From Polystyrenella longa (GTDB taxonomy: Bacteria > Planctomycetota > Planctomycetia > Planctomycetales > Planctomycetaceae), in assembly GCF_007750395.1 (NCBI RefSeq), contig NZ_CP036281.1, positions 5,417,001-5,481,000 on the forward strand: 64,000 nt of DNA. Reading direction: 5' to 3'. Each line of letters starts with the position of its first letter. Position 1 is the first letter of the stretch. Positions 1-64,000 of this stretch are shown piece after piece. A program made the position numbers and the translations under genes. A model generated the notes under the pieces. The model saw only the letters and a program-made list of their open reading frames with translations. It searched no databases and was not told the DNA's origin.

Positions 1-762
1 GTTCTTTTCGTCTTTAGGCTGGAAGGTGCCGATGCCGATCCGGTCCTGTTCCGAAAAGATCAACCGGCGAACGACAATGTCGTCCAGCACCTTCATCCAA
101 TCACCGTCATGCTTGGCCAGTCGTTCCTGAAAGAGGAAGCGACTTAACGGGCAAACGTCTCCTTTGATCTCAACCTGGTATTCCCCTTCTCCCACAGAGT
201 CTCGTCCCTGATTCAGGAAAGCACAGACTTCCTCCCGGGCGGAATTGGGAATCAGCTGGAGTGGTTCCCCATGCATCGGGTCCCATAGAATGCTGGCATC
301 ATCCTGTTTCCAACCGAAGGAATAGAGGGCACCCTCATCGCTTTTCGTGTACCGTTCGAGGCCCTGTTTCAAAAGGCGGGCAATCGTACTTTTGGAACTT
401 CCCACAGGGCCGTGCAACAAAATGACACGGCGTTCGGCACCGTACTGCAAGGCGGCCGATTTCAGCACGTTGACCAACTCCATCAACGGTTTGGTCAAAC
501 CAAAAATCGCATCGTGCCCCTCATGGTCGGGGTCGTCAAAGAACCGATAGCGGATCAGGTTCTCTTTAGAGTTTTCCAGATCGTATCTACCATACGACAT
601 CATCATGTCGTAGAGACGCTGGAATGCAGTTCGGGCGACCTTCGGGTTCTCTTTCACGATTTCCAGATACTCGTGAAAGGTTCCCTGCCAATGGATCTGT
701 TTAAAAAGAGACTGACTCTGGTCAGAAACCAGACGCTCCAATAATTCACGACCTGTTCCCAT
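1..762 (-). CDS. prkA: PrkA-family serine protein kinase, N-terminal 254 residues (3' end outside the window)
   Basis: Translating the minus strand from an ATG at 762 gives an uninterrupted frame to the window edge. It starts MGTGRELLERLVSD and carries a P-loop, GPVGSSKST, at about residues 118-126, followed by LYSFGW and WDPMHGEPL. These match the N-terminal AAA-type domain of PrkA/YeaG serine kinases, which run to roughly 640-690 residues, so well over half of the gene is missing. PrkA genes usually sit in an operon with a VWA protein (YeaH type) and SpoVR, and act in stress or nutrient-limitation signalling. The partners would lie to the left, outside this window. The family call is firm; the cellular role here is inferred from relatives. 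Confidence 0.93.
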   Translation of the reverse strand, partial: MGTGRELLERLVSDQSQSLFKQIHWQGTFHEYLEIVKENPKVARTAFQRLYDMMMSYGRYDLENSKENLIRYRFFDDPDHEGHDAIFGLTKPLMELVNVLKSAALQYGAERRVILLHGPVGSSKSTIARLLKQGLERYTKSDEGALYSFGWKQDDASILWDPMHGEPLQLIPNSAREEVCAFLNQGRDSVGEGEYQVEIKGDVCPLSRFLFQERLAKHDGDWMKVLDDIVVRRLIFSEQDRIGIGTFQPKDEKN

Positions 763-1991
763 GGCACCGCTCCCTGTCGGATTGCGCCCCGGGATAAACA
801 GCCCGTTGAAAAACTCCTGATGGCTGTATGACAGCTAGCGAATGAAGCTCTTCCGTGACCATCCCACTAAAGGACTGGCATCGCTTCATTCCCGATTCAT
901 ATCGAATCATTCAAGTGTGATTAACGACTTGAACATCATACCTTTCCTGCATCAGACGGTTTTCAACAGACTGTTATCAAGGGCTAGCTTCATCACCGTA
1001 TCAGTGTCATACAGCCAGAAAATATCGCTCATCGATGTAGTCATTCTGAAATCCTTATGGGGACCTCGGTACAACGGGCCGCATGGTCGAACATTACCAC
1101 CAACAAATCGCATCAACGGGTTGGTGCTGTTAACCCTGAGCCTGTATTACCGGGGAGAAGATTATTTCAGGACTCGAAACTATGACAGCGACCCTCCCTG
1201 GCCGGACTTGACGTGTGAATGAGGGTTGGTAATTGAACTGTGGCGATCGCTCGGTCTGACGGTTCTTTGATGACAGTCATCAAAATCTCGTAATCAGAAC
1301 TCGTTCTCCACAACCGGATAACACCCCGGAGTTCAATCTGATGTTATTATCCAAGGGGGGTCTCAGTTAGGCAATATGTTTTTTAGGAAGAGGATCGAAA
1401 CGGATTTGTTTGTTAGTTTTTAAACGGGAAAAGAATTGACAGAGCCCATTTTTAAAAACCTGAAACAGAGTGAACCAACACCGACTGGACACACCGTGGC
1501 CCTCCAAGACATCCTGGTTTGCTCAAATACCAACCTTTACGCTTGAAACGAGTTCCTCGAAGGAATCCTCGTTCGCGATTGGCAAACACGTTTTGCATCC
1601 GAAAAGTTCTTTTGGCGGTGAATCCAACAAACAGGAAGCAGCATCACTCAACCGAAGCTCCAGCTTTTCCACCTCGGTAAGCTGAGCAGGTCAGGGGGGA
1701 TTGCCCGGCGTAACCTGTTGCAGTTGAATAGATTGTGTACTGACAGTTAGTGGGGAAGTCCACTAATCGAATATTTCTAAGAATTAACGACACCTCTGAT
1801 TTCCACAGGTGTTAAATCTTTATTGGAACAGTCCCTGTTCGCATTCTTGGCTGAAGGGGGCGAAACTCACCTTTTCCTTTTGATTCGTCTTTCGGAATAA
1901 GTGAAACTGGGACAAGACAGCTTCTTTGTTATTTCTCAATCCGTGGCGCTCCCTCTGATTTCCGGCAATTTCAATTGCACAGGATGAATCA
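763..1991. other. long intergenic region between prkA and the DUF1549 gene
   Basis: About 1.2 kb lies between divergent genes. The open frames here (for example 842-1222 and 1470-1685 on the plus strand) have no plausible ribosome-binding site and unbiased composition, so I do not call genes. The only clear structure is the hairpin at 1747-1766. Promoters for both flanking genes should lie here, but I could not assign convincing -35/-10 boxes. Confidence 0.5.
1747..1766. promoter_or_regulatory. perfect 7-bp inverted repeat
   Basis: TTAGTGG, then the spacer GGAAGT, then CCACTAA. It lies about 225 bp upstream of the DUF1549 gene. It could be an operator or a short RNA hairpin; nothing in the sequence decides. 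Confidence 0.3.
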
Positions 1992-3893
1992 ATGATTAAT
2001 CGTGCTGATCTTCTCCACCATCCTCTCCCCATGACCTTTGTGATGGTGGTGGGCCTGGTCCTATTCGGTTTTGCGGCCACCTCGGCGAGTGCCGCTGATT
2101 CCACTAAGAACGATCCTCGTGGGATTGCTCATCAAATTGACCAGTTGATTCAGACCGAGTTGGACGCAACAGGCGCTATCGCCGCTCCGTTAACGAACGA
2201 TGAAGACTTCCTCCGACGTGTTTACTTCGACGTCACCGGCACGGCCCCCAGTTCCACCGATATCATTCGTTTTGGCCTCTCGTCCGATTCGACGAAACGC
2301 GCGAAGGTCATTGACGAACTTCTCGCGAAAAAAGCCTACTCCGAGAACTGGGCCCGCTACTGGCGCGATGTCATCTATTCCAAAGCGACGGAGACGCGGT
2401 CGCTCAGGCAGCGTCCCATTTTTGCAAACTGGATGGCAGAACAGCTGCAACAGAATCGAAGCTGGGACGAAATCGCTACCGAGCTGTTAACCGCGACTGG
2501 CCGCATGTCCGAAGACGGATCGACAGGACTGATATTCGCACACAATGCGGACGGGGAAACGGTAGCGGCAGAAGCGTCTCGCATATTCCTCGGAATTCAG
2601 ATTCAGTGCGCCCAGTGCCACGACCATTTCACAGATCAATGGACCCGAGTTCAATTCCACGAACTGGCTTCCTTCTTTCCCCGCACCAAAGTTCGTGTTC
2701 TTAAAGATGAACAGCCTCGGGATTTCGAGGTCTACTCAGTCGAAGGAAAACAGAGTGGCGCGCAGCAGCAACTGATTGCCGATCTGCAGGATCCAGAACA
2801 GTTCTTCAAAGAAAAAGATACCGACGAAGATGAGCTGCTTAGCACTCGGGAACTGGGATTACGCAAAAACGGGGGACTTTTCCGTCGCGTATTGAAAACG
2901 CTCGACGCAAACGAAGACAAACAACTCTCTCTTGAAGAACTGAAAAAGTTCACAGTCCCCGCGCAATTCAAACGGAATCAGGCGGAGCATTTCATGTCCG
3001 ACCTGGACGATCCTGCGGCCCAGGGAACACGCATGTCGCCCGCATTCTTTCTGAATGAAACCCCAGTGGCAGAGGGACTTACCGATCTGGACCGCAGAGG
3101 CCAAGTCGCTGAATTCATTACCTCACCTGACAATGAATGGTTTGCTCGCGCCTACATCAACCGAATCTGGAACGTGCTGCTGGGTGAAGGATTCTACCCA
3201 ACCATTGATGACATCGGTCCCGAACGAGATTTGCATCATCCGGAAGTCGTCGATCTTCTCTCACAGGAATTCGTTGCAAGTGGTTACGACGTCAAATGGC
3301 TCTTTCAGGTCATCTTGAACACCGGAGCCTACCAACGCCAGTCAATGGAAATGGACCCGTCCCAGGAGACGTCCCAGTTCGCCTCGGTCGTGCCGACACG
3401 ACTGCGGGCCGACCAATTGTACGACGCCATCGCCTGTGCTCTCGACACTCAATCCGTTTCCAGTCCCGCTCGAGAAGTGAAAGCGAACGGTAAAAACAAA
3501 AACAAGAAGAAGAAAGAGAACCAGAATAAGAAAAACAAAAAACAGGGTGATGCGAGTCGTAATCAATTTCAGACACTGTTCGAATACGACCCGTCCGAAG
3601 ATTCAGCCGAGATTTCCGGAACGATTCCTCAAGCACTTTTCCTGATGAACTCACCGACGATCAATAATCAGATCGAAAACCGACGTTCGTTTGTCCAAAG
3701 TCTTCTCAAACAAAAGCTTTCGCAGTCCGATTCGATTTCAGAGATTTACCTACAAATCCTCGGACGGGAACCGGACGCCGGCGAACTCGAATTGATCGCT
3801 GTTTACATTCAGGACTCCCCCAATCCGGAAGAAGCCTACGAAGACCTCGTCTGGAGTCTGATTAACTCCGCTGAATTTCTGACCAAAAGATAA
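1992..3893 (+). CDS. exported DUF1549/DUF1553 protein with inserted EF-hand pair
   Basis: A 633-residue protein with an N-terminal signal peptide ending near residue 36 (SASAAD). The DUF1549 domain covers about 45-230 and contains the CAQCH motif at 206-210, a CxxCH signature typical of this planctomycete family. An insertion at about 270-320 carries two good EF-hand loops, DTDEDELLSTRE (276-287) and DANEDKQLSLEE (305-316), suggesting Ca2+ binding. DUF1553 follows (about 370-460, RIWNVLLGEGF, then a late ILGREPD segment). A Lys/Asn-rich linker lies near 490-525. The usual N-terminal PSCyt1 cytochrome domain is absent, so this is the short form. It is followed 119 bp later by a DUF1501 gene, the standard partner. 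The biochemical function of these pairs is not established. Confidence 0.9.
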   Translation: MINRADLLHHPLPMTFVMVVGLVLFGFAATSASAADSTKNDPRGIAHQIDQLIQTELDATGAIAAPLTNDEDFLRRVYFDVTGTAPSSTDIIRFGLSSDSTKRAKVIDELLAKKAYSENWARYWRDVIYSKATETRSLRQRPIFANWMAEQLQQNRSWDEIATELLTATGRMSEDGSTGLIFAHNADGETVAAEASRIFLGIQIQCAQCHDHFTDQWTRVQFHELASFFPRTKVRVLKDEQPRDFEVYSVEGKQSGAQQQLIADLQDPEQFFKEKDTDEDELLSTRELGLRKNGGLFRRVLKTLDANEDKQLSLEELKKFTVPAQFKRNQAEHFMSDLDDPAAQGTRMSPAFFLNETPVAEGLTDLDRRGQVAEFITSPDNEWFARAYINRIWNVLLGEGFYPTIDDIGPERDLHHPEVVDLLSQEFVASGYDVKWLFQVILNTGAYQRQSMEMDPSQETSQFASVVPTRLRADQLYDAIACALDTQSVSSPAREVKANGKNKNKKKKENQNKKNKKQGDASRNQFQTLFEYDPSEDSAEISGTIPQALFLMNSPTINNQIENRRSFVQSLLKQKLSQSDSISEIYLQILGREPDAGELELIAVYIQDSPNPEEAYEDLVWSLINSAEFLTKR

Positions 3894-4012
3894 TCACCGT
3901 TTAGTCCGACTCCCTTACCAGACCACCGACCGGCCCGATCGCTCAACCCAATTCAACTCAATACGAGCCGGCCCCTTTCATCAGACAGTTTCTGCCCCAG
4001 GAGACAGAATCG

Positions 4013-5287
4013 ATGACCATTCATGAACAAGTTCGAATTGGAAGAACCGGCGTCAACCGGCGACGCTTCCTGCACACGGTATCTGCCGCATCGCTAGTGG
4101 CGGGAACACTCAGTTTCCGTGACATCTTCAGCCTGCAGGCGGAAGACTTGCAGAAACGAAACCGGTCGATGATCCTGCTTTGGTTGGGAGGTGGGCCCAG
4201 TCAGATGGAAATGTTCGATCCTAAACCGGGAACAGAAAATGGGGGCGAAACGAAAGCGATTCAGACTTCCGTCGCCGGAATCGACATCGCCCATCGTTGG
4301 GAACAGACGGCTAAAGTGATGGACGACATCGCCATTATCCGTTCGATGACCAACAAGGAAGGGAATCATCGCCGGGCGAGTTATCATCTTCACACGGGTT
4401 ACGTTCCTTCCGGATCGGTCAAGCACCCCAGCCTGGCCGCCAATGTCGCCTACCGACTGGCCGATCCGGAAGTCACCATCCCTAGCGTCGTTTCCGTCGG
4501 AAATACGTTCGGGGCAGGGTATCTGGGTGTCGATTACGAACCTTTCGTCGTCTCGGAACCCGGCACGCTTCCGACCAACACGATTCCTACGGTCGACAGT
4601 CAGCGATTTAATAAACGACTTGGGCTGCTCGGCCAGATTGACTCCCAATACGCAGACCGGGGTGCCGCATCGCTGGTGAAATCGCATCAGCAACTTTACA
4701 AAAAAACCCGCAACATGATTTCCAGCCCCGAACTACAGGCCTTTGATTTTGCTGACGAACCGGCAGAAGTAAAGCAATCCTACGGCAATGGCAAATTCGG
4801 TCAGGGCTGCCTGCTGGCTCGCCGCTTGATTGAAGCGGGCTCCACTTTCGTTGAGGTCTCCCTCGGCGGATGGGACACGCACCAGGATATTTTTGAACGG
4901 ACCGACAAGCTGATCGGTCAAGTCGACCCCGCTTTTGCTACCCTGATTGCCGATCTGAAATCGCGAGGTCTGCTGGAAACAACCACTGTGGTACTGATGG
5001 GCGAATTCGGTCGCACGCCCAAGATCAACGCCCGGGGAGGACGCGACCACTTCCCCCGCGTCTTCAACGTCGCCATGGCCGGTGGGGGTATCCGCGGTGG
5101 ACAGGTCATCGGCAGCTCCACTGAAGATGGCCAACAGGTTGCCGAACGTCCTGTCACCGTCAGCGATCTCTTCTGCTCTCTATGTCACAGTCTCGAACTC
5201 GACCCCGCTTCCGAAACGATGAGCCCCCTCGGTCGCCCCATGAAAATTGTCGAAGAGGGGGAAACGGTTGACGAGTTATTCGCTTAA
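4013..5287 (+). CDS. DUF1501 protein with Tat-type leader
   Basis: A 424-residue protein preceded by a strong ribosome-binding site (AGGAGACAG). The N-terminus has a twin-arginine type leader (NRRRFLHTVSAASL), suggesting folded export. The core MILLWLGGGPSQMEMFDPKP and the later GEFGRTPKIN and GRDHFPRVFN motifs are characteristic of DUF1501, an alkaline-phosphatase/sulfatase-like fold. Its place directly after the DUF1549/DUF1553 gene reproduces the two-gene unit found many times per planctomycete genome. That context suggests the two exported proteins work together. The substrate is unknown. The length is normal for the family and I see no disruption. Confidence 0.92.
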   Translation: MTIHEQVRIGRTGVNRRRFLHTVSAASLVAGTLSFRDIFSLQAEDLQKRNRSMILLWLGGGPSQMEMFDPKPGTENGGETKAIQTSVAGIDIAHRWEQTAKVMDDIAIIRSMTNKEGNHRRASYHLHTGYVPSGSVKHPSLAANVAYRLADPEVTIPSVVSVGNTFGAGYLGVDYEPFVVSEPGTLPTNTIPTVDSQRFNKRLGLLGQIDSQYADRGAASLVKSHQQLYKKTRNMISSPELQAFDFADEPAEVKQSYGNGKFGQGCLLARRLIEAGSTFVEVSLGGWDTHQDIFERTDKLIGQVDPAFATLIADLKSRGLLETTTVVLMGEFGRTPKINARGGRDHFPRVFNVAMAGGGIRGGQVIGSSTEDGQQVAERPVTVSDLFCSLCHSLELDPASETMSPLGRPMKIVEEGETVDELFA

Positions 5288-5516
5288 GGGGGGAATCCAG
5301 TTGGAGAAACCACGAAATGAACGAACAGACTCGAAAGACCAAAGACGACATCCAATCCGAGAGAGGAATTCATTCCTGCTCTGAAGTCGATTGAAGTCAG
5401 ATTTGATTCACTTTATCTATTTTCAGTTCAATCCACCGACTCCCACTGGACACATCGCCACCACCTGTTATCCTGTACTGATGTCTTGTTCGATACATTA
5501 GCAGGAGTATTCCGAT

Positions 5517-6062
5517 ATGTTGCGGCATAATCAATATGAACTCGCTTTCGAGGAATATGTGCGGGCGGCCTGCATCCCTTATGTCGCTGTCGATGAGACC
5601 CGTCGCTCTCTGCTGGCAAACTCTTCTCTGAAATCAATGGACTTCATTGTCTATGGCGCCGGAGAGGAAAACCTGCTGATCGACATCAAAGGGCGTCAAT
5701 TTCCCACTGGTACGTCCCCCGATGAGGGAAAAACATCCGGGCACAAATGGGTCAACTGGGCTACCAACGACGACGTGCTTTCGCTGCTCCAATGGGAGCA
5801 AGTCTTTGGCGAGAATTTTATCGCCTGTTTTGTTTTCGCCTATGAAGTCCTGGATCGCCGGTGGTATGGTGAACTCAACGATTTGTTCCTCTTTCAAAAC
5901 AGGACTTACGCGTTTTATCTGATCCCTGTCCGGGACTACTATGTGCAGATGAAACGGCTCTCAGAGAGCTGGGATACCTATTCGGTACCCGCCAAGGTCT
6001 ACCGGGAACTTGCCGTACCTTTCCGCCAGAAGGCTCATTTGGAACCGGTCTCGGCAGAATGA
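5517..6062 (+). CDS. HYExAFE family protein
   Basis: A 181-residue protein without signal peptide or membrane segment, with the ribosome-binding site GCAGGAG upstream of ATG. The N-terminal NQYELAFEEY corresponds to the motif that names the planctomycete HYExAFE family (here N-Q-Y instead of the usual H-Y). The segment SLKSMDFIVYGAGEENLLIDIKGRQFP, read in two parts (MDFIVYG and LLIDIKGR), has the D-x(n)-D-I-K-G-R look of a restriction-endonuclease-like or Holliday-resolvase-like nuclease core; that part is my inference. The gene stands alone between the DUF1501 gene and a small membrane peptide. The family function is not known. Confidence 0.8.
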   Translation: MLRHNQYELAFEEYVRAACIPYVAVDETRRSLLANSSLKSMDFIVYGAGEENLLIDIKGRQFPTGTSPDEGKTSGHKWVNWATNDDVLSLLQWEQVFGENFIACFVFAYEVLDRRWYGELNDLFLFQNRTYAFYLIPVRDYYVQMKRLSESWDTYSVPAKVYRELAVPFRQKAHLEPVSAE

Positions 6063-6157
6063 AATATCTCCAGCGTGTTGATTCACTCGCCCCCTTTACG
6101 TAACTTAGGACTCAGTCCCGTCGATTTCTGCCGTTTCTCAGAGGATTATCCGAGCTT

Positions 6158-6313
6158 ATGCTGACCTCCCTGAATTCAATCTTATTAGCACCGCTACTCT
6201 TCGCGCAATCGGTCGAAGATGGCCCCGAATGGTCGATGGTCGACGCCTTTATCGTCCTCTTGATGATCGGAATCGCCCTCACCGCCATCTGTAAATCCTC
6301 TCAACGTCACTAG
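6158..6313 (+). CDS. small single-pass membrane peptide (51 aa)
   Basis: ATG at 6158 opens a 51-codon frame ending at TAG 6311-6313. The product has a hydrophobic start (LNSILLAPLLFA), a short acidic stretch (EDGPEW), then a clear membrane segment (FIVLLMIGIALTAIC) and a basic tail (KSSQRH). The GAGGATTATCCGAGCTT leader has only a weak ribosome-binding site (GAGG). A dispersed repeat begins directly after the stop. The layout of one helix plus a basic tail looks like a real small membrane protein, but there is no recognised family and a chance frame is possible. Confidence 0.45.
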   Translation: MLTSLNSILLAPLLFAQSVEDGPEWSMVDAFIVLLMIGIALTAICKSSQRH

Positions 6314-6400
6314 CCGGCGTTCGCCGGGTTGGGTCCGCGATGGGGACGACGCTCTTCATCGAAGCCGTGTTTGCCACGAGACAGCATCCGGGTTGGTTTT
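6314..6400 (+). repeat. dispersed intergenic repeat A, copy 1
   Basis: It starts with the dyad CCGGCGTTCGCCGG and continues through GTCCGCGATGGGGACGACG to GCCACGAGACAGCATCCGG. An 83-bp core (6318-6400) recurs at 6416-6498 with three mismatches, and a diverged copy is at 11469-11540. No open frame is shared by the copies. Confidence 0.85.
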
Positions 6401-6415
6401 CACATTCATCTCAGA

Positions 6416-6498
6416 CGTTCGCCGGGTTGGGTCCGCGATGGGGACGACGCTCTTGATCGGAGCCGTGTTTGCCGCGAGACAGCATCCGGGTTGGTTTT
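6416..6498 (+). repeat. dispersed intergenic repeat A, copy 2
   Basis: A direct copy of 6318-6400 at a 98-bp period, with mismatches only at CTTCATC/CTTGATC, GAAGCC/GGAGCC and GCCACG/GCCGCG. The left arm of the starting dyad is not preserved in this copy. Confidence 0.85.
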
Positions 6499-6962
6499 TG
6501 AATTCACCAGTGGAGAGAATGAGTGGTGATCTTCATCGCTGGCGTATTCGTCCCGAGAGAGTCGCTCAAGAAGGTTTCCTATCAGTTTAAAGAGAGGTCT
6601 TTTGAGTGTCGCGTAGGGTTCTTTATGCAATTTCCCCCACAAATCGGACTCACTGGTCGACAGACTTGTGACGGTCGCGGGCGAGGACTACAATTGCCAC
6701 CGCATGACGCGCCTAACTGCGTGGAGAGTCTATAGTTCTCCACCCGATCGAATCAGTCGGTCGACGTGCCGTTTCCCGCTGAAACAAATCGCCGACTGCA
6801 AATTTGTATAGACCTCATCCTGGGACCCAATTGCGACTGTTCATCAGTCGGCAATCGAAGGACAAACTTGTCTCCTCAGTTGGTTTCAGGACAACTACTG
6901 CTGTGTGCATTGATATAAAACAGATTGACGAATCCTAGTTCGAACCTGGAGGAATTGCTTAA
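6499..6962. other. intergenic region upstream of gap
   Basis: No credible gene: the 6523-6735 frame has no ribosome-binding site and unconvincing composition. The gap promoter should lie in the AT-richer last 150 bp (TTGATATAAAACAG near 6910), but no box pair is clear enough to assign. The gap ribosome-binding site CTGGAGGAA sits at 6946-6954, about 8 nt before the GTG start. Confidence 0.5.
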
Positions 6963-7982
<1,020 letters not shown>

Positions 7983-8020
7983 GCGAAGAGGCAGCCTGCT
8001 TGAATCAGCAGAGCTTATAA

Positions 8021-8065
8021 AAAATAAAACCGCCTTCATCTTCGTGATGAAGGCGGTTTTTATTT
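8021..8065 (+). terminator. strong rho-independent terminator after gap
   Basis: Stem AAAACCGCCTTCATC, loop TTCGT, matching arm GATGAAGGCGGTTTT, then T-rich sequence. A run of A lies on the other side, so it can also end the convergent phosphatase transcript. Confidence 0.93.
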
Positions 8066-8142
8066 TGTCCGTGTTTTCAGAAGTCACACGTCGGCATGCT
8101 CCAGATTCGTCGCATGATTTCAGTTCGCCCACCTGCCATCAA

Positions 8143-9219
8143 TTACTGTTTCGGCACGCCGGCCATTTCGTACTGCAACGTGAACTGATGCTGTTCCTGG
8201 TCGGGGACGATACTTGTGGTAAGACAGCGTTCCCCTTTGATCGGGTCCCAGGTGACGACTTCGATTTCATTCTCTGCAGGATGAAACCGCAGCAGTCGCA
8301 AACCATTTGTTCCGTAATCCGACAACAGTTCGTGGACCTGGTTACCCGCTTTGCCTTGGCTGACTTTACGCATTGCCTGAGTCCGGCTTTGATCACCACA
8401 GCAGATCAAAAACAGATTGGCATGTTTCTTGAAACATTTCTTCCACATTTGCTGGGGTGTGTTTCCTCGTTTGTCATGACATTTCGACCACTTCATCCGG
8501 CCTTTGGGCGCGTCGAAGTAGTCCCGGCTTTTCTTCGGTCTCTCTTCCGGTCCCAGTCCCATGTGGGAAGTCACAATCGCTCTTCGGTCGGCATGCTTGG
8601 TCAGAATGGAATCAGCCCATTCGAGGACCTCGTCCGGGGCGTTGCACTCCAGGTGCAGGATGACAAAACGCATCCCTCCGGCCTCGAAGAGTTGATAGCT
8701 ATTCGCGTTGTTCCCCGAAACGGCAGCCTCCTCGGGGGCTTTTTCCAGACAGCCGCCGTACCAGTCGAATTCTTCAAATCGCGACTTTGGGAAGTAATCC
8801 TGAAACAGGGAAGAGTCGCCACTTTTACCGACCATATCATGGTTTCCAACGGAAATACCGTAGGGCACGCGGCCATGCAGTTTATCCATATGCTCCCGGG
8901 CGACTTCCCATTCCGAGGCCTGATTGTGATCGACGATGTCGCCCACATGGCTGACAAAGACCACTTTCTGTCGATCCAAATTATCGATAATCCAGTCTGT
9001 CCAGGCAGCAAAAGTCGGATTGGTCACGGGATCTTCGCTGTCCGGTTCCTTTTTGGTTTTGCCTCCGCGATATTGCTGTGTATCCGGAATAACGACGATG
9101 CTGAAGCTATCAGTCGGCGCAGCATTTAACTCTTCGGCGTGCACCGAAGTCGAGAACCCGAGAGAAGATAGATTGAATCCTAAAAACAACATGCACGATG
9201 TATAACGAATGAAATTCAT
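8143..9219 (-). CDS. exported calcineurin-like metallophosphoesterase
   Basis: A protein of 358 residues from the ATG at 9219. The frame extends to a GTG at 9249, but the ATG directly precedes the signal peptide (MNFIRYTSCMLFLGF...SVHA), so I prefer it. Motifs of the calcineurin-like fold are in order: PDTQQY (metal site 1), HVGDIVDHN (GDxxD), SVGNHDMVG (GNHD), and TSHMG near the later histidine sites. First-motif DxQ instead of DxH is known in some exported members. Two metal ions would support hydrolysis of phosphoesters outside the cytoplasm. The substrate is unknown. It is convergent with gap. Confidence 0.88.
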   Translation of the reverse strand: MNFIRYTSCMLFLGFNLSSLGFSTSVHAEELNAAPTDSFSIVVIPDTQQYRGGKTKKEPDSEDPVTNPTFAAWTDWIIDNLDRQKVVFVSHVGDIVDHNQASEWEVAREHMDKLHGRVPYGISVGNHDMVGKSGDSSLFQDYFPKSRFEEFDWYGGCLEKAPEEAAVSGNNANSYQLFEAGGMRFVILHLECNAPDEVLEWADSILTKHADRRAIVTSHMGLGPEERPKKSRDYFDAPKGRMKWSKCHDKRGNTPQQMWKKCFKKHANLFLICCGDQSRTQAMRKVSQGKAGNQVHELLSDYGTNGLRLLRFHPAENEIEVVTWDPIKGERCLTTSIVPDQEQHQFTLQYEMAGVPKQ

Positions 9220-9456
9220 TTCGCCAATCTTTCCAGACAACAGAAACACAAGAAGAGAAAATAGTCAAATTCCATTGTGACGTCGATCGTGAAGCAGAGG
9301 ATGAAGATTGAGTCATTTTCTCTTAAAATTCACCAGTTTTTACCGTCTGGAATTCGCATCGCCCCACTTGGCCCGTTTTGGTATATTTCCTGTACAAAAC
9401 AGTACGGAAAATAAGTCTTCCGTTCCCCCAGGCAGAGCGTTCAAGGAAGAACGAAG

Positions 9457-10755
9457 ATGGCACGTCGAGTCGTCCGATCCGGACATAAAAAAAACTCCTA
9501 CTTCTCGATCGTATTCTGGTCCCTCAGTCTGATGGCTGTCACGGTCTATGCGGGCTGGCGATTTGGCTGGATTCCTCTTGGAGAGCCGCACCAGAAGCTC
9601 ACTGATTACCTGCCCCCCAAGACATCGAACATGGTCGCGGCAACTGGCAAAGAGAGTAGCAACGGGCTAACTGCAGAAAACTTGCCCGAGGCAGCCAACA
9701 TCCCCAGATCGACCGTCACGAATTCAGCCGACTCTTCGTTCTCGTTTGGGAATCAGTCGGAACCTGAAGTGCAGGCCGCCGCAATGACCACCGGTGCCCG
9801 TCCGTCTTCGTCACTCATGGGGCATTCCACTCCTCGGGAGCTTAACCTGCCAGAAATCAACAACAACGCTCAACCCGTTCCGTCACAGCAAGAAAACAGC
9901 GCCGCAATTCCATCTCGCTCCTTTTCCGCATCCATCTCCAGTCGGGAACCCATCATCCAGGCAGGAAGTGAAATAGATAATGGACAACGAACCAGTGCCG
10001 TGCAAGTGGCTACAGTTCCTCCGGAGTCTCGCAACATCCGTCAGCCCGCTCCGCAGTCGACTGACGTTCCTGCTCTCAACGTGCAGGAGATCGATCAACT
10101 TCTTGAGGCTAACGAATACTTGAAGGCCCACCGAATGATGTCCAGTGTGTACTGGAAGCATCCGCAGATGCGCCCCCAGTTACAAAACCGGATTGATACC
10201 ACCGCGAAGTCAATCTACTTCGCCCGACAACCGCATTATTTGAAGCCCTACGAAGTGCAACCCGGCGAGCAACTGCGAAATATCGCTGACAAGTACAATG
10301 TCTCCTGGGAATATCTGGCAAGCCTGAACCAACTGGATCCCCAACGCATGCGCGCGGGTCAGAACTTGAAAGTTCTCAAAGGTCCCTTTTCCGTCATTGT
10401 CGACCTGTCTGATTTTGAACTCGTCGTCCATGCCTACGGGTACTACGTCAAAAAGTATTCAGTTGGCATCGGCAAAGATGGCTCCTCCCCGATCGGAACA
10501 TTTCAAGTTCAGAACAAACTGAAGGATCCCGTCTATTACGGACCTGACGGACTCGTGATTCAAAACGATGACCCCGAAAACCCACTGGGGGAATTCTGGA
10601 TCGACATTGGCGACAGTTACGGTCTGCATGGCACCATCGATCCCGAGTCTATCGGCAAAGCCGAATCCAAAGGGTGTATCCGCATGCTCAGCGGCGACAT
10701 TGAAGAAGTTTACAACTTTCTCGTCAATGGATCCGAAGTCACGATTAATCGCTGA
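9457..10755 (+). CDS. LysM domain L,D-transpeptidase (YkuD family)
   Basis: A 432-residue envelope protein. One N-terminal membrane anchor (about 16-38) is followed by a long Ser/Pro/Gln-rich linker (about 45-200). A LysM peptidoglycan-binding motif (about 261-308, QPGEQLRNIADKYNVS) and a C-terminal YkuD catalytic domain (about 310-432) follow. The active-site signature is present: His391 in LHGTID and Cys407 in SKGCIRM. Such enzymes make 3-3 cross-links in peptidoglycan or attach proteins to it; its presence supports a peptidoglycan wall in this planctomycete. It is a single-gene unit with its own terminator at 10802-10835. Confidence 0.93.
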   Translation: MARRVVRSGHKKNSYFSIVFWSLSLMAVTVYAGWRFGWIPLGEPHQKLTDYLPPKTSNMVAATGKESSNGLTAENLPEAANIPRSTVTNSADSSFSFGNQSEPEVQAAAMTTGARPSSSLMGHSTPRELNLPEINNNAQPVPSQQENSAAIPSRSFSASISSREPIIQAGSEIDNGQRTSAVQVATVPPESRNIRQPAPQSTDVPALNVQEIDQLLEANEYLKAHRMMSSVYWKHPQMRPQLQNRIDTTAKSIYFARQPHYLKPYEVQPGEQLRNIADKYNVSWEYLASLNQLDPQRMRAGQNLKVLKGPFSVIVDLSDFELVVHAYGYYVKKYSVGIGKDGSSPIGTFQVQNKLKDPVYYGPDGLVIQNDDPENPLGEFWIDIGDSYGLHGTIDPESIGKAESKGCIRMLSGDIEEVYNFLVNGSEVTINR

Positions 10756-10801
10756 TTCCATTCGTTCCTGAACAAAGACGACTTCCGGCTATACTTAAAG
10801 G

Positions 10802-10835
10802 GCCTGACGGGACTGTTCCTGTCAGGCTCTTTTTT
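10802..10835 (+). terminator. rho-independent terminator after the L,D-transpeptidase gene
   Basis: GCCTGAC and GTCAGGC pair around a 12-nt loop, followed by TCTTTTTT. Confidence 0.9.
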
Positions 10836-11026
10836 CGCGCGCTGTTAAAGCGAACCTGGCCCGTTCCTCTCCCCTCTATGGGAATATAACGGAGAGACGA
10901 ATGACCCTGCTTCGATGTGGTTTCACCAGGAAGTGGTATTAACTAACCTGTTGAGCATTAAGAGTTTAAGAACAATAGTTTTCTTTACTCGAATCTGTTT
11001 TACATATTGAATCCGAACCTTCTACA

Positions 11027-11500
11027 ATGGAGCCTGACGTGTTACTTGCTTTGGAGCTAATGCCTGTTCCGATGACAACCGTAGAGACCGTTCGCGAAAG
11101 TTATGCTCGCTGCCGGCAGAACCCCGATTTTTTCGATGCGTTCTACGACCACTTTGCGCGAAAGTCTTCCGAGATTGGTCCCCTCTTCTCTAATACGGAT
11201 ATGCAGAAACAGAACGAACTGCTCAGCGATGCGATCGTCAGCCTGATCTCCTTCGCCAAGGGGGACTCCGCCGCACGCCAGCACATCGAAGAAATCAGAC
11301 TCAGCCATGATCGTTACCAACTCAATATCAAACCGAAATGGTATCCGTTCTGGATAGAGGCTCTGCTCGATACCATCAAAGAGTCCGATCCCGATTGCAC
11401 ACCGGAACTCCTGGAGAATTGGCAAACCGTCATCCAACCCGGAATTGATCATATCCTCTCCTTTCACTCCGGCGTCCGCCGGGATGAGTCCGCGGAGTGA
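11027..11500 (+). CDS. globin-like protein with repeat-derived C-terminus
   Basis: Up to 157 residues. The helical pattern FFDAFYDHFARKSSEIGPLF, then TDMQKQNELL, SHDRYQLNIKP with a candidate haem-ligand histidine, and PKWYPFWIEALL resemble the single-domain globins annotated in planctomycetes. These would bind haem and O2 or NO in the cytoplasm. The start is uncertain: ATGs at 11027, 11060 and 11072 are in frame, and a GGAG at 11053 is too close to the second and too far from the third. The last nine residues (GVRRDESAE) and the stop codon are encoded inside dispersed repeat A, so the natural tail was probably replaced or extended. Confidence 0.72.
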   Translation: MEPDVLLALELMPVPMTTVETVRESYARCRQNPDFFDAFYDHFARKSSEIGPLFSNTDMQKQNELLSDAIVSLISFAKGDSAARQHIEEIRLSHDRYQLNIKPKWYPFWIEALLDTIKESDPDCTPELLENWQTVIQPGIDHILSFHSGVRRDESAE

Positions 11501-11540
11501 GCGGCGCTCTTGTTCGGAATCGTGTTTGCCACGAGACAGA
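11469..11540 (+). repeat. dispersed intergenic repeat A, copy 3 (diverged)
   Basis: Aligns without gaps to 6314-6384: CCGGCGTCCGCCGG dyad, GTCCGCGGAG, CGGCGCTCTTGTTCGGAAT, then GTGTTTGCCACGAGACAG. It has about 16 differences in 69 positions. It overlaps the last 30 bp of the globin gene. Confidence 0.8.
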
Positions 11541-11726
11541 GAGAGGGCCGTATTAAGAGACACTTGTCAGAATGAGAATGAGGCTTATACGTGATTCTCT
11601 ATCGTGAACGTGAGTCGAGGGAACGAGGTAGGTGAGTAGGAGCGGAAAAGGATAGTAATTCACTGGAAGGAGTGTTATTCTTCAGGGTGCCCATCGCCCA
11701 CTCACTTCTCTATTCGAGCGTCCAGG

Positions 11727-12614
11727 ATGTCGATAACCGATTACATTAAGGAAGATCTGCTTGCCCGCATCTGCAGTGGCGAGGAATCGGGAGAATCGTT
11801 GACGCTCCAGAAGTTGTCCGGCCAATACGGTGTCTCTATTACACCGGTCCGTCTTGCCGTAAGCGCATTGATCGACGAAGGCTATCTTCATAAAGAGAAA
11901 AACCGGCGGTTGCAGATCAATAAAGAGCGAATTAAAACAGCCGGTCCGTTGTCACCTCGTCCGGAACCTCCGCGAGATTATTATGAGCTTCTGAAAACGG
12001 AGCTCATCAGTTTAAGTCTGCAGGGCGAAGAAGTTTTTATCCGTGAAGAAGCGACGGCGGAAAAGTTTGAAATCAGCCGCTCCAATGTGCGGCATATTTT
12101 CTCCCGACTGGTGGGCGTTGGACTTCTCGAACATTATCCGCGGCAAGGCTGGAAGGTGCGTCCCTTTCGTCAGTCGGATCTCGATGCGTTTATCGAAGTG
12201 CGCGTCATGATGGAGCTGAAAGCGCTGGAACTCGCCCGCACTAAACTCGACCCTGTCCGGTTAAAGGAATATTACGACAACAATCGGTATCCCTCCGAGA
12301 CGGAACAGCAAGCCCACATTGACGACCGGCTGCATGCGTACTTAATCGAAATGGCCGGAAATCCGTATATCTATGACTTTTTTGAACGTCATGGTCGTTA
12401 CTTCGAAATCCTGTTCACCTGGGAAGGCCGCGACTCGAATGCCTCTTGCCAAACGGTCGAACATCATCGTGCGATTTTATCGGCGATGTTACAAGAGGAC
12501 TGGAACAAGGCTGCCGATGCACTCAAGTTGCACATCGAGAATAATCATCCCCTATTAAAAAACCTGAGCCGGCCTTCTTCCGATCAATCAATCACGATTT
12601 TCTCTCACTCTTGA
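11727..12614 (+). CDS. GntR/FadR-type regulator with two HTH domains and an FCD domain
   Basis: A 295-residue DNA-binding regulator. Residues 1-65 form one winged helix-turn-helix (LTLQKLSGQYGVSITPVRLA). Residues about 84-150 form a second (ATAEKFEISRSNVRHIFSRL, then the wing YPRQGWKVRPF). Residues about 153-285 are an all-helical FCD effector domain (FIEVRVMMELKALELA, then HHRAILSAMLQEDWNKAADAL). Normal FadR-type regulators have only one HTH, so the tandem arrangement is unusual. FCD domains bind small carboxylates, often with a metal. No metabolic operon is adjacent, so its targets cannot be guessed from context. Confidence 0.88.
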   Translation: MSITDYIKEDLLARICSGEESGESLTLQKLSGQYGVSITPVRLAVSALIDEGYLHKEKNRRLQINKERIKTAGPLSPRPEPPRDYYELLKTELISLSLQGEEVFIREEATAEKFEISRSNVRHIFSRLVGVGLLEHYPRQGWKVRPFRQSDLDAFIEVRVMMELKALELARTKLDPVRLKEYYDNNRYPSETEQQAHIDDRLHAYLIEMAGNPYIYDFFERHGRYFEILFTWEGRDSNASCQTVEHHRAILSAMLQEDWNKAADALKLHIENNHPLLKNLSRPSSDQSITIFSHS

Positions 12615-12653
12615 TAGAGTGCTTCAACTTGGTGATAGAGTGCTTCAATCTGG
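12612..12653 (+). repeat. 21-bp tandem duplication at the end of the GntR gene
   Basis: TGATAGAGTGCTTCAACTTGG is followed immediately by the same unit with CTT changed to TCT near the end. The stop codon TGA is the first triplet of unit one. Confidence 0.75.
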
Positions 12654-12678
12654 CTCATGACTTGATCACGAAACGAAA

Positions 12679-12714
12679 AAACGATAGTCCCCTCGCAAGA
12701 GAAGACCATCGTTT
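12679..12714. terminator. stem-loop between convergent genes
   Basis: AACGAT and ATCGTT form the base, with inner GTC/GAC and CTC/GAG pairs around GCAA, and AT-rich flanks. It lies between the GntR gene and the convergent exported protein gene and could serve both. Confidence 0.55.
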
Positions 12715-12782
12715 AAAATCATTTTATTTCAATGTGCTACACCCTCATTCTTCGAACATGGCACATAGAAGTAGCGAACCTA

Positions 12783-13916
12783 CTAATTTTGTTTTTCAGC
12801 CTGAGCATTTACTTTTGATTTCTTCTCAGAGCTCTTCTGTTGTTCGCCTTTTTCTTTCATTTTCTTGTCCATCGATTTATCGGAAGGTCGAACATCAAAG
12901 TTCTTGTCATTAACCCGAACCTGTTGAGCGATTAATGCCGGTTCACCATTAATGCGCCCCTGGTGGCCCAGTACGCGAATAGAAGTTCCTTCCTTCAATT
13001 CGACACCTTCAAATTTGTCGACAGGTCCAAGGTTTACCTGACGCTTTTGATCTTTCCCGTCCATCTTGACCCGCGCGATAACAAACTGGTCTTCATGTCC
13101 TCGGAAGTTGGTTTCACGAGTATCCGTGATTTCCCCCTTCAATCGCATCATTCCTCGACGTGCGGGGAGTTCGTTAGTGATTTCCTCACCGTTGAATACG
13201 ACCGTTTTCGCCATGAGATGGTCTTCACCATTGACTCGAGCACGGACCCCTGTCAATTCAACCTGACTACCTTCTTTCAGCCCCAGTGGATTTACTTTGT
13301 CTTCTGGTCCAAGACAGGCTTTCATCGTTGAACCATCTTCTTTAGTGATCGTCGCCACGATTTTTTTCTGATCAGAATCGATCATTGACCTTGGGTGCAT
13401 CTCTTTAATCTTACCACTCAGTTCGATTCGAGATCGTTCCTGCATGGCCATATTCTGTTCTTTATCAGATCGTTTCTGGCTTTCATCCTGTGCCTTTTCC
13501 AAGTCAGTGAGGAACAGAGTATGAATCGCGTCGAAGCGACCATCGTTGTCATAATCGACCCCGACATTAACCCAACCGACCATATTCACATCGTCTTCAT
13601 GTGACTCACTTTGCTGCTGATACTGCTGGTTCTGACTCTGTTGGTTTTGACCCTGCTGAGCGGCAGAGTTTTGATTCTGTTCTGTCGTCACAGGGCGACG
13701 GGTTTCCTGGGGTTGAACAGTCCCATTTCGATTCTGCTCATTCTGCGGTACACCAAACGTGCGAGTGGTGTTATCTTCTGCTCCAGGCTGATTGGCAATC
13801 TGCGTCTGGTTTGTCGACGGTTTACTGGAGTCATCCTGAGCAAAAGCAGGTCCCGAAAATGCAACCGAAAGGCCGCAGAGGGACGAAAGCATTAATTTAT
13901 TAGAATAGATCATCAA
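12783..13916 (-). CDS. exported Gln/Asn-rich protein with two related beta-domain repeats
   Basis: A 377-residue protein with a signal peptide (LCGLSVAFSGPAFA, cut before QDD). A Gln/Asn/Ser-rich low-complexity segment covers about 30-105, then DNDGRFDAIHTLFL. Two similar segments follow: one beginning LSGKIKEMHPR with GSQVELTGVRARVNGEDHL, the other LKGEITDTRETNFRG with GTSIRVLGHQGRINGEPAL. The pattern looks like a duplicated OB-type small beta barrel; that is inference. The tail is Lys-rich. It is followed at its 5' side by another exported low-complexity gene (14148-14987) with a very similar leader. I do not recognise a named family. Confidence 0.75.
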   Translation of the reverse strand: MMIYSNKLMLSSLCGLSVAFSGPAFAQDDSSKPSTNQTQIANQPGAEDNTTRTFGVPQNEQNRNGTVQPQETRRPVTTEQNQNSAAQQGQNQQSQNQQYQQQSESHEDDVNMVGWVNVGVDYDNDGRFDAIHTLFLTDLEKAQDESQKRSDKEQNMAMQERSRIELSGKIKEMHPRSMIDSDQKKIVATITKEDGSTMKACLGPEDKVNPLGLKEGSQVELTGVRARVNGEDHLMAKTVVFNGEEITNELPARRGMMRLKGEITDTRETNFRGHEDQFVIARVKMDGKDQKRQVNLGPVDKFEGVELKEGTSIRVLGHQGRINGEPALIAQQVRVNDKNFDVRPSDKSMDKKMKEKGEQQKSSEKKSKVNAQAEKQN

Positions 13917-14147
13917 ACGTTTCCTTCTGTTTTTTGATTATGTCATCGTTTGGAAATTAGCGGCGCTGATCATGACGTAACGTTTTTAAAACGAGTCAAT
14001 CACAGCTTCGCTCGCAAACGGAATTGAAAAAATTAAGAGGGCGAAACACGGGCTGGCAGGAGTAATACCCACCACCAACCCGCGATCACACATCCTTAGA
14101 CTACTATCTCTCATTAAATAATAAAATTACTCGACAACCGACCCGGA

Positions 14148-14987
14148 TTAGTCCCAGTCCCACCAGTCATCGTTGGTGTAATAGTCGTCGTAATAACTAT
14201 CGGAATAGTCAGACTGTCGGTCTCGGTAGGTACGGTTGCGATCTTCTCGATCCTCGTACCAGTCGTTGTCGTTCCGACTGTTGTTTCTGTAGTGAGAGTA
14301 GTTCCCTCGATCCCGGTTGAAATCACCACGATGGTTTCTTCCATACTGGTTATCCCAAGGCCGGTTGTAACGAAATCCTTCGTCACCATAGCTCCAGGAT
14401 CGGTCCTGATAACCGAAGTCGTCATCACCATCCCAGTAGAAGTACCCACCACTGTCACCGTAGAGTCGGAAGTTGTCATCGCGATAACCACGTCGATTGT
14501 CCCAACGGCGGTCGCCACGGTTGCCTCTCTGATATCGATCACGGTCGTATCGGTCTCGATCATTTGAGTAACCATATTCGTCCCGGTCGCGACGATCTTC
14601 CCGTCGGTCGGCTCTATCTCGATTACCGACCCAGTCACGGTCTCCATCTCGATAATTGTTCTGTCGTCGATCCCGGTTATCGTTGCGATAGTCGCCTCGA
14701 TCACGGGTATCGTTATCACGAGTTCGAGTATTGCTTCGAGCGTTCACGTCAACGTTAGCGTCAGGTTGAGCGGCCCGATTAGATCGAGAGGTTGCCCCAT
14801 CTGCCGTAACGCCGCTAGATGTCGCTGGAGTTTCCGTTTGCACATTAACCCCGGCGTCTGTATTAGCACCTTGTTGAGTAGCGTTAATGTCTGCGGAAAC
14901 ATCTTGAGCGAAAGCGGTGTTTGTTACACCGACCCCGAAAGTTAATGCCAGTCCACCCAGAGATGTATAGATCAGTTTCTTAATCAT
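14148..14987 (-). CDS. exported Arg/Asp/Tyr/Asn-rich low-complexity protein
   Basis: A 279-residue protein with a signal peptide (IYTSLGGLALTFGVG...AFA). After about residue 85 it consists almost entirely of Arg, Asp, Asn, Tyr and Gly, with recurrent D-R-D-R-Y and D-W-D units, ending DDWWDWD. The product is likely disordered and of mixed strong charge. The repeated CGA/GAT/TAT codons also make a long spurious frame (14114-14719) that I discard. Gene direction and leader match the neighbour at 12783-13916 (231 bp gap). The two may be paralogous in their leaders only. Function unknown. Confidence 0.75.
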   Translation of the reverse strand: MIKKLIYTSLGGLALTFGVGVTNTAFAQDVSADINATQQGANTDAGVNVQTETPATSSGVTADGATSRSNRAAQPDANVDVNARSNTRTRDNDTRDRGDYRNDNRDRRQNNYRDGDRDWVGNRDRADRREDRRDRDEYGYSNDRDRYDRDRYQRGNRGDRRWDNRRGYRDDNFRLYGDSGGYFYWDGDDDFGYQDRSWSYGDEGFRYNRPWDNQYGRNHRGDFNRDRGNYSHYRNNSRNDNDWYEDREDRNRTYRDRQSDYSDSYYDDYYTNDDWWDWD

Positions 14988-15713
14988 GTTATGTTCCCTT
15001 CCTTCAATTTGTTTTGGAGCGTCTCAAAATTAGTACAGACATCCCATGCATCGTCCATAACAATCAGCGCGCAAGCTCATAGCGGACGGCAATAGTGGTG
15101 TCTATTCTGATTCAGAGTGCGTTACCCGATTGACAAGTTCACTTGTCAATCAGCTTTGGAGTCGAATTGATTAGAATCAGGGGCTGCGTCTAGGACTGCT
15201 GCCACTTACTGTCTTCCAGCCGCGAAAACCTCTTCTTACGGAAGGCTATCTCTGCTCGGAGCCAAGCTTGATCTGTTAAGCCAGCTCGGTATTGATCAGG
15301 CAGGTTTGTCGGCGTAGCAATCGAATTTCCCGTGATGGGTTGCCACTACGCCGTTGCAGCTTCTTAGAAAAGCCTGATCCAGTAAACAGCATTGAAGTCA
15401 CTTGACAGTCATTAATTTGTGCAAGATGTATGCCGGTAATCGAATTCATTTGAGCAGATTTAGAGTTTTTCACTCAAAGTCATCACAACACTCTCTATAT
15501 CAGAGCTTGTAGTTCTCTTCGACACATTGCAGAACCGCATTTAAGATCAATATTCGCTGATCTGTTCCAGGTAATCGAACGAACTTCTGCCGGATCAGCA
15601 TTCAGTCTGGTTGGTGGACAGTCAGACTGTAAGTCTATCCAGGCGGCACGTGATTTCGACGAGTTCTATAGACAACAGGGATAAGCATTGCTGATGTCGA
15701 TTCATCGATTCCA
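14988..15713. other. intergenic region with palindrome
   Basis: No convincing gene in about 725 bp. The 15276-15473 minus frame (65 codons) has no ribosome-binding site. It holds a striking palindrome (15128-15151). Confidence 0.5.
15128..15151. promoter_or_regulatory. 24-bp near-continuous palindrome, probable operator
   Basis: GATTGACAAGT, TC, ACTTGTCAATC: eleven perfectly paired positions with a 2-bp centre. The centre is too short for a stable RNA loop, so a dimeric DNA-binding protein is more likely. It lies about 140 bp upstream of the low-complexity gene at 14148-14987. Confidence 0.55.
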
Positions 15714-15757
15714 TGAAAAACGCCAACTGCGGACCTGAGTGTCCGGTTGGCGTTTGT
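15714..15757 (-). terminator. rho-independent terminator of the OmpA-like gene
   Basis: On the minus strand AACGCCAAC pairs with GTTGGCGTT, with an inner CGGAC/GTCCG stem, followed by TTTTT. Confidence 0.9.
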
Positions 15758-15783
15758 GTCTTACTGGTTGTTGACTTCAGAAG

Positions 15784-16617
15784 TTAGTTCAGGCTGTGCT
15801 GAGGATCCCATCCCGCGACGATTGCATCCGGGGCGAGAACGAAGATTTCAACACGTCTGTTTTTACTACGGGTACTGTCATCCATGTTGTCGATGACGGG
15901 TTGGAATTTACTGTACCCGGCCGCTCCCATACGAGTTTCAGCCACACCCCCATTTGATAGTGCCAGGACCACCGAGTTCGCCCGGTTGGTCGAGAGGTGC
16001 CAGTTGGTAGGATGGTTGGATTTCGTCGTAGACTGAACAATGTTCTTGTCGTCGGTATGACCCACGACGAGAATATTCAGATCTCGGGCATCGCCATCAC
16101 TCATGATCGCCGCGAACTCATTTAACAGTGGAGTAGCATCTTTCTTCAGACGGTCGCTTCCAGAGTCAAACAGAATGTCCGAATGAAACTTACTGACTCC
16201 CGTGTGCGGATCGAATTCAAAGTCTTTGTATTTGTTGGCCAGTTCCTGAAAGCGACGGCTGGTCTCATCAGACAGAGGGCTGTCGGCGTTCTGAGCCTGT
16301 TTCAACAGACTGACATAGCGATTCTGTAGTTCACTTCGCTCTGCATTCAGATTGCCTAAACGACTATTCGCCGTCTGCAATTGAGAATCCATGCTGGCAA
16401 GCTGCTGTTCCAATTGTTGCTTTTCAACAGACAGCGATTGAGCCATCTGACTGGCCTGTGATGACTGGGCCACCAGTGACTGATTCTGTTGATACAACTG
16501 CCGAGCCCGAAGCTGGCTCACACGTAACTGGTCCTGGGGAACAGTATTGCAACCGACAACGAACAGACAGATAGAAGCCAAACTTCCCAGCAGGCAAAAC
16601 GACTTGAGGCGAGACAT
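15784..16617 (-). CDS. OmpA-family outer-membrane lipoprotein with coiled coil
   Basis: A 277-residue protein. The N-terminus is a lipoprotein leader with lipobox FVVGC (Cys at about 23). A Gln/Leu/Ser-rich coiled coil follows (about 35-115, QQLEQQLASMDSQL). The C-terminal OmpA-like peptidoglycan-binding domain (about 145-270) shows FHSDILFDSGSDRLKKDA, NILVVGHTDDKNI, LSTNRANSVVLAL and SKNRRVEIFVL. It likely tethers the outer membrane to peptidoglycan. Start: ATG at 16617 with GGAGTCTCTGA upstream. It stands alone, with the terminator at 15714-15757. Confidence 0.92.
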   Translation of the reverse strand: MSRLKSFCLLGSLASICLFVVGCNTVPQDQLRVSQLRARQLYQQNQSLVAQSSQASQMAQSLSVEKQQLEQQLASMDSQLQTANSRLGNLNAERSELQNRYVSLLKQAQNADSPLSDETSRRFQELANKYKDFEFDPHTGVSKFHSDILFDSGSDRLKKDATPLLNEFAAIMSDGDARDLNILVVGHTDDKNIVQSTTKSNHPTNWHLSTNRANSVVLALSNGGVAETRMGAAGYSKFQPVIDNMDDSTRSKNRRVEIFVLAPDAIVAGWDPQHSLN

Positions 16618-16992
16618 TCAGAGACTCCTTATTACCCCTGCAATTCAGACGTATGTAGTCGATCAATTCAGACTATGAGCATCTCCGGTCGGTTCCACCA
16701 ATGTAGAAACGGACGTACCGGTATCGACAGACTCAAATGGCTGTTATGGATCGAAATAGATTATTCAGGTTCGTAAGGGGAGAGAGAGTTTCGACTTGTA
16801 CCCGGCAGCGGAGAGAAGGTGCTGTCGGTCAGGCAAGTCGAGCGGGTTTATATCGCTCTCTGAATTTTGTGCCAAGGCCGTTTTTTACAAAATTGAGCAA
16901 AAACCAAGGGTCGCCCCAGATTTATTTTCGAATACAAGTTCGGGACCCAAGTGATCTGATCGAAGCAGAGGAACTCCATATTAAGTGTAAAT
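16618..16992. other. intergenic region between two minus-strand genes
   Basis: No gene seen (16737-17075 plus is a shadow of the aminotransferase gene end). At 16863-16894 AATTTTGT and ACAAAATT form an AT-rich inverted repeat with a 16-nt loop, possibly ending the upstream aminotransferase transcript. Confidence 0.45.
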
Positions 16993-18198
16993 TCATACCA
17001 TCGCAGTTCTTAATTGGCTTAACGCGTCGATCAGCTTGTCGATATCTGCCTGCTCTGTATAAAGATGTGTGCTGACTCGAAGCAGCTTCAACCCGTTCCA
17101 GTAAATCACTGGCACTTCGATTCCAAAGTCCTTCAGCAAGCGAGCCTGGAGCGGATCGGGTTGTCCGATATGTTTATCCCCCTCGGGAACTTCACCGATG
17201 GGGATAGAGACCATACTTCGCCGATGATCGTCACTCGCCATCGACAGCGGCTCGATTGAAAAGAGTTCCGAAATACGATCCGCCGCCTGCTGTGCCAAAG
17301 GAAAGCTGTGCTGCTGAAAAGTTTCCGTCCCGACTTTATTCCAGAAGTCGAGCGTAGCCGACAATGCGAGCCACGCGGCGTCATTGTCCGTTCCCTGCCA
17401 GAGAAACGCATCTTTCCAGTGCTTCGGTCTTCCACTCAGGCTACGGCCCCAGCTTGTCATTAATGGTTTCAGCTTCGATTTGAAGGCACCACGCACATAA
17501 AGGAAACCTGTTCCGAAGGGAGCCGACATCCATTTATGGCAACTGGACGTATAAAACTGACATCCCAGATCATTCAATTGAACCGGGTGCATTACCAGTG
17601 CATGAGGGCCATCCACACACACGGCGATATCGTGCTGACGAGCCCGTTGGCAGATTTCCTTGATTGGAAAACAAAGTGACGTCGGTGACGTAACATGACT
17701 AAGCACGATCAAACGTGTTCGGTCGGTCACTCTCTCAAACAGACTATCAATCAACTCTGCGGTAGACATCGGAGAATTGGGCAACTGTGCCATTCCAAAC
17801 GTTGCCCCTTGCTGCTGACAGGCTTCTCTCCAGATATTCTGAACAGCGCCGTACTCATGATTGGTGAGCAAAACTTCATCGTCCGGCTCCAGAGAGAGCG
17901 ATTGGGCAACGATGTTCATGGCGACAGTTGCGTTACTCGTCAGCAGCAGGCTATCCGACTTGGTCCCCAGAAATTGAGCCATCCGGACCGTCACCTGTTC
18001 CAACATCTCTTCACGCGTGCGAAAGAAAAATTCCGAAGGCTGACTTTCGATTTTCTGCAGATGTTCCTGATGTGCCTGTTGGATCGGTAAAGGAGAAGGA
18101 CCAAACGAACCATGATTCAGGTAGGTCACCTCCGGGTCGAGTGACCATAGTTTCTTCCATGGTGGGGAAAGATCGTACTCCTTCAATCCGGACCACAT
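16993..18198 (-). CDS. class V aminotransferase-fold PLP enzyme, isopenicillin-N-epimerase-like
   Basis: A 401-residue cytosolic enzyme. The start YLNHGSFGPSPLPIQ is the hallmark of the isopenicillin N epimerase-like branch of class V aminotransferases. The PLP environment is present: TSNATVAMN (about 87-95), CVDGPHA with Asp196, and SSCHKW with the Schiff-base lysine at about 222, then GTGFLYVR. Members include epimerases, cysteine-lyase-like and ergothioneine-type C-S lyase-like enzymes, so the reaction cannot be named. Fifty bases upstream on the same strand is a HEPN-like gene (18249-18992), but an operon is uncertain. Confidence 0.88.
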   Translation of the reverse strand: MWSGLKEYDLSPPWKKLWSLDPEVTYLNHGSFGPSPLPIQQAHQEHLQKIESQPSEFFFRTREEMLEQVTVRMAQFLGTKSDSLLLTSNATVAMNIVAQSLSLEPDDEVLLTNHEYGAVQNIWREACQQQGATFGMAQLPNSPMSTAELIDSLFERVTDRTRLIVLSHVTSPTSLCFPIKEICQRARQHDIAVCVDGPHALVMHPVQLNDLGCQFYTSSCHKWMSAPFGTGFLYVRGAFKSKLKPLMTSWGRSLSGRPKHWKDAFLWQGTDNDAAWLALSATLDFWNKVGTETFQQHSFPLAQQAADRISELFSIEPLSMASDDHRRSMVSIPIGEVPEGDKHIGQPDPLQARLLKDFGIEVPVIYWNGLKLLRVSTHLYTEQADIDKLIDALSQLRTAMV

Positions 18199-18248
18199 GC
18201 CAAGGACTCCTACCTGCGTTTGCTTTTTAACTTTGTGAATCGTGTTAC

Positions 18249-18992
18249 TTATGCGTGTTGATCATCTGTCTGGTTCAGCGGAGGATAACACATCAGCCCC
18301 CAGTCTTCCCGCGCACCATGATTAATTAGAATGGTGAGAAACACTGGCTGCAAATGACCCAGCATTGTCGCACATCGACGGAGGGCCGTGCGGTTCAGTT
18401 TGCCACCACAAGTTGCCGCACCATGCACGAGCTGGCAGCGAACGAGATAAATTCGTTCCATTACCCGGTTCAGCAACAGCCCCCACCGTTCTTCCAAGTA
18501 CCAGGTCCGCGCGTCGTACATGACTTTCTTGGATTGCCCCGCTCGTTTGGGAGTCGGATCTTGCCAGAAGAATTTACTGAGGTGCTCATCCTCCAGAATC
18601 GCCATGACCAACTTGCGATGTTTCCGCAAGATGGACGCTAGGCAATCATCATGATCGAGCTTCACGATCTTTTTGAGAAAATCGGCCCACGACGACGCGT
18701 CCGAAACCGGAGTCCGATCTTTGGGATTCCAAACACCATACAATGTATTGAGAGAAATCCAGAGTAGGATCAGCTGCTGATCGTGGCTGGCCTCCAGTTT
18801 CTCCACCTGTTCGAGCCAACTGCATGCGCGATGAATCCGGATGACGGTGTCCCGCTCGTATCCTGTTTCGCTCAGACTCGTTTTGTACGGTTTCCACGCC
18901 CGGCGAATCTCTTCTACTGTCTGGTAAATAACAGCCGGTGATGCCGATGGCGTTTTTTCCTTTAGCGGGTTCTGGCTTTTCTCAGTCATCAT
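18249..18992 (-). CDS. HEPN-domain-like protein, putative RNase
   Basis: A 247-residue, soluble, helix-rich protein. Near the C-terminus the segment LVRCQLVHGAATCGGKLNR contains R185-x4-H190, the catalytic R-x(4-6)-H of HEPN ribonucleases, followed by NRTALRRC. Upstream, ILLWISLNTLYGVWNP (about 75-90) matches the helix seen in Apea-like HEPN proteins. HEPN proteins cut RNA in toxin-antitoxin, abortive infection and other conflict systems, but many stand alone with unknown roles. No nucleotidyltransferase (MNT) antitoxin or other defence gene is adjacent. Start: two ATGs in a row; 18992 is taken. The domain call is a reading of motifs, not a search. Confidence 0.65.
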   Translation of the reverse strand: MMTEKSQNPLKEKTPSASPAVIYQTVEEIRRAWKPYKTSLSETGYERDTVIRIHRACSWLEQVEKLEASHDQQLILLWISLNTLYGVWNPKDRTPVSDASSWADFLKKIVKLDHDDCLASILRKHRKLVMAILEDEHLSKFFWQDPTPKRAGQSKKVMYDARTWYLEERWGLLLNRVMERIYLVRCQLVHGAATCGGKLNRTALRRCATMLGHLQPVFLTILINHGAREDWGLMCYPPLNQTDDQHA

Positions 18993-19216
18993 TTAGTGTC
19001 CCGCTGAATTTCTCGGTCATCAATCCAAAAATGTTCGCCCTGCCAGCGTAGCAGGATGAGCGTGATAAGAAAATGATTTGTCCACCTCGAACTGGGGTAC
19101 TTTCGAGGCGACACAAAATCGCCGTTTAGCCTGGTCAGGGTAAGATGCAGGAAAAATCGGTTGTTTCCCGACCTCCGCACAGTTTACGATATGAGATCAC
19201 CCTCCGGAGAACCTCG

Positions 19217-22200
19217 ATGCGCCTTCCTGATCTGCCCACCTCAATTGTCACCCCCCGATTGCGACCGACTCTATTATTCGGTTGTTTCATTCTGTTCTCT
19301 GCCGCGTCTATCGCTGCTGCGGAGGACTCACTCCCTTTCGAGGATTTAGAAGCGGACTTCACAATATCGATTCAACCGTTGTTGAAAACATATTGCAACG
19401 ACTGCCACTCGACGGACGCCCAAGAGGGAGATCTCGACCTCGAACGATATGCAGGGTTTCAGCACGTCCGGCAAGCCCCCGCACCGTGGCAGAAGGTGAT
19501 TGAAATGCTCGACAACGGAGAGATGCCTCCGGAAGAGAGCAAGCAACTGACGGCGGAAGAAAAAAAGTCACTACTGAAATGGGTCCGACATTATCTTGAT
19601 ACCGAGGCTCGCTCCAACGCGGGTGATCCAGGGCCGGTTGTGCTCAGGCGTTTGAACAATGCCGAATATACTTACACTATCCAGGACCTTACTGGTGCCG
19701 AACTCAATCCGGCGGAACAGTTCCCTGTCGATGGTGCAGCGGGGGAAGGATTCACCAATACGGGCAACTCGCTCGTCATGTCCCCGTCACTGGTGACTAA
19801 ATATTTTGACGCCGCCAAAGGGATCGCCAGTCATGTAGTTCTGTTGCCTGACGGAATTCGATTTTCGACAGGAAGCTCTCGTCGCGACTTCACCGACGAA
19901 ACCGTCGCCCGCATTCAAGAAATTTATACACGCCACACCGGCCCGATGGGTGATTCCCATTTACTGGATCAATGGAACGTGGCGGATACGGCTGTGCTCA
20001 CCAAAGACGATGGTCGCGTCGACCTCGCGCGTTATTTCGGTGTGTTGTTGAAACATCGAGATTCGTTGATATCTGGCAAGGTGAACTTTGAAGAGATCGC
20101 ATCCGCTGAAAAGGTGAACGCGAAATATCTACAGCTCCTGGGAACAATGCTGGTGGCCCCTCTGGATGATTCCATCCTGTTGAATCAATTGCGGCAGCGC
20201 TGGCAAACAGTCACTCCAGAGCAGGGCGATGAAATCATCGCCGAGATTCGTGCCTGGCAGCAGCAGTTATGGAAGTACAACAAAGTTGGCCAATTTGGAA
20301 GCATTCGCGCCTGGCAGGAGGGTGTGAACCCGATCAGTTCTTCACGACAGTTCCGTTTTCCTCTTTCTTCAGAGAAAGCAGGTGAAGATCTGATTCTCTC
20401 ACTACAGGCAAACAATGCCGGTGACGAAAGCCCTGATGATGTCGTCCTTTGGCACCAACCCCGATTCGTTCGACCGGGACAATCCACATTGTTGCTCAGC
20501 GATGTACGAGCCATTTCGATCTTGCTACCGGAACTCCGAACAGAAACATTAACGAAGATCGAAAACTACCTCTCTGCTGCTCAGGAAATACGTAATCAAA
20601 CAGCAACAGAGAACGAGCAAATGGACGTGAACAGTCTTGCGGCGCGGCACGATATCGATCCGCTACTCATGCCGGGATGGTTGAGCATGCTGGGACTTGG
20701 TGGAAATACATTGTCCTCTCAAGACTACCTTCATGTGGCTTATCAGGATCCCACTCGGGAGTCGGTTAAAGGGTGGGGGTTCCCCGAGGCTCCCGCATTA
20801 ATGCTGCTGAGTAATCCCACAGATGACACATTAAGAGTTCCCGGAGAAATGCTTCCTCATTCGATTGCCGTTCATCCTCGCCCAGAACGTTGGGTGGCCG
20901 TTGGTTGGCAGAGCACTATCCAGGGTAGTGTCCGCGTGGAGGCAGAAGTTCAGGACGCCGATCTTGGTTGTGGAAACGGGGCAAACTGGTCACTCGAACT
21001 TCGACGAGGATCTCAACGCGAAGTTTTACAGTCCGGCACCGTGGCCGGCATGACCGCCGCTAAGGTCGATCCGATAACAAACATCTCTCTTCAGCCCGGC
21101 GATATGATCTCACTGGTCATCGACCCCCGCGACCGTGACCACGCCTGCGATTTGACTCGGATTGAATTGAAAGTCACCGAACTAGCGGAAGAGCAGCGTA
21201 GTTGGTCCTTAACCGAGGATTGTGCCGCAACGATCGCCGACGGAAATCCGCACGCCGATCAACATGGCAATCTTTCAGTCTGGCATTTTTATTCAGGAAT
21301 GATCGAGGAAAACCTTTCCGATAATCAATATATTCCACGTGGTTCCCTGCTAGCTAAATGGTTGGGAGAACCGGATTCAGAACGGGCTCATTCACTGGCA
21401 AAGCAACTCCAACAATTGTTGAATGCAGGACCAACCGATGCAACCACCGAGGAGGATCGTCAACTTTACTCCCGGTTACATAGTCTGAACGGTTTGCTCT
21501 TTTCTCAAATCGACTACGCGACTCTCGCACTGCGATTGCCAGAGGAGCGAGCTAACGAAAACCAATTCGGTTTTAATCCACAAGAAATTGAATCAACCAA
21601 TATTCAACAGGTCACAGAGCGGGGCGACCTCATCGTTACAGCACCAGCTCAATTAATGTTCCGGCTACCAGCTGACATGCTTCAAGGGGCCGATTTCGTC
21701 ACGGCGGCCACACTGCAGATGGCACAAGGCTCTGTTCAGGTCCAAGCGTCAGACCAAGTTCAAACCGACTGGGAGAATTTGCAACCGGGCCTGCCAGTGC
21801 TACTTCCAGAAGGAAGTGGAACGCGTAAACAATGGGAAGCCTCTCTGGAAGAATTCCGAGATCTGTTCCCCTTAGCGATGTGCTATCCCAAAATCGTTCC
21901 TGTCGACGAAGGGATTTCGATCGTGTTGTATCATCGGGAAGATGAGCACCTGAAGCGGCTCATGCTCTCAGACGAGGAGTCCCAACGACTCGACCAACTC
22001 TGGAGTGAATTGCGATATATCAGCCAAGATGCCCTGACCAGCCTGGTCGTGCTGGAACAGTTGATTCAATTCGCCACACAGGATGGCGAACCGACGTTAT
22101 ACGAACCTCTTAGGGAACCGTATGAATTGCGGGCCTCAGAGTATCGAAAATGGTTACTGGAAACGGAGTCTGTTCATCTACAGGCATTACTCGAATTCAT

Positions 22201-23440
22201 AACCAGAGCTTACCGGCGTCCGTTGACGCCACGGGAAACAACGGCCATTCAGGAACTTTACGCTCAATTCCGTGAAGAGGAGATGGATCACGAAGAGGCA
22301 TTCCGACTGACATTAGCTCGCGTGTTAACGTCTCCGGCGTTTTTATATCGACTGGAAGAACCGGGCGAAGGCTTGGAACCGACACTGGTATCCGACTTCG
22401 AACTGGCGACTCGGCTCAGTTATTTTCTCTGGTCGTCTACTCCCGATGCAGAACTGACTCGACTAGCTTCCGAAAACCGTCTGCACGAACCGGAAGTTCT
22501 GGCGGCTCAGACACGCCGCATGCTGGCCGACCCAAAGATTCGACGGATGGCGATCGAGTTCGGCTGCCAGTGGTTACATATCCGCGATTTCGATCAACAT
22601 GATGAAAAAAGCGAAGCTCACTTTCCCGAGTTTGCGACAATTCGGAAAGACATGTATGAAGAATCGATTCTCTACTTCACCGACTTGTTTCAAAACGACC
22701 GGTCGATCCTGGATCTCATCGAGTCTGACTACACATTCCTCAACGAGAATCTGGCGACATTTTATGAAATCCCCCACGTCACCGGCCCCGACTGGCGACG
22801 TGTGGAAGGGGTCCGGCAATATGGTCGCGGTGGCATTTTAGCTCAGGCGACCACATTATCGAAACAATCGGGAGCGTCCCGGACGAGTGCGATTTTGAGA
22901 GGAAACTGGGTTTATGAATCTCTCCTGGGAGAACGTCTTCCTCGTCCTCCTCAGGGAATTCCCATTTTGCCTGAAACCGTTCCTGCAAGTCTTACGGAAC
23001 GTCAACTGATTGAACAACACAGTTCTGTCGCCTCCTGTGCGAAATGCCATGAGCGTATCGATCCATTCGGGTTCTCGCTCGAAGGGTTCGACGCCATTGG
23101 TCGTAGACGATCCGTCGATGGTGGCGGACATGCGATCGACACTTCGACGACTCTGAGAGATGGAACCGAGATTGAAGGCTTGTCGGGGCTTCAGCAATAT
23201 CTGGGGGAATCTCAACGCGAAACCATCGTGCGTCAATTCTGTCGAAAGCTGTTAGGATATGCCCTCGGACGGTCTGTTCAGCTTTCTGACGAACCTTTAA
23301 TCGATGAAATGATGACAAAACTGAGTCAAAACGGTTATCGTATAGTCACTGCCGTCGACACGATTATTCAGAGTGAACAGTTCCACAAGATTCGTGGTCG
23401 CGATTTCAGTCCTCCATTTGAAGTCACCGACACGCCTTGA
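19217..23440 (+). CDS. large exported DUF1587/1592/1588/1585/1595 protein with cytochrome-like motifs
   Basis: A protein of 1407 residues from ATG 19217, chosen because CCGGAGA lies 7 nt upstream and a signal peptide (LLFGCFILFSAASIAAA) follows; the frame itself reaches back to 19145. Order of domains: PSCyt1-like CNDCH (about 60-64); DUF1587 (LRRLNNAEYTYTIQDLTG); a long divergent middle of about 700 residues with a beta-rich segment; DUF1595 (TRAYRRPLTPRE); DUF1592 (ATRLSYFLWSSTPDAEL); DUF1588 with CAKCHERIDPFGFSLEGFD (Cys about 1274); DUF1585 (FCRKLLGYALGRS). The two CxxCH sites suggest covalent haem. Planctomycete families of this type pair with DUF1552, present next door. Substrate unknown. 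Confidence 0.92.
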   Translation: MRLPDLPTSIVTPRLRPTLLFGCFILFSAASIAAAEDSLPFEDLEADFTISIQPLLKTYCNDCHSTDAQEGDLDLERYAGFQHVRQAPAPWQKVIEMLDNGEMPPEESKQLTAEEKKSLLKWVRHYLDTEARSNAGDPGPVVLRRLNNAEYTYTIQDLTGAELNPAEQFPVDGAAGEGFTNTGNSLVMSPSLVTKYFDAAKGIASHVVLLPDGIRFSTGSSRRDFTDETVARIQEIYTRHTGPMGDSHLLDQWNVADTAVLTKDDGRVDLARYFGVLLKHRDSLISGKVNFEEIASAEKVNAKYLQLLGTMLVAPLDDSILLNQLRQRWQTVTPEQGDEIIAEIRAWQQQLWKYNKVGQFGSIRAWQEGVNPISSSRQFRFPLSSEKAGEDLILSLQANNAGDESPDDVVLWHQPRFVRPGQSTLLLSDVRAISILLPELRTETLTKIENYLSAAQEIRNQTATENEQMDVNSLAARHDIDPLLMPGWLSMLGLGGNTLSSQDYLHVAYQDPTRESVKGWGFPEAPALMLLSNPTDDTLRVPGEMLPHSIAVHPRPERWVAVGWQSTIQGSVRVEAEVQDADLGCGNGANWSLELRRGSQREVLQSGTVAGMTAAKVDPITNISLQPGDMISLVIDPRDRDHACDLTRIELKVTELAEEQRSWSLTEDCAATIADGNPHADQHGNLSVWHFYSGMIEENLSDNQYIPRGSLLAKWLGEPDSERAHSLAKQLQQLLNAGPTDATTEEDRQLYSRLHSLNGLLFSQIDYATLALRLPEERANENQFGFNPQEIESTNIQQVTERGDLIVTAPAQLMFRLPADMLQGADFVTAATLQMAQGSVQVQASDQVQTDWENLQPGLPVLLPEGSGTRKQWEASLEEFRDLFPLAMCYPKIVPVDEGISIVLYHREDEHLKRLMLSDEESQRLDQLWSELRYISQDALTSLVVLEQLIQFATQDGEPTLYEPLREPYELRASEYRKWLLETESVHLQALLEFITRAYRRPLTPRETTAIQELYAQFREEEMDHEEAFRLTLARVLTSPAFLYRLEEPGEGLEPTLVSDFELATRLSYFLWSSTPDAELTRLASENRLHEPEVLAAQTRRMLADPKIRRMAIEFGCQWLHIRDFDQHDEKSEAHFPEFATIRKDMYEESILYFTDLFQNDRSILDLIESDYTFLNENLATFYEIPHVTGPDWRRVEGVRQYGRGGILAQATTLSKQSGASRTSAILRGNWVYESLLGERLPRPPQGIPILPETVPASLTERQLIEQHSSVASCAKCHERIDPFGFSLEGFDAIGRRRSVDGGGHAIDTSTTLRDGTEIEGLSGLQQYLGESQRETIVRQFCRKLLGYALGRSVQLSDEPLIDEMMTKLSQNGYRIVTAVDTIIQSEQFHKIRGRDFSPPFEVTDTP

Positions 23441-23556
23441 ATTTGTTTCTCTCCAACACGGCCAACTGAGCTGGAGTTTGCCAGCTTATAGTTTGCTGTA
23501 CTTTTCGGTTAACAACCTCCGGTAATGATAACGCCTGCTAACTAAGGTAAAGAACT

Positions 23557-24855
23557 ATGTTTGATACATCACGTCGCCAGTTCCTGTGCGGTCTCGGTGT
23601 GACAATGGCGTTACCCTGGATGGAATCACTGAAGCTGCTAGCCGACGAAAAACAAATTGACGCAGCAACGGGAGAAGCCCCCAAGAGATTTGGGGTCCTG
23701 TTCTCCGGAAATGGATTTCATCACACCGAGTGGTGGGCCAAAGGTGCGGGCGCAGAAATGGAGTTGGGCCGAGTTCTGGAACCGTTGCAGTCTCACCGAG
23801 AGAAAATGCTGTTTATCAAAGGGCTGTACAACGAAGAAGCGTTGAAAGGAAACATCCACAGTTCGCAAACAGGCAACCTTCTTTCCGGTGCCCCCCTCGC
23901 CTCCGGTGGAGACATTCATTCCGGCACCAGTGTTGATCAGGTCCTTGCCCAAACCTATGGTAAAGGAACCAAAGTTCCCAGCCTGGTACTCGGTTGTGAG
24001 AAATCAAACCCGGCAGTGCACAAGAACTATTCGATGCTCTACAGCTCGCACATCTCCTGGAGTTCTCCCACCACGCCAACTCCACTGGAAGTCTATCCGG
24101 CACTCGCATTCGATCGCATGTTCCGGCAGTCTGCTTCCGCCGCTGATCAAAGCGTCTTGGATGCCGTACTGGAAGACGCGTCCGATTTGCGAAGAACGAT
24201 CAGTAAGAATGACCGACGCAAGCTGGATGAATACCTGAACTCGGTACGAGAGGTCGAGCAGCGAATAGACCAGGCCAATAATCGAGGCGAATTCCAAGGC
24301 TGGCGCCCGACTTTAATAGAACCCAATATTCCTCGGCCCACAGATGGAATCCCACAGGACATTGCCGAGCATATGCGTCTGATGTGCGACATTCTAGTTC
24401 TGGCGTTTCAAACAGATACCACCCGAATCTGTACGCTTAAACTGAACAACGATCATTCGTCGCTCCGCTTCCCGAACTTAAATATCGACTACATGATCCA
24501 CCACCTGCTGTCTCACCAGGAATCGGAAGACTGGCTGCGGGTGAATCAATTCTTTGTCGAGCAGTTAGCCTATATTGCTGACAAGCTTGATGCTGTTGAA
24601 GAAGGGGAACGAACCGCCCTCGACAACAGCATCCTCCTGTTCTGCTCCAGTATGTTAACCGGAGGTCACATAGCGACCGATTTGCCTGTTGTGATTGTCG
24701 GTCGCGGAGGAGGGAATCTCGAAACAGGACGCGTGCTCGACTATTCCGATAAACCTAATCGGAAAATGTGCAGCCTGTATCTTTCCCTGATGGAAAAATA
24801 CGGAGTCCAACTTGATCGGTTCGGAGATTCCACAGAACGCCTGTCGGAAGTCTAA
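23557..24855 (+). CDS. DUF1552 protein with Tat-like leader
   Basis: A 432-residue protein starting MFDTSRRQFLCGLG, a twin-arginine type leader, suggesting export in folded form. The body shows FSGNGFHHTEWW, SSQTGNLLSGAPL, GTSVDQVLAQTYG and FCSSMLTGGHIATDLPVVIVGRGGG, all typical of DUF1552. It lies 116 bp downstream of the DUF1592-type gene, with AAGG as ribosome-binding site, and is very likely co-transcribed. Together they form the second of the two planctomycete-type export pairs in this window. The molecular function is not established. Confidence 0.92.
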   Translation: MFDTSRRQFLCGLGVTMALPWMESLKLLADEKQIDAATGEAPKRFGVLFSGNGFHHTEWWAKGAGAEMELGRVLEPLQSHREKMLFIKGLYNEEALKGNIHSSQTGNLLSGAPLASGGDIHSGTSVDQVLAQTYGKGTKVPSLVLGCEKSNPAVHKNYSMLYSSHISWSSPTTPTPLEVYPALAFDRMFRQSASAADQSVLDAVLEDASDLRRTISKNDRRKLDEYLNSVREVEQRIDQANNRGEFQGWRPTLIEPNIPRPTDGIPQDIAEHMRLMCDILVLAFQTDTTRICTLKLNNDHSSLRFPNLNIDYMIHHLLSHQESEDWLRVNQFFVEQLAYIADKLDAVEEGERTALDNSILLFCSSMLTGGHIATDLPVVIVGRGGGNLETGRVLDYSDKPNRKMCSLYLSLMEKYGVQLDRFGDSTERLSEV

Positions 24856-24861
24856 TGACGA

Positions 24862-25197
24862 TTATTCGCCGTCATTCTTCGCATCGACTTCATTTTCGTT
24901 CTCCTCGGGAATATCAACGTCGATGTCAGGGACGGTGATCGTTTTCTCCTTGGTTCCGACATCCACATCGGGTCCGCGTACGTCGACGTCAGGCATTCTG
25001 CCTTCTGTCGCTTCCACGTCTATATCCGGGAGCTCTCCTTCGTCTCTCACGTCTACGTCGCAGCCGGTCATCAACAGGGCACCCGGAAGGATTAACAGGC
25101 CAAAGAGGCTTTTCTTCCATGGGTCTGCAAAGACTCGCTTACTCGATGATGAGATTGTTTCGTCACATTCGTTTTTATTGCAGTTCTTGCCAGACAT
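24862..25197 (-). CDS. acidic lipoprotein with Asp-Val repeats
   Basis: A 111-residue protein with GGAG about 7 nt before the ATG. A long polar N-region (about 30 residues, with NCNKNEC) precedes a hydrophobic segment SLFGLLILPGALLMTGC, where the final Cys fits a lipobox. The mature part is almost only Asp, Val, Glu, Pro and Gly, with recurring P-D-[IV]-D-V units (PDIDVEA, PDVDVRG, PDVDVGT, PDIDVDI). The regular spacing of carboxylates suggests divalent-cation binding; this is inference. It is convergent with the DUF1552 gene, with six bases between the two stops. No family recognised with certainty. Confidence 0.7.
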   Translation of the reverse strand: MSGKNCNKNECDETISSSSKRVFADPWKKSLFGLLILPGALLMTGCDVDVRDEGELPDIDVEATEGRMPDVDVRGPDVDVGTKEKTITVPDIDVDIPEENENEVDAKNDGE

Positions 25198-25958
25198 CAG
25201 TTTTCTCCATTGAGAGTTAGGATGATGAGATTATTCTTTTCGGTCATGAACGTCTAAATCGATAAGGACAGAAAATGTCCAAAGAGCGATTGACGCAGGA
25301 GTCGAAAAGCATGATTCAGCTAAAGGCAAAAGGCATGCCTATCCCTGATTTTCTCTCCTGACACCGCTATTCCAGCCGGGAAGCGCCCAAATAACGGTCC
25401 AGAACTCTCGCTGCATTGGTTCTCTGCGATTTTGCGTCCTCGCTGTTGATTCTCAAACGACCACGATGGTTCATCGCCATACACAACCTCGCCGACGAAA
25501 TGCACACTTGATCACATGGGGCAATATAAAACCGTTGCCAAACCTCACGGAAGTGACTAATCAGCTAAATAATGATTTGAGGACAGCACGTCATAATAAT
25601 GTGGCTGGCAAGATGTTCGTTCGAGCAAAAAAGAGTAAGATAGCTCCGCGTGCGAATTCACTAGGTACATCTAATTTTATGACGAACCAAGGGTGAAAGA
25701 TCACGCATCGATTTGCTACTCTGTTTTGATGCTTTCTTCTCTGTCGATTTAATCAGATCGATCAAAGGCGAATACGAAAAGTTCTACGGTTACCCTCCTC
25801 GAAAATCCCGATTTAGCTAGAACTACAAGGTCAGGAAGATCCTCTCTTGTGATCGCTAAAGATAGGGAACTATCTTGTCGGGAATGAGGGCCAGAAATCC
25901 ATGAATGGAATCAGGCCCACGTTACTCCTTCTAATACAGGCATTCCACGGGAGTCCGG
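25198..25958. other. intergenic region upstream of the hybrid histidine kinase
   Basis: About 760 bp with divergent flanking genes. The 25466-25696 frame is not convincing. The last 350 bp are AT-rich and should hold the kinase promoter; a hairpin at 25859-25876 lies in the likely leader. Confidence 0.5.
25859..25876 (+). promoter_or_regulatory. hairpin with GGAA loop in the kinase leader
   Basis: AAGATAG, loop GGAA, CTATCTT: a perfect 7-bp stem about 83 nt before the kinase start. A GGA in a hairpin loop is the core of CsrA-binding sites, and csrA is present at 51637-51855; the link is speculative. Confidence 0.35.
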
Positions 25959-28900
25959 ATGGGTACTCTGATTGAGTTTTTCTCCAAGCTGTTCGACACG
26001 TCCGATTTCCCCGCGCGCTGGTACTGTGGAAAATGGACCTCCGGACACGGGTGGCTGCATATCATCTCGGATCTGGCGATCTGGGGGGCCTATATGGCGA
26101 TCCCCGTGGTGCTGGTCACCTTTGCATTCCGCCATCGGAAGGAAATTCCCTATAGCAACATCTACCTGCTCTTTGCCGGTTTCATCCTGGCTTGCGGCAC
26201 CACCCATCTGATTGAAGCGATCATTTTCTGGCACCCGGTCTATCGACTGTCGGGCATTTCTAAATTAGTGACCGCCTCCATTTCGTGGGCGACGGTGATT
26301 GTTTTGATACGCATGGCTCCACAAGCGATGGAATTACCAGGCCTGAAGAGATCCAACACAAAACTGGAACGGGAGATCAAGCGTCGACGCGAAGCAGAGA
26401 AAGATCTGGTCGAAACAGAAAAACTCTTTCGCATCACGTTTGAAAATGCCGCAGTCGGAATGGCGCATGTCGCACCGGATGGAACGTGGCTACGCGTCAA
26501 TAATCGTTTGAGCGAAATCGTCGGCTATACACCTGAGGATTTGTTGCAACTCACCTTTCAGGACATCACCCACCCAGAAGATCTCAATGCAGACCTCGAA
26601 AGTTACTCCAAACTACTCGCTGGAGAGATCGAGAAGTACGCTATGGAAAAGCGTTACTATCACAAAGAGGGTAACATCGTCTGGATTCTGCTGACCGTCT
26701 CGCTAGTCAAACATGAAAATGGCGAGCCTGATTATACTATTGCCATTATTCAAGACATTACGGAACGGAAGACACTGGAAGAAGCTTCTGCTGAAACTCA
26801 ACGATTGCTAAGTACCTTCATGGAGAATGCGCCTTCCGCAATGGGAGTAGTGGAATTAGCTCCGGATAATTCCGACATCCTGCATTTACTCGACAACCCT
26901 GCAGGAGAACGTTTCTTCAACGTAACGGAGGGGGGGACTTCCGGAAAATGGTCGATAGAACACCTTAACATGTGGCCTGCCGCAGTTCAGGAATGGATTG
27001 AAAATTACCGCAAGGCTCAGCGAAATCAATCGACAGTTAACTTCCAGTTTCAATTCATCCCACCCGATTCGCCTGTCGATTCAGAGCAAACATTGCCTTT
27101 GGATAATCAGATCTGGCTGAACGTGAATATGGCCTATCTGGGTACCGGGGAAGAGGGACGTGATCGATTCTGTTACATCGCCAGCGATGATACATTTCGG
27201 AAGCAGTCTGAGTTTCGCTTACAACGCAGCCACGACACTTTTTTTCATCTCATCGAAGCGGCTCCCTTTGGAATTCATATCGTCGACGATCAGTTACGAA
27301 TGAGCCAATGCAGTTCCGGCACAGAGAAACTATTTGGTTCAGCTGACCTATTGGTCGGTTTAAGTATGGATCAAATCTTCACTCGTCTTTGGGGCAAACA
27401 GATTTCCAGTGAACTGATGGCCGTGTTTCAACAGACTTTAACGTCGGGAAAATCTTATACGGCGAGCGACTACAGTTTGTACAACCTGGATAATGGCAAA
27501 CTGGAGTATTTCGACTGGGAAATTCAGCAGATCATCTTGCCCGACGGAAAGTATGGCGTCGTCTGTTATTTCTACGAGACGACCCAGTGGAAGGAAGCCG
27601 AACTGGCTGCACGCGAAAGCGAGAGCCGCTTGAAACTGGCGACCGAACTGGTGAAAGTCGGCGTGGTTGTTTGCGAATGTGAGAACAAGCACGTGATTCT
27701 GGACAAGATCGCCGCAGAACAATACGGCTTGCCTTCGGAGTCGGCACTTACACTGGAGGAATATCGAAACTGTTTCTTCCCTGAAGATCGAGATCGCTTC
27801 GACGATCAAATGCATCACGCAATTGCCCCCGGTAACCAGTCGACCCCAACTCTTGAATACCGCGTTGTGCAGAAAAATGGTTCGAGACGCTGGTTGGGAA
27901 TTTGTATGCAGGTCGAGTTCGAAATTTCGTCTACCGGCTCTCCCGAACCGAGCCACTGGTTGATTGCCTCAATTGACCTTACCGAACGGAAACGACACGA
28001 AGAACAACTCGACCTTGCCCGGCAACAGGCGGAAGCGGCCAACAGAGCCCGTGGAGAATTTCTGGCTAACATGAGTCACGAAATCAGAACACCCATGGCA
28101 GCATTAATGGGGCACGTCGAAATCCTGATGACTCATTTGCAGGACCCCGATAATCGCGAAAGTGTCCGCACCATTAAACGGAACGGACATCACCTTCTGG
28201 AGATTCTCAATGATATCCTGGATATCTCTCGCATTGAAGCGGGTAAACTCGAAGTCGAGCAAACCCGTTGCGATATTGTGCAACTTCTGAAGGACATCGA
28301 CTCTCTGATGCGAGTCCGAGTCGACGCCCACCGTGTCAATTTCATTATCACCGCAACTGAAAAGATTCCCAAGTTCGTACAAACAGACCCTAAACGGCTG
28401 AAACAGATTTTGCTCAATCTGGTTGGGAATGCGATCAAGTTTACTCATATCGGTCAGATCAAAGTCGAAGTCATCTTCAATTCTGACGAAAGCCAGATTG
28501 AGTTCCATGTCGAGGATACTGGCATTGGAATTCCCCAAGAGATACTCAGCACCCTATTCCGCCCCTTCAGCCAGGGAGACGCTTCCCGGACCAGAAAATA
28601 TGGCGGAAGTGGACTGGGACTTGCCATCAGTCAACGCCTTGCAGGCTTATTGGATGGGAGCATCACCGTCGAAAGTCAAACAGGGGTTGGCTCAACGTTC
28701 GTGGTTAGCTTACCTATCCTGGATAAGGAAGAACTTGATCTCATCACTTTAGAACTGGATCTGCCTACTGCAGAAGAAGAGCAAACGGTGATTCGACATC
28801 TCGAAGGAAACATCCTGTTGGTGGACGACCGACGTGACATTCGATTCGTGGGCCAACATTTTCTGGAAGAAGCTGGAGCGACTGTCACAACCGCCAGCGA

Positions 28901-29246
28901 CGGTGCGGAAGCAATACGCCTTGTCGAAAACGCTGCGGAGATGGGAAACGAATTTCGGTTGATCATCATGGACGTTCAAATGCCCAAGATGGACGGCAAC
29001 ACTGCCGTTATGAAACTAAGAGAAATGGGTTTCCAAACGCCGATCATTTCCTTAACCGCCGATGCGATGCGAGAAGACCGGGAACGATGCCTGGCATCGG
29101 GTGCCGATGATTATCTGGCTAAACCAATTGATAAAGCGCACCTCGTTAATAAGGCCGCTTCCCTGATTTGCGACATCACACCCGAAGAATTAAAGGAACG
29201 ACGTGACAATCGAGCAGCCGACACAACCGAAGAAGGCGAAGCCTGA
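25959..29246 (+). CDS. hybrid histidine kinase with ethylene-receptor-like membrane sensor, PAS domains and receiver
   Basis: A 1095-residue inner-membrane sensor kinase. Residues about 31-120 form three membrane helices that align closely with the plant ETR1 ethylene-binding domain: ISDLAIWGAYMAIP (Asp38, Tyr45) against ETR1 ISDFFIALAYFSIP, and ILACGTTHLI (Cys79, His83) against VLCGATHLI, the copper-ligand pair. Up to four PAS-like domains follow (about 150-270, 280-410, 420-545, 550-675). HisKA has MSHEIRTP (about 700), the ATPase has LLNLVGNAIKF, DTGIGIP and GGSGLGLAIS, and the C-terminal receiver (about 950-1070) has VDD, the phospho-acceptor Asp in MDVQMPKMDG, and KPID. It is a single gene; no partner phosphotransfer protein is adjacent. 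Confidence 0.93.
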   Translation: MGTLIEFFSKLFDTSDFPARWYCGKWTSGHGWLHIISDLAIWGAYMAIPVVLVTFAFRHRKEIPYSNIYLLFAGFILACGTTHLIEAIIFWHPVYRLSGISKLVTASISWATVIVLIRMAPQAMELPGLKRSNTKLEREIKRRREAEKDLVETEKLFRITFENAAVGMAHVAPDGTWLRVNNRLSEIVGYTPEDLLQLTFQDITHPEDLNADLESYSKLLAGEIEKYAMEKRYYHKEGNIVWILLTVSLVKHENGEPDYTIAIIQDITERKTLEEASAETQRLLSTFMENAPSAMGVVELAPDNSDILHLLDNPAGERFFNVTEGGTSGKWSIEHLNMWPAAVQEWIENYRKAQRNQSTVNFQFQFIPPDSPVDSEQTLPLDNQIWLNVNMAYLGTGEEGRDRFCYIASDDTFRKQSEFRLQRSHDTFFHLIEAAPFGIHIVDDQLRMSQCSSGTEKLFGSADLLVGLSMDQIFTRLWGKQISSELMAVFQQTLTSGKSYTASDYSLYNLDNGKLEYFDWEIQQIILPDGKYGVVCYFYETTQWKEAELAARESESRLKLATELVKVGVVVCECENKHVILDKIAAEQYGLPSESALTLEEYRNCFFPEDRDRFDDQMHHAIAPGNQSTPTLEYRVVQKNGSRRWLGICMQVEFEISSTGSPEPSHWLIASIDLTERKRHEEQLDLARQQAEAANRARGEFLANMSHEIRTPMAALMGHVEILMTHLQDPDNRESVRTIKRNGHHLLEILNDILDISRIEAGKLEVEQTRCDIVQLLKDIDSLMRVRVDAHRVNFIITATEKIPKFVQTDPKRLKQILLNLVGNAIKFTHIGQIKVEVIFNSDESQIEFHVEDTGIGIPQEILSTLFRPFSQGDASRTRKYGGSGLGLAISQRLAGLLDGSITVESQTGVGSTFVVSLPILDKEELDLITLELDLPTAEEEQTVIRHLEGNILLVDDRRDIRFVGQHFLEEAGATVTTASDGAEAIRLVENAAEMGNEFRLIIMDVQMPKMDGNTAVMKLREMGFQTPIISLTADAMREDRERCLASGADDYLAKPIDKAHLVNKAASLICDITPEELKERRDNRAADTTEEGEA

Positions 29247-29286
29247 GACTGGGTTTCTACTTAGTAGTGAATACCGTCCATTCAGC

Positions 29287-29766
29287 TCAAAGCTCAACCT
29301 GTGGTAGTTCGGAATCGGAATGATCCTCCCGGGTTGCCCAAGCATGCTTGGCCGCGCGACTCCTCACGTATTCCCGCAATGAAGTGAAGAACTCTTCGAC
29401 TTTGGGAATAGAGGTTTCACGGATGTTGTGATCCAGAAATTCCAGCATCGCCAGATCGAATTTCATCTTCTCCTCAATGACCTGCTCAATGGTCATGTGC
29501 TCTGTAAACTGAATTTTCTTCACCGTTGCCTGTAACTCTTCATCGGGCACATATTGCAACCAGGTTTCCAGCACTTGTCGCTCACCATTTTTCTGAGCAT
29601 CGCCCAGCATAAGCTGTAGCTCCTGTTCATCCTTTCGAAGCCCTTCCAGTAACAATGCCACCTTCGCCGATTTAGTACGACTACGTGGTGACTCCAACGC
29701 ATCTCGAATCTGACGATGTTTAGCTTTCAGAATTCCAACGATATCTTTCACTTGTTGATAGGCCAT
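29287..29766 (-). CDS. helical protein of unknown function
   Basis: A 159-residue soluble, strongly helical and charged protein with GGGGAAG before the ATG. The N-terminal KAKHRQIRDALE and repeated Glu/Gln/Leu patterns (KDEQELQLML, EEKMKFDLAMLEFLDHNIRE) suggest a four-helix bundle. A hemerythrin-, ferritin- or DUF2383-type bundle is conceivable, but the metal-binding His/Glu pattern is not complete enough to say so. It is convergent with the kinase gene and 354 bp from the next minus-strand gene. Role unknown. Confidence 0.65.
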   Translation of the reverse strand: MAYQQVKDIVGILKAKHRQIRDALESPRSRTKSAKVALLLEGLRKDEQELQLMLGDAQKNGERQVLETWLQYVPDEELQATVKKIQFTEHMTIEQVIEEKMKFDLAMLEFLDHNIRETSIPKVEEFFTSLREYVRSRAAKHAWATREDHSDSELPQVEL

Positions 29767-30119
29767 GATGCTTCCCCTTTCATGTACAGCAGGGCAGGCA
29801 GCTTCTTTACCTACACAGCTGCTAGTCTTCAGAAATCACTCCCCGGTTGGCAGTTCATCTATCGTCGCGAACGTCAACCGACCATCCCTACAACGGATAA
29901 TGACCGTAAACTCTACGGCTAGGCGAGTCATTTCATAACGAAGTTTAAGGTTGCAATTTCCACGCCAAACTGGATGAAGGGACATCGCCGAACTTTCTTA
30001 AGTACTTTCCTTCGCTAAAGTTACGCTTGTCTATTCTATCATGGCTTTATTTTTCACTTTACCGGCTGTCCATTCCAGGGAGAGAAATCAATCACCTCTA
30101 ATGCATCTCATGTATCGTA
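29767..30119. other. intergenic region
   Basis: About 350 bp between two minus-strand genes. No gene, repeat or clear hairpin seen. The promoter of the helical-protein gene should lie at its left end. Confidence 0.45.
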
Positions 30120-30503
30120 TCAGCCAGGTAAGTCCGAGAGACTCCACCAACTGGCTGCCAGCGCGATCAGCATTACCACTTCGCCTCCGGCCAGGCCATA
30201 GGTTGAACTGGCGACACCCTGAAACAGGGCGAAGCTGATCATGCGAAAAACCACCAACGTCGCATGTACGATCAACGCCACCAGCAGAATCGTCGCGGTG
30301 GTATCAGTACGCAAGAGAGGGATCAGAAAGACGAGTCCAAGAGCAAATTCCAATCCGCCATAGACTGTAAAAAACTCGGATTGGCCTTCGCCCGGATTCA
30401 AATGGAATCCGACATATTCCGAAGTCTGCTTCGGCGAGATGGCGCACCATATACCGAGCATAATGTAGAGCAGGCCGATTACAGCCAGAACGATGCGAGC
30501 CAT
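30120..30503 (-). CDS. DUF4345-like four-helix membrane protein
   Basis: A 127-residue membrane protein with GGAGGAA before the ATG. Four hydrophobic segments are visible: IVLAVIGLLYIMLGIW, the VYGGLEFALGLVFLI region, ATILLVALIVHATLVVF, and the GGEVVMLIALAASW region. The order (first helix, a polar loop, FFTVYGG, then two paired helices) matches the small DUF4345 family found widely in bacteria. No catalytic residues are apparent. It stands alone. Function unknown. Confidence 0.7.
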   Translation of the reverse strand: MARIVLAVIGLLYIMLGIWCAISPKQTSEYVGFHLNPGEGQSEFFTVYGGLEFALGLVFLIPLLRTDTTATILLVALIVHATLVVFRMISFALFQGVASSTYGLAGGEVVMLIALAASWWSLSDLPG

Positions 30504-30623
30504 GATGTTCCTCCAGAGTAAGTTCCGTGCGATTGAGTTTTAAGATTGCGGGAGGGAGGCGACACTCAAATCTTAGATTCCGAAACTTAGATGACCACTC
30601 CTTAGAAGCTACAGGAACAAGAA

Positions 30624-30673
30624 AACAAAAAACCTCTCCGCCGGTGCAAACCAGTGAAGAGGTTTTTGTTGAA
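30624..30673 (-). terminator. terminator after the prenyltransferase-like gene
   Basis: ACAAAAAACCTCT and AGAGGTTTTTGT pair around a loop. On the minus strand the second arm is followed by TTTTTTGTTTTC, so it ends the gene at 30737-31816. Confidence 0.88.
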
Positions 30674-30736
30674 CTTCTGGGAGCTATGCTCTCATGCGTT
30701 TTTATTCGTCACAGTTTTAGCTAGTCACAGTTTTTA

Positions 30737-31816
30737 CTATTCACAGTAGCTCAAGGCCATCAGAGCGTAAGCGGTGACAAGGTTAGGATCGCCCTCATAC
30801 CAGCGGTCGGCTTTGTTGACCCAGGAACCGTTGGAACGCTGAAGTGAACCTAACTTGCTGACCAGTTCGACTTCCCAGTCGTGTTCCGTTCCATCGGCAG
30901 AAGTAACTTGTTCCATATCCAATACGTCGAGCGTTTTCGCGAACGTATGGTAGTAGTAGAACAGTCCCTGCTCACCCATGCCGGGATTAGTATCCAGCGT
31001 GTAATATTTCTGAATCCATTTGAGAGCGGCGGCCACGCGAACATCATCTTTTTCGAGTCCCGCGTAGGCCATACTTTTCAGGCCAGCATAAGTCATCGAT
31101 CCATAAGAGCGAAGTCCTCCGTTTTCGGTTTCGCCCGCTTTGGTTTCACCCCCTGCGGCAGGTGTATAGAAGAATCCACCGTCATTGATTTTTCCGGCGA
31201 ACGCGGTTTGGTTGTATTCGCTTTCCAGGTTCTGGGCGCGCGAGATGAAAACCAATGCTTTCTGTACCGCCGGATCATCTTCTTCCGCACCGGCTGCTTT
31301 CAGCGCGTCCAGGAAGAACTGAGTGTTCGACATATCCGGGCGCTGGTGAGAACCATATCCCGCTCCACCGTAGGAGGTGTCGTTGGATTCCAGGCCTTCG
31401 CCTTCATCCCATTGCAGACCGCGGAGAAACTTTTCCGCGTTTTTGATTTGGGTGTCATAGCGTCCGTCTTCATTAGCTTCTTCGAACGCCATCAGGATGA
31501 TGCAGGTTTCGTAATTACGATGACTTCCTTCGGGATTATAAATTCCCCCGTCAGGTTGAACGAACGATTCCAGATGTTTTAATGCCTTGGCAACCGTGGG
31601 GTCATCTACGGGGAGATCGCTCTCCAGCAGACTAGTGGTAATCAACCCGCTGACACCGGGCCTATTGGGGGCAGTCCAGCTCCCATCGTCGGCCTGACTG
31701 TTCCGCAGGAAGTTGATTCCGGCTTTGGTCTGTTGATCCAGAGTCGGCGCTGCTGCCGAAAGAGAAGTGGCAATTCCAGCCACCAGTAGCGTGCATACCA
31801 GAGTGAGTTTATTCAT
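30737..31816 (-). CDS. exported prenyltransferase/squalene-cyclase-repeat protein
   Basis: A protein of 359 residues from ATG 31816 (the two preceding codons of the frame start with TTG and lack support; ACAGGT lies 8 nt upstream). A signal peptide ([18 protein letters not shown]) is followed by alpha/alpha-barrel repeats: [45 protein letters not shown], and [12 protein letters not shown] near the end. The Q/DG-S-W units are the QW-like repeats of squalene-cyclase and prenyltransferase folds. The catalytic DxDD of class II cyclases is not seen, so it is probably not a terpene cyclase. Planctomycetes have many such exported barrels of unknown role. Confidence 0.85.
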
Positions 31817-32196
31817 TCTCAATACCTGTCAAATTAAGTGATGTTCACGGATGGTTTGGAAAAATGGGATAGCCCATCAACATCAACCAGCGTCTTGACC
31901 CGCCATGAGTAAGCTGCAGAGTAATGAAATTTTACGTCTGCGGAAGGCATGATGAATAGCGGGAAAGCTTCGGTCGGGTGAGGGATCGACCGGAATTGCC
32001 ATTCAGAGACCAGAATGCCCGGTTTGATGTCACCGTTGGCTACCAGGAGTGAGTACCAGCTTTATAAAAAGCGAAAAAGTGGGAGGTGAAGAAACATGAT
32101 TCTCTCCTTTTAAAGTAGCCCGAACACCTGCCGACAGAGTTGAGGTACTCTTCTTCACGGTGAAGAGTCACGCAGGAACAGGTCTTCGGGTCGGTT
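31817..32196. other. region between hemP and the barrel-protein gene
   Basis: Besides the interrupted frame at 31834-32097 it contains a hairpin at 32147-32168 (ACTCTTC/GAAGAGT, loop TTCACGGT) behind hemP. No T-run follows, so its role as a terminator is uncertain. Confidence 0.4.
31834..32097 (-). pseudogene. possible small gene with in-frame stop
   Basis: An ATG at 32097 has an excellent ribosome-binding site (AAGGAGAGAATC) but encodes only MFLHLPLFRFL before TAA at 32062-32064. The same frame then stays open for 75 codons (starting SWYSLLVANGDIKPG) to a TAA at 31834, 17 bases before the barrel-protein gene. This could be a nonsense-disrupted small gene, a leader peptide, or chance. Confidence 0.3.
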
Positions 32197-32412
32197 CTAC
32201 TTGTGCAGGATCAGTTTTCCACTTTTGGTGAGGCAGAGGCGGTAAAGTTCTGAGCCGTGCTGAATCTGGATCTCTTTATTATCTCCCAACAGGTCGGTCG
32301 AACGAATCAACGGGACCTGCGGGACCAGATTCTGATCCTTCTGTTGTACCGTCTGACGAGGCGGCTGAATAGCTTTTCGATCAGATTTTTCAGGGTCGGG
32401 GGAGCCGGGCAT
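32197..32412 (-). CDS. hemP: HemP-like hemin uptake protein
   Basis: A 71-residue cytosolic protein. The C-terminal half (TDLLGDNKEIQIQHGSELY, then RLCLTKSGKLILHK) matches the conserved core of the HemP family. HemP proteins help regulate or assist haem import and are normally derepressed at low iron. The N-terminal 35 residues are a Pro/Gln-rich extension. No TonB-dependent receptor or ABC haem importer is adjacent, so the link to haem uptake rests on the family alone. A Fur-box-like dyad lies about 95 bp upstream (32505-32523), supporting iron control. The start context is weak (no clear ribosome-binding site). Confidence 0.82.
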   Translation of the reverse strand: MPGSPDPEKSDRKAIQPPRQTVQQKDQNLVPQVPLIRSTDLLGDNKEIQIQHGSELYRLCLTKSGKLILHK

Positions 32413-32504
32413 AATATTGCTTGAAGATTATTGACAATTGATTCTGTCAAAAATTTGAAAAAGAGGCCGAACATGATTGAAATCACAGAACAGACCAGTA
32501 TATT

Positions 32505-32523
32505 ACTGAGACTGAATCTCAAT
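32505..32523. promoter_or_regulatory. Fur-box-like dyad
   Basis: TGAGACTGAATCTCA with flanking AC and AT; read on the minus strand it is ATTGAGATTCAGTCTCAGT. This closely follows the inverted-repeat Fur consensus TTGAGAATNATTCTCAA. It sits between divergent hemP and the DUF1559 gene. Confidence 0.55.
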
Positions 32524-32633
32524 TGCAAGAGATAGCCAGCCAGGTGCTCCTCATTTTCACCGCGCCCAGCCAGCCCGCCCCGCAGGGATTACTTCCCTCC
32601 TTCCCCACTGGTTTCTTTTTTCTGGAGCACGCT

Positions 32634-33530
32634 ATGAAATCGTTACGCCCGCATTCTGTTAGCAGACGTGGTTTTACTCTCATCGAATTACTGGTCGTCA
32701 TGGCCATCATCTCGATTCTGATGTCCCTCTTACTGCCGGCTGTCCAGCAGACCCGTGAAGCGGCCCGCCGAACTCAATGTCGCAACAACATGAAGCAGAT
32801 CGGCCTCGCCTTTCATAATTTTCATGACACCAATCAAGCGTTTCCAGTCGGCACCAACGAGAATTTTTATAGTGCTTTCGCGACTACTCTTCCCTATTTT
32901 GAGCAGGCACAGTTGTATGAAAATTACGACTTTTCACTGTATTACACTGAACCAGGAAACCTGGAAGCCTTGAGTACCCGAATCGGCACTTTTCTCTGTC
33001 CCTCCATGTGGATACCACGCAACGTTCCTGATCAAGAGTGCGATGAAGTGGGCGCCGTTGGTAGCTATGCCGTCTGCGAAGGAACCTCATCTTACATGGG
33101 TGAGTCCGACGGAGTCTTCCCGATGAACTGGGCCCTTGCGGGAATCACAAACGATGCAGTTAGCTTTAAAGACATCAAAGATGGAACCTCTAATACGATC
33201 ATGGTAGGCGAGTTTAATTACCAGATGGAAGACTTCCTCTGGACCGCCAGCCCCACCTCGTGCCCGGCCCGTGCTGGAGAAGTTCGCTGGGGACATGCTC
33301 GTTGGGGAGTCGGCTATCCCGGTGTCTCCCTCGGAAATACTGGGGGTACGTTCAATGAAAATAGCTACTCGAGCTATACCAGCTTTAAATCCGATCACCC
33401 AGGCGGGGCCTTCTTTCTCTTTGCCGATGGTTCCGTATCCTTCGTTGGCGAGGGAGTTCAGCCTTCCATCCTCGACGCCCTCGCTACATGTAACGGAAAC
33501 GAAACCGTCATGAATACCTTCGGGCAGTAG
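32634..33530 (+). CDS. DUF1559 pseudopilin-like protein
   Basis: A protein of 298 residues from ATG 32634, chosen for the GGAG 6 nt upstream and because the prepilin leader follows at once; the frame itself extends to 32523. The N-terminus [20 protein letters not shown] is a type IV/II prepilin methylation motif with the G-F cleavage site. [25 protein letters not shown] and the C-terminal [14 protein letters not shown] are the DUF1559 (SBP_bac_10) signatures. Planctomycete genomes hold dozens of these, thought to be surface or secretion-system pseudopilins. The adjacent small lipoprotein gene is the usual companion. Confidence 0.93.
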
Positions 33531-33624
33531 CCACAGCTTAGACCGATATTCGTTTTCAGCTCCGGTGTTCCCCGGGCGTGGCGGGACATCGCGACTGGAA
33601 TTCTGTAGCTGCGCAGCATCTTTG

Positions 33625-34098
33625 GTGAAGGTATCCCATAACGTGTTTACGAATACATCAGGCTCGGTTCACCTCTGCCTGTCAGTACTGACATTGGCAG
33701 TACTGACATTAGTAGTGGGGTGCGGAGGCGAATCACTTCCCCGAGACCGGGTTCCCGTCAGTGGATCGGTCAAAATCGGAAATAACTACGTCGATCATGC
33801 AACCATCGTGTTCATTCCGGTAGAGCCCGAGGACGGGCCGTCCGCTTCGGCAGTGATCGAAAAAGGATTGTTTGCTCTAAGTGAAGATCGAGGGCCGCTG
33901 GAAGGAAAACTTCGGGCGGAAATCCATCCAATCGGCATTGAGCTTAAGGAGATGGCGGCCCAAGTGGCCGAAGGGAAGGTCTCTCATATTTTTGAAACAG
34001 AGATCCCCGAAAAGTACCAGAAACATTCTCAGTTGTTGACGGTTGAGGCAATCGTCGGCGAAACTAATGAATATGAATTCGTATTGGATTCTGAATAA
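33625..34098 (+). CDS. small transthyretin-like lipoprotein
   Basis: About 158 residues. The start is uncertain: only GTG codons are in frame (33565, 33625, 33643); 33625 gives a leader with a positive residue and a hydrophobic stretch ending in lipobox LVVGC. The mature part has PVSGSVKIGNNYVDHATIVFIP, in two parts VPVSGSVKIG and ATIVFIPVEP, typical of the beta-sandwich carboxypeptidase-regulatory-like lipoproteins encoded next to planctomycete DUF1559 genes. It ends with IPEKYQ and LTVEA, also usual for the group. The leader contains a duplicated GCAGTACTGACATT-type stretch. Probably surface-located; function unknown. Confidence 0.78.
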   Translation: MKVSHNVFTNTSGSVHLCLSVLTLAVLTLVVGCGGESLPRDRVPVSGSVKIGNNYVDHATIVFIPVEPEDGPSASAVIEKGLFALSEDRGPLEGKLRAEIHPIGIELKEMAAQVAEGKVSHIFETEIPEKYQKHSQLLTVEAIVGETNEYEFVLDSE

Positions 34099-34188
34099 TT
34101 TTTCTTTCAAAACTAAATCCAGCTAGAACAATTTCTTAATCGCCGCCTCGCGGTTAAGCCTCTCTCCCGATACAGGAGTTCTTCTTTG

Positions 34189-35223
34189 ATGAAACAATTA
34201 CACATTCTTGATCTGAAACGTCCTTTGTCTTTCAGCCTGATGGTTGCTTCTGCGGTGATCAGCGGTAGCCTTTCCTTGCAAGCCGAATCCCGCACGATGA
34301 CTTTGCCGGAGATTCCCGAGGCCGTTACCAGCTTCGGCGCGGCTGTGGAAGGGGAAACCCTTTACATCTACGGCGGACATATGGGTGTCGCTCATGGATA
34401 TTCTGTTGATGACCAATCTGACAAACTTTTCTCGCTGTCACTTAATAACCCAACTGAATGGCAGGAACTGCCCAGCGGGCCTCGTTTGCAGGGTCTGGCG
34501 ATGGTTGCCCATAACGGCAGCCTGTACCGACTCGGCGGCTTCTCAGCGATGAACGAAGAGACCGAAGCCCACGACCTCGTCTCCTCGGCAGAATGTGCGC
34601 GCTTCGATCTGAAATCCAAAAGCTGGGAACCTCTGCCAGCCTTGCCCGAACCACGTTCCTCATTCGATGCCGTTGTCCACAACGATGTCATTTACGTGCT
34701 CGGGGGATGGGCGATGTACGGCAAAGACAAAGGCGACGAATCAAAATGGCACGACACCGCCTTACAACTCGATCTCAATCAGCAGCCACTTGAGTGGAAA
34801 GAAATGCCTGCACCACCATTCCAGCGACGCGCGCTTTCAGCAGCGGCACTGGGAAACAAAATCTACGCGATCGGTGGCATGAAACCCGAAGGGGGACCTA
34901 CCCGCGAAGTCGACGTCTTTGATCTGGAAACCCAAACCTGGAGCAAAGGCCCCGAACTTCCTGGTGAAAAAGGAATGGAAGGCTTCGGCAACTCCGGCTT
35001 CTCCGTCGGTGGCGACCTGTTCTGCAGCACCATCAGTGGTTCACTTTACCAACTCGCTCAGAATGGGAGCGAATGGACTAAAACGCAGGACCTGCCAAAC
35101 AAACGTTTCTTCCACCGAATGGTTCCTTACCAGGATAACTCCCTGTTGTTCGTCGGTGGAGCCAGCATGGAAGATGGCAAAGTCCTGGCCGTCGATCATG
35201 TCCTTGTTCCCGAAAAAAAATAA
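34189..35223 (+). CDS. exported Kelch-repeat beta-propeller protein
   Basis: A protein of 344 residues from ATG 34189 (the preceding TTG is not needed; AGGAG lies 11 nt upstream). A signal peptide (FSLMVASAVISGSLSLQA) is followed by Kelch units with GG and W-x-P marks: TLYIYGGHMG, SLYRLGGFSAM, DVIYVLGGWAM, NKIYAIGGMKP, SLLFVGGASM. Six blades are consistent with a Kelch propeller of sialic-acid-mutarotase-like shape. The catalytic residues of mutarotases are not evident, so a binding role is as likely. A strong hairpin follows at 35255-35289. Confidence 0.87.
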   Translation: MKQLHILDLKRPLSFSLMVASAVISGSLSLQAESRTMTLPEIPEAVTSFGAAVEGETLYIYGGHMGVAHGYSVDDQSDKLFSLSLNNPTEWQELPSGPRLQGLAMVAHNGSLYRLGGFSAMNEETEAHDLVSSAECARFDLKSKSWEPLPALPEPRSSFDAVVHNDVIYVLGGWAMYGKDKGDESKWHDTALQLDLNQQPLEWKEMPAPPFQRRALSAAALGNKIYAIGGMKPEGGPTREVDVFDLETQTWSKGPELPGEKGMEGFGNSGFSVGGDLFCSTISGSLYQLAQNGSEWTKTQDLPNKRFFHRMVPYQDNSLLFVGGASMEDGKVLAVDHVLVPEKK

Positions 35224-35254
35224 CGACCCGAAAAATAAAGTCCCGTATACGACA

Positions 35255-35289
35255 GAAGGACCTGCTATCACGCAGATAACAGGTCCTTC
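35255..35289 (+). terminator. hairpin after the Kelch gene
   Basis: GAAGGACCTG pairs with CAGGTCCTTC, with inner TATC/GATA. It is very stable but lacks a T-run; termination is plausible. Confidence 0.6.
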
Positions 35290-35495
35290 GGGTCTCATCG
35301 TCTCTTTGCTGGTGCACAGGGGGGATCGTCAGGTACCTCCCTCCGGTCCTCCCTGTGTCTCTTTTCTATTGCATCGACCAGCATGCCCAGAGTCAAGGAT
35401 GCCGACCTGATTCGTGTCCTTATGGCCGAATTCTTAAACCGGGAGCATTCCACTCGAACTCTGCTCCAAATTTCCAGCATCAAAGAGAAACAGAC

Positions 35496-36698
35496 ATGAA
35501 ATTGCTCGTTCTACTGCTGATTTCGGCAGCAACGTTAACCGGTGAAAACTGGCCGTTATTCCGGGGGGCCGGGAACAGCCTGACCTCGGCAGAAAACCTT
35601 CCTCTCACCTGGTCGGTTGAAGAAAATATCCGCTGGGAAGCTGACCTCTCCGGATATGGTCAATCGAGCCCCGTCATCTGGGGAGACCTGGTGGTGGTGA
35701 CCTTCACCGAGGGAGAAGAGAAAGAAACGCTTGTTGTCGAGGGGTTTGATCTCAAAACGGGCGACAGCCGCTGGGTTTATAAACAACCTTCTTCTGCTCC
35801 CGCTCCGGTCAGTAACTACATCAGCCGCTCGGCCCCGACGCCCGCCATTGATGCCAATCAGGTGTACGCTTTCTTTGAAAGTGGCGACACACTCTCTCTT
35901 AATCATCAGGGAGAACTGCTTTGGCAACGCGAATTACAAACCGAATACGGTGAGTTCAAAGGGAACCATGGACTCGGAAGTTCTCCAACACTCATTGACG
36001 ATGCCCTCGTCGTGTTGGTCGACCATTCCGGTCCCTCCTATCTCGTGGCGATGAACAAAACCGATGGCCAGAACAAATGGAAGGTCGACCGCCCCGAGCG
36101 AGTCTCCTGGTCGTCTCCCGTGGTTACGGGCGAAGGGAGTGAGCAGCAGGTTATCCTCAGCTCCAATGGAGTACTCCAACGTTACTCTGCTACTAATGGA
36201 GAACTGCTCTGGGAGACAGAAGGACTCGACGGCAATACCGTTCCCTCGGCGACTATTGCCGAAAACTACGTGCTCGTCGGTTCGAACAAACGTGGCCAGA
36301 ACCAACTCTTTCAAATCAAACCGGACTCTAACGAGCTGGAGCCGGTCTGGCAGTCTAAAGATCAAATCTCGGCATTCGGTTCACCGCTGATTTATGGCGA
36401 GTATGTGTACTTCGTCAATAAGTCTGGTGTCGCCAGTTGTCTCTCCCTCGCTACAGGGGAAGAAGTCTGGAAAGAACGACTGCCTTCTTCTTGTTGGGCA
36501 TCTGCAGTCGGAACGGGGGATCGAATTTACTTCTTCTCCAATGACGGCACGACGACCGTCATTGAAAACGGAGCCGAGTTCAAAAAACTCTCCGAGAACA
36601 GCCTGCCCACGGAAGACAAAGTCTACGGCGTCGCCCTCGTTGATAACGCGATTGTGATCCGTACCGGTGAAAAACTGACCTGCATTGGGAAACCGTAA
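35496..36698 (+). CDS. exported PQQ-like beta-propeller protein
   Basis: A protein of 400 residues from ATG 35496, chosen for the signal peptide (LLVLLLISAATLTG); the frame extends upstream to 35355 without one. It starts NWPLFRGAGNSLTS, the usual opening of planctomycete PQQ-binding-like proteins, and has propeller units IRWEADLSG, GQNKWKVDRP, GELLWETEGLDG, GEEVWKERLP, each with the W-x(1-2) mark. Such proteins resemble BamB or quinoprotein dehydrogenases, but the PQQ and metal ligands cannot be confirmed here. It is a single gene with its own terminator at 36773-36819. Confidence 0.88.
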   Translation: MKLLVLLLISAATLTGENWPLFRGAGNSLTSAENLPLTWSVEENIRWEADLSGYGQSSPVIWGDLVVVTFTEGEEKETLVVEGFDLKTGDSRWVYKQPSSAPAPVSNYISRSAPTPAIDANQVYAFFESGDTLSLNHQGELLWQRELQTEYGEFKGNHGLGSSPTLIDDALVVLVDHSGPSYLVAMNKTDGQNKWKVDRPERVSWSSPVVTGEGSEQQVILSSNGVLQRYSATNGELLWETEGLDGNTVPSATIAENYVLVGSNKRGQNQLFQIKPDSNELEPVWQSKDQISAFGSPLIYGEYVYFVNKSGVASCLSLATGEEVWKERLPSSCWASAVGTGDRIYFFSNDGTTTVIENGAEFKKLSENSLPTEDKVYGVALVDNAIVIRTGEKLTCIGKP

Positions 36699-36772
36699 GT
36701 CTTTTAGTGACGCTCGCTCGCTGGATATCGATATCGAATCGGTCCTGTCGAACTTGTAGATTTCATCCAATT

Positions 36773-36819
36773 GGGTAAGGTTGATGTGAACCACTTCACG
36801 GCAACCTTACCCTTTTTTT
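36773..36819 (+). terminator. strong rho-independent terminator
   Basis: GGGTAAGGTTG and CAACCTTACCC pair, with inner GTGAA/TTCAC, then TTTTTTTATT. Confidence 0.95.
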
Positions 36820-36847
36820 ATTACCGTTTTATTACAGCAGGCCAACC

Positions 36848-37783
36848 ATGGCGGGTGAATTTGAACTGATCGATCGATTGCGCCAGCAGGTGCAATCCCA
36901 TCCCAATCTCCGTCTGGGAATCGGCGACGATGCTGCCGAAGTGCTGTTTGGAAAGAATAAAACCCCGGTTCTGGTCACCGTTGACATGCTGATGGATCAG
37001 GTTCACTTTGATCTGGCGAACACCGACCCACGGCTGATCGGCCGCAAAGCTCTGGCTGTCAACCTGTCGGACATCGCCGCCATGGGGGGAGAGGCCATCG
37101 CGATTGTCGTCAGCTATGCACTTCCCAAAGGGGCAGGGGATCACGGGACAGGGGATCAACTCGCCGAGCAATTGCATCAAGGCATTGTCGAACTGGCCGA
37201 GCAGCATCAGGTCGCCGTTGCAGGTGGCGATACGAACTCCTGGAAAGGCCCACTCGTGATCAGCATCACGGCCCTGGGACAACCGGTTGGACCCAAAGCA
37301 ATCGAACGAAGCGGAGCCAGAGTAGGGGACCTTATTTTCGTAACGGGAGAACTGGGAGGATCATTAGCCGGGAGGCATCTCACCTTCACACCCCGGTTAA
37401 AAGAAGCCCGAGAGCTCGTGAACAATTACGATGTCCACGCGATGATCGACCTGAGCGACGGGATCTCCTCCGACCTCCAACATATCCTGCGGGAAAGCGA
37501 AGTAGGAGCCGTACTTCATGCCGAACAAATTCCCATACACAGCGACGCGCGTAGATCCTCAGGAGATCGCTCACCGCTGGAACACGCTCTACACGATGGG
37601 GAAGACTTCGAGGTGCTCTTCACTGTCAGCCCCGAAGACGCCGTCCGTTTGACCAGCCACCCGCTCCTTACCGGAACTCGGGTCACGCAAATCGGCGAAA
37701 TCACAGCTGGCTCGGAACCATTCCTGATAGACCAAGGCGAACGAAGACTACTGACGCGATCCGGCTGGGAACATTCCTTGTAA
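36848..37783 (+). CDS. thiL: thiamine-phosphate kinase
   Basis: A 311-residue cytosolic enzyme that phosphorylates thiamine monophosphate to the active cofactor thiamine diphosphate with ATP. Family marks are in order: FELIDRLR at the start, LGIGDDAA (about 22-29) for Mg-nucleotide binding, VTVDMLMDQVHF, NLSDIAAMGG, VAGGDTNSW, VTGELGGSLAG, IDLSDGISSDL and LHDGEDFEVLF. Length is normal. It has an own promoter region behind the preceding terminator. No other thi genes are adjacent. It is one of the most secure calls in the window. Confidence 0.97.
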   Translation: MAGEFELIDRLRQQVQSHPNLRLGIGDDAAEVLFGKNKTPVLVTVDMLMDQVHFDLANTDPRLIGRKALAVNLSDIAAMGGEAIAIVVSYALPKGAGDHGTGDQLAEQLHQGIVELAEQHQVAVAGGDTNSWKGPLVISITALGQPVGPKAIERSGARVGDLIFVTGELGGSLAGRHLTFTPRLKEARELVNNYDVHAMIDLSDGISSDLQHILRESEVGAVLHAEQIPIHSDARRSSGDRSPLEHALHDGEDFEVLFTVSPEDAVRLTSHPLLTGTRVTQIGEITAGSEPFLIDQGERRLLTRSGWEHSL

Positions 37784-38070
37784 GCCCTTAATCAACAACA
37801 CCTTAGTTCTCTAACTAGCAAAACATATCTATTCGAGGTTGCTCTCGGAATCGGAATTTCCCGGTCCGGTCATTCCGGTCAAAAAAGGTTGTTGACCGAT
37901 AAGAAAAATTGATCTATTATCCAACGGCTCATTATGTTCCAACCAGAACTGAGTTCGAGCTTGATGACCTGTTCTACTCGCAGGTTGCTGTTTACACACG
38001 GCGACTGATTTCATCCGCAGGGAACAGGCGACTCTGATTTACCGAGATTGTCTAAACGAAAGGGACAAGG

Positions 38071-38667
38071 ATGTTCCGAAATTTGCGAGGCACAATTGTC
38101 ATTCTGTCACTGACCGGCATGGTACTGGTGGCAGGTGTCCTTTACTATAATCACCAACGCTATAAACATCTTGCTACGCACGACGAAGGCATGGTTTATC
38201 GTTGCGGTTGGGTTGAGCCCGATGTCTTTGCCGAGCTGATCGAAGAACACCAGTTCCGCTCCGTCGTCAATCTCTGTCGCCCCGGAGAAATGGGCGAAGA
38301 ACGCTGGGAAGCACAACGGCAGGCCGTCAACGGCGAGAACTGCAAGTTGTTCGAAGTCTCAATGCCAACGACTGTCGAAGCAAACGATCCCGAACTGCAG
38401 AAGCATCTCGCAATTCTTCGTGACCCCAATAATTATCCGATGATCGTTCACTGCCAGCACGGAGTCACTCGCACCGCGAAGTTCCTCTCGATTTACGACA
38501 TCATCTTCCGTGGTATGTCGGCTGAAGAATCACTGACAGCCCAGCCTCTGTTTGGCCGCGAAGATCACAACGTCAACGTGAAAGCGTTCGTTTACAACTT
38601 CGAAAAACAATACCAGGAATTGTATCCTCAGGCCAAAGCCAACAGTCTGGATGTCCTGCGTAAGTAA
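38071..38667 (+). CDS. membrane-anchored tyrosine/dual-specificity phosphatase-like protein
   Basis: A 198-residue protein. One N-terminal membrane anchor (LTGMVLVAGVLYYN) is followed by the cysteine-phosphatase domain. YRCGWVEPDVFAEL, then SVVNLCRPGE, and the P-loop VHCQHGVTRTAKF give the C-x5-R signature with the catalytic cysteine in HCQHGVTR. This subtype (often described as Siw14/DSP-like) may act on phosphotyrosine, inositol pyrophosphates or lipids; the substrate cannot be told. The active site would lie on whichever side follows the anchor, probably extracytoplasmic. It is followed 53 bp later by a GT2 gene. Confidence 0.85.
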   Translation: MFRNLRGTIVILSLTGMVLVAGVLYYNHQRYKHLATHDEGMVYRCGWVEPDVFAELIEEHQFRSVVNLCRPGEMGEERWEAQRQAVNGENCKLFEVSMPTTVEANDPELQKHLAILRDPNNYPMIVHCQHGVTRTAKFLSIYDIIFRGMSAEESLTAQPLFGREDHNVNVKAFVYNFEKQYQELYPQAKANSLDVLRK

Positions 38668-38720
38668 TTAGCTGTTACTCTTCATTTAGCCACCCTAGAT
38701 ACAAAGCAGGATTCCGCCCG

Positions 38721-39545
38721 GTGAGTTCTCCCCGCGTTACGATCTGCATTCCGCACTGGCAGGTACAGGATTACATGCGCCTTTGCTTGCGCTCGATCCG
38801 AAAACACTCCGACAATTACGATGTCGAAGTGATTGTCGTCGATAATGGTTCCAAAGACGAGAGCCTCGATTATCTGCGGGGCCTCGACTGGATCCGGTTG
38901 ATTGAAAGACCGGAAGAGGTTCACACCAATTGGCCGAAGAACGTCTTCACCGCTTGGAACCTCGGCTTGAAAGAGGCAACCGGCGAGTACTACGTCACCA
39001 TGCACTCCGATGTTTTCCTCAAGCGGGACGACTGGCTCGACCCGTTTCTGCGAGAGATACAAAAGAGTGATGAAATCGCAGCGACAGGTGCTTGGAAACT
39101 TGTCATGGAGAATCCATTGTACGCCTGGCAAAAACAGGTTGTCGGTTACGCATCGGGACGCATCAAGCAGTTGGTCGGCCTGAAAAAAGAGATTAAATGG
39201 AAGCAGGGGCACTACCCCCGTGATTACTGCGCAATGTATCGTCGTGATGCTTTACTCAAACACGACATGACCTTCCTGCCGATTTACGGACAGGGGGGAG
39301 GCTACTCCATTGCCAAACAGATCTGGGACGCCGGTTACCAGATGGGTATGTTCAGTGTCCGTGAAATGGACCGCGTGCTCTACCATGTCGCCCACGGAAC
39401 CGCCGCTGTAGCCCCGGAAAAGAAGCTCAATCACTCCCGCGCTCAGAAGAAGGTCGAACGCAAAGTCGAAGACCTTTTCCAGGAAAAATGGATTCACAAA
39501 CTCGCCGCGGATGATTCGCTGGATGCAAACCGCCGAGCGGCTTAG
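38721..39545 (+). CDS. family 2 glycosyltransferase
   Basis: A 274-residue cytosolic enzyme. The start is GTG with GCAGGA about 10 nt upstream. The GT2 (GT-A) fold marks are RVTICIPHWQVQDYMRLCLRSI at the start (in two parts), VEVIVVDNGSKDES, and MHSDVFLKRDDW, where the DxD-like H-S-D-V-F binds the nucleotide sugar. The C-terminal region has YRRDALLKHDMTF and a Lys/Arg-rich tail. It could add a sugar to an envelope glycan or a cell-surface lipid. It follows the phosphatase gene on the same strand, perhaps one transcript. Substrates unknown. Confidence 0.88.
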   Translation: MSSPRVTICIPHWQVQDYMRLCLRSIRKHSDNYDVEVIVVDNGSKDESLDYLRGLDWIRLIERPEEVHTNWPKNVFTAWNLGLKEATGEYYVTMHSDVFLKRDDWLDPFLREIQKSDEIAATGAWKLVMENPLYAWQKQVVGYASGRIKQLVGLKKEIKWKQGHYPRDYCAMYRRDALLKHDMTFLPIYGQGGGYSIAKQIWDAGYQMGMFSVREMDRVLYHVAHGTAAVAPEKKLNHSRAQKKVERKVEDLFQEKWIHKLAADDSLDANRRAA

Positions 39546-39722
39546 CCTGTTCTCGGATAGACCGCTTCTCCAAGGGCAAGAGTGACACTGTGTCCCCCAT
39601 CAACAGCTTACACTCTGTCAGAGTGTCTCTGGCTCGCTCCAACAGTGCGAGTAGGGTACACACAAGCGGACACACCCTTGCTGCCCGCGAGTTGGCGTTA
39701 TCTCAAGAAACATTGACTCTTT

Positions 39723-39828
39723 AGAGCGCATTCCAGAAAACCGTAGCGTGTTCTGGCGGCGTAGCCTACTGTTTTTCAGAGCTTTTCGGGACCGATAGCC
39801 GCCACACTTATACTGGACAGGATCTAGC
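39723..39828 (+). repeat. dispersed repeat B, copy 1
   Basis: It starts AGAGCGCATTCCAGA and ends CTGGACAGGATCTAG. It aligns without gaps to the reverse complement of 50492-50597 with about 12 differences in 104 positions. Inner TGGCGGC/GCCGCCA arms make it a potential large hairpin. Confidence 0.85.
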
Positions 39829-39885
39829 TAAAGAGATCGTGCAGAAGAAGACGTTTTGAATCGTACAAAACAGGCCCTGTGACCA

Positions 39886-39908
39886 CACTGCTGGACAAGC
39901 CAGCAGTG
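39886..39908. terminator. perfect 9-bp hairpin, REP-like, after ftsH
   Basis: CACTGCTGG, loop ACAAG, CCAGCAGTG. Just after it, GGCACCC and GGGTGCC form a second long-range pair. It probably ends the ftsH transcript on the minus strand but has no T-run. Confidence 0.55.
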
Positions 39909-39965
39909 GCACCCAGGAGCAAGCTAGTTTGATTCCGGGGTGCCTGTTATCGCCGTTAACTGGCA

Positions 39966-42047
39966 TCACCCTTCTGCCGCTTGGTCTTCTTCGCCGCCGT
40001 CCTCTTCCTCTGACTCTGCGTCCTTCGCGGGAGGCGTTGCTCCCGACGCTGGATTGGCATGAGTGCCGGGACTGATTTTGGGGCTCGTTTTGTATTGAAC
40101 GAGGATCGCCTGGAGTTGCTCGGAGTTCATCACTTCGCTCTCCATTAAATCCTTCGTCAGATGTTCGAGCACCTCCCGACGATCATTCACGATGTCACGA
40201 ACCATAACGAGACATTCATCAATAATACGGCGAACTTCGAGATCGATCTCGCGGATCGTGTCTTCGCTGTGGGCCGTGTCTGAAGCGGTTGCGGAGTTGT
40301 TCAGGAATGGCGATCGTTGGGTTTCACTATAATGTACTCGACCCAGTTTCGGACTCATCCCGTAATCGGTCACCATTCGTCGAGCGATGTCGGTGGCCCG
40401 TTGCAGGTCATTCGACGCACCGGTGGAGAATTCACTGAAGACAATCTCTTCGGAGATCGTTCCTCCCAGAAGCACGCAAATACGATGCTTTAGTTCGGAT
40501 TCGGTATTCAGATACCGTTCCACTTCTGAGTGTTGCAGCATGTAGCCGAGGGCACCGAGGCCACGGGGAATGATCGAGATCTTGTGAACCGGGTCTGTAT
40601 TGGGAAGCGAGCTAGCAACGAGAGCGTGACCACATTCGTGGTAGGCAACGCGGAGTTTTTCGTCTTCCTGAATGATGCGGGTCTGTTTTTCAAGACCGGC
40701 GACGACGCGTTCAATTCCTTCGTCGAATTCGGCCATCGTCACACGTGTTTTATTGTTTCGTACGGCAAGCAGAGCGGCTTCATTCACCAAGTTGGCGAGG
40801 TCCGCACCTACGAAACCGGGACAGTGTTTCGCAATAGTCGTGAGGTTCACGTCATCGGCAAGCTTCACTTTGCCGGCGTGGACTTTGAGGATCGCTTCGC
40901 GACCTTTCACATCGGGTCGGTCGACCAGCACCTGTCGGTCAAAACGGCCCGGCCGCATTAGTGCGGGGTCGAGTGTTTCGGGGCGGTTGGTCGCTGCCAT
41001 CACAATGACGTTTTCATCGGAGGAGAAACCATCCATCTCGACGAGTAGGGCGTTTAAAGTTTGTTCACGTTCATCATGTCCTCCGGGAGAGTTCCCTCGG
41101 ACTTTACCGAGTGCATCGAGCTCATCGATGAAGATAATACTGGGAGACCGCTGTCGGGCCTGAGCGAACATGTCCCGCACACGGGCGGCACCCACGCCGA
41201 CAAACATTTCAACGAAATCGGAACCGGAAAGACCGAAGAAAGGGACACCCGCTTCACCGGCAACGGCTTTGGCAAGCAATGTTTTCCCTGTACCTGGAGG
41301 GCCAACCAGCAGCACTCCATGCGGAATTCGTCCGCCGAGAGCCTGGTATTTTCCGGGTGATTTAAGGAAATCGACAAACTCACAAATCTCTTCAACCGCT
41401 TCGTCGTTACCAGCGACATCTTTGAAAGTGATGCCGATATCATCCTGTGCATACAATTTTCCACGGCTGCGACCAAAGGACATGGCCGAACCCGCTCCCC
41501 CCATGCGTCGCAGCATGAAGAAGAAGATTCCCAGAAATACGAGCAGCATCAGGAACAGAATAAAGGGTTCGCGCCAAGGAGAAGGGGGGGGCGAGAAACC
41601 ATATTCGATTTCCGCCTGCCGCATTTTTTTCTCGAGGTCTTCGCGACCGGGTTCAGACAGCGTATCGATAGAGACTCGATAAGACTTCGTTCCTTCCGGA
41701 CTGCGGCCGGAACTGTCCTGCTTTTGATCCTGAAAATACAGATAGGAAGAACCGATCTGCACATTAAACGTGTTTCGTTTGTTTCGAATGCTCACATCGG
41801 CGGGCAGTTCCGTCAGATCGGCCCCAGCCAAGGTGATTTCCAAACCCCGGACGAAATTGGAATACGGCATCATCTCGCCGTTATCAGACATCCCCGAATA
41901 CTGCGTCGCCACCACGAACAGCACAATCGCGATGAACAACAGCCAGATGCTGTTTCCACCCGACTCTGTCTTGCGCGGTTTTTTTGGCGATTTGTTGGAC
42001 TTCGGGCTCTCCGGTTCCTCGGGGGTGGGAGAAGGTGCGTCGCTCAT
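39966..42047 (-). CDS. ftsH: ATP-dependent zinc metalloprotease FtsH
   Basis: A 693-residue inner-membrane protease that extracts and degrades membrane and regulatory proteins. A Pro/Lys-rich N-tail is followed by two membrane helices (about 32-50 and 161-180) flanking the periplasmic domain. The AAA domain has Walker A GPPGTGKT (249-256), Walker B IIFIDEL (304-310) and the [11 protein letters not shown] pore region. The zinc site is HECGH (His470, Glu471, His474), with Cys where most FtsH proteins have Ala. SRH is [19 protein letters not shown], shown here by its parts ATNRPETLD and RPGRFD. The Asp/Glu-rich C-tail is normal for planctomycetes. Divergent from dxr. Confidence 0.97.
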
Positions 42048-42947
42048 AGAACAGGTCTTTATTTTATGGTCAGGCGGAGAGAGCAGGATTTCTCTCGCCA
42101 GTGGTCACAAGGAAGGTTGCCTCGGGAGGTTTTCCTCGAAATCAAGTCGGACATGAATCTTAGCGGGTCGAACCCAGAGGAGAAGGTCTTTTCTGTCGAA
42201 GTTCTCTTCCTTGGGAATCGATCCAAACAGGTGGATTCGGACGAAATGACGACTCGCCTCATTGCCACAGCCAGACAAGCCCGTGGCCGGGCGTAGCAGA
42301 TTCCATCCAAACTCTATTGTTACTCACCTCTGGTGCTGAGGAAAGCCTTTGTAGAGAATTGGCCCTGTTCCGACAGGAGAAGGCCCTCTCTGATTGATGG
42401 AATCGCGCCAGACGGACCTTCAGACCTGCGTACATAACCTTCCTGATAATAGTACGTTAAGCGGTAGTTGACGTATGGAAGCAATCATTTTTTCGATAAA
42501 GAAACGTATTCGGTATCTGATACCGAAAGGAGTGTCAGGGATTAGAAGCCTGTTTTTAGCATGAAATCTAGGAGTCTGAGAACTTTCGCCGCACTGCTGT
42601 TCACCATCGAACGAGTCTTGCGGCAGTTGACCTGTCTACCTAGAATTCGGCTTGAGGCTTCCCGCAGGAGCAGTATCCCGCCCAGCCTGCCTGACTTCGG
42701 AGAAACACCTGCTGACCGCAGTGAGTTTCCTCCACTAGCGAGTCGGCAGTTCAGGCTCATTTCTTCTGCCGCATCTGCATACTGATTACATCATTTAATT
42801 CGCAATATATTGCGCAATGAATTTAACAGGTTGTTTTCGTCCCGTCTCCAATAGTTAATCGAAGAGACGCAACCTGACGGTAAAATTGACGACCTATCCC
42901 CACCCACAAAATCCCCTCGACGCTGCCGAAGAACGCTTTCTTTTCTG
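42048..42947. other. long intergenic region between ftsH and dxr
   Basis: About 900 bp between divergent genes. The frames seen (42542-42760 minus, 42561-42785 plus) overlap each other and have no ribosome-binding site, so no gene is called. Both promoters should be here. Confidence 0.5.
42509..42527. promoter_or_regulatory. palindrome, possible operator
   Basis: TTCGGTAT, CTG, ATACCGAA: eight perfect pairs around a 3-bp centre, followed by AAGGAG. It lies about 420 bp upstream of dxr. Confidence 0.45.
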
Positions 42948-44093
42948 ATGACTGAAATTGCCCTGCTCGGATCAACCGGTTCCATAGGAACAAGTACGCT
43001 CGAAGTGCTCCGCCAGCACTCGGATCGGTTGCAATTGCGCGGAATCGCCGCTCATCGCAGTTGGCAGCAATTGGCTCAACAGACACAAGAGTTTCAGCCT
43101 GCTATCGCCGTCGTGGGAGACGAAACCCTGCGAACTGAAATCGATCGTACCGCGTTTCATCCCGAAACGGAGATTCGCTTCGGCCAGGAGGGCATTGAAT
43201 CCCTCGCTGCGGATAGCGAAGTGGATACAGTCGTCTCGGCAATCGTCGGTGCCGCCGGACTGGGAGGCACCTGGGCGGCCGTCGAAGCGGGTAAACGGGT
43301 CGCCATCGCCAACAAAGAAACATTGGTTGTCGCCGGCCCCATCGTAAAAGCGCTGGCTGAAAAAACGGGAGCCATACTGTTACCAGTCGATTCCGAACAT
43401 AGTGCACTCTTCCAGTGCCTGCAGGCGGGGCGCCGCGAGGAACTGAAACGGATCATTCTCACAGCGAGCGGCGGACCCTTTCGCGGCTGGAAAAAAGATC
43501 AACTTAGAGAAGTCACGCCCGAAATGGCGCTCGACCACCCCACTTGGAACATGGGCCCCAAAATCACCATCGATTCGGCGACATTAATGAATAAGGCTCT
43601 CGAGATAATCGAAGCCAAATGGTTGTTTGATCTGGCCGATTCCGAGATTGAGGTGATGATTCACCCTCAATCCATCGTCCATTCCTTCGTCGAGTTCAAT
43701 GATAACTCGGTGTTGGCACAGCTCTCACCGCCCGATATGAAACTACCGATCCAATACGCCCTTACCTGGCCGGAACGATGGGAAGGGGCGGCGCAAGCCA
43801 TGGATTGGACTCAGATGTTTAGTTTAGAGTTCCATCCCCCTGACCACGACGCCTTCCCGGCGTTACAATTGGGTCTGGAAACGGCGTCTCGCGGGGGAAC
43901 CGCAGGGGCCGTGCTCAACGCCGCGAACGAAGCGGCCGTTCAACGATTTTTAGATGGTTCATTACGGTTTGACCAAATCGTTCTGGCCATTCAGGATATT
44001 TTAAAAGCTCACCATTTCGACCCGTCTCCCGATCTTCACGAACTGAAAAAGTGGGATCGATGGGCTCGAGAGGAGATGAAAAAATGGAATTGA
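42948..44093 (+). CDS. dxr: 1-deoxy-D-xylulose-5-phosphate reductoisomerase
   Basis: A 381-residue cytosolic enzyme of the MEP isoprenoid pathway, converting DXP to MEP with NADPH and a divalent metal. The NADPH-binding GSTGSIGTSTLEVL is at the N-terminus (residues 8-21). ANKETLVVAG, VDSEHSALFQCL, TASGGPF, and WNMGPKITIDSATLMNKALE (here at its full 20) are the substrate and metal sites. Length is near normal. Its last ten bases overlap the rseP start, so the two are translationally coupled. The dxr-rseP order is common in bacteria, and the pair serves envelope lipid and stress functions. Confidence 0.97.
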   Translation: MTEIALLGSTGSIGTSTLEVLRQHSDRLQLRGIAAHRSWQQLAQQTQEFQPAIAVVGDETLRTEIDRTAFHPETEIRFGQEGIESLAADSEVDTVVSAIVGAAGLGGTWAAVEAGKRVAIANKETLVVAGPIVKALAEKTGAILLPVDSEHSALFQCLQAGRREELKRIILTASGGPFRGWKKDQLREVTPEMALDHPTWNMGPKITIDSATLMNKALEIIEAKWLFDLADSEIEVMIHPQSIVHSFVEFNDNSVLAQLSPPDMKLPIQYALTWPERWEGAAQAMDWTQMFSLEFHPPDHDAFPALQLGLETASRGGTAGAVLNAANEAAVQRFLDGSLRFDQIVLAIQDILKAHHFDPSPDLHELKKWDRWAREEMKKWN

Positions 44094-46060
44094 TGTTCGC
44101 GATTACTCTCACCAGTATCTTAAACTGGGTCTACGTTGCCTTAGGCCTGGGCCTGGTGATCTTCTTTCATGAACTGGGACACTTCGCTGTCGCGAAATGG
44201 TGCAATGTCTATGTCGAGCGATTCAGCATCGGCTTTGGACCTGTCATCTGGAGCTTCCGCAAAGGAGAAACAGAATACGCCCTGTCGATCGTACCGTTCG
44301 GCGGTTACGTAAAGATGCTGGGCCAAGACGATATGGACCCCAGCCAGCTCAGCAGTGAAGAGATCGCACAGGATCCCCGAGCGTATTCTGCCAAGAATGT
44401 CTGGCAGCGAATGGCGATCATCTCTGCAGGCGTGATCATGAATATCCTGACTGCGATCCTCTTCTTCGCCTATGCCTTCAGCTCTGGAATCGAAAACCCG
44501 ACGGCCGTTGTGGGGTCCGTCCAGGCAGGATTGCCAGCGTGGGAAAAAGGAATGCAGTCGGGAGACCGTATCACCGAGATCAACGGTCGCAAAATCAATT
44601 CGTTCATGGATATTAAACGGGGCGTTGCCCTGTCTTCCGGGCCGCTCGATATTAAAGCGGTACGCCGCAGTGGGGAAGAATTTTCCCTGACGATTCTCCC
44701 CGAACAGAAAGAGCTCGGTCGGATGATCGGCACCGCGTATGCCGACGGCTTACGAACAGCCGGTATGCTGGAAGGGGCCACTGCGGGGGCCGCTCCCGAT
44801 ACGCCCGCTGCAACTGCAGAACCCCCGGTTCCTATGAATGCCCGAATCATTAACGTGAACGGAGAAGAGATCGACGATCCTTTCCGTTTCCAGCAGATTC
44901 TGGCACAAAAACGGGCCGAACCTCTCGAAATCACGTTTCAGGTACTGAAAAACGATGAAAAAGTGACCACCACGATTCCAGCACAGCCCTTCCAAGAGCT
45001 GGGGATTCAGGTCGACATCGGACAGCTTCTGGCAATCCAACAAGGCTCACCCGCCGAGACTGCCGGCCTCAAAAAGGGTGACAAAATTATGCAGGTCGAT
45101 GGAAGAGGGCTCGGTAACGATCTCAACCCGCTGCATCTGCCCGAGTACTTTGCCTCAAAACATGGCTCTTCTGTCGATGTAACCATCAAACGCGAAAACG
45201 AAGGGGGCGAAGTCGCCGAGATGACCATCTCCGTGATTCCTCAGAATCGACCCGGTTGGGTAGAAGCCCCCTACGGTCCCGACGTGCCTTTATCGATCCC
45301 TTCCATCGGCGTCGCATTCAACCTGATTAACCGCGTTCTGAAAATTCAGGAAGGTAGCCCGGCCGCCACTGCAGGGCTCCAAGCCAATGACGCGTTGATC
45401 AGTATCGAGTTCATTCCGCCCCCTAAAAAGGATAGCGAAATGAAGCCGATCAAACTTTCATTCGATCAGGAGCTCCGTAACTGGGCTCATGCCATCTGGT
45501 ATCTGCAACGTCTCCCCGGTTGGGAAGTGAAAGTCGCCTTCAGTCGGAGCAATCAAGTGCAGACTGTCAGCCTGGAACCGGTGGAATCAAAAGAGTGGTT
45601 CATGCCCACCGAACGCGGAATCTATCTGTTACCGCAATTGCAAACTCAAAAAGCGAACGGTATTGGCGAAGCCATCGGAATGGGCTTTGACAGTACGATT
45701 AACAGCGTGACGGATATCTACCTGACTCTACGTAACTTGTTCACCGCCGACCTGTCGGTGAAGAATCTGCGTGGTCCCATCGGTATCGCTTCTGTTTCCC
45801 ATAGCCATGCCAGCCGCGGCATGCCTTACCTCGCCTGGTTCCTGGGAATGCTCAGCGTGAACCTGGCCGTGCTCAACTTCCTGCCAATCCCAGTTCTCGA
45901 CGGAGGCCACATGGTCTTCCTCCTCTGGGAAGCCATCACCCGCAAGAAACCAAGCGAAAGAGTCGTCATCGCCGCCACCTACGTCGGCATGATGATCGTA
46001 CTGGGGTTAATGGTACTCGTCCTGTACCTCGACATCTTCGTGCACTGGTTGCAGTTTTAA
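44084..46060 (+). CDS. rseP: site-2 RIP metalloprotease RseP
   Basis: A protein of 658 residues from ATG 44084, chosen for AGGAG 8 nt upstream; the frame reaches back into dxr to 44051. It cleaves membrane-embedded anti-sigma factors and signal peptides. The zinc site HELGH lies in the first helix (His29, Glu30, His33). The C-terminal LDGGH (in IPVLDGGHMVFLLWE) gives the third ligand. Between them are three PDZ-like domains (around IENPTAVVGSVQAG, AIQQGSPAETAGLKKGD and KIQEGSPAATAGLQAND) and a further EEIDDPFRFQQIL segment. This is one more PDZ than E. coli RseP and explains the length. Confidence 0.95.
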   Translation: MELMFAITLTSILNWVYVALGLGLVIFFHELGHFAVAKWCNVYVERFSIGFGPVIWSFRKGETEYALSIVPFGGYVKMLGQDDMDPSQLSSEEIAQDPRAYSAKNVWQRMAIISAGVIMNILTAILFFAYAFSSGIENPTAVVGSVQAGLPAWEKGMQSGDRITEINGRKINSFMDIKRGVALSSGPLDIKAVRRSGEEFSLTILPEQKELGRMIGTAYADGLRTAGMLEGATAGAAPDTPAATAEPPVPMNARIINVNGEEIDDPFRFQQILAQKRAEPLEITFQVLKNDEKVTTTIPAQPFQELGIQVDIGQLLAIQQGSPAETAGLKKGDKIMQVDGRGLGNDLNPLHLPEYFASKHGSSVDVTIKRENEGGEVAEMTISVIPQNRPGWVEAPYGPDVPLSIPSIGVAFNLINRVLKIQEGSPAATAGLQANDALISIEFIPPPKKDSEMKPIKLSFDQELRNWAHAIWYLQRLPGWEVKVAFSRSNQVQTVSLEPVESKEWFMPTERGIYLLPQLQTQKANGIGEAIGMGFDSTINSVTDIYLTLRNLFTADLSVKNLRGPIGIASVSHSHASRGMPYLAWFLGMLSVNLAVLNFLPIPVLDGGHMVFLLWEAITRKKPSERVVIAATYVGMMIVLGLMVLVLYLDIFVHWLQF

Positions 46061-46112
46061 GTGAGACAGTAATATCAGGATGATCTCATAGAAATCACCT
46101 CCTGCCAAAATT

Positions 46113-46161
46113 CAAAAACGGGTGTTTAAATCAACGTAACGATTTAGACATCCGTTTTTTT
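46113..46161 (+). terminator. rho-independent terminator of dxr-rseP
   Basis: AAAACGGGTGT and ACATCCGTTTT, with TAAATC/GATTTA, form the stem, then TTTTTTT. Confidence 0.9.
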
Positions 46162-46309
46162 ATTCTACACTCGAAATGCATGATAGGGTTCATTCACTAG
46201 AATGGCTCGGGGATTAACTCTCGTTACCCATGAGGCAAAGGCATAAAATAAAGCTAATGTATCGAGATGCGATCAAATCGTCGATGAACTGCAAGCGGGC
46301 AATTACAAT

Positions 46310-47899
46310 ATGACCAGCAACGCAAATGAAACATGGCCACCACTACTGGAAGCTTTGAAAAAGCATCCGCCTTTTGAACATTCAGTGGACCATTTGTCGA
46401 TGATGGAAACTCACATTTCCTGGATCCTCTTGACCGGAGAGTTTGTTTACAAATTCAAAAAACCGGTCGATCTGGGTTTCGTCGATTTCACCTCGCTTGA
46501 GAAACGAAAATTCTATTGCGAAGAAGAATTACGACTGAATAGCAGGTTCACGGAAGGCCTCTATCTGGAAGTGGTCTGCTTCACTGGGCCAGTGGAGGCC
46601 CCTCTAATTAACGGTCCTGGCGATCCACTCGATTACGCCGTAAAAATGAGTCAGTTCCCCCAGGAATCGCTATTAAGTCACTTGGTCGAACAGGGAAAGC
46701 TGCAACCGGAACATATTGATCGCTTGGCCAAGACAGTGGCAAACTTTCATCAACAGGTGAATGTTGCGGATGAAAAATCCCCCTTCGGCAATCTGGCACG
46801 AATTAAAGAACCTGTCGATGAAAACTTTCGACAGTTATTCTCCTCCATGAATAACGAAGCTGAATCGAAATCTCGCCTGGAGAAACTTCACAGCTGGAGT
46901 AAGAAAGAACACGCCCGGTTGACAAGTCGATTCCTTAAGCGAAAACAGGACGGCTTCGTTCGCGAATGCCATGGAGACATGCATCTCGGCAATATGATCC
47001 TGTGGAATGGAAAAGTGACATTATTTGACTGCATTGAATTCAATGAAAGCTTTCGCTGGATCGATGTGCTGAGCGAAGTCGCATTTTGTGTGATGGATTT
47101 AATGTACCGGGGACATTCAGAATTGGGGCATCGATTTCTCAATCAGTATTTGGAGTGGACTGGCGATTATTCCGGCATGGATTTGTTTCCATACTATCTG
47201 GCCTATCGAGCGATGGTGCGAGCCAAGGTTGCTGGTATTCGCGGACAGCAGCCAGGGCTGACTGAGTCGGAACGATTGAAAGTCCGGCAGGAAAGCCTGG
47301 GGTACCTTCAGCTGGCAGAACAATTCGCAAGCAAGACGCAACCCGTTCTCATGATCACCCATGGCTTCTCTGGTAGCGGTAAGACCTACGGTTCCCAAAA
47401 ACTGGTCGATGGTTTAGGGGCGATCCGAATTCGTTCTGACGTAGAACGAAAGCGACTACACGGACTTGAGCAACATGAAAGTAGTCAGTCCGCTCCTGGT
47501 AGCGACCTGTATTCAACGAAGGCGACAGACAGAACTTATCGTGTCCTTGAGGAACTAGCCCAGATCCTGATCGAAGCGGGAAAGGGGGTGATCGTCGATG
47601 CGACTTTTTTGAAATTCGATCGACGTGATCAATTCCGACAACTGGCCCGACAACTGCAAGTCCCTTTTCGAATCCTTGACTTCGCGGCACCTGACAACAT
47701 TCTAAAGGATCGAATCATGCAGAGAAACGCCACTCAACAGGACGCTTCCGAGGCGGACCTCGAGGTTCTTCAACTTCAACGACAAGCAGCGGAACCTTTG
47801 CGTCTCCAAGAGATCTCCGAAGTTATTCGCCTCGGAGACTCAGACACTTTTTCAGCTGCGATCTCCTCAATCACCCAATTGGTTGAAAACGATTCTTAG
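46310..47899 (+). CDS. bifunctional aminoglycoside phosphotransferase-like / P-loop ATPase protein
   Basis: A 529-residue cytosolic fusion. The N-terminal half has a protein-kinase-like APH fold with HGDMHLGN (221-228) as catalytic loop and LFDCIEFNESFRWIDVLSEV as metal-binding loop. The C-terminal half is a zeta-toxin-like small-molecule kinase with P-loop GFSGSGKT (352-359), RIRSDVERKRLHG and VIVDATFLKFDRRDQFRQLA. The two halves match families COG2187 and COG0645, joined in many bacteria. The substrate is unknown, and the term aminoglycoside is only a fold name. It is a single gene with no neighbouring resistance gene. Confidence 0.9.
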   Translation: MTSNANETWPPLLEALKKHPPFEHSVDHLSMMETHISWILLTGEFVYKFKKPVDLGFVDFTSLEKRKFYCEEELRLNSRFTEGLYLEVVCFTGPVEAPLINGPGDPLDYAVKMSQFPQESLLSHLVEQGKLQPEHIDRLAKTVANFHQQVNVADEKSPFGNLARIKEPVDENFRQLFSSMNNEAESKSRLEKLHSWSKKEHARLTSRFLKRKQDGFVRECHGDMHLGNMILWNGKVTLFDCIEFNESFRWIDVLSEVAFCVMDLMYRGHSELGHRFLNQYLEWTGDYSGMDLFPYYLAYRAMVRAKVAGIRGQQPGLTESERLKVRQESLGYLQLAEQFASKTQPVLMITHGFSGSGKTYGSQKLVDGLGAIRIRSDVERKRLHGLEQHESSQSAPGSDLYSTKATDRTYRVLEELAQILIEAGKGVIVDATFLKFDRRDQFRQLARQLQVPFRILDFAAPDNILKDRIMQRNATQQDASEADLEVLQLQRQAAEPLRLQEISEVIRLGDSDTFSAAISSITQLVENDS

Positions 47900-48149
47900 G
47901 ATTTCGTGATCGGCTCGTTACCGGCGTTGGTCTAATCGGTAGCGGGTTTCAGACTTGAATCAGGTAGATTGACTTTACACGCCGACAGGTCGTGTTATAA
48001 ATCAAGCACACTCTTTTGTTGTCTCCATTTCAAATAGGGTTGCTTGACAGGGCAATGCTTTGTACAAAAAATGAGACGTTGGTCAGAATCGAGGATTCAC
48101 TCTGCCGGAAAAGTTGTCGGCTGGTGGTACTTTAGACAGGGGGCGAACC

Positions 48150-48590
48150 GTGAAGTATGGACCAGACAAAGATAAATCGGCGAGTGCCGTTTCCATGTTT
48201 GCTGTCTCCTTTGTGATCCTGGGCGGCATTGCATTTTTTCTCGCGCTTTCAGGGGTTTATACGATTGATCCCTGGGTCTTTGGCGGCACTGTGACAGGCT
48301 TAATGCTGCTGTTCGGGCTCGCGTTCTGGTTCCTGAACAGTATTGCAACCGAATCGGCTTTGAACTCTGGCCTGTTCCGATTCTGGAAGAAGGACCTCGA
48401 CGCCAATAAGCTCGACTGGGAACCGAAGAAAATCCGCAATTATAAAAAGGATGAACTCGGAACAAATGCTCCGCCCACCCGCGAATCTCTAGAAGAATTA
48501 GGCATGGGCAACAGCACCTGGGTCCCCAAAGGAAAGACTCCTCAACGGAAAAAGGGGAGTCAGAATCAACCCCGACGCAAAACCCGCTAA
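48150..48590 (+). CDS. two-helix membrane protein of unknown function
   Basis: A protein of 146 residues from GTG 48150, chosen for AGGGGGCG about 7 nt upstream (a TTG at 48114 is less likely). Two adjacent membrane helices (AVSFVILGGIAFFLALSGVY, then FGGTVTGLMLLFGLAFWFL) are followed by a charged cytosolic tail rich in Lys/Arg/Asn ending RKKGSQNQPRRKTR. The tail contains DLDANKLDWEPKKIRNYK. No family is recognised. Such proteins are common near planctomycete cell-envelope genes. Confidence 0.68.
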   Translation: MKYGPDKDKSASAVSMFAVSFVILGGIAFFLALSGVYTIDPWVFGGTVTGLMLLFGLAFWFLNSIATESALNSGLFRFWKKDLDANKLDWEPKKIRNYKKDELGTNAPPTRESLEELGMGNSTWVPKGKTPQRKKGSQNQPRRKTR

Positions 48591-48693
48591 TAGCTCCGTT
48601 AATTGAAGACGCTTTCAGACGCATCTGCATCTGACTCTCCCTTCCTGGTATGACCGGTAGAGGATCTCCCCGTACCTGCTGTACTTCGCAAAC

Positions 48694-48750
48694 AAAGCGC
48701 CCACATATCGACAACACTATTTCATCGTGTTATCTTTATGTGGGCGCTTT
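48694..48750. terminator. 14-bp stem hairpin
   Basis: AAAGCGCCCACATA pairs perfectly with TATGTGGGCGCTTT, and inner AACAC/GTGTT extends it. There is no long T-run on either side. It may end the preceding transcript or act as an attenuator. Confidence 0.6.
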
Positions 48751-48839
48751 AGGCGGGGTGCCAATCGCTGTTTTTAAAATTGTATAATTTATAAGTCATT
48801 GTTGCAAAGGAGGTTAAATACATATTTCTCCTGTAGTTC

Positions 48840-48880
48840 GTTTGATGGCGCGCCGGGTGCTTTTACTAATACCATCAAAC
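48840..48880 (+). promoter_or_regulatory. 9-bp inverted repeat upstream of the His-rich gene
   Basis: GTTTGATGG and CCATCAAAC are separated by 23 bases. It lies about 57 bp before the start codon, within the likely 5' leader. Confidence 0.5.
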
Positions 48881-48936
48881 AACACAACTGACTTCAATAC
48901 GAAGTCGAAACCTTCAATTTCACGGAGAAATTAATC

Positions 48937-49410
48937 ATGAAACGCTTCTTCCTTATCGCTGCTGTTATTACTGGTTTGTTCTGTGTCGCTAACGTGGATA
49001 CCGCGGAAGCGGGTCGCAAAAACGGGGGTAGTGGGTTCAAAAGAAACTCCAACGGGGGTGGTAACCGAAACTTCAGTAACAACAGCCGTCGCAACGGTGG
49101 CAACAAAAACTTCGGCAGCAACAATCGCCACAACGGCGGAAACAAACATTTCGATAGCAACAAGCACTTCGGCGGCGGACATAAGTTTCATAACAACCAT
49201 CACAGCAACCACAAGTTCAACAACCACCACTTCAATGGACACAAGTTCCACGGTAAAAAGTTTCACGGACACAATTCTCACGGTGGACACTTCCACGGTG
49301 GATACAACAAACCTTACTACGGTGGATATGGATACGTCGGAGGATACGGTGGTTACGGAAAAGGCGTTACCGTCAACACTCCTGGATTCTCTTTCGGAAT
49401 CTACAAGTAA
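48937..49410 (+). CDS. exported His/Gly/Asn-rich protein
   Basis: A 157-residue protein with a signal peptide (FFLIAAVITGLFCVANVDTAEA). The mature part is Gly/Asn/His-rich, with units such as NGGNKNF, NNHHSNHK, HFNGHKFHGKKF and a C-terminal YGGYGYVGGYGGYGK. The many His in N-H-H and H-x2-H spacings could bind metal ions. The product is probably disordered and surface-exposed. It is preceded by strong hairpins and followed by a terminator, and has a good AAATTA-rich leader with CGGAGAAA as ribosome-binding site. I do not recognise a family. Confidence 0.75.
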   Translation: MKRFFLIAAVITGLFCVANVDTAEAGRKNGGSGFKRNSNGGGNRNFSNNSRRNGGNKNFGSNNRHNGGNKHFDSNKHFGGGHKFHNNHHSNHKFNNHHFNGHKFHGKKFHGHNSHGGHFHGGYNKPYYGGYGYVGGYGGYGKGVTVNTPGFSFGIYK

Positions 49411-49461
49411 GGCGAATTTGAGAATGAACTCCGGCTCTTAAGAGCTTCGCGAGATTTCCCT

Positions 49462-49499
49462 AAAAAACCCTCGACCTGGATTTCCAGTCGAGGGTTTTT
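49462..49499. terminator. bidirectional rho-independent terminator
   Basis: AAAAACCCTCGAC and GTCGAGGGTTTTT pair around CTGGATTTCCA. It separates convergent genes. Confidence 0.95.
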
Positions 49500-49565
49500 C
49501 TGTGTTTGCATGTTTTCAATATTTGAATGGTGACGGAATATGGACCGTCTAGGTTTGCGTGCCGC

Positions 49566-50483
49566 TTATTCGGAGACCTGCGTCTGGCGGATGTGGGCGT
49601 AATTTAAAACGGCCACGAAGATGCTGCCGCCGAACGTATTCCCTAATAATGCAATTCCAATGAACCGAAAAACTTCGTAGGGAGTATGCTTGTCGCCAAT
49701 GAACCAGGCGGTGAACATCTCGGCGGAACCCGCGATGGAGTGGTGAAGCCCGCCGAGCCCGATAACAAAAGTCACAATAAACACGACCATGATCTGACTG
49801 CTGTCCGGGGGAGTGGCCAAAACGAGCCAGGCCCCCAATGCCATTAACCATCCGGCCAGCACAGCGCTCACGAATAAAGATTCGAATGAATACTCCGTGA
49901 GATGCTCTCCGATCAGCAGGTAACCTTCTTTTGCCTTCACAACATTATCCGCGATGCTGAGCAGAAATCCAATGATCGCCGCTCCGATCAGGTTTCCGGC
50001 AATTACAATCGACCAGAGGCGTAACAATTTCGGAAATGTGCTGCGACGATCAAGAAAAGGGTACATCGACGTGGCTGTGTGTTCGGTGAAAAGCTGCGCA
50101 CCGCTCATAATACAGATCACGAATCCGAGAGGATATACCAGAGCAGAGGCCAAGCGAGTGAGCAGTACATTCTCCAAGGGATGAGTTAAAGTCACCATGA
50201 CGGCGACCGCCATCGCGGAGAATCCCACAATCATTCCACCAGCCATCGATGACAACCAGAGGGAGACAGCGGGACGTTTAAGTTGCTCACTTCCTTCTTC
50301 AATCGCTTTTTCGAGCGTATCATCCGGATGACGCTGGGCCGCATCGGACCGTTTGATAATCACCGAGATGAAATCTTCCTCTTCCTGTTTACGCTCTTTC
50401 GTTCGCTCCGTGGGAGGAGGGGCATCGGGATGTTCTTTGATGGGGTTACCATCGGAATCCAAGAGTGACTTCGGCTCGTTCAT
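49566..50483 (-). CDS. formate/nitrite transporter family protein
   Basis: A 305-residue inner-membrane channel or transporter of the FNT fold. A cytosolic Glu/Lys/Pro-rich tail of about 75 residues (longer than in FocA) precedes six helices. The family marks are present: SSMAGGMIVGFSAMAV, ALVYPLGFVICIMSGAQLFTEHT (in parts YPLGFVICIMSG and LFTEHT), NLIGAAIIGFLL and HHSIAGSAEMF. Tail length and the motif set resemble the YfdC-type branch, whose substrate is unclear. The leader region immediately upstream is a dispersed repeat (50492-50597), so the transcript probably starts in or beyond it. Confidence 0.92.
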   Translation of the reverse strand: MNEPKSLLDSDGNPIKEHPDAPPPTERTKERKQEEEDFISVIIKRSDAAQRHPDDTLEKAIEEGSEQLKRPAVSLWLSSMAGGMIVGFSAMAVAVMVTLTHPLENVLLTRLASALVYPLGFVICIMSGAQLFTEHTATSMYPFLDRRSTFPKLLRLWSIVIAGNLIGAAIIGFLLSIADNVVKAKEGYLLIGEHLTEYSFESLFVSAVLAGWLMALGAWLVLATPPDSSQIMVVFIVTFVIGLGGLHHSIAGSAEMFTAWFIGDKHTPYEVFRFIGIALLGNTFGGSIFVAVLNYAHIRQTQVSE

Positions 50484-50491
50484 TTCGTTCT

Positions 50492-50597
50492 TAGATCCTG
50501 TCCAGGATTAGTGTGGCGGCTATCGGTCTCGAAAAGCTTTTAAAAGCTGCTGGCTTCGCCGCCAGAACACGCTACAGTTATCTGGAATGCGCTCTAG
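50492..50597 (-). repeat. dispersed repeat B, copy 2 (inverted)
   Basis: The reverse complement of 39723-39828 with about 12 differences in 104 positions: ends GATCCTGTCCAG and TCTGGAATGCGCTCT, inner GTGTGGCGGC and GCCGCCAGAACAC. It starts 8 bases upstream of the transporter start codon. Confidence 0.85.
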
Positions 50598-50747
50598 CCT
50601 GATGGAGTGACAACAGAATTAGGGCGAGACAGCGGTTGCCCGGAGATACATTTGTTATAGCCAATTTCTGGCAGAAAGCGAATCGACTTGCCCCGAAGCT
50701 CCATCTTCAAACCGAGAGGTGCACACCGGTTGGTGGAGACTGGCAAA

Positions 50748-51209
50748 TTACATAGAAACCTTGCTTCGCGATGCGGGCTTTAAGACTTCAACCTCGACTC
50801 CATTTGGTTGCACTTGGCGAGAAGGACGTTTTGCCAGTGACTTTCGGAGGAGGTTCATGTTTTTGCGATTGGACTTGAAGGCGACGTCAAACAGGTCACC
50901 GACGAAAGGAACGATCCCGACGATCGCATCGATGCCGACATTGGAAACCATACGCAAGAGTGTCCAGCGGGAAACACCGAGTCGACGCGCTTCGTTAATC
51001 ATCCACGCGGACATCAAAGTGGTCGCTGCGTCACCAATACCGGGAACGAGGCCAATGATCGTATCCCAACCCACGCGGAAATTGGTGCCGGGGATACGGT
51101 AGGCGTCATCTAACCACTTGGCAAGCTGCTCAATGCGCTCTATACGGGCAATTTCTTCTGGGATGTCTTCTTCAGAGATGCGTTCAAATTTTGCCATTGT
51201 TTTACTCAT
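50748..51209 (-). CDS. DUF4112 domain protein
   Basis: A 153-residue small membrane-associated protein. After an acidic N-terminus (ISEEDIPEEIARIERIEQLAKWLDDAYRIPG, in parts), the core shows FRVGWDTIIGLVPGIGDAATTL and IDAIVGIVPFVGDLFDVAFKSN, the two G-P-G-I/V-P-x-x-G-D repeats that define DUF4112. These are likely re-entrant or amphipathic helices. Length is typical. A start at 51209 or at the ATG at 51197 is possible. It lies 15 bases downstream of the next minus-strand gene and may be co-transcribed with it. Function unknown. Confidence 0.9.
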   Translation of the reverse strand: MSKTMAKFERISEEDIPEEIARIERIEQLAKWLDDAYRIPGTNFRVGWDTIIGLVPGIGDAATTLMSAWMINEARRLGVSRWTLLRMVSNVGIDAIVGIVPFVGDLFDVAFKSNRKNMNLLRKSLAKRPSRQVQPNGVEVEVLKPASRSKVSM

Positions 51210-51224
51210 TCAAGATCGGGAGCA

Positions 51225-51521
51225 TTAATCAGAAATCAACACAGTCTTGTCATGAGGAGAACGAGAATCGGATTCTTCCGGATCTCGTAATTCCGTTGAC
51301 TCAATGTTTCTTACGCTACTGTTATTTGCACTGCTGTTTTTAGCAGTAGCGATCATGGACGCCGCGCCTACTACGGCGACAGCAACCCAGGCGGTGATTC
51401 CGATATCGCGGTCCTCAGCGAAAATCGCAGTGAATGCAGCTGCCGTGGCCACACCTATAACGGTGACCCCACTTATGAGCAGTGCTTTTACTTGATTTGA
51501 GATCTTGGTGCAAAATGGCAT
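51225..51521 (-). CDS. small two-helix membrane protein
   Basis: A protein of 98 residues from ATG 51521, chosen for GGGAAGAG 8 nt upstream; the frame extends to 51572 with an unlikely leader. Two hydrophobic segments (ALLISGVTVIGVATAAAF and AWVAVAVVGAASMIATA) are separated by a short acidic loop (EDRDIGIT), followed by a Ser/Asn/Glu/Asp-rich tail. It is 15 bases from the DUF4112 gene on the same strand. No family recognised. Confidence 0.62.
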   Translation of the reverse strand: MPFCTKISNQVKALLISGVTVIGVATAAAFTAIFAEDRDIGITAWVAVAVVGAASMIATAKNSSANNSSVRNIESTELRDPEESDSRSPHDKTVLISD

Positions 51522-51636
51522 GTGTAGACTCTTCCCGTAAACATGATTCCATGAAATTTCATCAAGCAACATGATGAGCGTAATTATTGCTGACTACTGG
51601 CGGAAGAGTTCGTTCGATTTAACTAAACGGCGAGTT

Positions 51637-51855
51637 CTAAACAAACTCTAATGTAGCTGATTCGGAGATGTGACCGAATGGAAGATGCTTAGTCGAAAGT
51701 TCTTCTTTTTCCAAGAGTTCCGACCGCTTGATAGCGACGTCTCCAGGAGCGGAAATTCCCAATCGAACTCGACCACCGCTACACTGGATTACTTGGACCC
51801 GAATGTTTCCATCAATAACGATTTCTTCGCCGCATTTTCGTGAAAGTACCAGCAT
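51637..51855 (-). CDS. csrA: carbon storage regulator CsrA
   Basis: A 72-residue RNA-binding protein that dimerises and binds GGA-containing loops near ribosome-binding sites, repressing or stabilising mRNAs. MLVLSRKCGEEIVIDGNIRV at the start, then GGRVRLGISAPGDVAIKRSEL, matches CsrA beta strands and the conserved core (L4, R6, R44-like region). The C-tail is slightly longer than in E. coli. The ribosome-binding site AAGGAGGAG is strong, a normal feature for csrA. In many bacteria it lies near flagellar genes; here no flagellar gene is adjacent. Confidence 0.96.
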   Translation of the reverse strand: MLVLSRKCGEEIVIDGNIRVQVIQCSGGRVRLGISAPGDVAIKRSELLEKEELSTKHLPFGHISESATLEFV

Positions 51856-52626
51856 GTTTTCTCCTCCTTGATATGGGAAAGCTAGTGTTGTGACTAATAC
51901 AAATGCAACTCGGGTACCACTTCGGCAAAAAGTGCCGGTAAATTCGATTTAGATTCGTGTACTAAGTAGTAAACCTTAAGGCTTGGGCCAATATCAAAGA
52001 GGCGTCTAAGCTAAATCAATCATCCAGAATTGTTCACATAGTCTTGTTAATGAACGGATTGCAACAAATCTAACTCTGCGAAATCGTGTTCAGTGACGTC
52101 TGAACGGTCACTGATTCATCAAATACTGTTTATTTTTAAATAATGATCGTTCAACAACCAAGATGATCGCTCGCGAGACAAAACATCGATCAGAATTGAT
52201 GCGTGGCCCCGCTACCAGACAACGAAGGGAACATGAGAGCCTTAGGTAATGTGGGAATCGTAGGGTAATCTCGTTTTGTTTCGGAACGTTTATCGTTTCA
52301 AATTGATACTTTGTTTAATTATGCAACAGTCTACTTGGCATCCGCTTTCAAGGTGATCGCAAGACATTGCAGGATACATGCAAGATCCTTCCGACGTTGC
52401 AGCGGAATTACTATCCAGAGGTTCGATAAAGGGTGGGGGAGGTTTCTTTGAAGTGGAGAACAGGCGACAATTTCAACGGTGAGATAGGCTCAGGGAGCCT
52501 CACCGTGAAAACACTGGATTCCTGCCAATGTTCAGGGACTCTCGACAGACCAAGATTGTCCCAGTGATTCTGTCGTATAGAATGAAAGGCGTCGATTTTA
52601 AGAGTCGCTTTCAGGGGGGATGTAAT
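51856..52626. other. intergenic region between csrA and the Lhr-type helicase
   Basis: About 770 bp between divergent genes, AT-rich in the csrA half. No gene seen. A stem-loop at 52477-52505 (CGGTGAG/CTCACCG with inner GGCT/AGCC) lies in the helicase leader. Confidence 0.55.
52477..52505 (+). promoter_or_regulatory. stem-loop in the helicase leader
   Basis: CGGTGAG and CTCACCG pair, with inner GGCT/AGCC around CAGGG, about 120 bp before the chosen start. Confidence 0.45.
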
Positions 52627-55600
52627 TTGTCGATTGAAAATCCGGTAGAACCGCCAACCGTCATGGACCCGGTACTGGAGACGTTCCATCCGGTGATCCG
52701 GGAATGGTTCGCTTCCCGGTTTGCCGGTCCAACGGAGCCTCAGGTGGCCGGTTGGCCGGTGATTGCCGCGGGCAAACCGACTTTGATCGCCGCCCCGACA
52801 GGTAGTGGTAAAACTCTCACCGCTTTTCTCTCCTGCATTAACCGACTGCTGCTTTCAGCTCTCGAGGGTAACCTGGCGGAAGAGACCCAAGTTGTCTATC
52901 TGTCGCCGCTCCGAGCGCTCTCTAACGACATGCACCGAAATCTCGAGGAACCACTCGCCGAAATTACGGCGCTGGCTCAGGCCGAAGGTATCGACATGCC
53001 GCACCTGAGTGTTGGTTTACGAACGGGCGACACCAAACCTTCTCGGCGTGCCTCGCTGGTTCGCAAGCCCCCTCATATTCTGGTCACGACGCCGGAATCG
53101 CTCTATCTGATGTTAACAGCAGGAAAGGCACGCGAGACGTTGCGTCAAGTCGATACCGTGATCGTCGATGAGATCCATGCCCTTGTTCGTGACAAACGAG
53201 GTTCGCACCTGGCGCTTTCCCTCGAACGGTTAGAACATGTGTCGGAACGTTCCATTCAGCGAATCGGCCTCTCGGCTACACAGCGACCCATGTCTCGAAT
53301 CGCCAAATTTCTCGTCGGTGGTTGGCCGGGAGAATCGATCAACATTGAGCAGCCTGGAGTCCTCGAGCCTGAACCGTCAAACGGTGATGAACCAGTTCCG
53401 ATGGCGCATCCCGTTAATCCGGATGACGAAGTTCTACCGAGCGACTATTGCGAGATTGTCGACGTCGGTCATGCGCGACAACTTGATCTAGGCATCGAAA
53501 CTCCTCGTTCGGAGTTGCAAGCAGTCTGCATGCACGAGCAGTGGGATGAAGTGAATGAACAACTGGTCGAGATGATCAATTCTCACCGCAGCACGCTTTT
53601 GTTTGTTAATACCCGGCGAATGGCCGAACGATTGACGCACCAACTGACTGAGTTGCTCGGCGAAGAAGTTATTGGAAGTCACCATGGTTCCTTGTCTGCC
53701 AAGATTCGGCTGGAGACGGAACGCAAACTGAAAGAGGGGGAGCTGAAAGCGGTCGTCGCAACCGCCTCTCTCGAACTCGGACTGGATATCGGTTACATCG
53801 ATCTCGTTATTCAAATTGGATCACCACGGGCAATCTCGACGTTCCTGCAACGCATCGGTCGGTCGGGACACTCATTGGGACTGATTCCCAAAGGACGATT
53901 ATTTGCCCTCACACGGGACGAGTTGATCGAATGTATGGGCGTGATCCGTGCGGTGAAATCGGGCAGGTTAGATGTCTTGCCAATGCCCGAACATCCTTAC
54001 GATGTTCTCGCTCAGCAGATCGTCGCCGAGGTTGCTGCTGAAGAGTGGGGCACGGATGATCTGTATGAATTATTCATCCGCGCTTATCCTTATCGCAATC
54101 TGTCGCGCAAGGAATTTGACCGAACGATCCACTATCTGAGTGAAGGGGTTTCGCAGAACAGTGTCCGCAACTTGCGTTACCTCCATCATGATCAGGTTCA
54201 AAAACGAATCCGCGCCCGGAAGTCGGCCCGTATTACTGCAACGTGTAACGCCGGAGCGATTCCCGAAGTCGCTTCGTATCGGGTCGTTCTCGATCCGGAA
54301 AAGACAGTAGTAGGAACTCTCGATGAAGAGTTCGCCGTCGAGAGCAGCCGGGGAGATGTCTTCCTGTTGGGGAACAACTCCTGGCGCATCCAACATGTGC
54401 GCGGATCGGATGTCACAGTGACCGATGCGGCGGGGGCTCCACCGACGATTCCATTCTGGCAGGGAGAAGCTCCGGGCCGCACGTTCGAGTTGTCCGAAGA
54501 AGTCTCGCTGTTGCGGGAAGCACTCGAAACACGATTGAAGTCTCAGGACGATGAAGCGACTACCACTTGGTTAGCGGAAGAGACGTTCTGCTCAGAGGAG
54601 ATTGCACGGCAGGCAGTTGCTTATTGCCGGGCGCAGTTGGAAGCGATTGGATTGCTACCAAATCAAAAACAAATCGTCTTCGAGCGATTCTTTGATGAGT
54701 CGGGCGGAATGCAGCTCGTCGTGCACGCCCCTTTTGGTGCCGGTATCAATCGGGCATGGGGATTTTCCATGCGTAAACGGTTCTGCCGTTCCTTCGATTT
54801 TGAATTACAGGCGACGGCGGATGACGATGGTTGGATTCTCTCTCTCGGACCACAACACAGCTTTCCGATCGAGAGTCTCTTTCCGATGCTCACCTCAAAC
54901 AATTCGCGGGGCCTATTGGAACAGGCAGTGCTGACTGTTCCAATGTTCCAGGTTCGCTGGCGCTGGAATGTGACACGGGCGTTACTGGTCACGAAGTTCC
55001 AGTTCGGCAAAAAAGTTCCTCCAGCGCTCCAGCGTTTTCGCGCGGACGATCTGTTGACGGCCGTCTTCCCCAAGTTGACGGGTTGTCAGGAAGAACATAC
55101 AGGCGACCACGAGGTACCTGACCACCCTCTAGCCAACCAGACGATGGAAGACTGCCTGCACGAGATTATCGACATTGAAGGCTTGGAACGAACGCTGCGA
55201 CTGGTGGAAGCGGGCGAGATTACATTGATCGCACGCGATACCCGCGAACCCTCGCCCTTCAGTTATGGATTGCTCAACTCGAATCCTTATACTTTTCTGG
55301 ATGGTGGTGAGGTACAGGAACGCCGCGCCCGCACGGTAGGTACACGACGCGGGATGGCGGTCGAGTCTGTCAGTGACTTGGCGCATCTCGACCCCGAAGC
55401 GATTGCACGAGTACGAACCGAAGCCGAACCCCTGGTTAGAACTGCCGATGAACTACACGACGTGTTGATGGTTCGTGTTGCCTTGCCGATTTGTGAGGGA
55501 CAGGAATGGACCCGTTTTTATGATCAACTGGAAAGTGAAAAACGAGCCGCCTTAACGCGTCTACCCAATGGTGAGGAAGCGTGGGTCGCGACGGAACGAG

Positions 55601-57408
55601 TTCCGTTGTTTGAGAAAATCTTCCCGAATGCTCCTTTGGAACCTGTCTGGCCTGTGCCCGAAGCGCTGCGTAAAGATTGGGATTCAATTGAAGCTAAGGT
55701 TCTCTATGTTCGTGGTTTGCTGGATATCTGCGGCCCAATCACAGCGACCGAAGTCGCCAAACGACTCTCGCTCGAAGTAGAACACACTAAACTACTGCTC
55801 GAAGCACTCGAAGGGGAGGGGACAGTCCTGCGGGGCCTGTTCTCATTTGGTTCATTTCAGTCGAAGAGCGAAGAAGAACAAGGAACGGCAGCGGCTACGG
55901 ACACTGAAGCATCACAGGACGAACTCAGTACAGAGGAGACCAGTACTGAGCAGACCAACACACCGGAACTGGCAGCCGAGCGCGAGCAGGAATGGTGTCA
56001 CCGTCGATTGCTCTCACGAATTCATCGTTTGACCATCGCAGGTTTGCGACAGCAAATTGAACCAGTGGATGTACCGACGTTTCTTCGATTTCTATTCCGC
56101 CACCATGGACTCGATAAGAAGTTGCCTCGAAGTGGTTCGAATGGGGTTTATGAAGTACTCCAGTTACTGGAAGGGGTCGACGCGGCGGCGATGGCGTGGG
56201 AGCGAAATTTGTTGCCGGACCGAATTGCAGAATACAACCCGGCTTGGCTGGATGAACTGTGCCTGACGGGGGAACTCGGTTGGGGTCGGCTCTATCCTCC
56301 GAAGCAGGATGAACTGGAAACAGGCCCGACGGCCACCTTCACCCGCATCATGCCGGTCGCGCTCTGGTTGCGGGAAGACTTGGACTGGTTAACGGCAATC
56401 AAACCACCACCGGAATCTCATCGACTTAGCAGCCCCGCGGAAGAAGTACTGGAACAATTGCGAAAAACTGGCGCGATGTTCTTTCGCGAATTGCTCAGCG
56501 AGACTCGCATGTTACCCGGCCATTTGAAAGCGGCCCTGGGGGAACTGGTCGCACGGGGGTTGGTTACGGCCGATGGCTTTGAGGGGCTTCGGAACCTGAT
56601 TAGCGATAAAGAAGACAAACGTAACGGCCGTGCCCAACTGAAACGGGGAAAACTTCGACGACGGTCGGACACGGGCAGTGCGGGGCGTTGGGCAATCTGG
56701 AACAAAGAACTCAGTGGTGAACAGGAATCGGGCGATCCGGGAGCGAGTGACCAGGAGATGATTGAAGAGGTTGAAAAGTCGGATCCCAAACTCAATCCCG
56801 CCGAAGAATGGGCGTGGTTGTTACTGCGTCGTTGGGGTGTTGTGTTCAAAGATTTGCTGCAGCGGGAACAGGGAACCCCTTCCTGGTATGAACTATTACA
56901 AGTCTATCGCCGCTTGGAAGCCCGAGGTGAGATTCGTGGTGGGCGATTTATTCGCGGAGTCGCTGGCGAACAATTTGGCTTGGGTGAAACCGTCAAGCAA
57001 CTTCGTGAGTTGCGTGATGAAAAACCCCAGGACGAATACACGGTCGTCTGTGCGGCCGACCCGCTTAATCTGGTTGGTATCCTGACGGAGCATGCCCGCG
57101 TAACAACGTCGGCTCATAATAAGATCGTCTACTACAACGGCAAACCACTCGCCGCCCTGCAGGGAGGGGCTCTGCAAAGCCTTGAAGACCTTTCCGCAAT
57201 ACAAATGGAAAAAGTCGCCCGCCTGTTGGGGAAACAACCGGGCAAAGTTTCGGACCTGCGATCGCAAACGTTCGAGCAGCTATTCGCAGAGCAGGAAGAG
57301 TACCGCAAACGGGGCACGGAAATCGACAAGCAGGAGAAGACCGACGGGGAAGAATCGGAAGCGAGCCCCCGTTATCCCAATGGAATACCACGACCCATGA
57401 TTGGGTAA
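52627..57408 (+). CDS. lhr: large Lhr-type DEAD/DEAH-box ATP-dependent helicase
   Basis: A cytosolic helicase of about 1593 residues. The start is uncertain: a TTG at 52627 is preceded by AGGGGGGAT at about 7 nt, while the frame extends to ATG 52528 and the core begins MDPVLETFHPVIREWF (ATG 52663). Motifs: Walker A APTGSGKT (about 57-63), DEIH in VIVDEIHALV (about 181-184), GLSATQRP, LLFVNTRRMAERL, HHGSLS, ASLELGLDIGYIDLV and the arginine fingers QRIGRSGH. The C-terminal half holds winged-helix and DUF4910-type Lhr extension segments, with long Glu/Thr-rich inserts. Lhr proteins act on DNA damage and RNA:DNA hybrids. The length matches full-length Lhr. Confidence 0.92.
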   Translation: MSIENPVEPPTVMDPVLETFHPVIREWFASRFAGPTEPQVAGWPVIAAGKPTLIAAPTGSGKTLTAFLSCINRLLLSALEGNLAEETQVVYLSPLRALSNDMHRNLEEPLAEITALAQAEGIDMPHLSVGLRTGDTKPSRRASLVRKPPHILVTTPESLYLMLTAGKARETLRQVDTVIVDEIHALVRDKRGSHLALSLERLEHVSERSIQRIGLSATQRPMSRIAKFLVGGWPGESINIEQPGVLEPEPSNGDEPVPMAHPVNPDDEVLPSDYCEIVDVGHARQLDLGIETPRSELQAVCMHEQWDEVNEQLVEMINSHRSTLLFVNTRRMAERLTHQLTELLGEEVIGSHHGSLSAKIRLETERKLKEGELKAVVATASLELGLDIGYIDLVIQIGSPRAISTFLQRIGRSGHSLGLIPKGRLFALTRDELIECMGVIRAVKSGRLDVLPMPEHPYDVLAQQIVAEVAAEEWGTDDLYELFIRAYPYRNLSRKEFDRTIHYLSEGVSQNSVRNLRYLHHDQVQKRIRARKSARITATCNAGAIPEVASYRVVLDPEKTVVGTLDEEFAVESSRGDVFLLGNNSWRIQHVRGSDVTVTDAAGAPPTIPFWQGEAPGRTFELSEEVSLLREALETRLKSQDDEATTTWLAEETFCSEEIARQAVAYCRAQLEAIGLLPNQKQIVFERFFDESGGMQLVVHAPFGAGINRAWGFSMRKRFCRSFDFELQATADDDGWILSLGPQHSFPIESLFPMLTSNNSRGLLEQAVLTVPMFQVRWRWNVTRALLVTKFQFGKKVPPALQRFRADDLLTAVFPKLTGCQEEHTGDHEVPDHPLANQTMEDCLHEIIDIEGLERTLRLVEAGEITLIARDTREPSPFSYGLLNSNPYTFLDGGEVQERRARTVGTRRGMAVESVSDLAHLDPEAIARVRTEAEPLVRTADELHDVLMVRVALPICEGQEWTRFYDQLESEKRAALTRLPNGEEAWVATERVPLFEKIFPNAPLEPVWPVPEALRKDWDSIEAKVLYVRGLLDICGPITATEVAKRLSLEVEHTKLLLEALEGEGTVLRGLFSFGSFQSKSEEEQGTAAATDTEASQDELSTEETSTEQTNTPELAAEREQEWCHRRLLSRIHRLTIAGLRQQIEPVDVPTFLRFLFRHHGLDKKLPRSGSNGVYEVLQLLEGVDAAAMAWERNLLPDRIAEYNPAWLDELCLTGELGWGRLYPPKQDELETGPTATFTRIMPVALWLREDLDWLTAIKPPPESHRLSSPAEEVLEQLRKTGAMFFRELLSETRMLPGHLKAALGELVARGLVTADGFEGLRNLISDKEDKRNGRAQLKRGKLRRRSDTGSAGRWAIWNKELSGEQESGDPGASDQEMIEEVEKSDPKLNPAEEWAWLLLRRWGVVFKDLLQREQGTPSWYELLQVYRRLEARGEIRGGRFIRGVAGEQFGLGETVKQLRELRDEKPQDEYTVVCAADPLNLVGILTEHARVTTSAHNKIVYYNGKPLAALQGGALQSLEDLSAIQMEKVARLLGKQPGKVSDLRSQTFEQLFAEQEEYRKRGTEIDKQEKTDGEESEASPRYPNGIPRPMIG

Positions 57409-57467
57409 TGGGGAGTATTCTTTCATGTGATAAGTGGGCTTAAAAGGTCATTAAGCTAATCACACGC

Positions 57468-57878
57468 TCAATGTAACAATTCCCACAGCCGGTGGCCGAG
57501 GATTATACCGACAGTGATGCTGGCACCGATGAGCGTCAGCGTGGCGGAGGCGGTGCCGATGCGGATGCTGTTCTGGGCAGCTTCAGAGAAGTGATGCCCC
57601 AGGTTGTCCCAGATCGCTTTAAGGACTTTGTTGAACATCTCGGCGGAAATGGCGAGGGTACAAGAGAGAACGACCATGGCCCATTCCATCATCGACAGAC
57701 CCAGGATGAATGAACAAGTCAGGACAATGGTCAGGCAGAACGTGTGAAAGAAAAAGACGCTGTCGCTACGGATAATCTGTGCGAAACCTCGTTCAAGTTC
57801 GATGAGGTACTGTCGCCAACTGGCCCGCTGTTTGACGGGACGTTCTTCTTTCAAGATGCTGTTCAAACGAGTCTGCAT
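57468..57878 (-). CDS. diacylglycerol kinase family membrane protein
   Basis: A 136-residue small integral membrane protein with three helices (VFFFHTFCLTIVLTCSFI, WAMVVLSCTLAISAEMF, IGTASATLTLIGASITVGI). The pattern ERGFAQIIRSDS at the start and EMFNKVLKAIWD (Glu and Asn in the E-x-x-N pair) is that of DgkA/undecaprenol-kinase proteins, though the sequence is diverged and the last part is shorter. It would phosphorylate diacylglycerol or undecaprenol in the inner membrane. It lies 32 bases behind lptD on the same strand, so an operon for envelope lipid handling is likely. It is convergent with the helicase gene. Confidence 0.82.
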   Translation of the reverse strand: MQTRLNSILKEERPVKQRASWRQYLIELERGFAQIIRSDSVFFFHTFCLTIVLTCSFILGLSMMEWAMVVLSCTLAISAEMFNKVLKAIWDNLGHHFSEAAQNSIRIGTASATLTLIGASITVGIILGHRLWELLH

Positions 57879-57910
57879 GATTCTATTCCTGGGTTGTCAC
57901 CTTCAGGTGA

Positions 57911-60900
57911 TTACCGCACATTCAAGAGTGAACTCAATTGCGAGCTGTAGGCGTTGAAGGGGCCAATCTTGGGTTCGATGGAGAGACCGAAACTGACGTT
58001 GTCTTTACTCGCATCAGCACCGAAACCAAAATGAACGAGGAAGTCGGCACCCACTCGTGTAACCGTAAGCGTCTGACCGCGGTTTTGATCTTCTGCGATA
58101 TCGTAAGCGGTTCCCATCGTCGAAATCCATTTGGGACTCATGACGTAACTGTAACTCGCGGTCAGGATGTTACTATCGAGGTCGCCCCCTTTAACCTGTC
58201 GGATACCCGCGTAAACAGAACCGCGTGTCGAACGTTGACTGAGGACTCCCAGGCTCCATAGCTCCTGACCATCGTCGAAAGTGTCGTACAGGGCATCCGC
58301 CAGAATGCTGGTACGCTCGCCTACGTTCCATTGATAACTTCCGGTATAGAGACCGAAGTCTTCACCAAAGTTATCTCGATCTTGATCCGGGAAGTAGGAA
58401 ACACCCATATCGAGCCGCATCCAGTCACGAATTCGTTGCCGTTCTGGAGGACCAACTTTTGTCTGTAATCGCTGACGTAAAGCGAGTCGCAGCACCTGCT
58501 GATCTTCGACCAACTCATGGTAGGGGGCGGTGAGGTCTGTGCCAGCACCTGTTCGGACCCCGTAGAACCGGGGATCAAAGGGAGCGGGCAACACTCCTCC
58601 AAACGTATTTGTTAATAACCGTTGACGGAAACGTTCCTGAGCATTGTCATCAATTTCGTTGTACTGCGGGATGTCGTTTAGAGATCGGGAGGCGTCGGTA
58701 TAAGCGTATTCCGATTCCAGTCGGATCTTATGAGCGAGACCGTTCAAGTTGAAGATGTCGCTGTAGATATTCGGGAAGATACGGGAGAACATCAAGCTAC
58801 TGCGGATACCGCCCTGACCAACGAAGCGATCAATCTGATCGTTGTTGATCCCATCATCCCAGTAAGCTGCCTCTCCCATGACGTAGGGAACGACGTTAAC
58901 GGGTCCAAGATTAAATGGGGCTTCCAACTTGTGCCGCGTCATCATGACCATGCCCGAATCGTCCGTAATATAGGGGATCGGTGTAAACAGGTCGTTGGGG
59001 TCGGTTGGAGGATCTGCCGGTTGCAGATTGGCATAACCGATGGAACTATGACTACTCCATGTTAACCATTCGCCTAAAATTGGTTCTCCAAGTCCGTACA
59101 GGTCGAGCTTGGGCAACCATTCGGTTGTGTTCTCAAAGTTGTTTACTTGTGGTCGCGTTAACAGGGACCAGGACCAGTTTTCATAATCCTGTTTACCATA
59201 GATGAGCGTTTCCACGTCTTTGCGACGATCGAATTCTTTTTCGTAATACTGTTCGAGGTAGTTACGGTCAGACAAATACCCAAACTCGCCAATGACCAGC
59301 GCGTCGAATGGTTCCAGCCGCTGCCAGTGCCGCCACTGGGCTCTACCGCGCTCGTCTTGTTTGGGTTCAAGGCTGCGTCGATCGCGCCCCAGGTTGTCCT
59401 CACCTTCATCATAGATAAAGATGCCCAGGCCTTCGCCGTTGTATATCCCGGGGATCCCAAACAGATCTTCTCCACTGTAGTCGGTGGACATTCCGACTGC
59501 AGGACCTCGATCGGAAAGGTAATCGGCAAGCAGCCCCCATTCGACGCCATCCGGTTTGTTAATACCAGACAGTTTGAACATATCCCACTCTGTTTTGACC
59601 TGAGTACCGAAGATACTGTCTTGCTCAAACGTCACTGAACGAATCGGGATATTCGGGTCTTCAGCTGGACCACTGAGGTAAGGAGAATACAAAACCGGAA
59701 TGTCATATTCGGAAATGGTTAAGGTGTTATTCAAGCTGGTTACCCAGGGCGTTGCCTTGGGAATGGCCATGCCGGTTGCCGGATCGATATCGTAGTTCCC
59801 TTGCCCCAGCCAGTTCTGATTGTAGCGGTAGTCCAGAAAGATATCGGTAGACCGTAACCGATAACCTGGCTCACCAAACTGGCTCGTCGTTGCCCAGGCG
59901 TTCTGGGCGTGGTAAGACTCGCGACTTTTCTGACGTAGTTGCTGCGCCCGTATCCGGACATCGCCTTGCAGTTCATCCACGTAGGCACGAAGTTCTGCAT
60001 TGAGCAACAGACCTCGATCGTCGGTAATATCGTAATACGCATGAGTCGCCGTTAACGTGTCGCGCCCCTGCCGGATGATGATATTCCCCTCCATGTAAAT
60101 TTGCAGAGGGGCATTGCCATCAAACTCTTGGCTCGACAACGGACGGCCTGTTCCGTCCGACTTAACCCAGATGACCATACGATCCGCAGTGAGGTCGACG
60201 ATTCCAAATTCTTCCGCGTCGAATACGCGTACGGTGATTCCGCCCGTGGCTATAGTTACTGTTTCAGGGGGAGTTGTATCATGTGATTCAATCGAACTGA
60301 TGCTCGGTTGAATAGTGCTCCGCCCCTCAATCGTGATATGTTTTTTCAAACCAGTCGAAGGGATTGTCACTCCCTGCCAGGAGAGGTCGGTCTCCGGATT
60401 TTGCACAACAAACTGAGTCGGCTGCAGATTACTACGTCGCACTCCCTGAGCCTGTTGAATCGCCTGCTTAAGAAGCGGATCTTCCGGCGCGGGCTCGTTG
60501 ATTGTTTTTCCAATGTCGATGGATACATCCGAGAGCGTTCGCATCTGTCGGACCAGACTGGGTTCACGCAGAGAACGGGACGGTTCTTCGACCTCAACAT
60601 CATCTTTCAGGAAGATGGTCAGGTAATGAGTCACTTCATCCCCGGACTGCTCGGAACGTTGCCAGACCACAGCCTGCTGAGAGCGTAACGTCGTTGCCCC
60701 CTGTTGGATAACGCAATTTCCACGCAGAATTTGAATCAGCTGATTCTGTTCCGTCCACTGCTGAGAGAAACGGGAGGCGATCGTGATGGGAGCGCGCACG
60801 AGTTCTGTTTCACTCGTTTCGGCTGCGCGAAGCGAGGGCATGGCCAACAGCATCCAAAGGATTGCGCTGGCGAACAGGCGATATCCATTTCGCGTGATAA

Positions 60901-60916
60901 TGAGTTTGCCCAACAC
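57911..60916 (-). CDS. lptD: LptD-like LPS-assembly / OstA-domain outer-membrane protein
   Basis: A 1001-residue outer-membrane protein. A GTG start and signal peptide (FASAILWMLLAMPSLRA) are followed by an OstA-like beta-jellyroll segment (RGNCVIQQGATTLRSQQAVVW; YMEGNIIIRQGRDTL is a second unit), a domain for transferring lipid A. The rest, from about 400, has the alternating aromatic/polar pattern of a beta barrel, for example YRWNVG-like SYQWNVGERTSIL and the C-terminal SYSYVMSPKWISTMG. Planctomycetes with LPS-like outer membranes carry such LptD homologues. The next gene (dgkA-like) is 32 bases downstream. Evidence is a reading of motifs; the exact fold of the middle is not checked. Confidence 0.85.
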   Translation of the reverse strand: MLGKLIITRNGYRLFASAILWMLLAMPSLRAAETSETELVRAPITIASRFSQQWTEQNQLIQILRGNCVIQQGATTLRSQQAVVWQRSEQSGDEVTHYLTIFLKDDVEVEEPSRSLREPSLVRQMRTLSDVSIDIGKTINEPAPEDPLLKQAIQQAQGVRRSNLQPTQFVVQNPETDLSWQGVTIPSTGLKKHITIEGRSTIQPSISSIESHDTTPPETVTIATGGITVRVFDAEEFGIVDLTADRMVIWVKSDGTGRPLSSQEFDGNAPLQIYMEGNIIIRQGRDTLTATHAYYDITDDRGLLLNAELRAYVDELQGDVRIRAQQLRQKSRESYHAQNAWATTSQFGEPGYRLRSTDIFLDYRYNQNWLGQGNYDIDPATGMAIPKATPWVTSLNNTLTISEYDIPVLYSPYLSGPAEDPNIPIRSVTFEQDSIFGTQVKTEWDMFKLSGINKPDGVEWGLLADYLSDRGPAVGMSTDYSGEDLFGIPGIYNGEGLGIFIYDEGEDNLGRDRRSLEPKQDERGRAQWRHWQRLEPFDALVIGEFGYLSDRNYLEQYYEKEFDRRKDVETLIYGKQDYENWSWSLLTRPQVNNFENTTEWLPKLDLYGLGEPILGEWLTWSSHSSIGYANLQPADPPTDPNDLFTPIPYITDDSGMVMMTRHKLEAPFNLGPVNVVPYVMGEAAYWDDGINNDQIDRFVGQGGIRSSLMFSRIFPNIYSDIFNLNGLAHKIRLESEYAYTDASRSLNDIPQYNEIDDNAQERFRQRLLTNTFGGVLPAPFDPRFYGVRTGAGTDLTAPYHELVEDQQVLRLALRQRLQTKVGPPERQRIRDWMRLDMGVSYFPDQDRDNFGEDFGLYTGSYQWNVGERTSILADALYDTFDDGQELWSLGVLSQRSTRGSVYAGIRQVKGGDLDSNILTASYSYVMSPKWISTMGTAYDIAEDQNRGQTLTVTRVGADFLVHFGFGADASKDNVSFGLSIEPKIGPFNAYSSQLSSLLNVR

Positions 60917-61118
60917 GGATTTACATCACTTGAAGGCGGAGTACGGAATCCATTCCGAACTCTGAACAGTCCTTCCCTCTTCGCATCGAAGAAAGTTCTT
61001 CGCTGGATTTAGGCAGACTGGTGGAGATTAACGGTCGGGGATTATGGTCGCTTTGCCAAATAGTGTCAATAAGGGTCCTATCCGGATGACCTAAAAGGAC
61101 TTACCGCTTTTCCGGATC

Positions 61119-62516
61119 TCATTTATCCTTGGTCGAAGCAGTTCTGTGCAATCGCCTCTCTGTGAATCCCAATGCTATGCCTCCCGCGAAGATTGCCAGA
61201 CAGAAATCGACCGGAGCCCGCATTCGCATATTCGACCAGTAAACCAGATGAATTAAAGTGAGGCTTACTACGCAGAGTAAAGTGAAGGTCAGCACTCGGA
61301 CGACCGGGACTTCCGATTTACGAAACAGGAGCCAAAACCCCAAGCCGATAATCGAGGCAAGATAGAGAAGTATGTAATATCCACTGATGGCGATCCCAAT
61401 CATTCGATTTTCTTCGTCAACGGAATGGGGAGCCAGAGCCCAAAACCGCCTTAGCCGTAACCAACTCGAGTCGAAGAATGAACCGGGATGATTGACAATC
61501 CAGTTCTTCGCCCGTGAATTCATCCACCGATCCCGGGCGATTTCTCCTGTTGCCTCTTGTTGTCCGAGGTCCGCTCGCATCTCCGCTTCCATCTCGATTT
61601 GCCACCTGTCGAGAGAGTCCCCTTGCCAGGTTGTCCCCCAAGGTTGCGAAATGACTTCCTTATAAAAAGTCTCATTATTGCCAAGCAAAAGAGTGTAGCC
61701 GCCATGGGTCGTCGTAAGGATCGGTTGCCCCATCACAACCCAGTTCCGCACGACCCAGGGAAGGACGACGATAGAGATACCGGTAAAGATTAGAATTCCC
61801 TGCCGCAGAAATAGCCCCATCCGCTTTTTTCGAATTGCAATAATCAGACAACTCACACCGACGAGCCCACCCCAAGCCCAGATGCCCGGACGACACAGAG
61901 CCAAGGCCCCGCCGATAAGTCCCAACGTAACCAGCGGAAACGCTGCTGATTTTTCATTAATGGCCGAGACTCGCCAGCAAAACAGGCTCAGTAAAAAGAC
62001 GAACAGCGTTTCCGTCATCAGGCTGGCGGTGGCGAAAAGTAGTAGCGGATCGAAAGCCATGACTCCAGCGGCCACGGCCCCAGTCGCCTGATTCCCCATG
62101 CGGGAGGCGGTCTTACCAGTGAACCATACAGACGCTGTTCCCAGCATCACTTGTACAATTCCGATTCCCCACAAACCGCCACCTAGGCTTAAGATCGCGG
62201 CATAGAGAATGGGAAGCAGGGGAGGCCGGAAAGCGGTGGGAACCTCAGTTCCCGGTTTGAAGTACCCTCCATTGTCTAATAACGTCTGCGCATGAGCTAG
62301 ATAGGCATCAACATCCATCCCGAGTTGATCACGATAAAAGACAAGTACACCAAGCCGCATTCCCAACGCGAGGAGGCTGATCCAAAGCAGATAAGAGTGA
62401 GTGCAGTTTTGGGAATTCAAGTGTTGTAATCCAGCGAGCAGCAGAGATTCAGAGGAGCGGCCATAAGGGAGAGGCCAAAAGAAAGTCAGCACGAAACTCT
62501 CTGCTGATGGGTCCAC
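61119..62516 (-). CDS. GT39-type (ArnT/PMT-like) membrane glycosyltransferase
   Basis: Up to 465 residues; the start is uncertain (GTG at 62516 with no clear ribosome-binding site). Ten or more membrane helices are visible. The early loop GMDVDAYLAHAQTLLDNGGY, then FRPPLLPILYAAILSL, are the typical GT39/PMT features, with acidic residues near the first loop as catalytic site. The large soluble loop has WQIEMEAEMRADLG. It would use a polyprenyl-phosphate sugar to modify proteins, lipid A or wall polymers. It is 203 bases upstream of lptD on the same strand, supporting an envelope role. Confidence 0.87.
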   Translation of the reverse strand: MDPSAESFVLTFFWPLPYGRSSESLLLAGLQHLNSQNCTHSYLLWISLLALGMRLGVLVFYRDQLGMDVDAYLAHAQTLLDNGGYFKPGTEVPTAFRPPLLPILYAAILSLGGGLWGIGIVQVMLGTASVWFTGKTASRMGNQATGAVAAGVMAFDPLLLFATASLMTETLFVFLLSLFCWRVSAINEKSAAFPLVTLGLIGGALALCRPGIWAWGGLVGVSCLIIAIRKKRMGLFLRQGILIFTGISIVVLPWVVRNWVVMGQPILTTTHGGYTLLLGNNETFYKEVISQPWGTTWQGDSLDRWQIEMEAEMRADLGQQEATGEIARDRWMNSRAKNWIVNHPGSFFDSSWLRLRRFWALAPHSVDEENRMIGIAISGYYILLYLASIIGLGFWLLFRKSEVPVVRVLTFTLLCVVSLTLIHLVYWSNMRMRAPVDFCLAIFAGGIALGFTERRLHRTASTKDK

Positions 62517-62802
62517 CCTATATCATGTCGCGTCAGCCGCACAGTAAGAAAATTGAAAAAACCGATTCGCTGCAAGCCCGTGCCGAACTCCTTTGACCTG
62601 CGAAGTGTCCACCCAGACATGCCACTTGAATTACAGACCGCCCTTTCTACTTTGGAGTTGCCAATAAAAGCAGACGAAAGGAGAGACATCTCTTCCCTTT
62701 TGCCTGAAAACTGACTAGATTACTCCAGATCAGCCGAGCATCTCCACGATTCGGAGCCCCGGTTGAGACCTAACATATTGAATTACAGGAGTTTACCGCT
62801 CC

Positions 62803-62896
<94 letters not shown>

Positions 62897-62902
62897 CTAT
62901 AT

Positions 62903-62936
62903 AAGGACTTACGTCGAAAGATGTGAGTCCTTTTTT
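62903..62936 (+). terminator. terminator after tRNA-Ser
   Basis: AAGGACTTAC and GTGAGTCCTT pair, then TTTTT. Confidence 0.9.
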
Positions 62937-63116
62937 CGTTGATACTGAAAAGTCCTCCATCAAGTCCTCCACTTTTCTTGTCAGTGCTGCTTATTGAGCA
63001 CATTATCGGGAAGGAATTAAACATAATCGCAATCCAGAACGCAGTCGGCACCACGCCGCGGTCGAAATTCGAAATCGGATTCATTCAATTCGAGGTTCCG
63101 TAAGCCACCGCCCCTT

Positions 63117-63332
63117 TTACGTTCGCACCCTCTCGTTGAGATTCAGTTCATCTGCCCGGATGAACTGCTGTCGGTCCTCGGACCAGAAGGGGTGGTTCGG
63201 TGTGGAACCGAGAGCAACAGGTTCGGAAGCAATTTTCACATCGATGATCGAGGCGTTCTGATGCTTGTACGTCGCCGTGATCACTTCGCCGTCACCGGGA
63301 GCGATTGGTGGGCAGGGGCTGATGAAAGGTGC
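63117..63332 (-). pseudogene. orphan HINT-domain fragment of a polymorphic-toxin-type protein
   Basis: On the minus strand, between stop codons at 63333-63335 and 63117-63119, an open frame without a start codon encodes about 70 residues with PGDGEVITATYKHQN, IIDVKIASEP, GSTPNHPFWSEDRQQFIRAD and ELNLNERVRT. The T-P-x-H-P-F-W followed by I-R-A-D-x-L is the pattern of the HINT autoprocessing domain found before toxin domains in polymorphic toxins. No start, no toxin domain and no linker to a larger frame exist, so it is a remnant, probably of an older C-terminal cassette displaced by the present one just upstream. Confidence 0.55.
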
Positions 63333-63349
63333 TTAGCATCGCCTAAAGA

Positions 63350-63748
63350 TCAACTATTCGACGTACCCGGGTATGGCTCCAGTCGTGTATGCGGGAATCT
63401 ATGATTTCGGTACTCGTTCCAAAGTGAACTTAACCACGGATCATTCTCACCAAGTTCAAGAGCCAAACCGATAAGCCCTAAATCATCTGAAACGTAACTA
63501 GCTAATTCTGGGTTACTCGTATGTTCAAACACTTTCTCATAAGCGAGTCGCCGAAGTGCTTCAATGGCGTCTGACTCACCATTGTTTTTTTGATCCATCA
63601 TAAGCTTATGAACTCTCAACCAATCTGTTTCAAAATCTGGAGAATCTCTCGAATCTAAGGCTAGGTCAATATCCAGCTGATCAAAAGTTTCTGAGTTAAG
63701 AATCTTGTCTTGAGAAATGGATTCCGTGATGCTTAATATTTCTTTCAT
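63350..63748 (-). CDS. acidic protein, putative immunity protein
   Basis: A 132-residue soluble protein rich in Asp, Glu and Leu (for example DQLDIDLALDSRDSPDFETD and LALELGENDPWLSSLWNEY). Its ATG lies two bases behind the stop codon of the upstream frame (63751-63999), the tight spacing usual for toxin-immunity pairs. The base composition is more AT-rich than the surrounding genes, consistent with recent transfer. No immunity family is recognised. The role is inferred from context only; an unrelated small cytosolic protein is possible. Confidence 0.5.
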   Translation of the reverse strand: MKEILSITESISQDKILNSETFDQLDIDLALDSRDSPDFETDWLRVHKLMMDQKNNGESDAIEALRRLAYEKVFEHTSNPELASYVSDDLGLIGLALELGENDPWLSSLWNEYRNHRFPHTRLEPYPGTSNS

Positions 63749-63750
63749 TT

Positions 63751-63999
63751 CTAGTTTAACCCTTGTCCAAACAACCAGTTTGCTATCAATTCGACACCCT
63801 CAGCAGGACTTACGTCTAAACCTAACACATGCTCGCCATTGGGAGACCGGACATCGAGCCGAATGTCATCAAGTCCTCTGTATGCTTGCCGATATGCTTC
63901 GAGTAATTCGTCATCAGTGCCATTGAATTCTCCTTGACGAGGACCAATAAATTCTCGCTCAGCGTTATGTAACCGCCAATGATCATATCCTGGATCGTC
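63751..63999 (-). CDS. C-terminal 82 residues of a larger protein, possibly a polymorphic toxin (5' part outside the window)
   Basis: Reading the minus strand into the window edge gives an uninterrupted frame: DDPGYDHWRLHNAEREF, GPRQGEFNGTDDELLEAYRQ, AYRGLDDIRLDVRSPNGEHV, VSPAEGVELIANWLFGQGLN, then TAG. Its end is two bases from the putative immunity gene, and a HINT remnant lies downstream, so the frame is probably the toxin domain of a large secreted polymorphic toxin. The fold and activity cannot be named; no nuclease motif is obvious in this fragment. The main part of the gene lies beyond the right edge. Confidence 0.5.
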   Translation of the reverse strand, partial: DDPGYDHWRLHNAEREFIGPRQGEFNGTDDELLEAYRQAYRGLDDIRLDVRSPNGEHVLGLDVSPAEGVELIANWLFGQGLN

Positions 64000-64000
64000 A

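Follow-up and report, generated by a model that had tools for sequence, protein, structure and literature searches.

Repeat B, a short dispersed sequence of Polystyrenella longa, is very probably a non-autonomous MITE of the IS630/Tc1-mariner type, moved by an IS630-family transposase into C-TA-R targets. It is an ordinary kind of element and a well identified one; what is special about it is a one-sided palindrome of variable sequence, together with a residency at stop codons that shows a TAG/TAT contrast. The window analyzed here, a stretch of 64,000 nucleotides, belongs to a genome consisting of a single contig of 6,125,480 bases (G000), and the other genomes considered were two genus mates (G001 and G002) and other relatives (G015, G017, G045, G071, G094, G095, G110, and G122). 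Positions 39722-39826 of the window match the complement of 50492-50596 over 105 nt at 89% identity without gaps (E 1.1e-32 in a DNA search of the genome against itself), and thus the inverted repeat pair reported in the preliminary description is real. The 106-bp limits given there paired the right sequences, but their ends were one to two bases out: in the register shared by the whole family, the repeat measures 101 bp (GAGCGC...GGATC) and is bounded by a TA dinucleotide on each side (table 1). A search with a model of the copies found only these two in the window, neither of them within a stop codon. Copy 1, whose target reads T-TA-G, sits between two convergent ORFs, 38721-39545 (+) and 39966-42047 (-), which by eye are glycosyltransferase-like and FtsH-like, respectively; copy 2 lies upstream of ORF 49566-50483 (-), with 8 bp between its right TA and the ATG.

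Table 1.— Coordinates of the two copies of repeat B, a probable MITE, and of their parts in the window.
Feature	Position	Strand	Basis
Probable MITE, copy 1, 101 bp	39724..39824	+	sequence read, genome search
Left TA of copy 1 target duplication	39722..39723	.	flanks T-TA ... TA-G; family register
Right TA of copy 1 target duplication	39825..39826	.	family register
Copy 1 left 27-nt end, TA ... GTAGCG, IS630-type	39722..39748	+	other G000 copy scored
Copy 1 right 27-nt end, TA ... GTGGCG, IS630-type inner motif	39800..39826	-	other G000 copy scored
Copy 1 right-terminal palindrome ATACTGGACAGGAT, one pair broken	39810..39823	+	
Copy 1 inner arm TGGCGGC	39754..39760	+	
Copy 1 inner arm GCCGCCA	39798..39804	+	
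Probable MITE, copy 2, 101 bp	50494..50594	-	sequence read, genome search
TA at copy 2 left end, flank C	50595..50596	.	
TA at copy 2 right end, flank A	50492..50493	.	
Copy 2 right-terminal palindrome ATCCTGGACAGGAT	50495..50508	-	

A single DNA search of G000 scored 40 copies of repeat B. Searches with the two ends, allowing at most three mismatches, found 59 right ends and 43 left ends, compared with 0 for a reversed control pattern; once these were joined, 61 distinct loci were counted in the 6.13-Mb genome, 41 of them with both ends recognisable. The genome-wide count proposed in the preliminary description thus refuted the possibility, also raised there, that only the two copies of the window exist. 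Mean identity was 0.89 among 38 aligned copies of G000, 0.93 among 20 of G002, and 0.89 among 8 of G001 (three copies were left out of the alignment: L019 and L062 in G000, and L045 in G001, which is cut by a contig end). Between genomes, identity was 0.86 for G000 versus G002 and 0.66 for G000 versus G001. Since identity was higher within than between genomes, each species has its own consensus, and on this comparison of copies each species appears to have amplified its own variant in a species-specific expansion. Both genus mates, as well as other genera, have related families with multiple copies. A family-wide, sequence-only model search of 170 genomes, run with stricter filters, and scoring at most 23 matches per genome, gave matches at E<=0.01 in 10 of them, including the three of the genus; outside the genus there were 9 in G015, 13 in G110, 9 in G017, 3 in G095, and one each in G045, G071, and G122, the single matches of G071 and G122 being weak. 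Over the same 170 genomes a gapped end pattern matched in one genome only. A separate search for 30 exact bases of the right end found 19 stretches in two planctomycete MAGs (NAT128 and HKST-UBA56). The copy model had no match at 19 loci brought in by DDE_3 matches.

In the orientation of the element, the flanks read C-TA on the left and TA-R on the right. Among the 37 of 40 G000 copies that were anchored at both ends (three were dropped, with one end unlocated), TA was present at 35/37 left ends and 33/37 right ends; C at -1 was found in 30/37 copies of G000, 18/20 of G002, and 7/8 of G001, and a purine at +1 in 36/37, 20/20, and 8/8, respectively. Six flanking bases were counted, and within them no strong bias was seen beyond C-TA-R. 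The two sides differ in their use of C versus T on the left and of G versus A on the right (p 1e-6, three genomes); thus, the target is not simply a palindrome. IS630-type elements reportedly prefer TA in CTAG, a preference that Tenzen and Ohtsubo are said to have described in 1991.

The comparison of flanks for target duplications, suggested as a check in the preliminary description, showed that TA is duplicated and also identified exact targets. One copy lies within an IS630 transposase gene of G095; with the copy taken out and a single TA left, the codons of this gene read DGAINGN, compared with DGAINGT in G045 and EGAINGQ in G017. The MITE was observed at the same position of the IS630 transposase gene in G095:C308 (L133) and, apparently, at a contig start in G094:C144 (L194), and this shared position indicates that a parent-type element was disrupted by its own MITE. 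Next to a RAYT gene of G000, a REP-like hairpin is split at its CTAG by a copy of repeat B, with intact REP copies nearby. The gatB gene of G000 ends in ...HIQGN-TAG, this TAG being the target TA plus the G of the element; in the genus mate, the TAG of gatB follows the same residues, and that genome's own copy is located a few bases beyond it. An aldo/keto reductase gene has a copy at its end in G002 and none in G001, where its stop (TGA) lies at the same residue. Neither G001 nor G002 has copy 2 of the window in its orthologous intergene, where the distance between matched blocks is 207 bp in G001 versus 304 in the window, and 230 bp in G002 versus 319 in the window; in the region of copy 1, the matched blocks are only ~20 bp apart in G001. 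This absence and a pair match that stops at the element ends rule out a simple segmental duplication, as does the finding that no pair among the compared copy loci of G000 shares more than 130 nt. Many copies, species-specific expansions, and exact targets with TA duplication bore out the claim of a dispersed and mobile repeat. Concerted evolution of orthologous copies, at which shared synteny hinted, was set aside, as the gatB alignment resolved into neighboring independent insertions; alignment of the other two syntenic pairs gave no clear shared site. At L018 (G000:C1:62642), a copy was inserted at the CTA of a seeming leftover right end of another copy, producing a tandem joint.

Like other MITEs, repeat B is short and has many dispersed copies without a transposase gene (101 bp between TAs, 61 loci); as in those of the IS630 type, TA is duplicated at the target, and its 27-nt ends are common to IS630 elements, with an imperfect match that is weaker at the right end. 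Such IS630 ends, running from TA to AGCG, were read in G045, G017, G094, G095, and G001; the element of G045 starts with TAGAGCGCATT, 11 bases that it shares with repeat B, and in G001 the stop codon of the transposase lies within the right end of the element. Scored against a profile of seven IS ends, a small set of related sequences, 14 of 16 MITE ends outscored every one of their 2000 shuffles, and the remaining two outscored 1994 and 1993 of them, with 24.6 bits for the left end and 14.1 bits for the right end. Pfam DDE_3 transposases over the cut-off were found in 7/8 relatives searched, and three tested proteins matched NCBIfam transpos_IS630, two over the cut-off and the G001 fragment below it. 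At the genus level, the IS630 of the repeat-B group is represented by a C-terminal fragment only, at a contig start of G001. G000 yielded no IS630 transposase of this group (none of 13 DDE_3 matches was over the cut-off, and a second search gave 0 at E<=0.1), and neither did G015. Thus, the repeat families of these two genomes look orphaned, and that of G000 is probably silent; a same-genome transposase is not required for MITE membership. Three DDE_3 loci of G000 were looked at as partners and rejected, being by eye other transposases or an unrelated relic (L073). Just past the right end of the window, at G000:C1 5482761-5693990, several transposase ORFs of similar size with weak DDE_3 matches were observed over ~0.2 Mb, among them L077, which is rve-like by eye. 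From the matching ends and the known behavior of IS630 and ISY100, we infer trans-mobilisation by cut and paste, in which an IS630-family transposase would bind the 27-nt ends (TA ... TAA.TGTAGCG), excise the 101-bp unit, and insert it at TA with a preference for C-TA-R, the TA being duplicated.

The phase of insertion at gene ends was addressed in 112 fetched loci (61 in G000, 28 in G002, and 23 in G001), of which 111 gave a model hit; these loci are a lower bound, as G002 has further copies and G001 possibly does. Open frames of at least 150 aa entering an element end were scored for their phase relative to TA, at the right ends of the three genomes and at the left ends of G000 reading TAG (the duplicate L224 was dropped). 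With copies treated as independent, 34/36 such frames were in phase with TA, comprising 12/13 at left and 8/8 at right ends in G000, and 11/12 and 3/3 at right ends in G002 and G001; the end read a stop in 33 of these 34 cases and had decayed to GGG in one. Copies at stop codons as a rule face the gene with an end that reads TAG. Left ends without TAG, which as a rule read TAT, met five frames, two of them in phase (L044 and L252). A Pfam family was found for 17/20 G000 proteins at stop-codon copies (e.g., TsaD, GatB, AdoHcyase, and PfkB), for 5/9 tested in G002 (one, L070, below the family cut-off), and for 1/1 tested in G001, the test covering 10 of the 12 proteins listed for the latter two genomes. 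Since several profiles also reach the last residues of these proteins, the genes look intact, with the element supplying the stop. In the PAP2 gene, a copy occupies the same stop codon of the orthologue in G000 and G002 (L226/L066); being common to two species, it must be old and kept, which hints at retention. In other genera, phase-0 frames were seen at TAG ends (e.g., L135, L138, L142, and L113), and other phases also occurred (L140, L144, and L146). At L044 and L252 of G002, the nonstop TAT end faces a long gene in phase 0, and translation would continue past the gene into the element, at L044 up to a stop 300 nt further; new C-terminal tails are possible there.

Stop-codon loci numbered 20/61 in G000, 12/28 fetched in G002, and 3/23 in G001, compared with 17% expected. 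The null consisted of C-TA-R sites on 464 kb of G000 under the same ORF rule: 89 were at stop codons (52 left-facing and 37 right-facing), 926 fell within long frames, and the other 447 lay outside such frames but away from stops, so that 16.6% are at stops when sites within long frames are left out. A null taken from the window only (8 stop and 130 intergenic sites; 5.8% vs 33%) gave a larger excess and was set aside for this fairer one. The proportion in G000 was 33%, about twofold (p 0.0015); among its better-conserved copies, the 40 scored in one search, it was 17/40 (p 1e-4), compared with 3/21 among less conserved loci (p 0.04), whose decayed ends are harder to score. The excess in G002 (p 0.001) persisted when only TAG-reading ends were counted (10/28, p 0.012), and none was seen in G001 (13%, p 0.76), where 7/46 flanks were under 450 nt. 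A transposase that truly prefers gene ends beyond C-TA-R would produce the excesses of G000 and G002; however, we regard it as unlikely, as G001 lacks an excess, the left:right facing of 12:8 in G000 equals the site supply of 52:37, and selection against insertion near promoters would yield the same result. Such selection may account for the two- to threefold excess in two of the three genomes. In G002, left:right facing was 2:11 (L252 faces at both ends; p 0.006 against the supply measured in G000), and the left end there mostly reads TAT and seldom faces the stop of a gene; the simplest reading is that left ends turning a stop into tyrosine were selected out. C-TA-R covers TAA and TAG, and in most ends the TA is followed by G; a copy inserted into a stop codon therefore restores a TAG there, and the protein is not altered. 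Stop codons would then be safe landing places within genes, where surviving copies collect, and we infer selection as the cause of both this collection and its orientation. Whether the ends were themselves shaped by selection as stop codons, so that the element is adapted to them, is a more doubtful suggestion, in which the most recently amplified subfamily of G000 would be the one with TAG at both ends; if true, imprecise loss of a copy would become difficult as soon as a gene relies on the TAG that it provides.

The location of many copies at gene 3′ ends could also suggest a conserved regulatory RNA or 3′-UTR element with no transposon involved, as could the PAP2 copy and a palindrome confined to the right end, immediately ahead of the final (C)TA. 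This palindrome reads ATCCT-GGAC-AGGAT in G000 and G002 (191/200 and 96/100 paired cells), ATCTT...AAGAT in G001 (39/40), AGCAG...CTGCT in G015 (45/45), GTGCC...GGCAC in G110 (65/65), G095 (15/15), and one G017 copy (5/5), and GTGCG...CGCAC in G045 (5/5), compared with roughly 20-60% pairing in a slid control. Its sequence thus varies between families while pairing is kept; since the copies of any one genome are related to each other, roughly independent evidence comes from the five arm sequences only. A second G017 family (7 copies) lacks the palindrome (13/35 paired, the same as the slid control), it was not clearly visible by eye in the IS630 ends read, and there is no T-run such as a terminator would have. 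A functional RNA was rejected, as the fold of the window copy did not stand out from shuffles (z 0.28 and -0.70 for the two strands), a 66-copy alignment of three genomes gave only four consensus pairs, at the inner arms, and Rfam at the gathering threshold found no family at the repeat, its sole match in the window being a tRNA at 62808-62896. The TGGCGGC/GCCGCCA arms of the preliminary description are present, but the idea of a functional hairpin formed by them is weak, and the consensus folding proposed there predicted more pairs within single genomes, though different ones from genome to genome. Exact targets, TA duplication, ends shared with IS630, and insertion into a transposase gene, as well as a gene orientation that varies by species (12 left:8 right in G000, 2:11 in G002), further argue against the RNA or 3′-UTR explanation, which we consider very unlikely. 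Also very unlikely, in our view the least probable explanation, is a REP/RAYT-type element moved by a REP-associated tyrosine transposase via single-stranded hairpins. The palindromic right end would fit it, and a RAYT gene is present in G000 with one copy about 430 bp away; however, that copy has inserted into a REP hairpin, one of those that surround the gene, and three other Y1-transposase loci of G000 have no copy within 1.5 kb on each side. The duplication of TA largely refutes it, as HUH enzymes are not known to duplicate their target.

Several known systems resemble repeat B in part. RUP of pneumococcus is an IS630-Spn1-derived MITE of 107 bp with 108-110 copies and a TA target; like repeat B, it has IS630-like ends and also lies inside IS transposase genes (PMC2229807, PMC3049150), and by analogy repeat B appears to work in the same way. 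RUP differs in belonging to another phylum and in having its IS630 common in the host species, and the passages on RUP mention neither stop-codon phasing nor a one-sided palindrome, both features of repeat B. ISY100, of the IS630 family, is described as inserting at TA and duplicating it (PMC2170065); this duplication is shared by repeat B with IS630/Tc1-mariner elements (ISY100 and IS630), which, unlike it, carry a transposase. According to the passages on Correia/NEMIS of Neisseria, these elements resemble repeat B in a short form of 107 bp and in their presence in transposase genes (PMC2229807), whereas their reading frames fuse to other ORFs and the ends of repeat B supply a stop. BOX of pneumococcus provides genes with their stop codon in 36 cases, but BOX is modular, and the passages on it do not describe TA-target insertion into the stop codon itself (PMC3049150). 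REPs are given as 20-40 bp, tagged by GTAG or CGTC and linked to IS200/IS605-type transposases, and REP/RAYT systems have been reported in Planctomycetes (PMC3733652). They share palindromes and intergenic spread with repeat B, which differs from such tagged units of 20-40 bp without target duplication in being 101 bp long and duplicating TA. A literature search, weak in that it covered few subscription journals, found no published planctomycete MITE of the repeat-B kind and no stop-codon-phased MITEs.

Repeat B provides this planctomycete family with a group of MITEs whose IS630 partners can be traced. It also accounts for the stop codons of certain conserved genes (tsaD, gatB, and an AdoHcyase gene), which consist in part of transposon DNA. 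The sister families differ in TAG versus TAT at one end, and their facing of genes differs accordingly, which is a natural experiment; why short repeats collect at gene ends thereby becomes testable. Two further repeats were observed beside copies of repeat B. At L090:1200-2700 (G000:C1 near 5948645), a RAYT gene (NF047646) lies amid REP-like hairpins and near-repeats of a larger block, and the repeat-B copy in the L090 REP is split by a further element of ~85 bp with the ends AGGCCATTTCAAAACCC and GGGTTTTGAAACTACT and a short target repeat. In the window, a separate short palindromic repeat at 39893-39912 (hairpin about 39883-39912), GGACAAGCCAGCAGTGGCAC with its partner arm, has one match in the window and many short matches in both genus mates; it is REP-like and perhaps tied to the RAYT genes.
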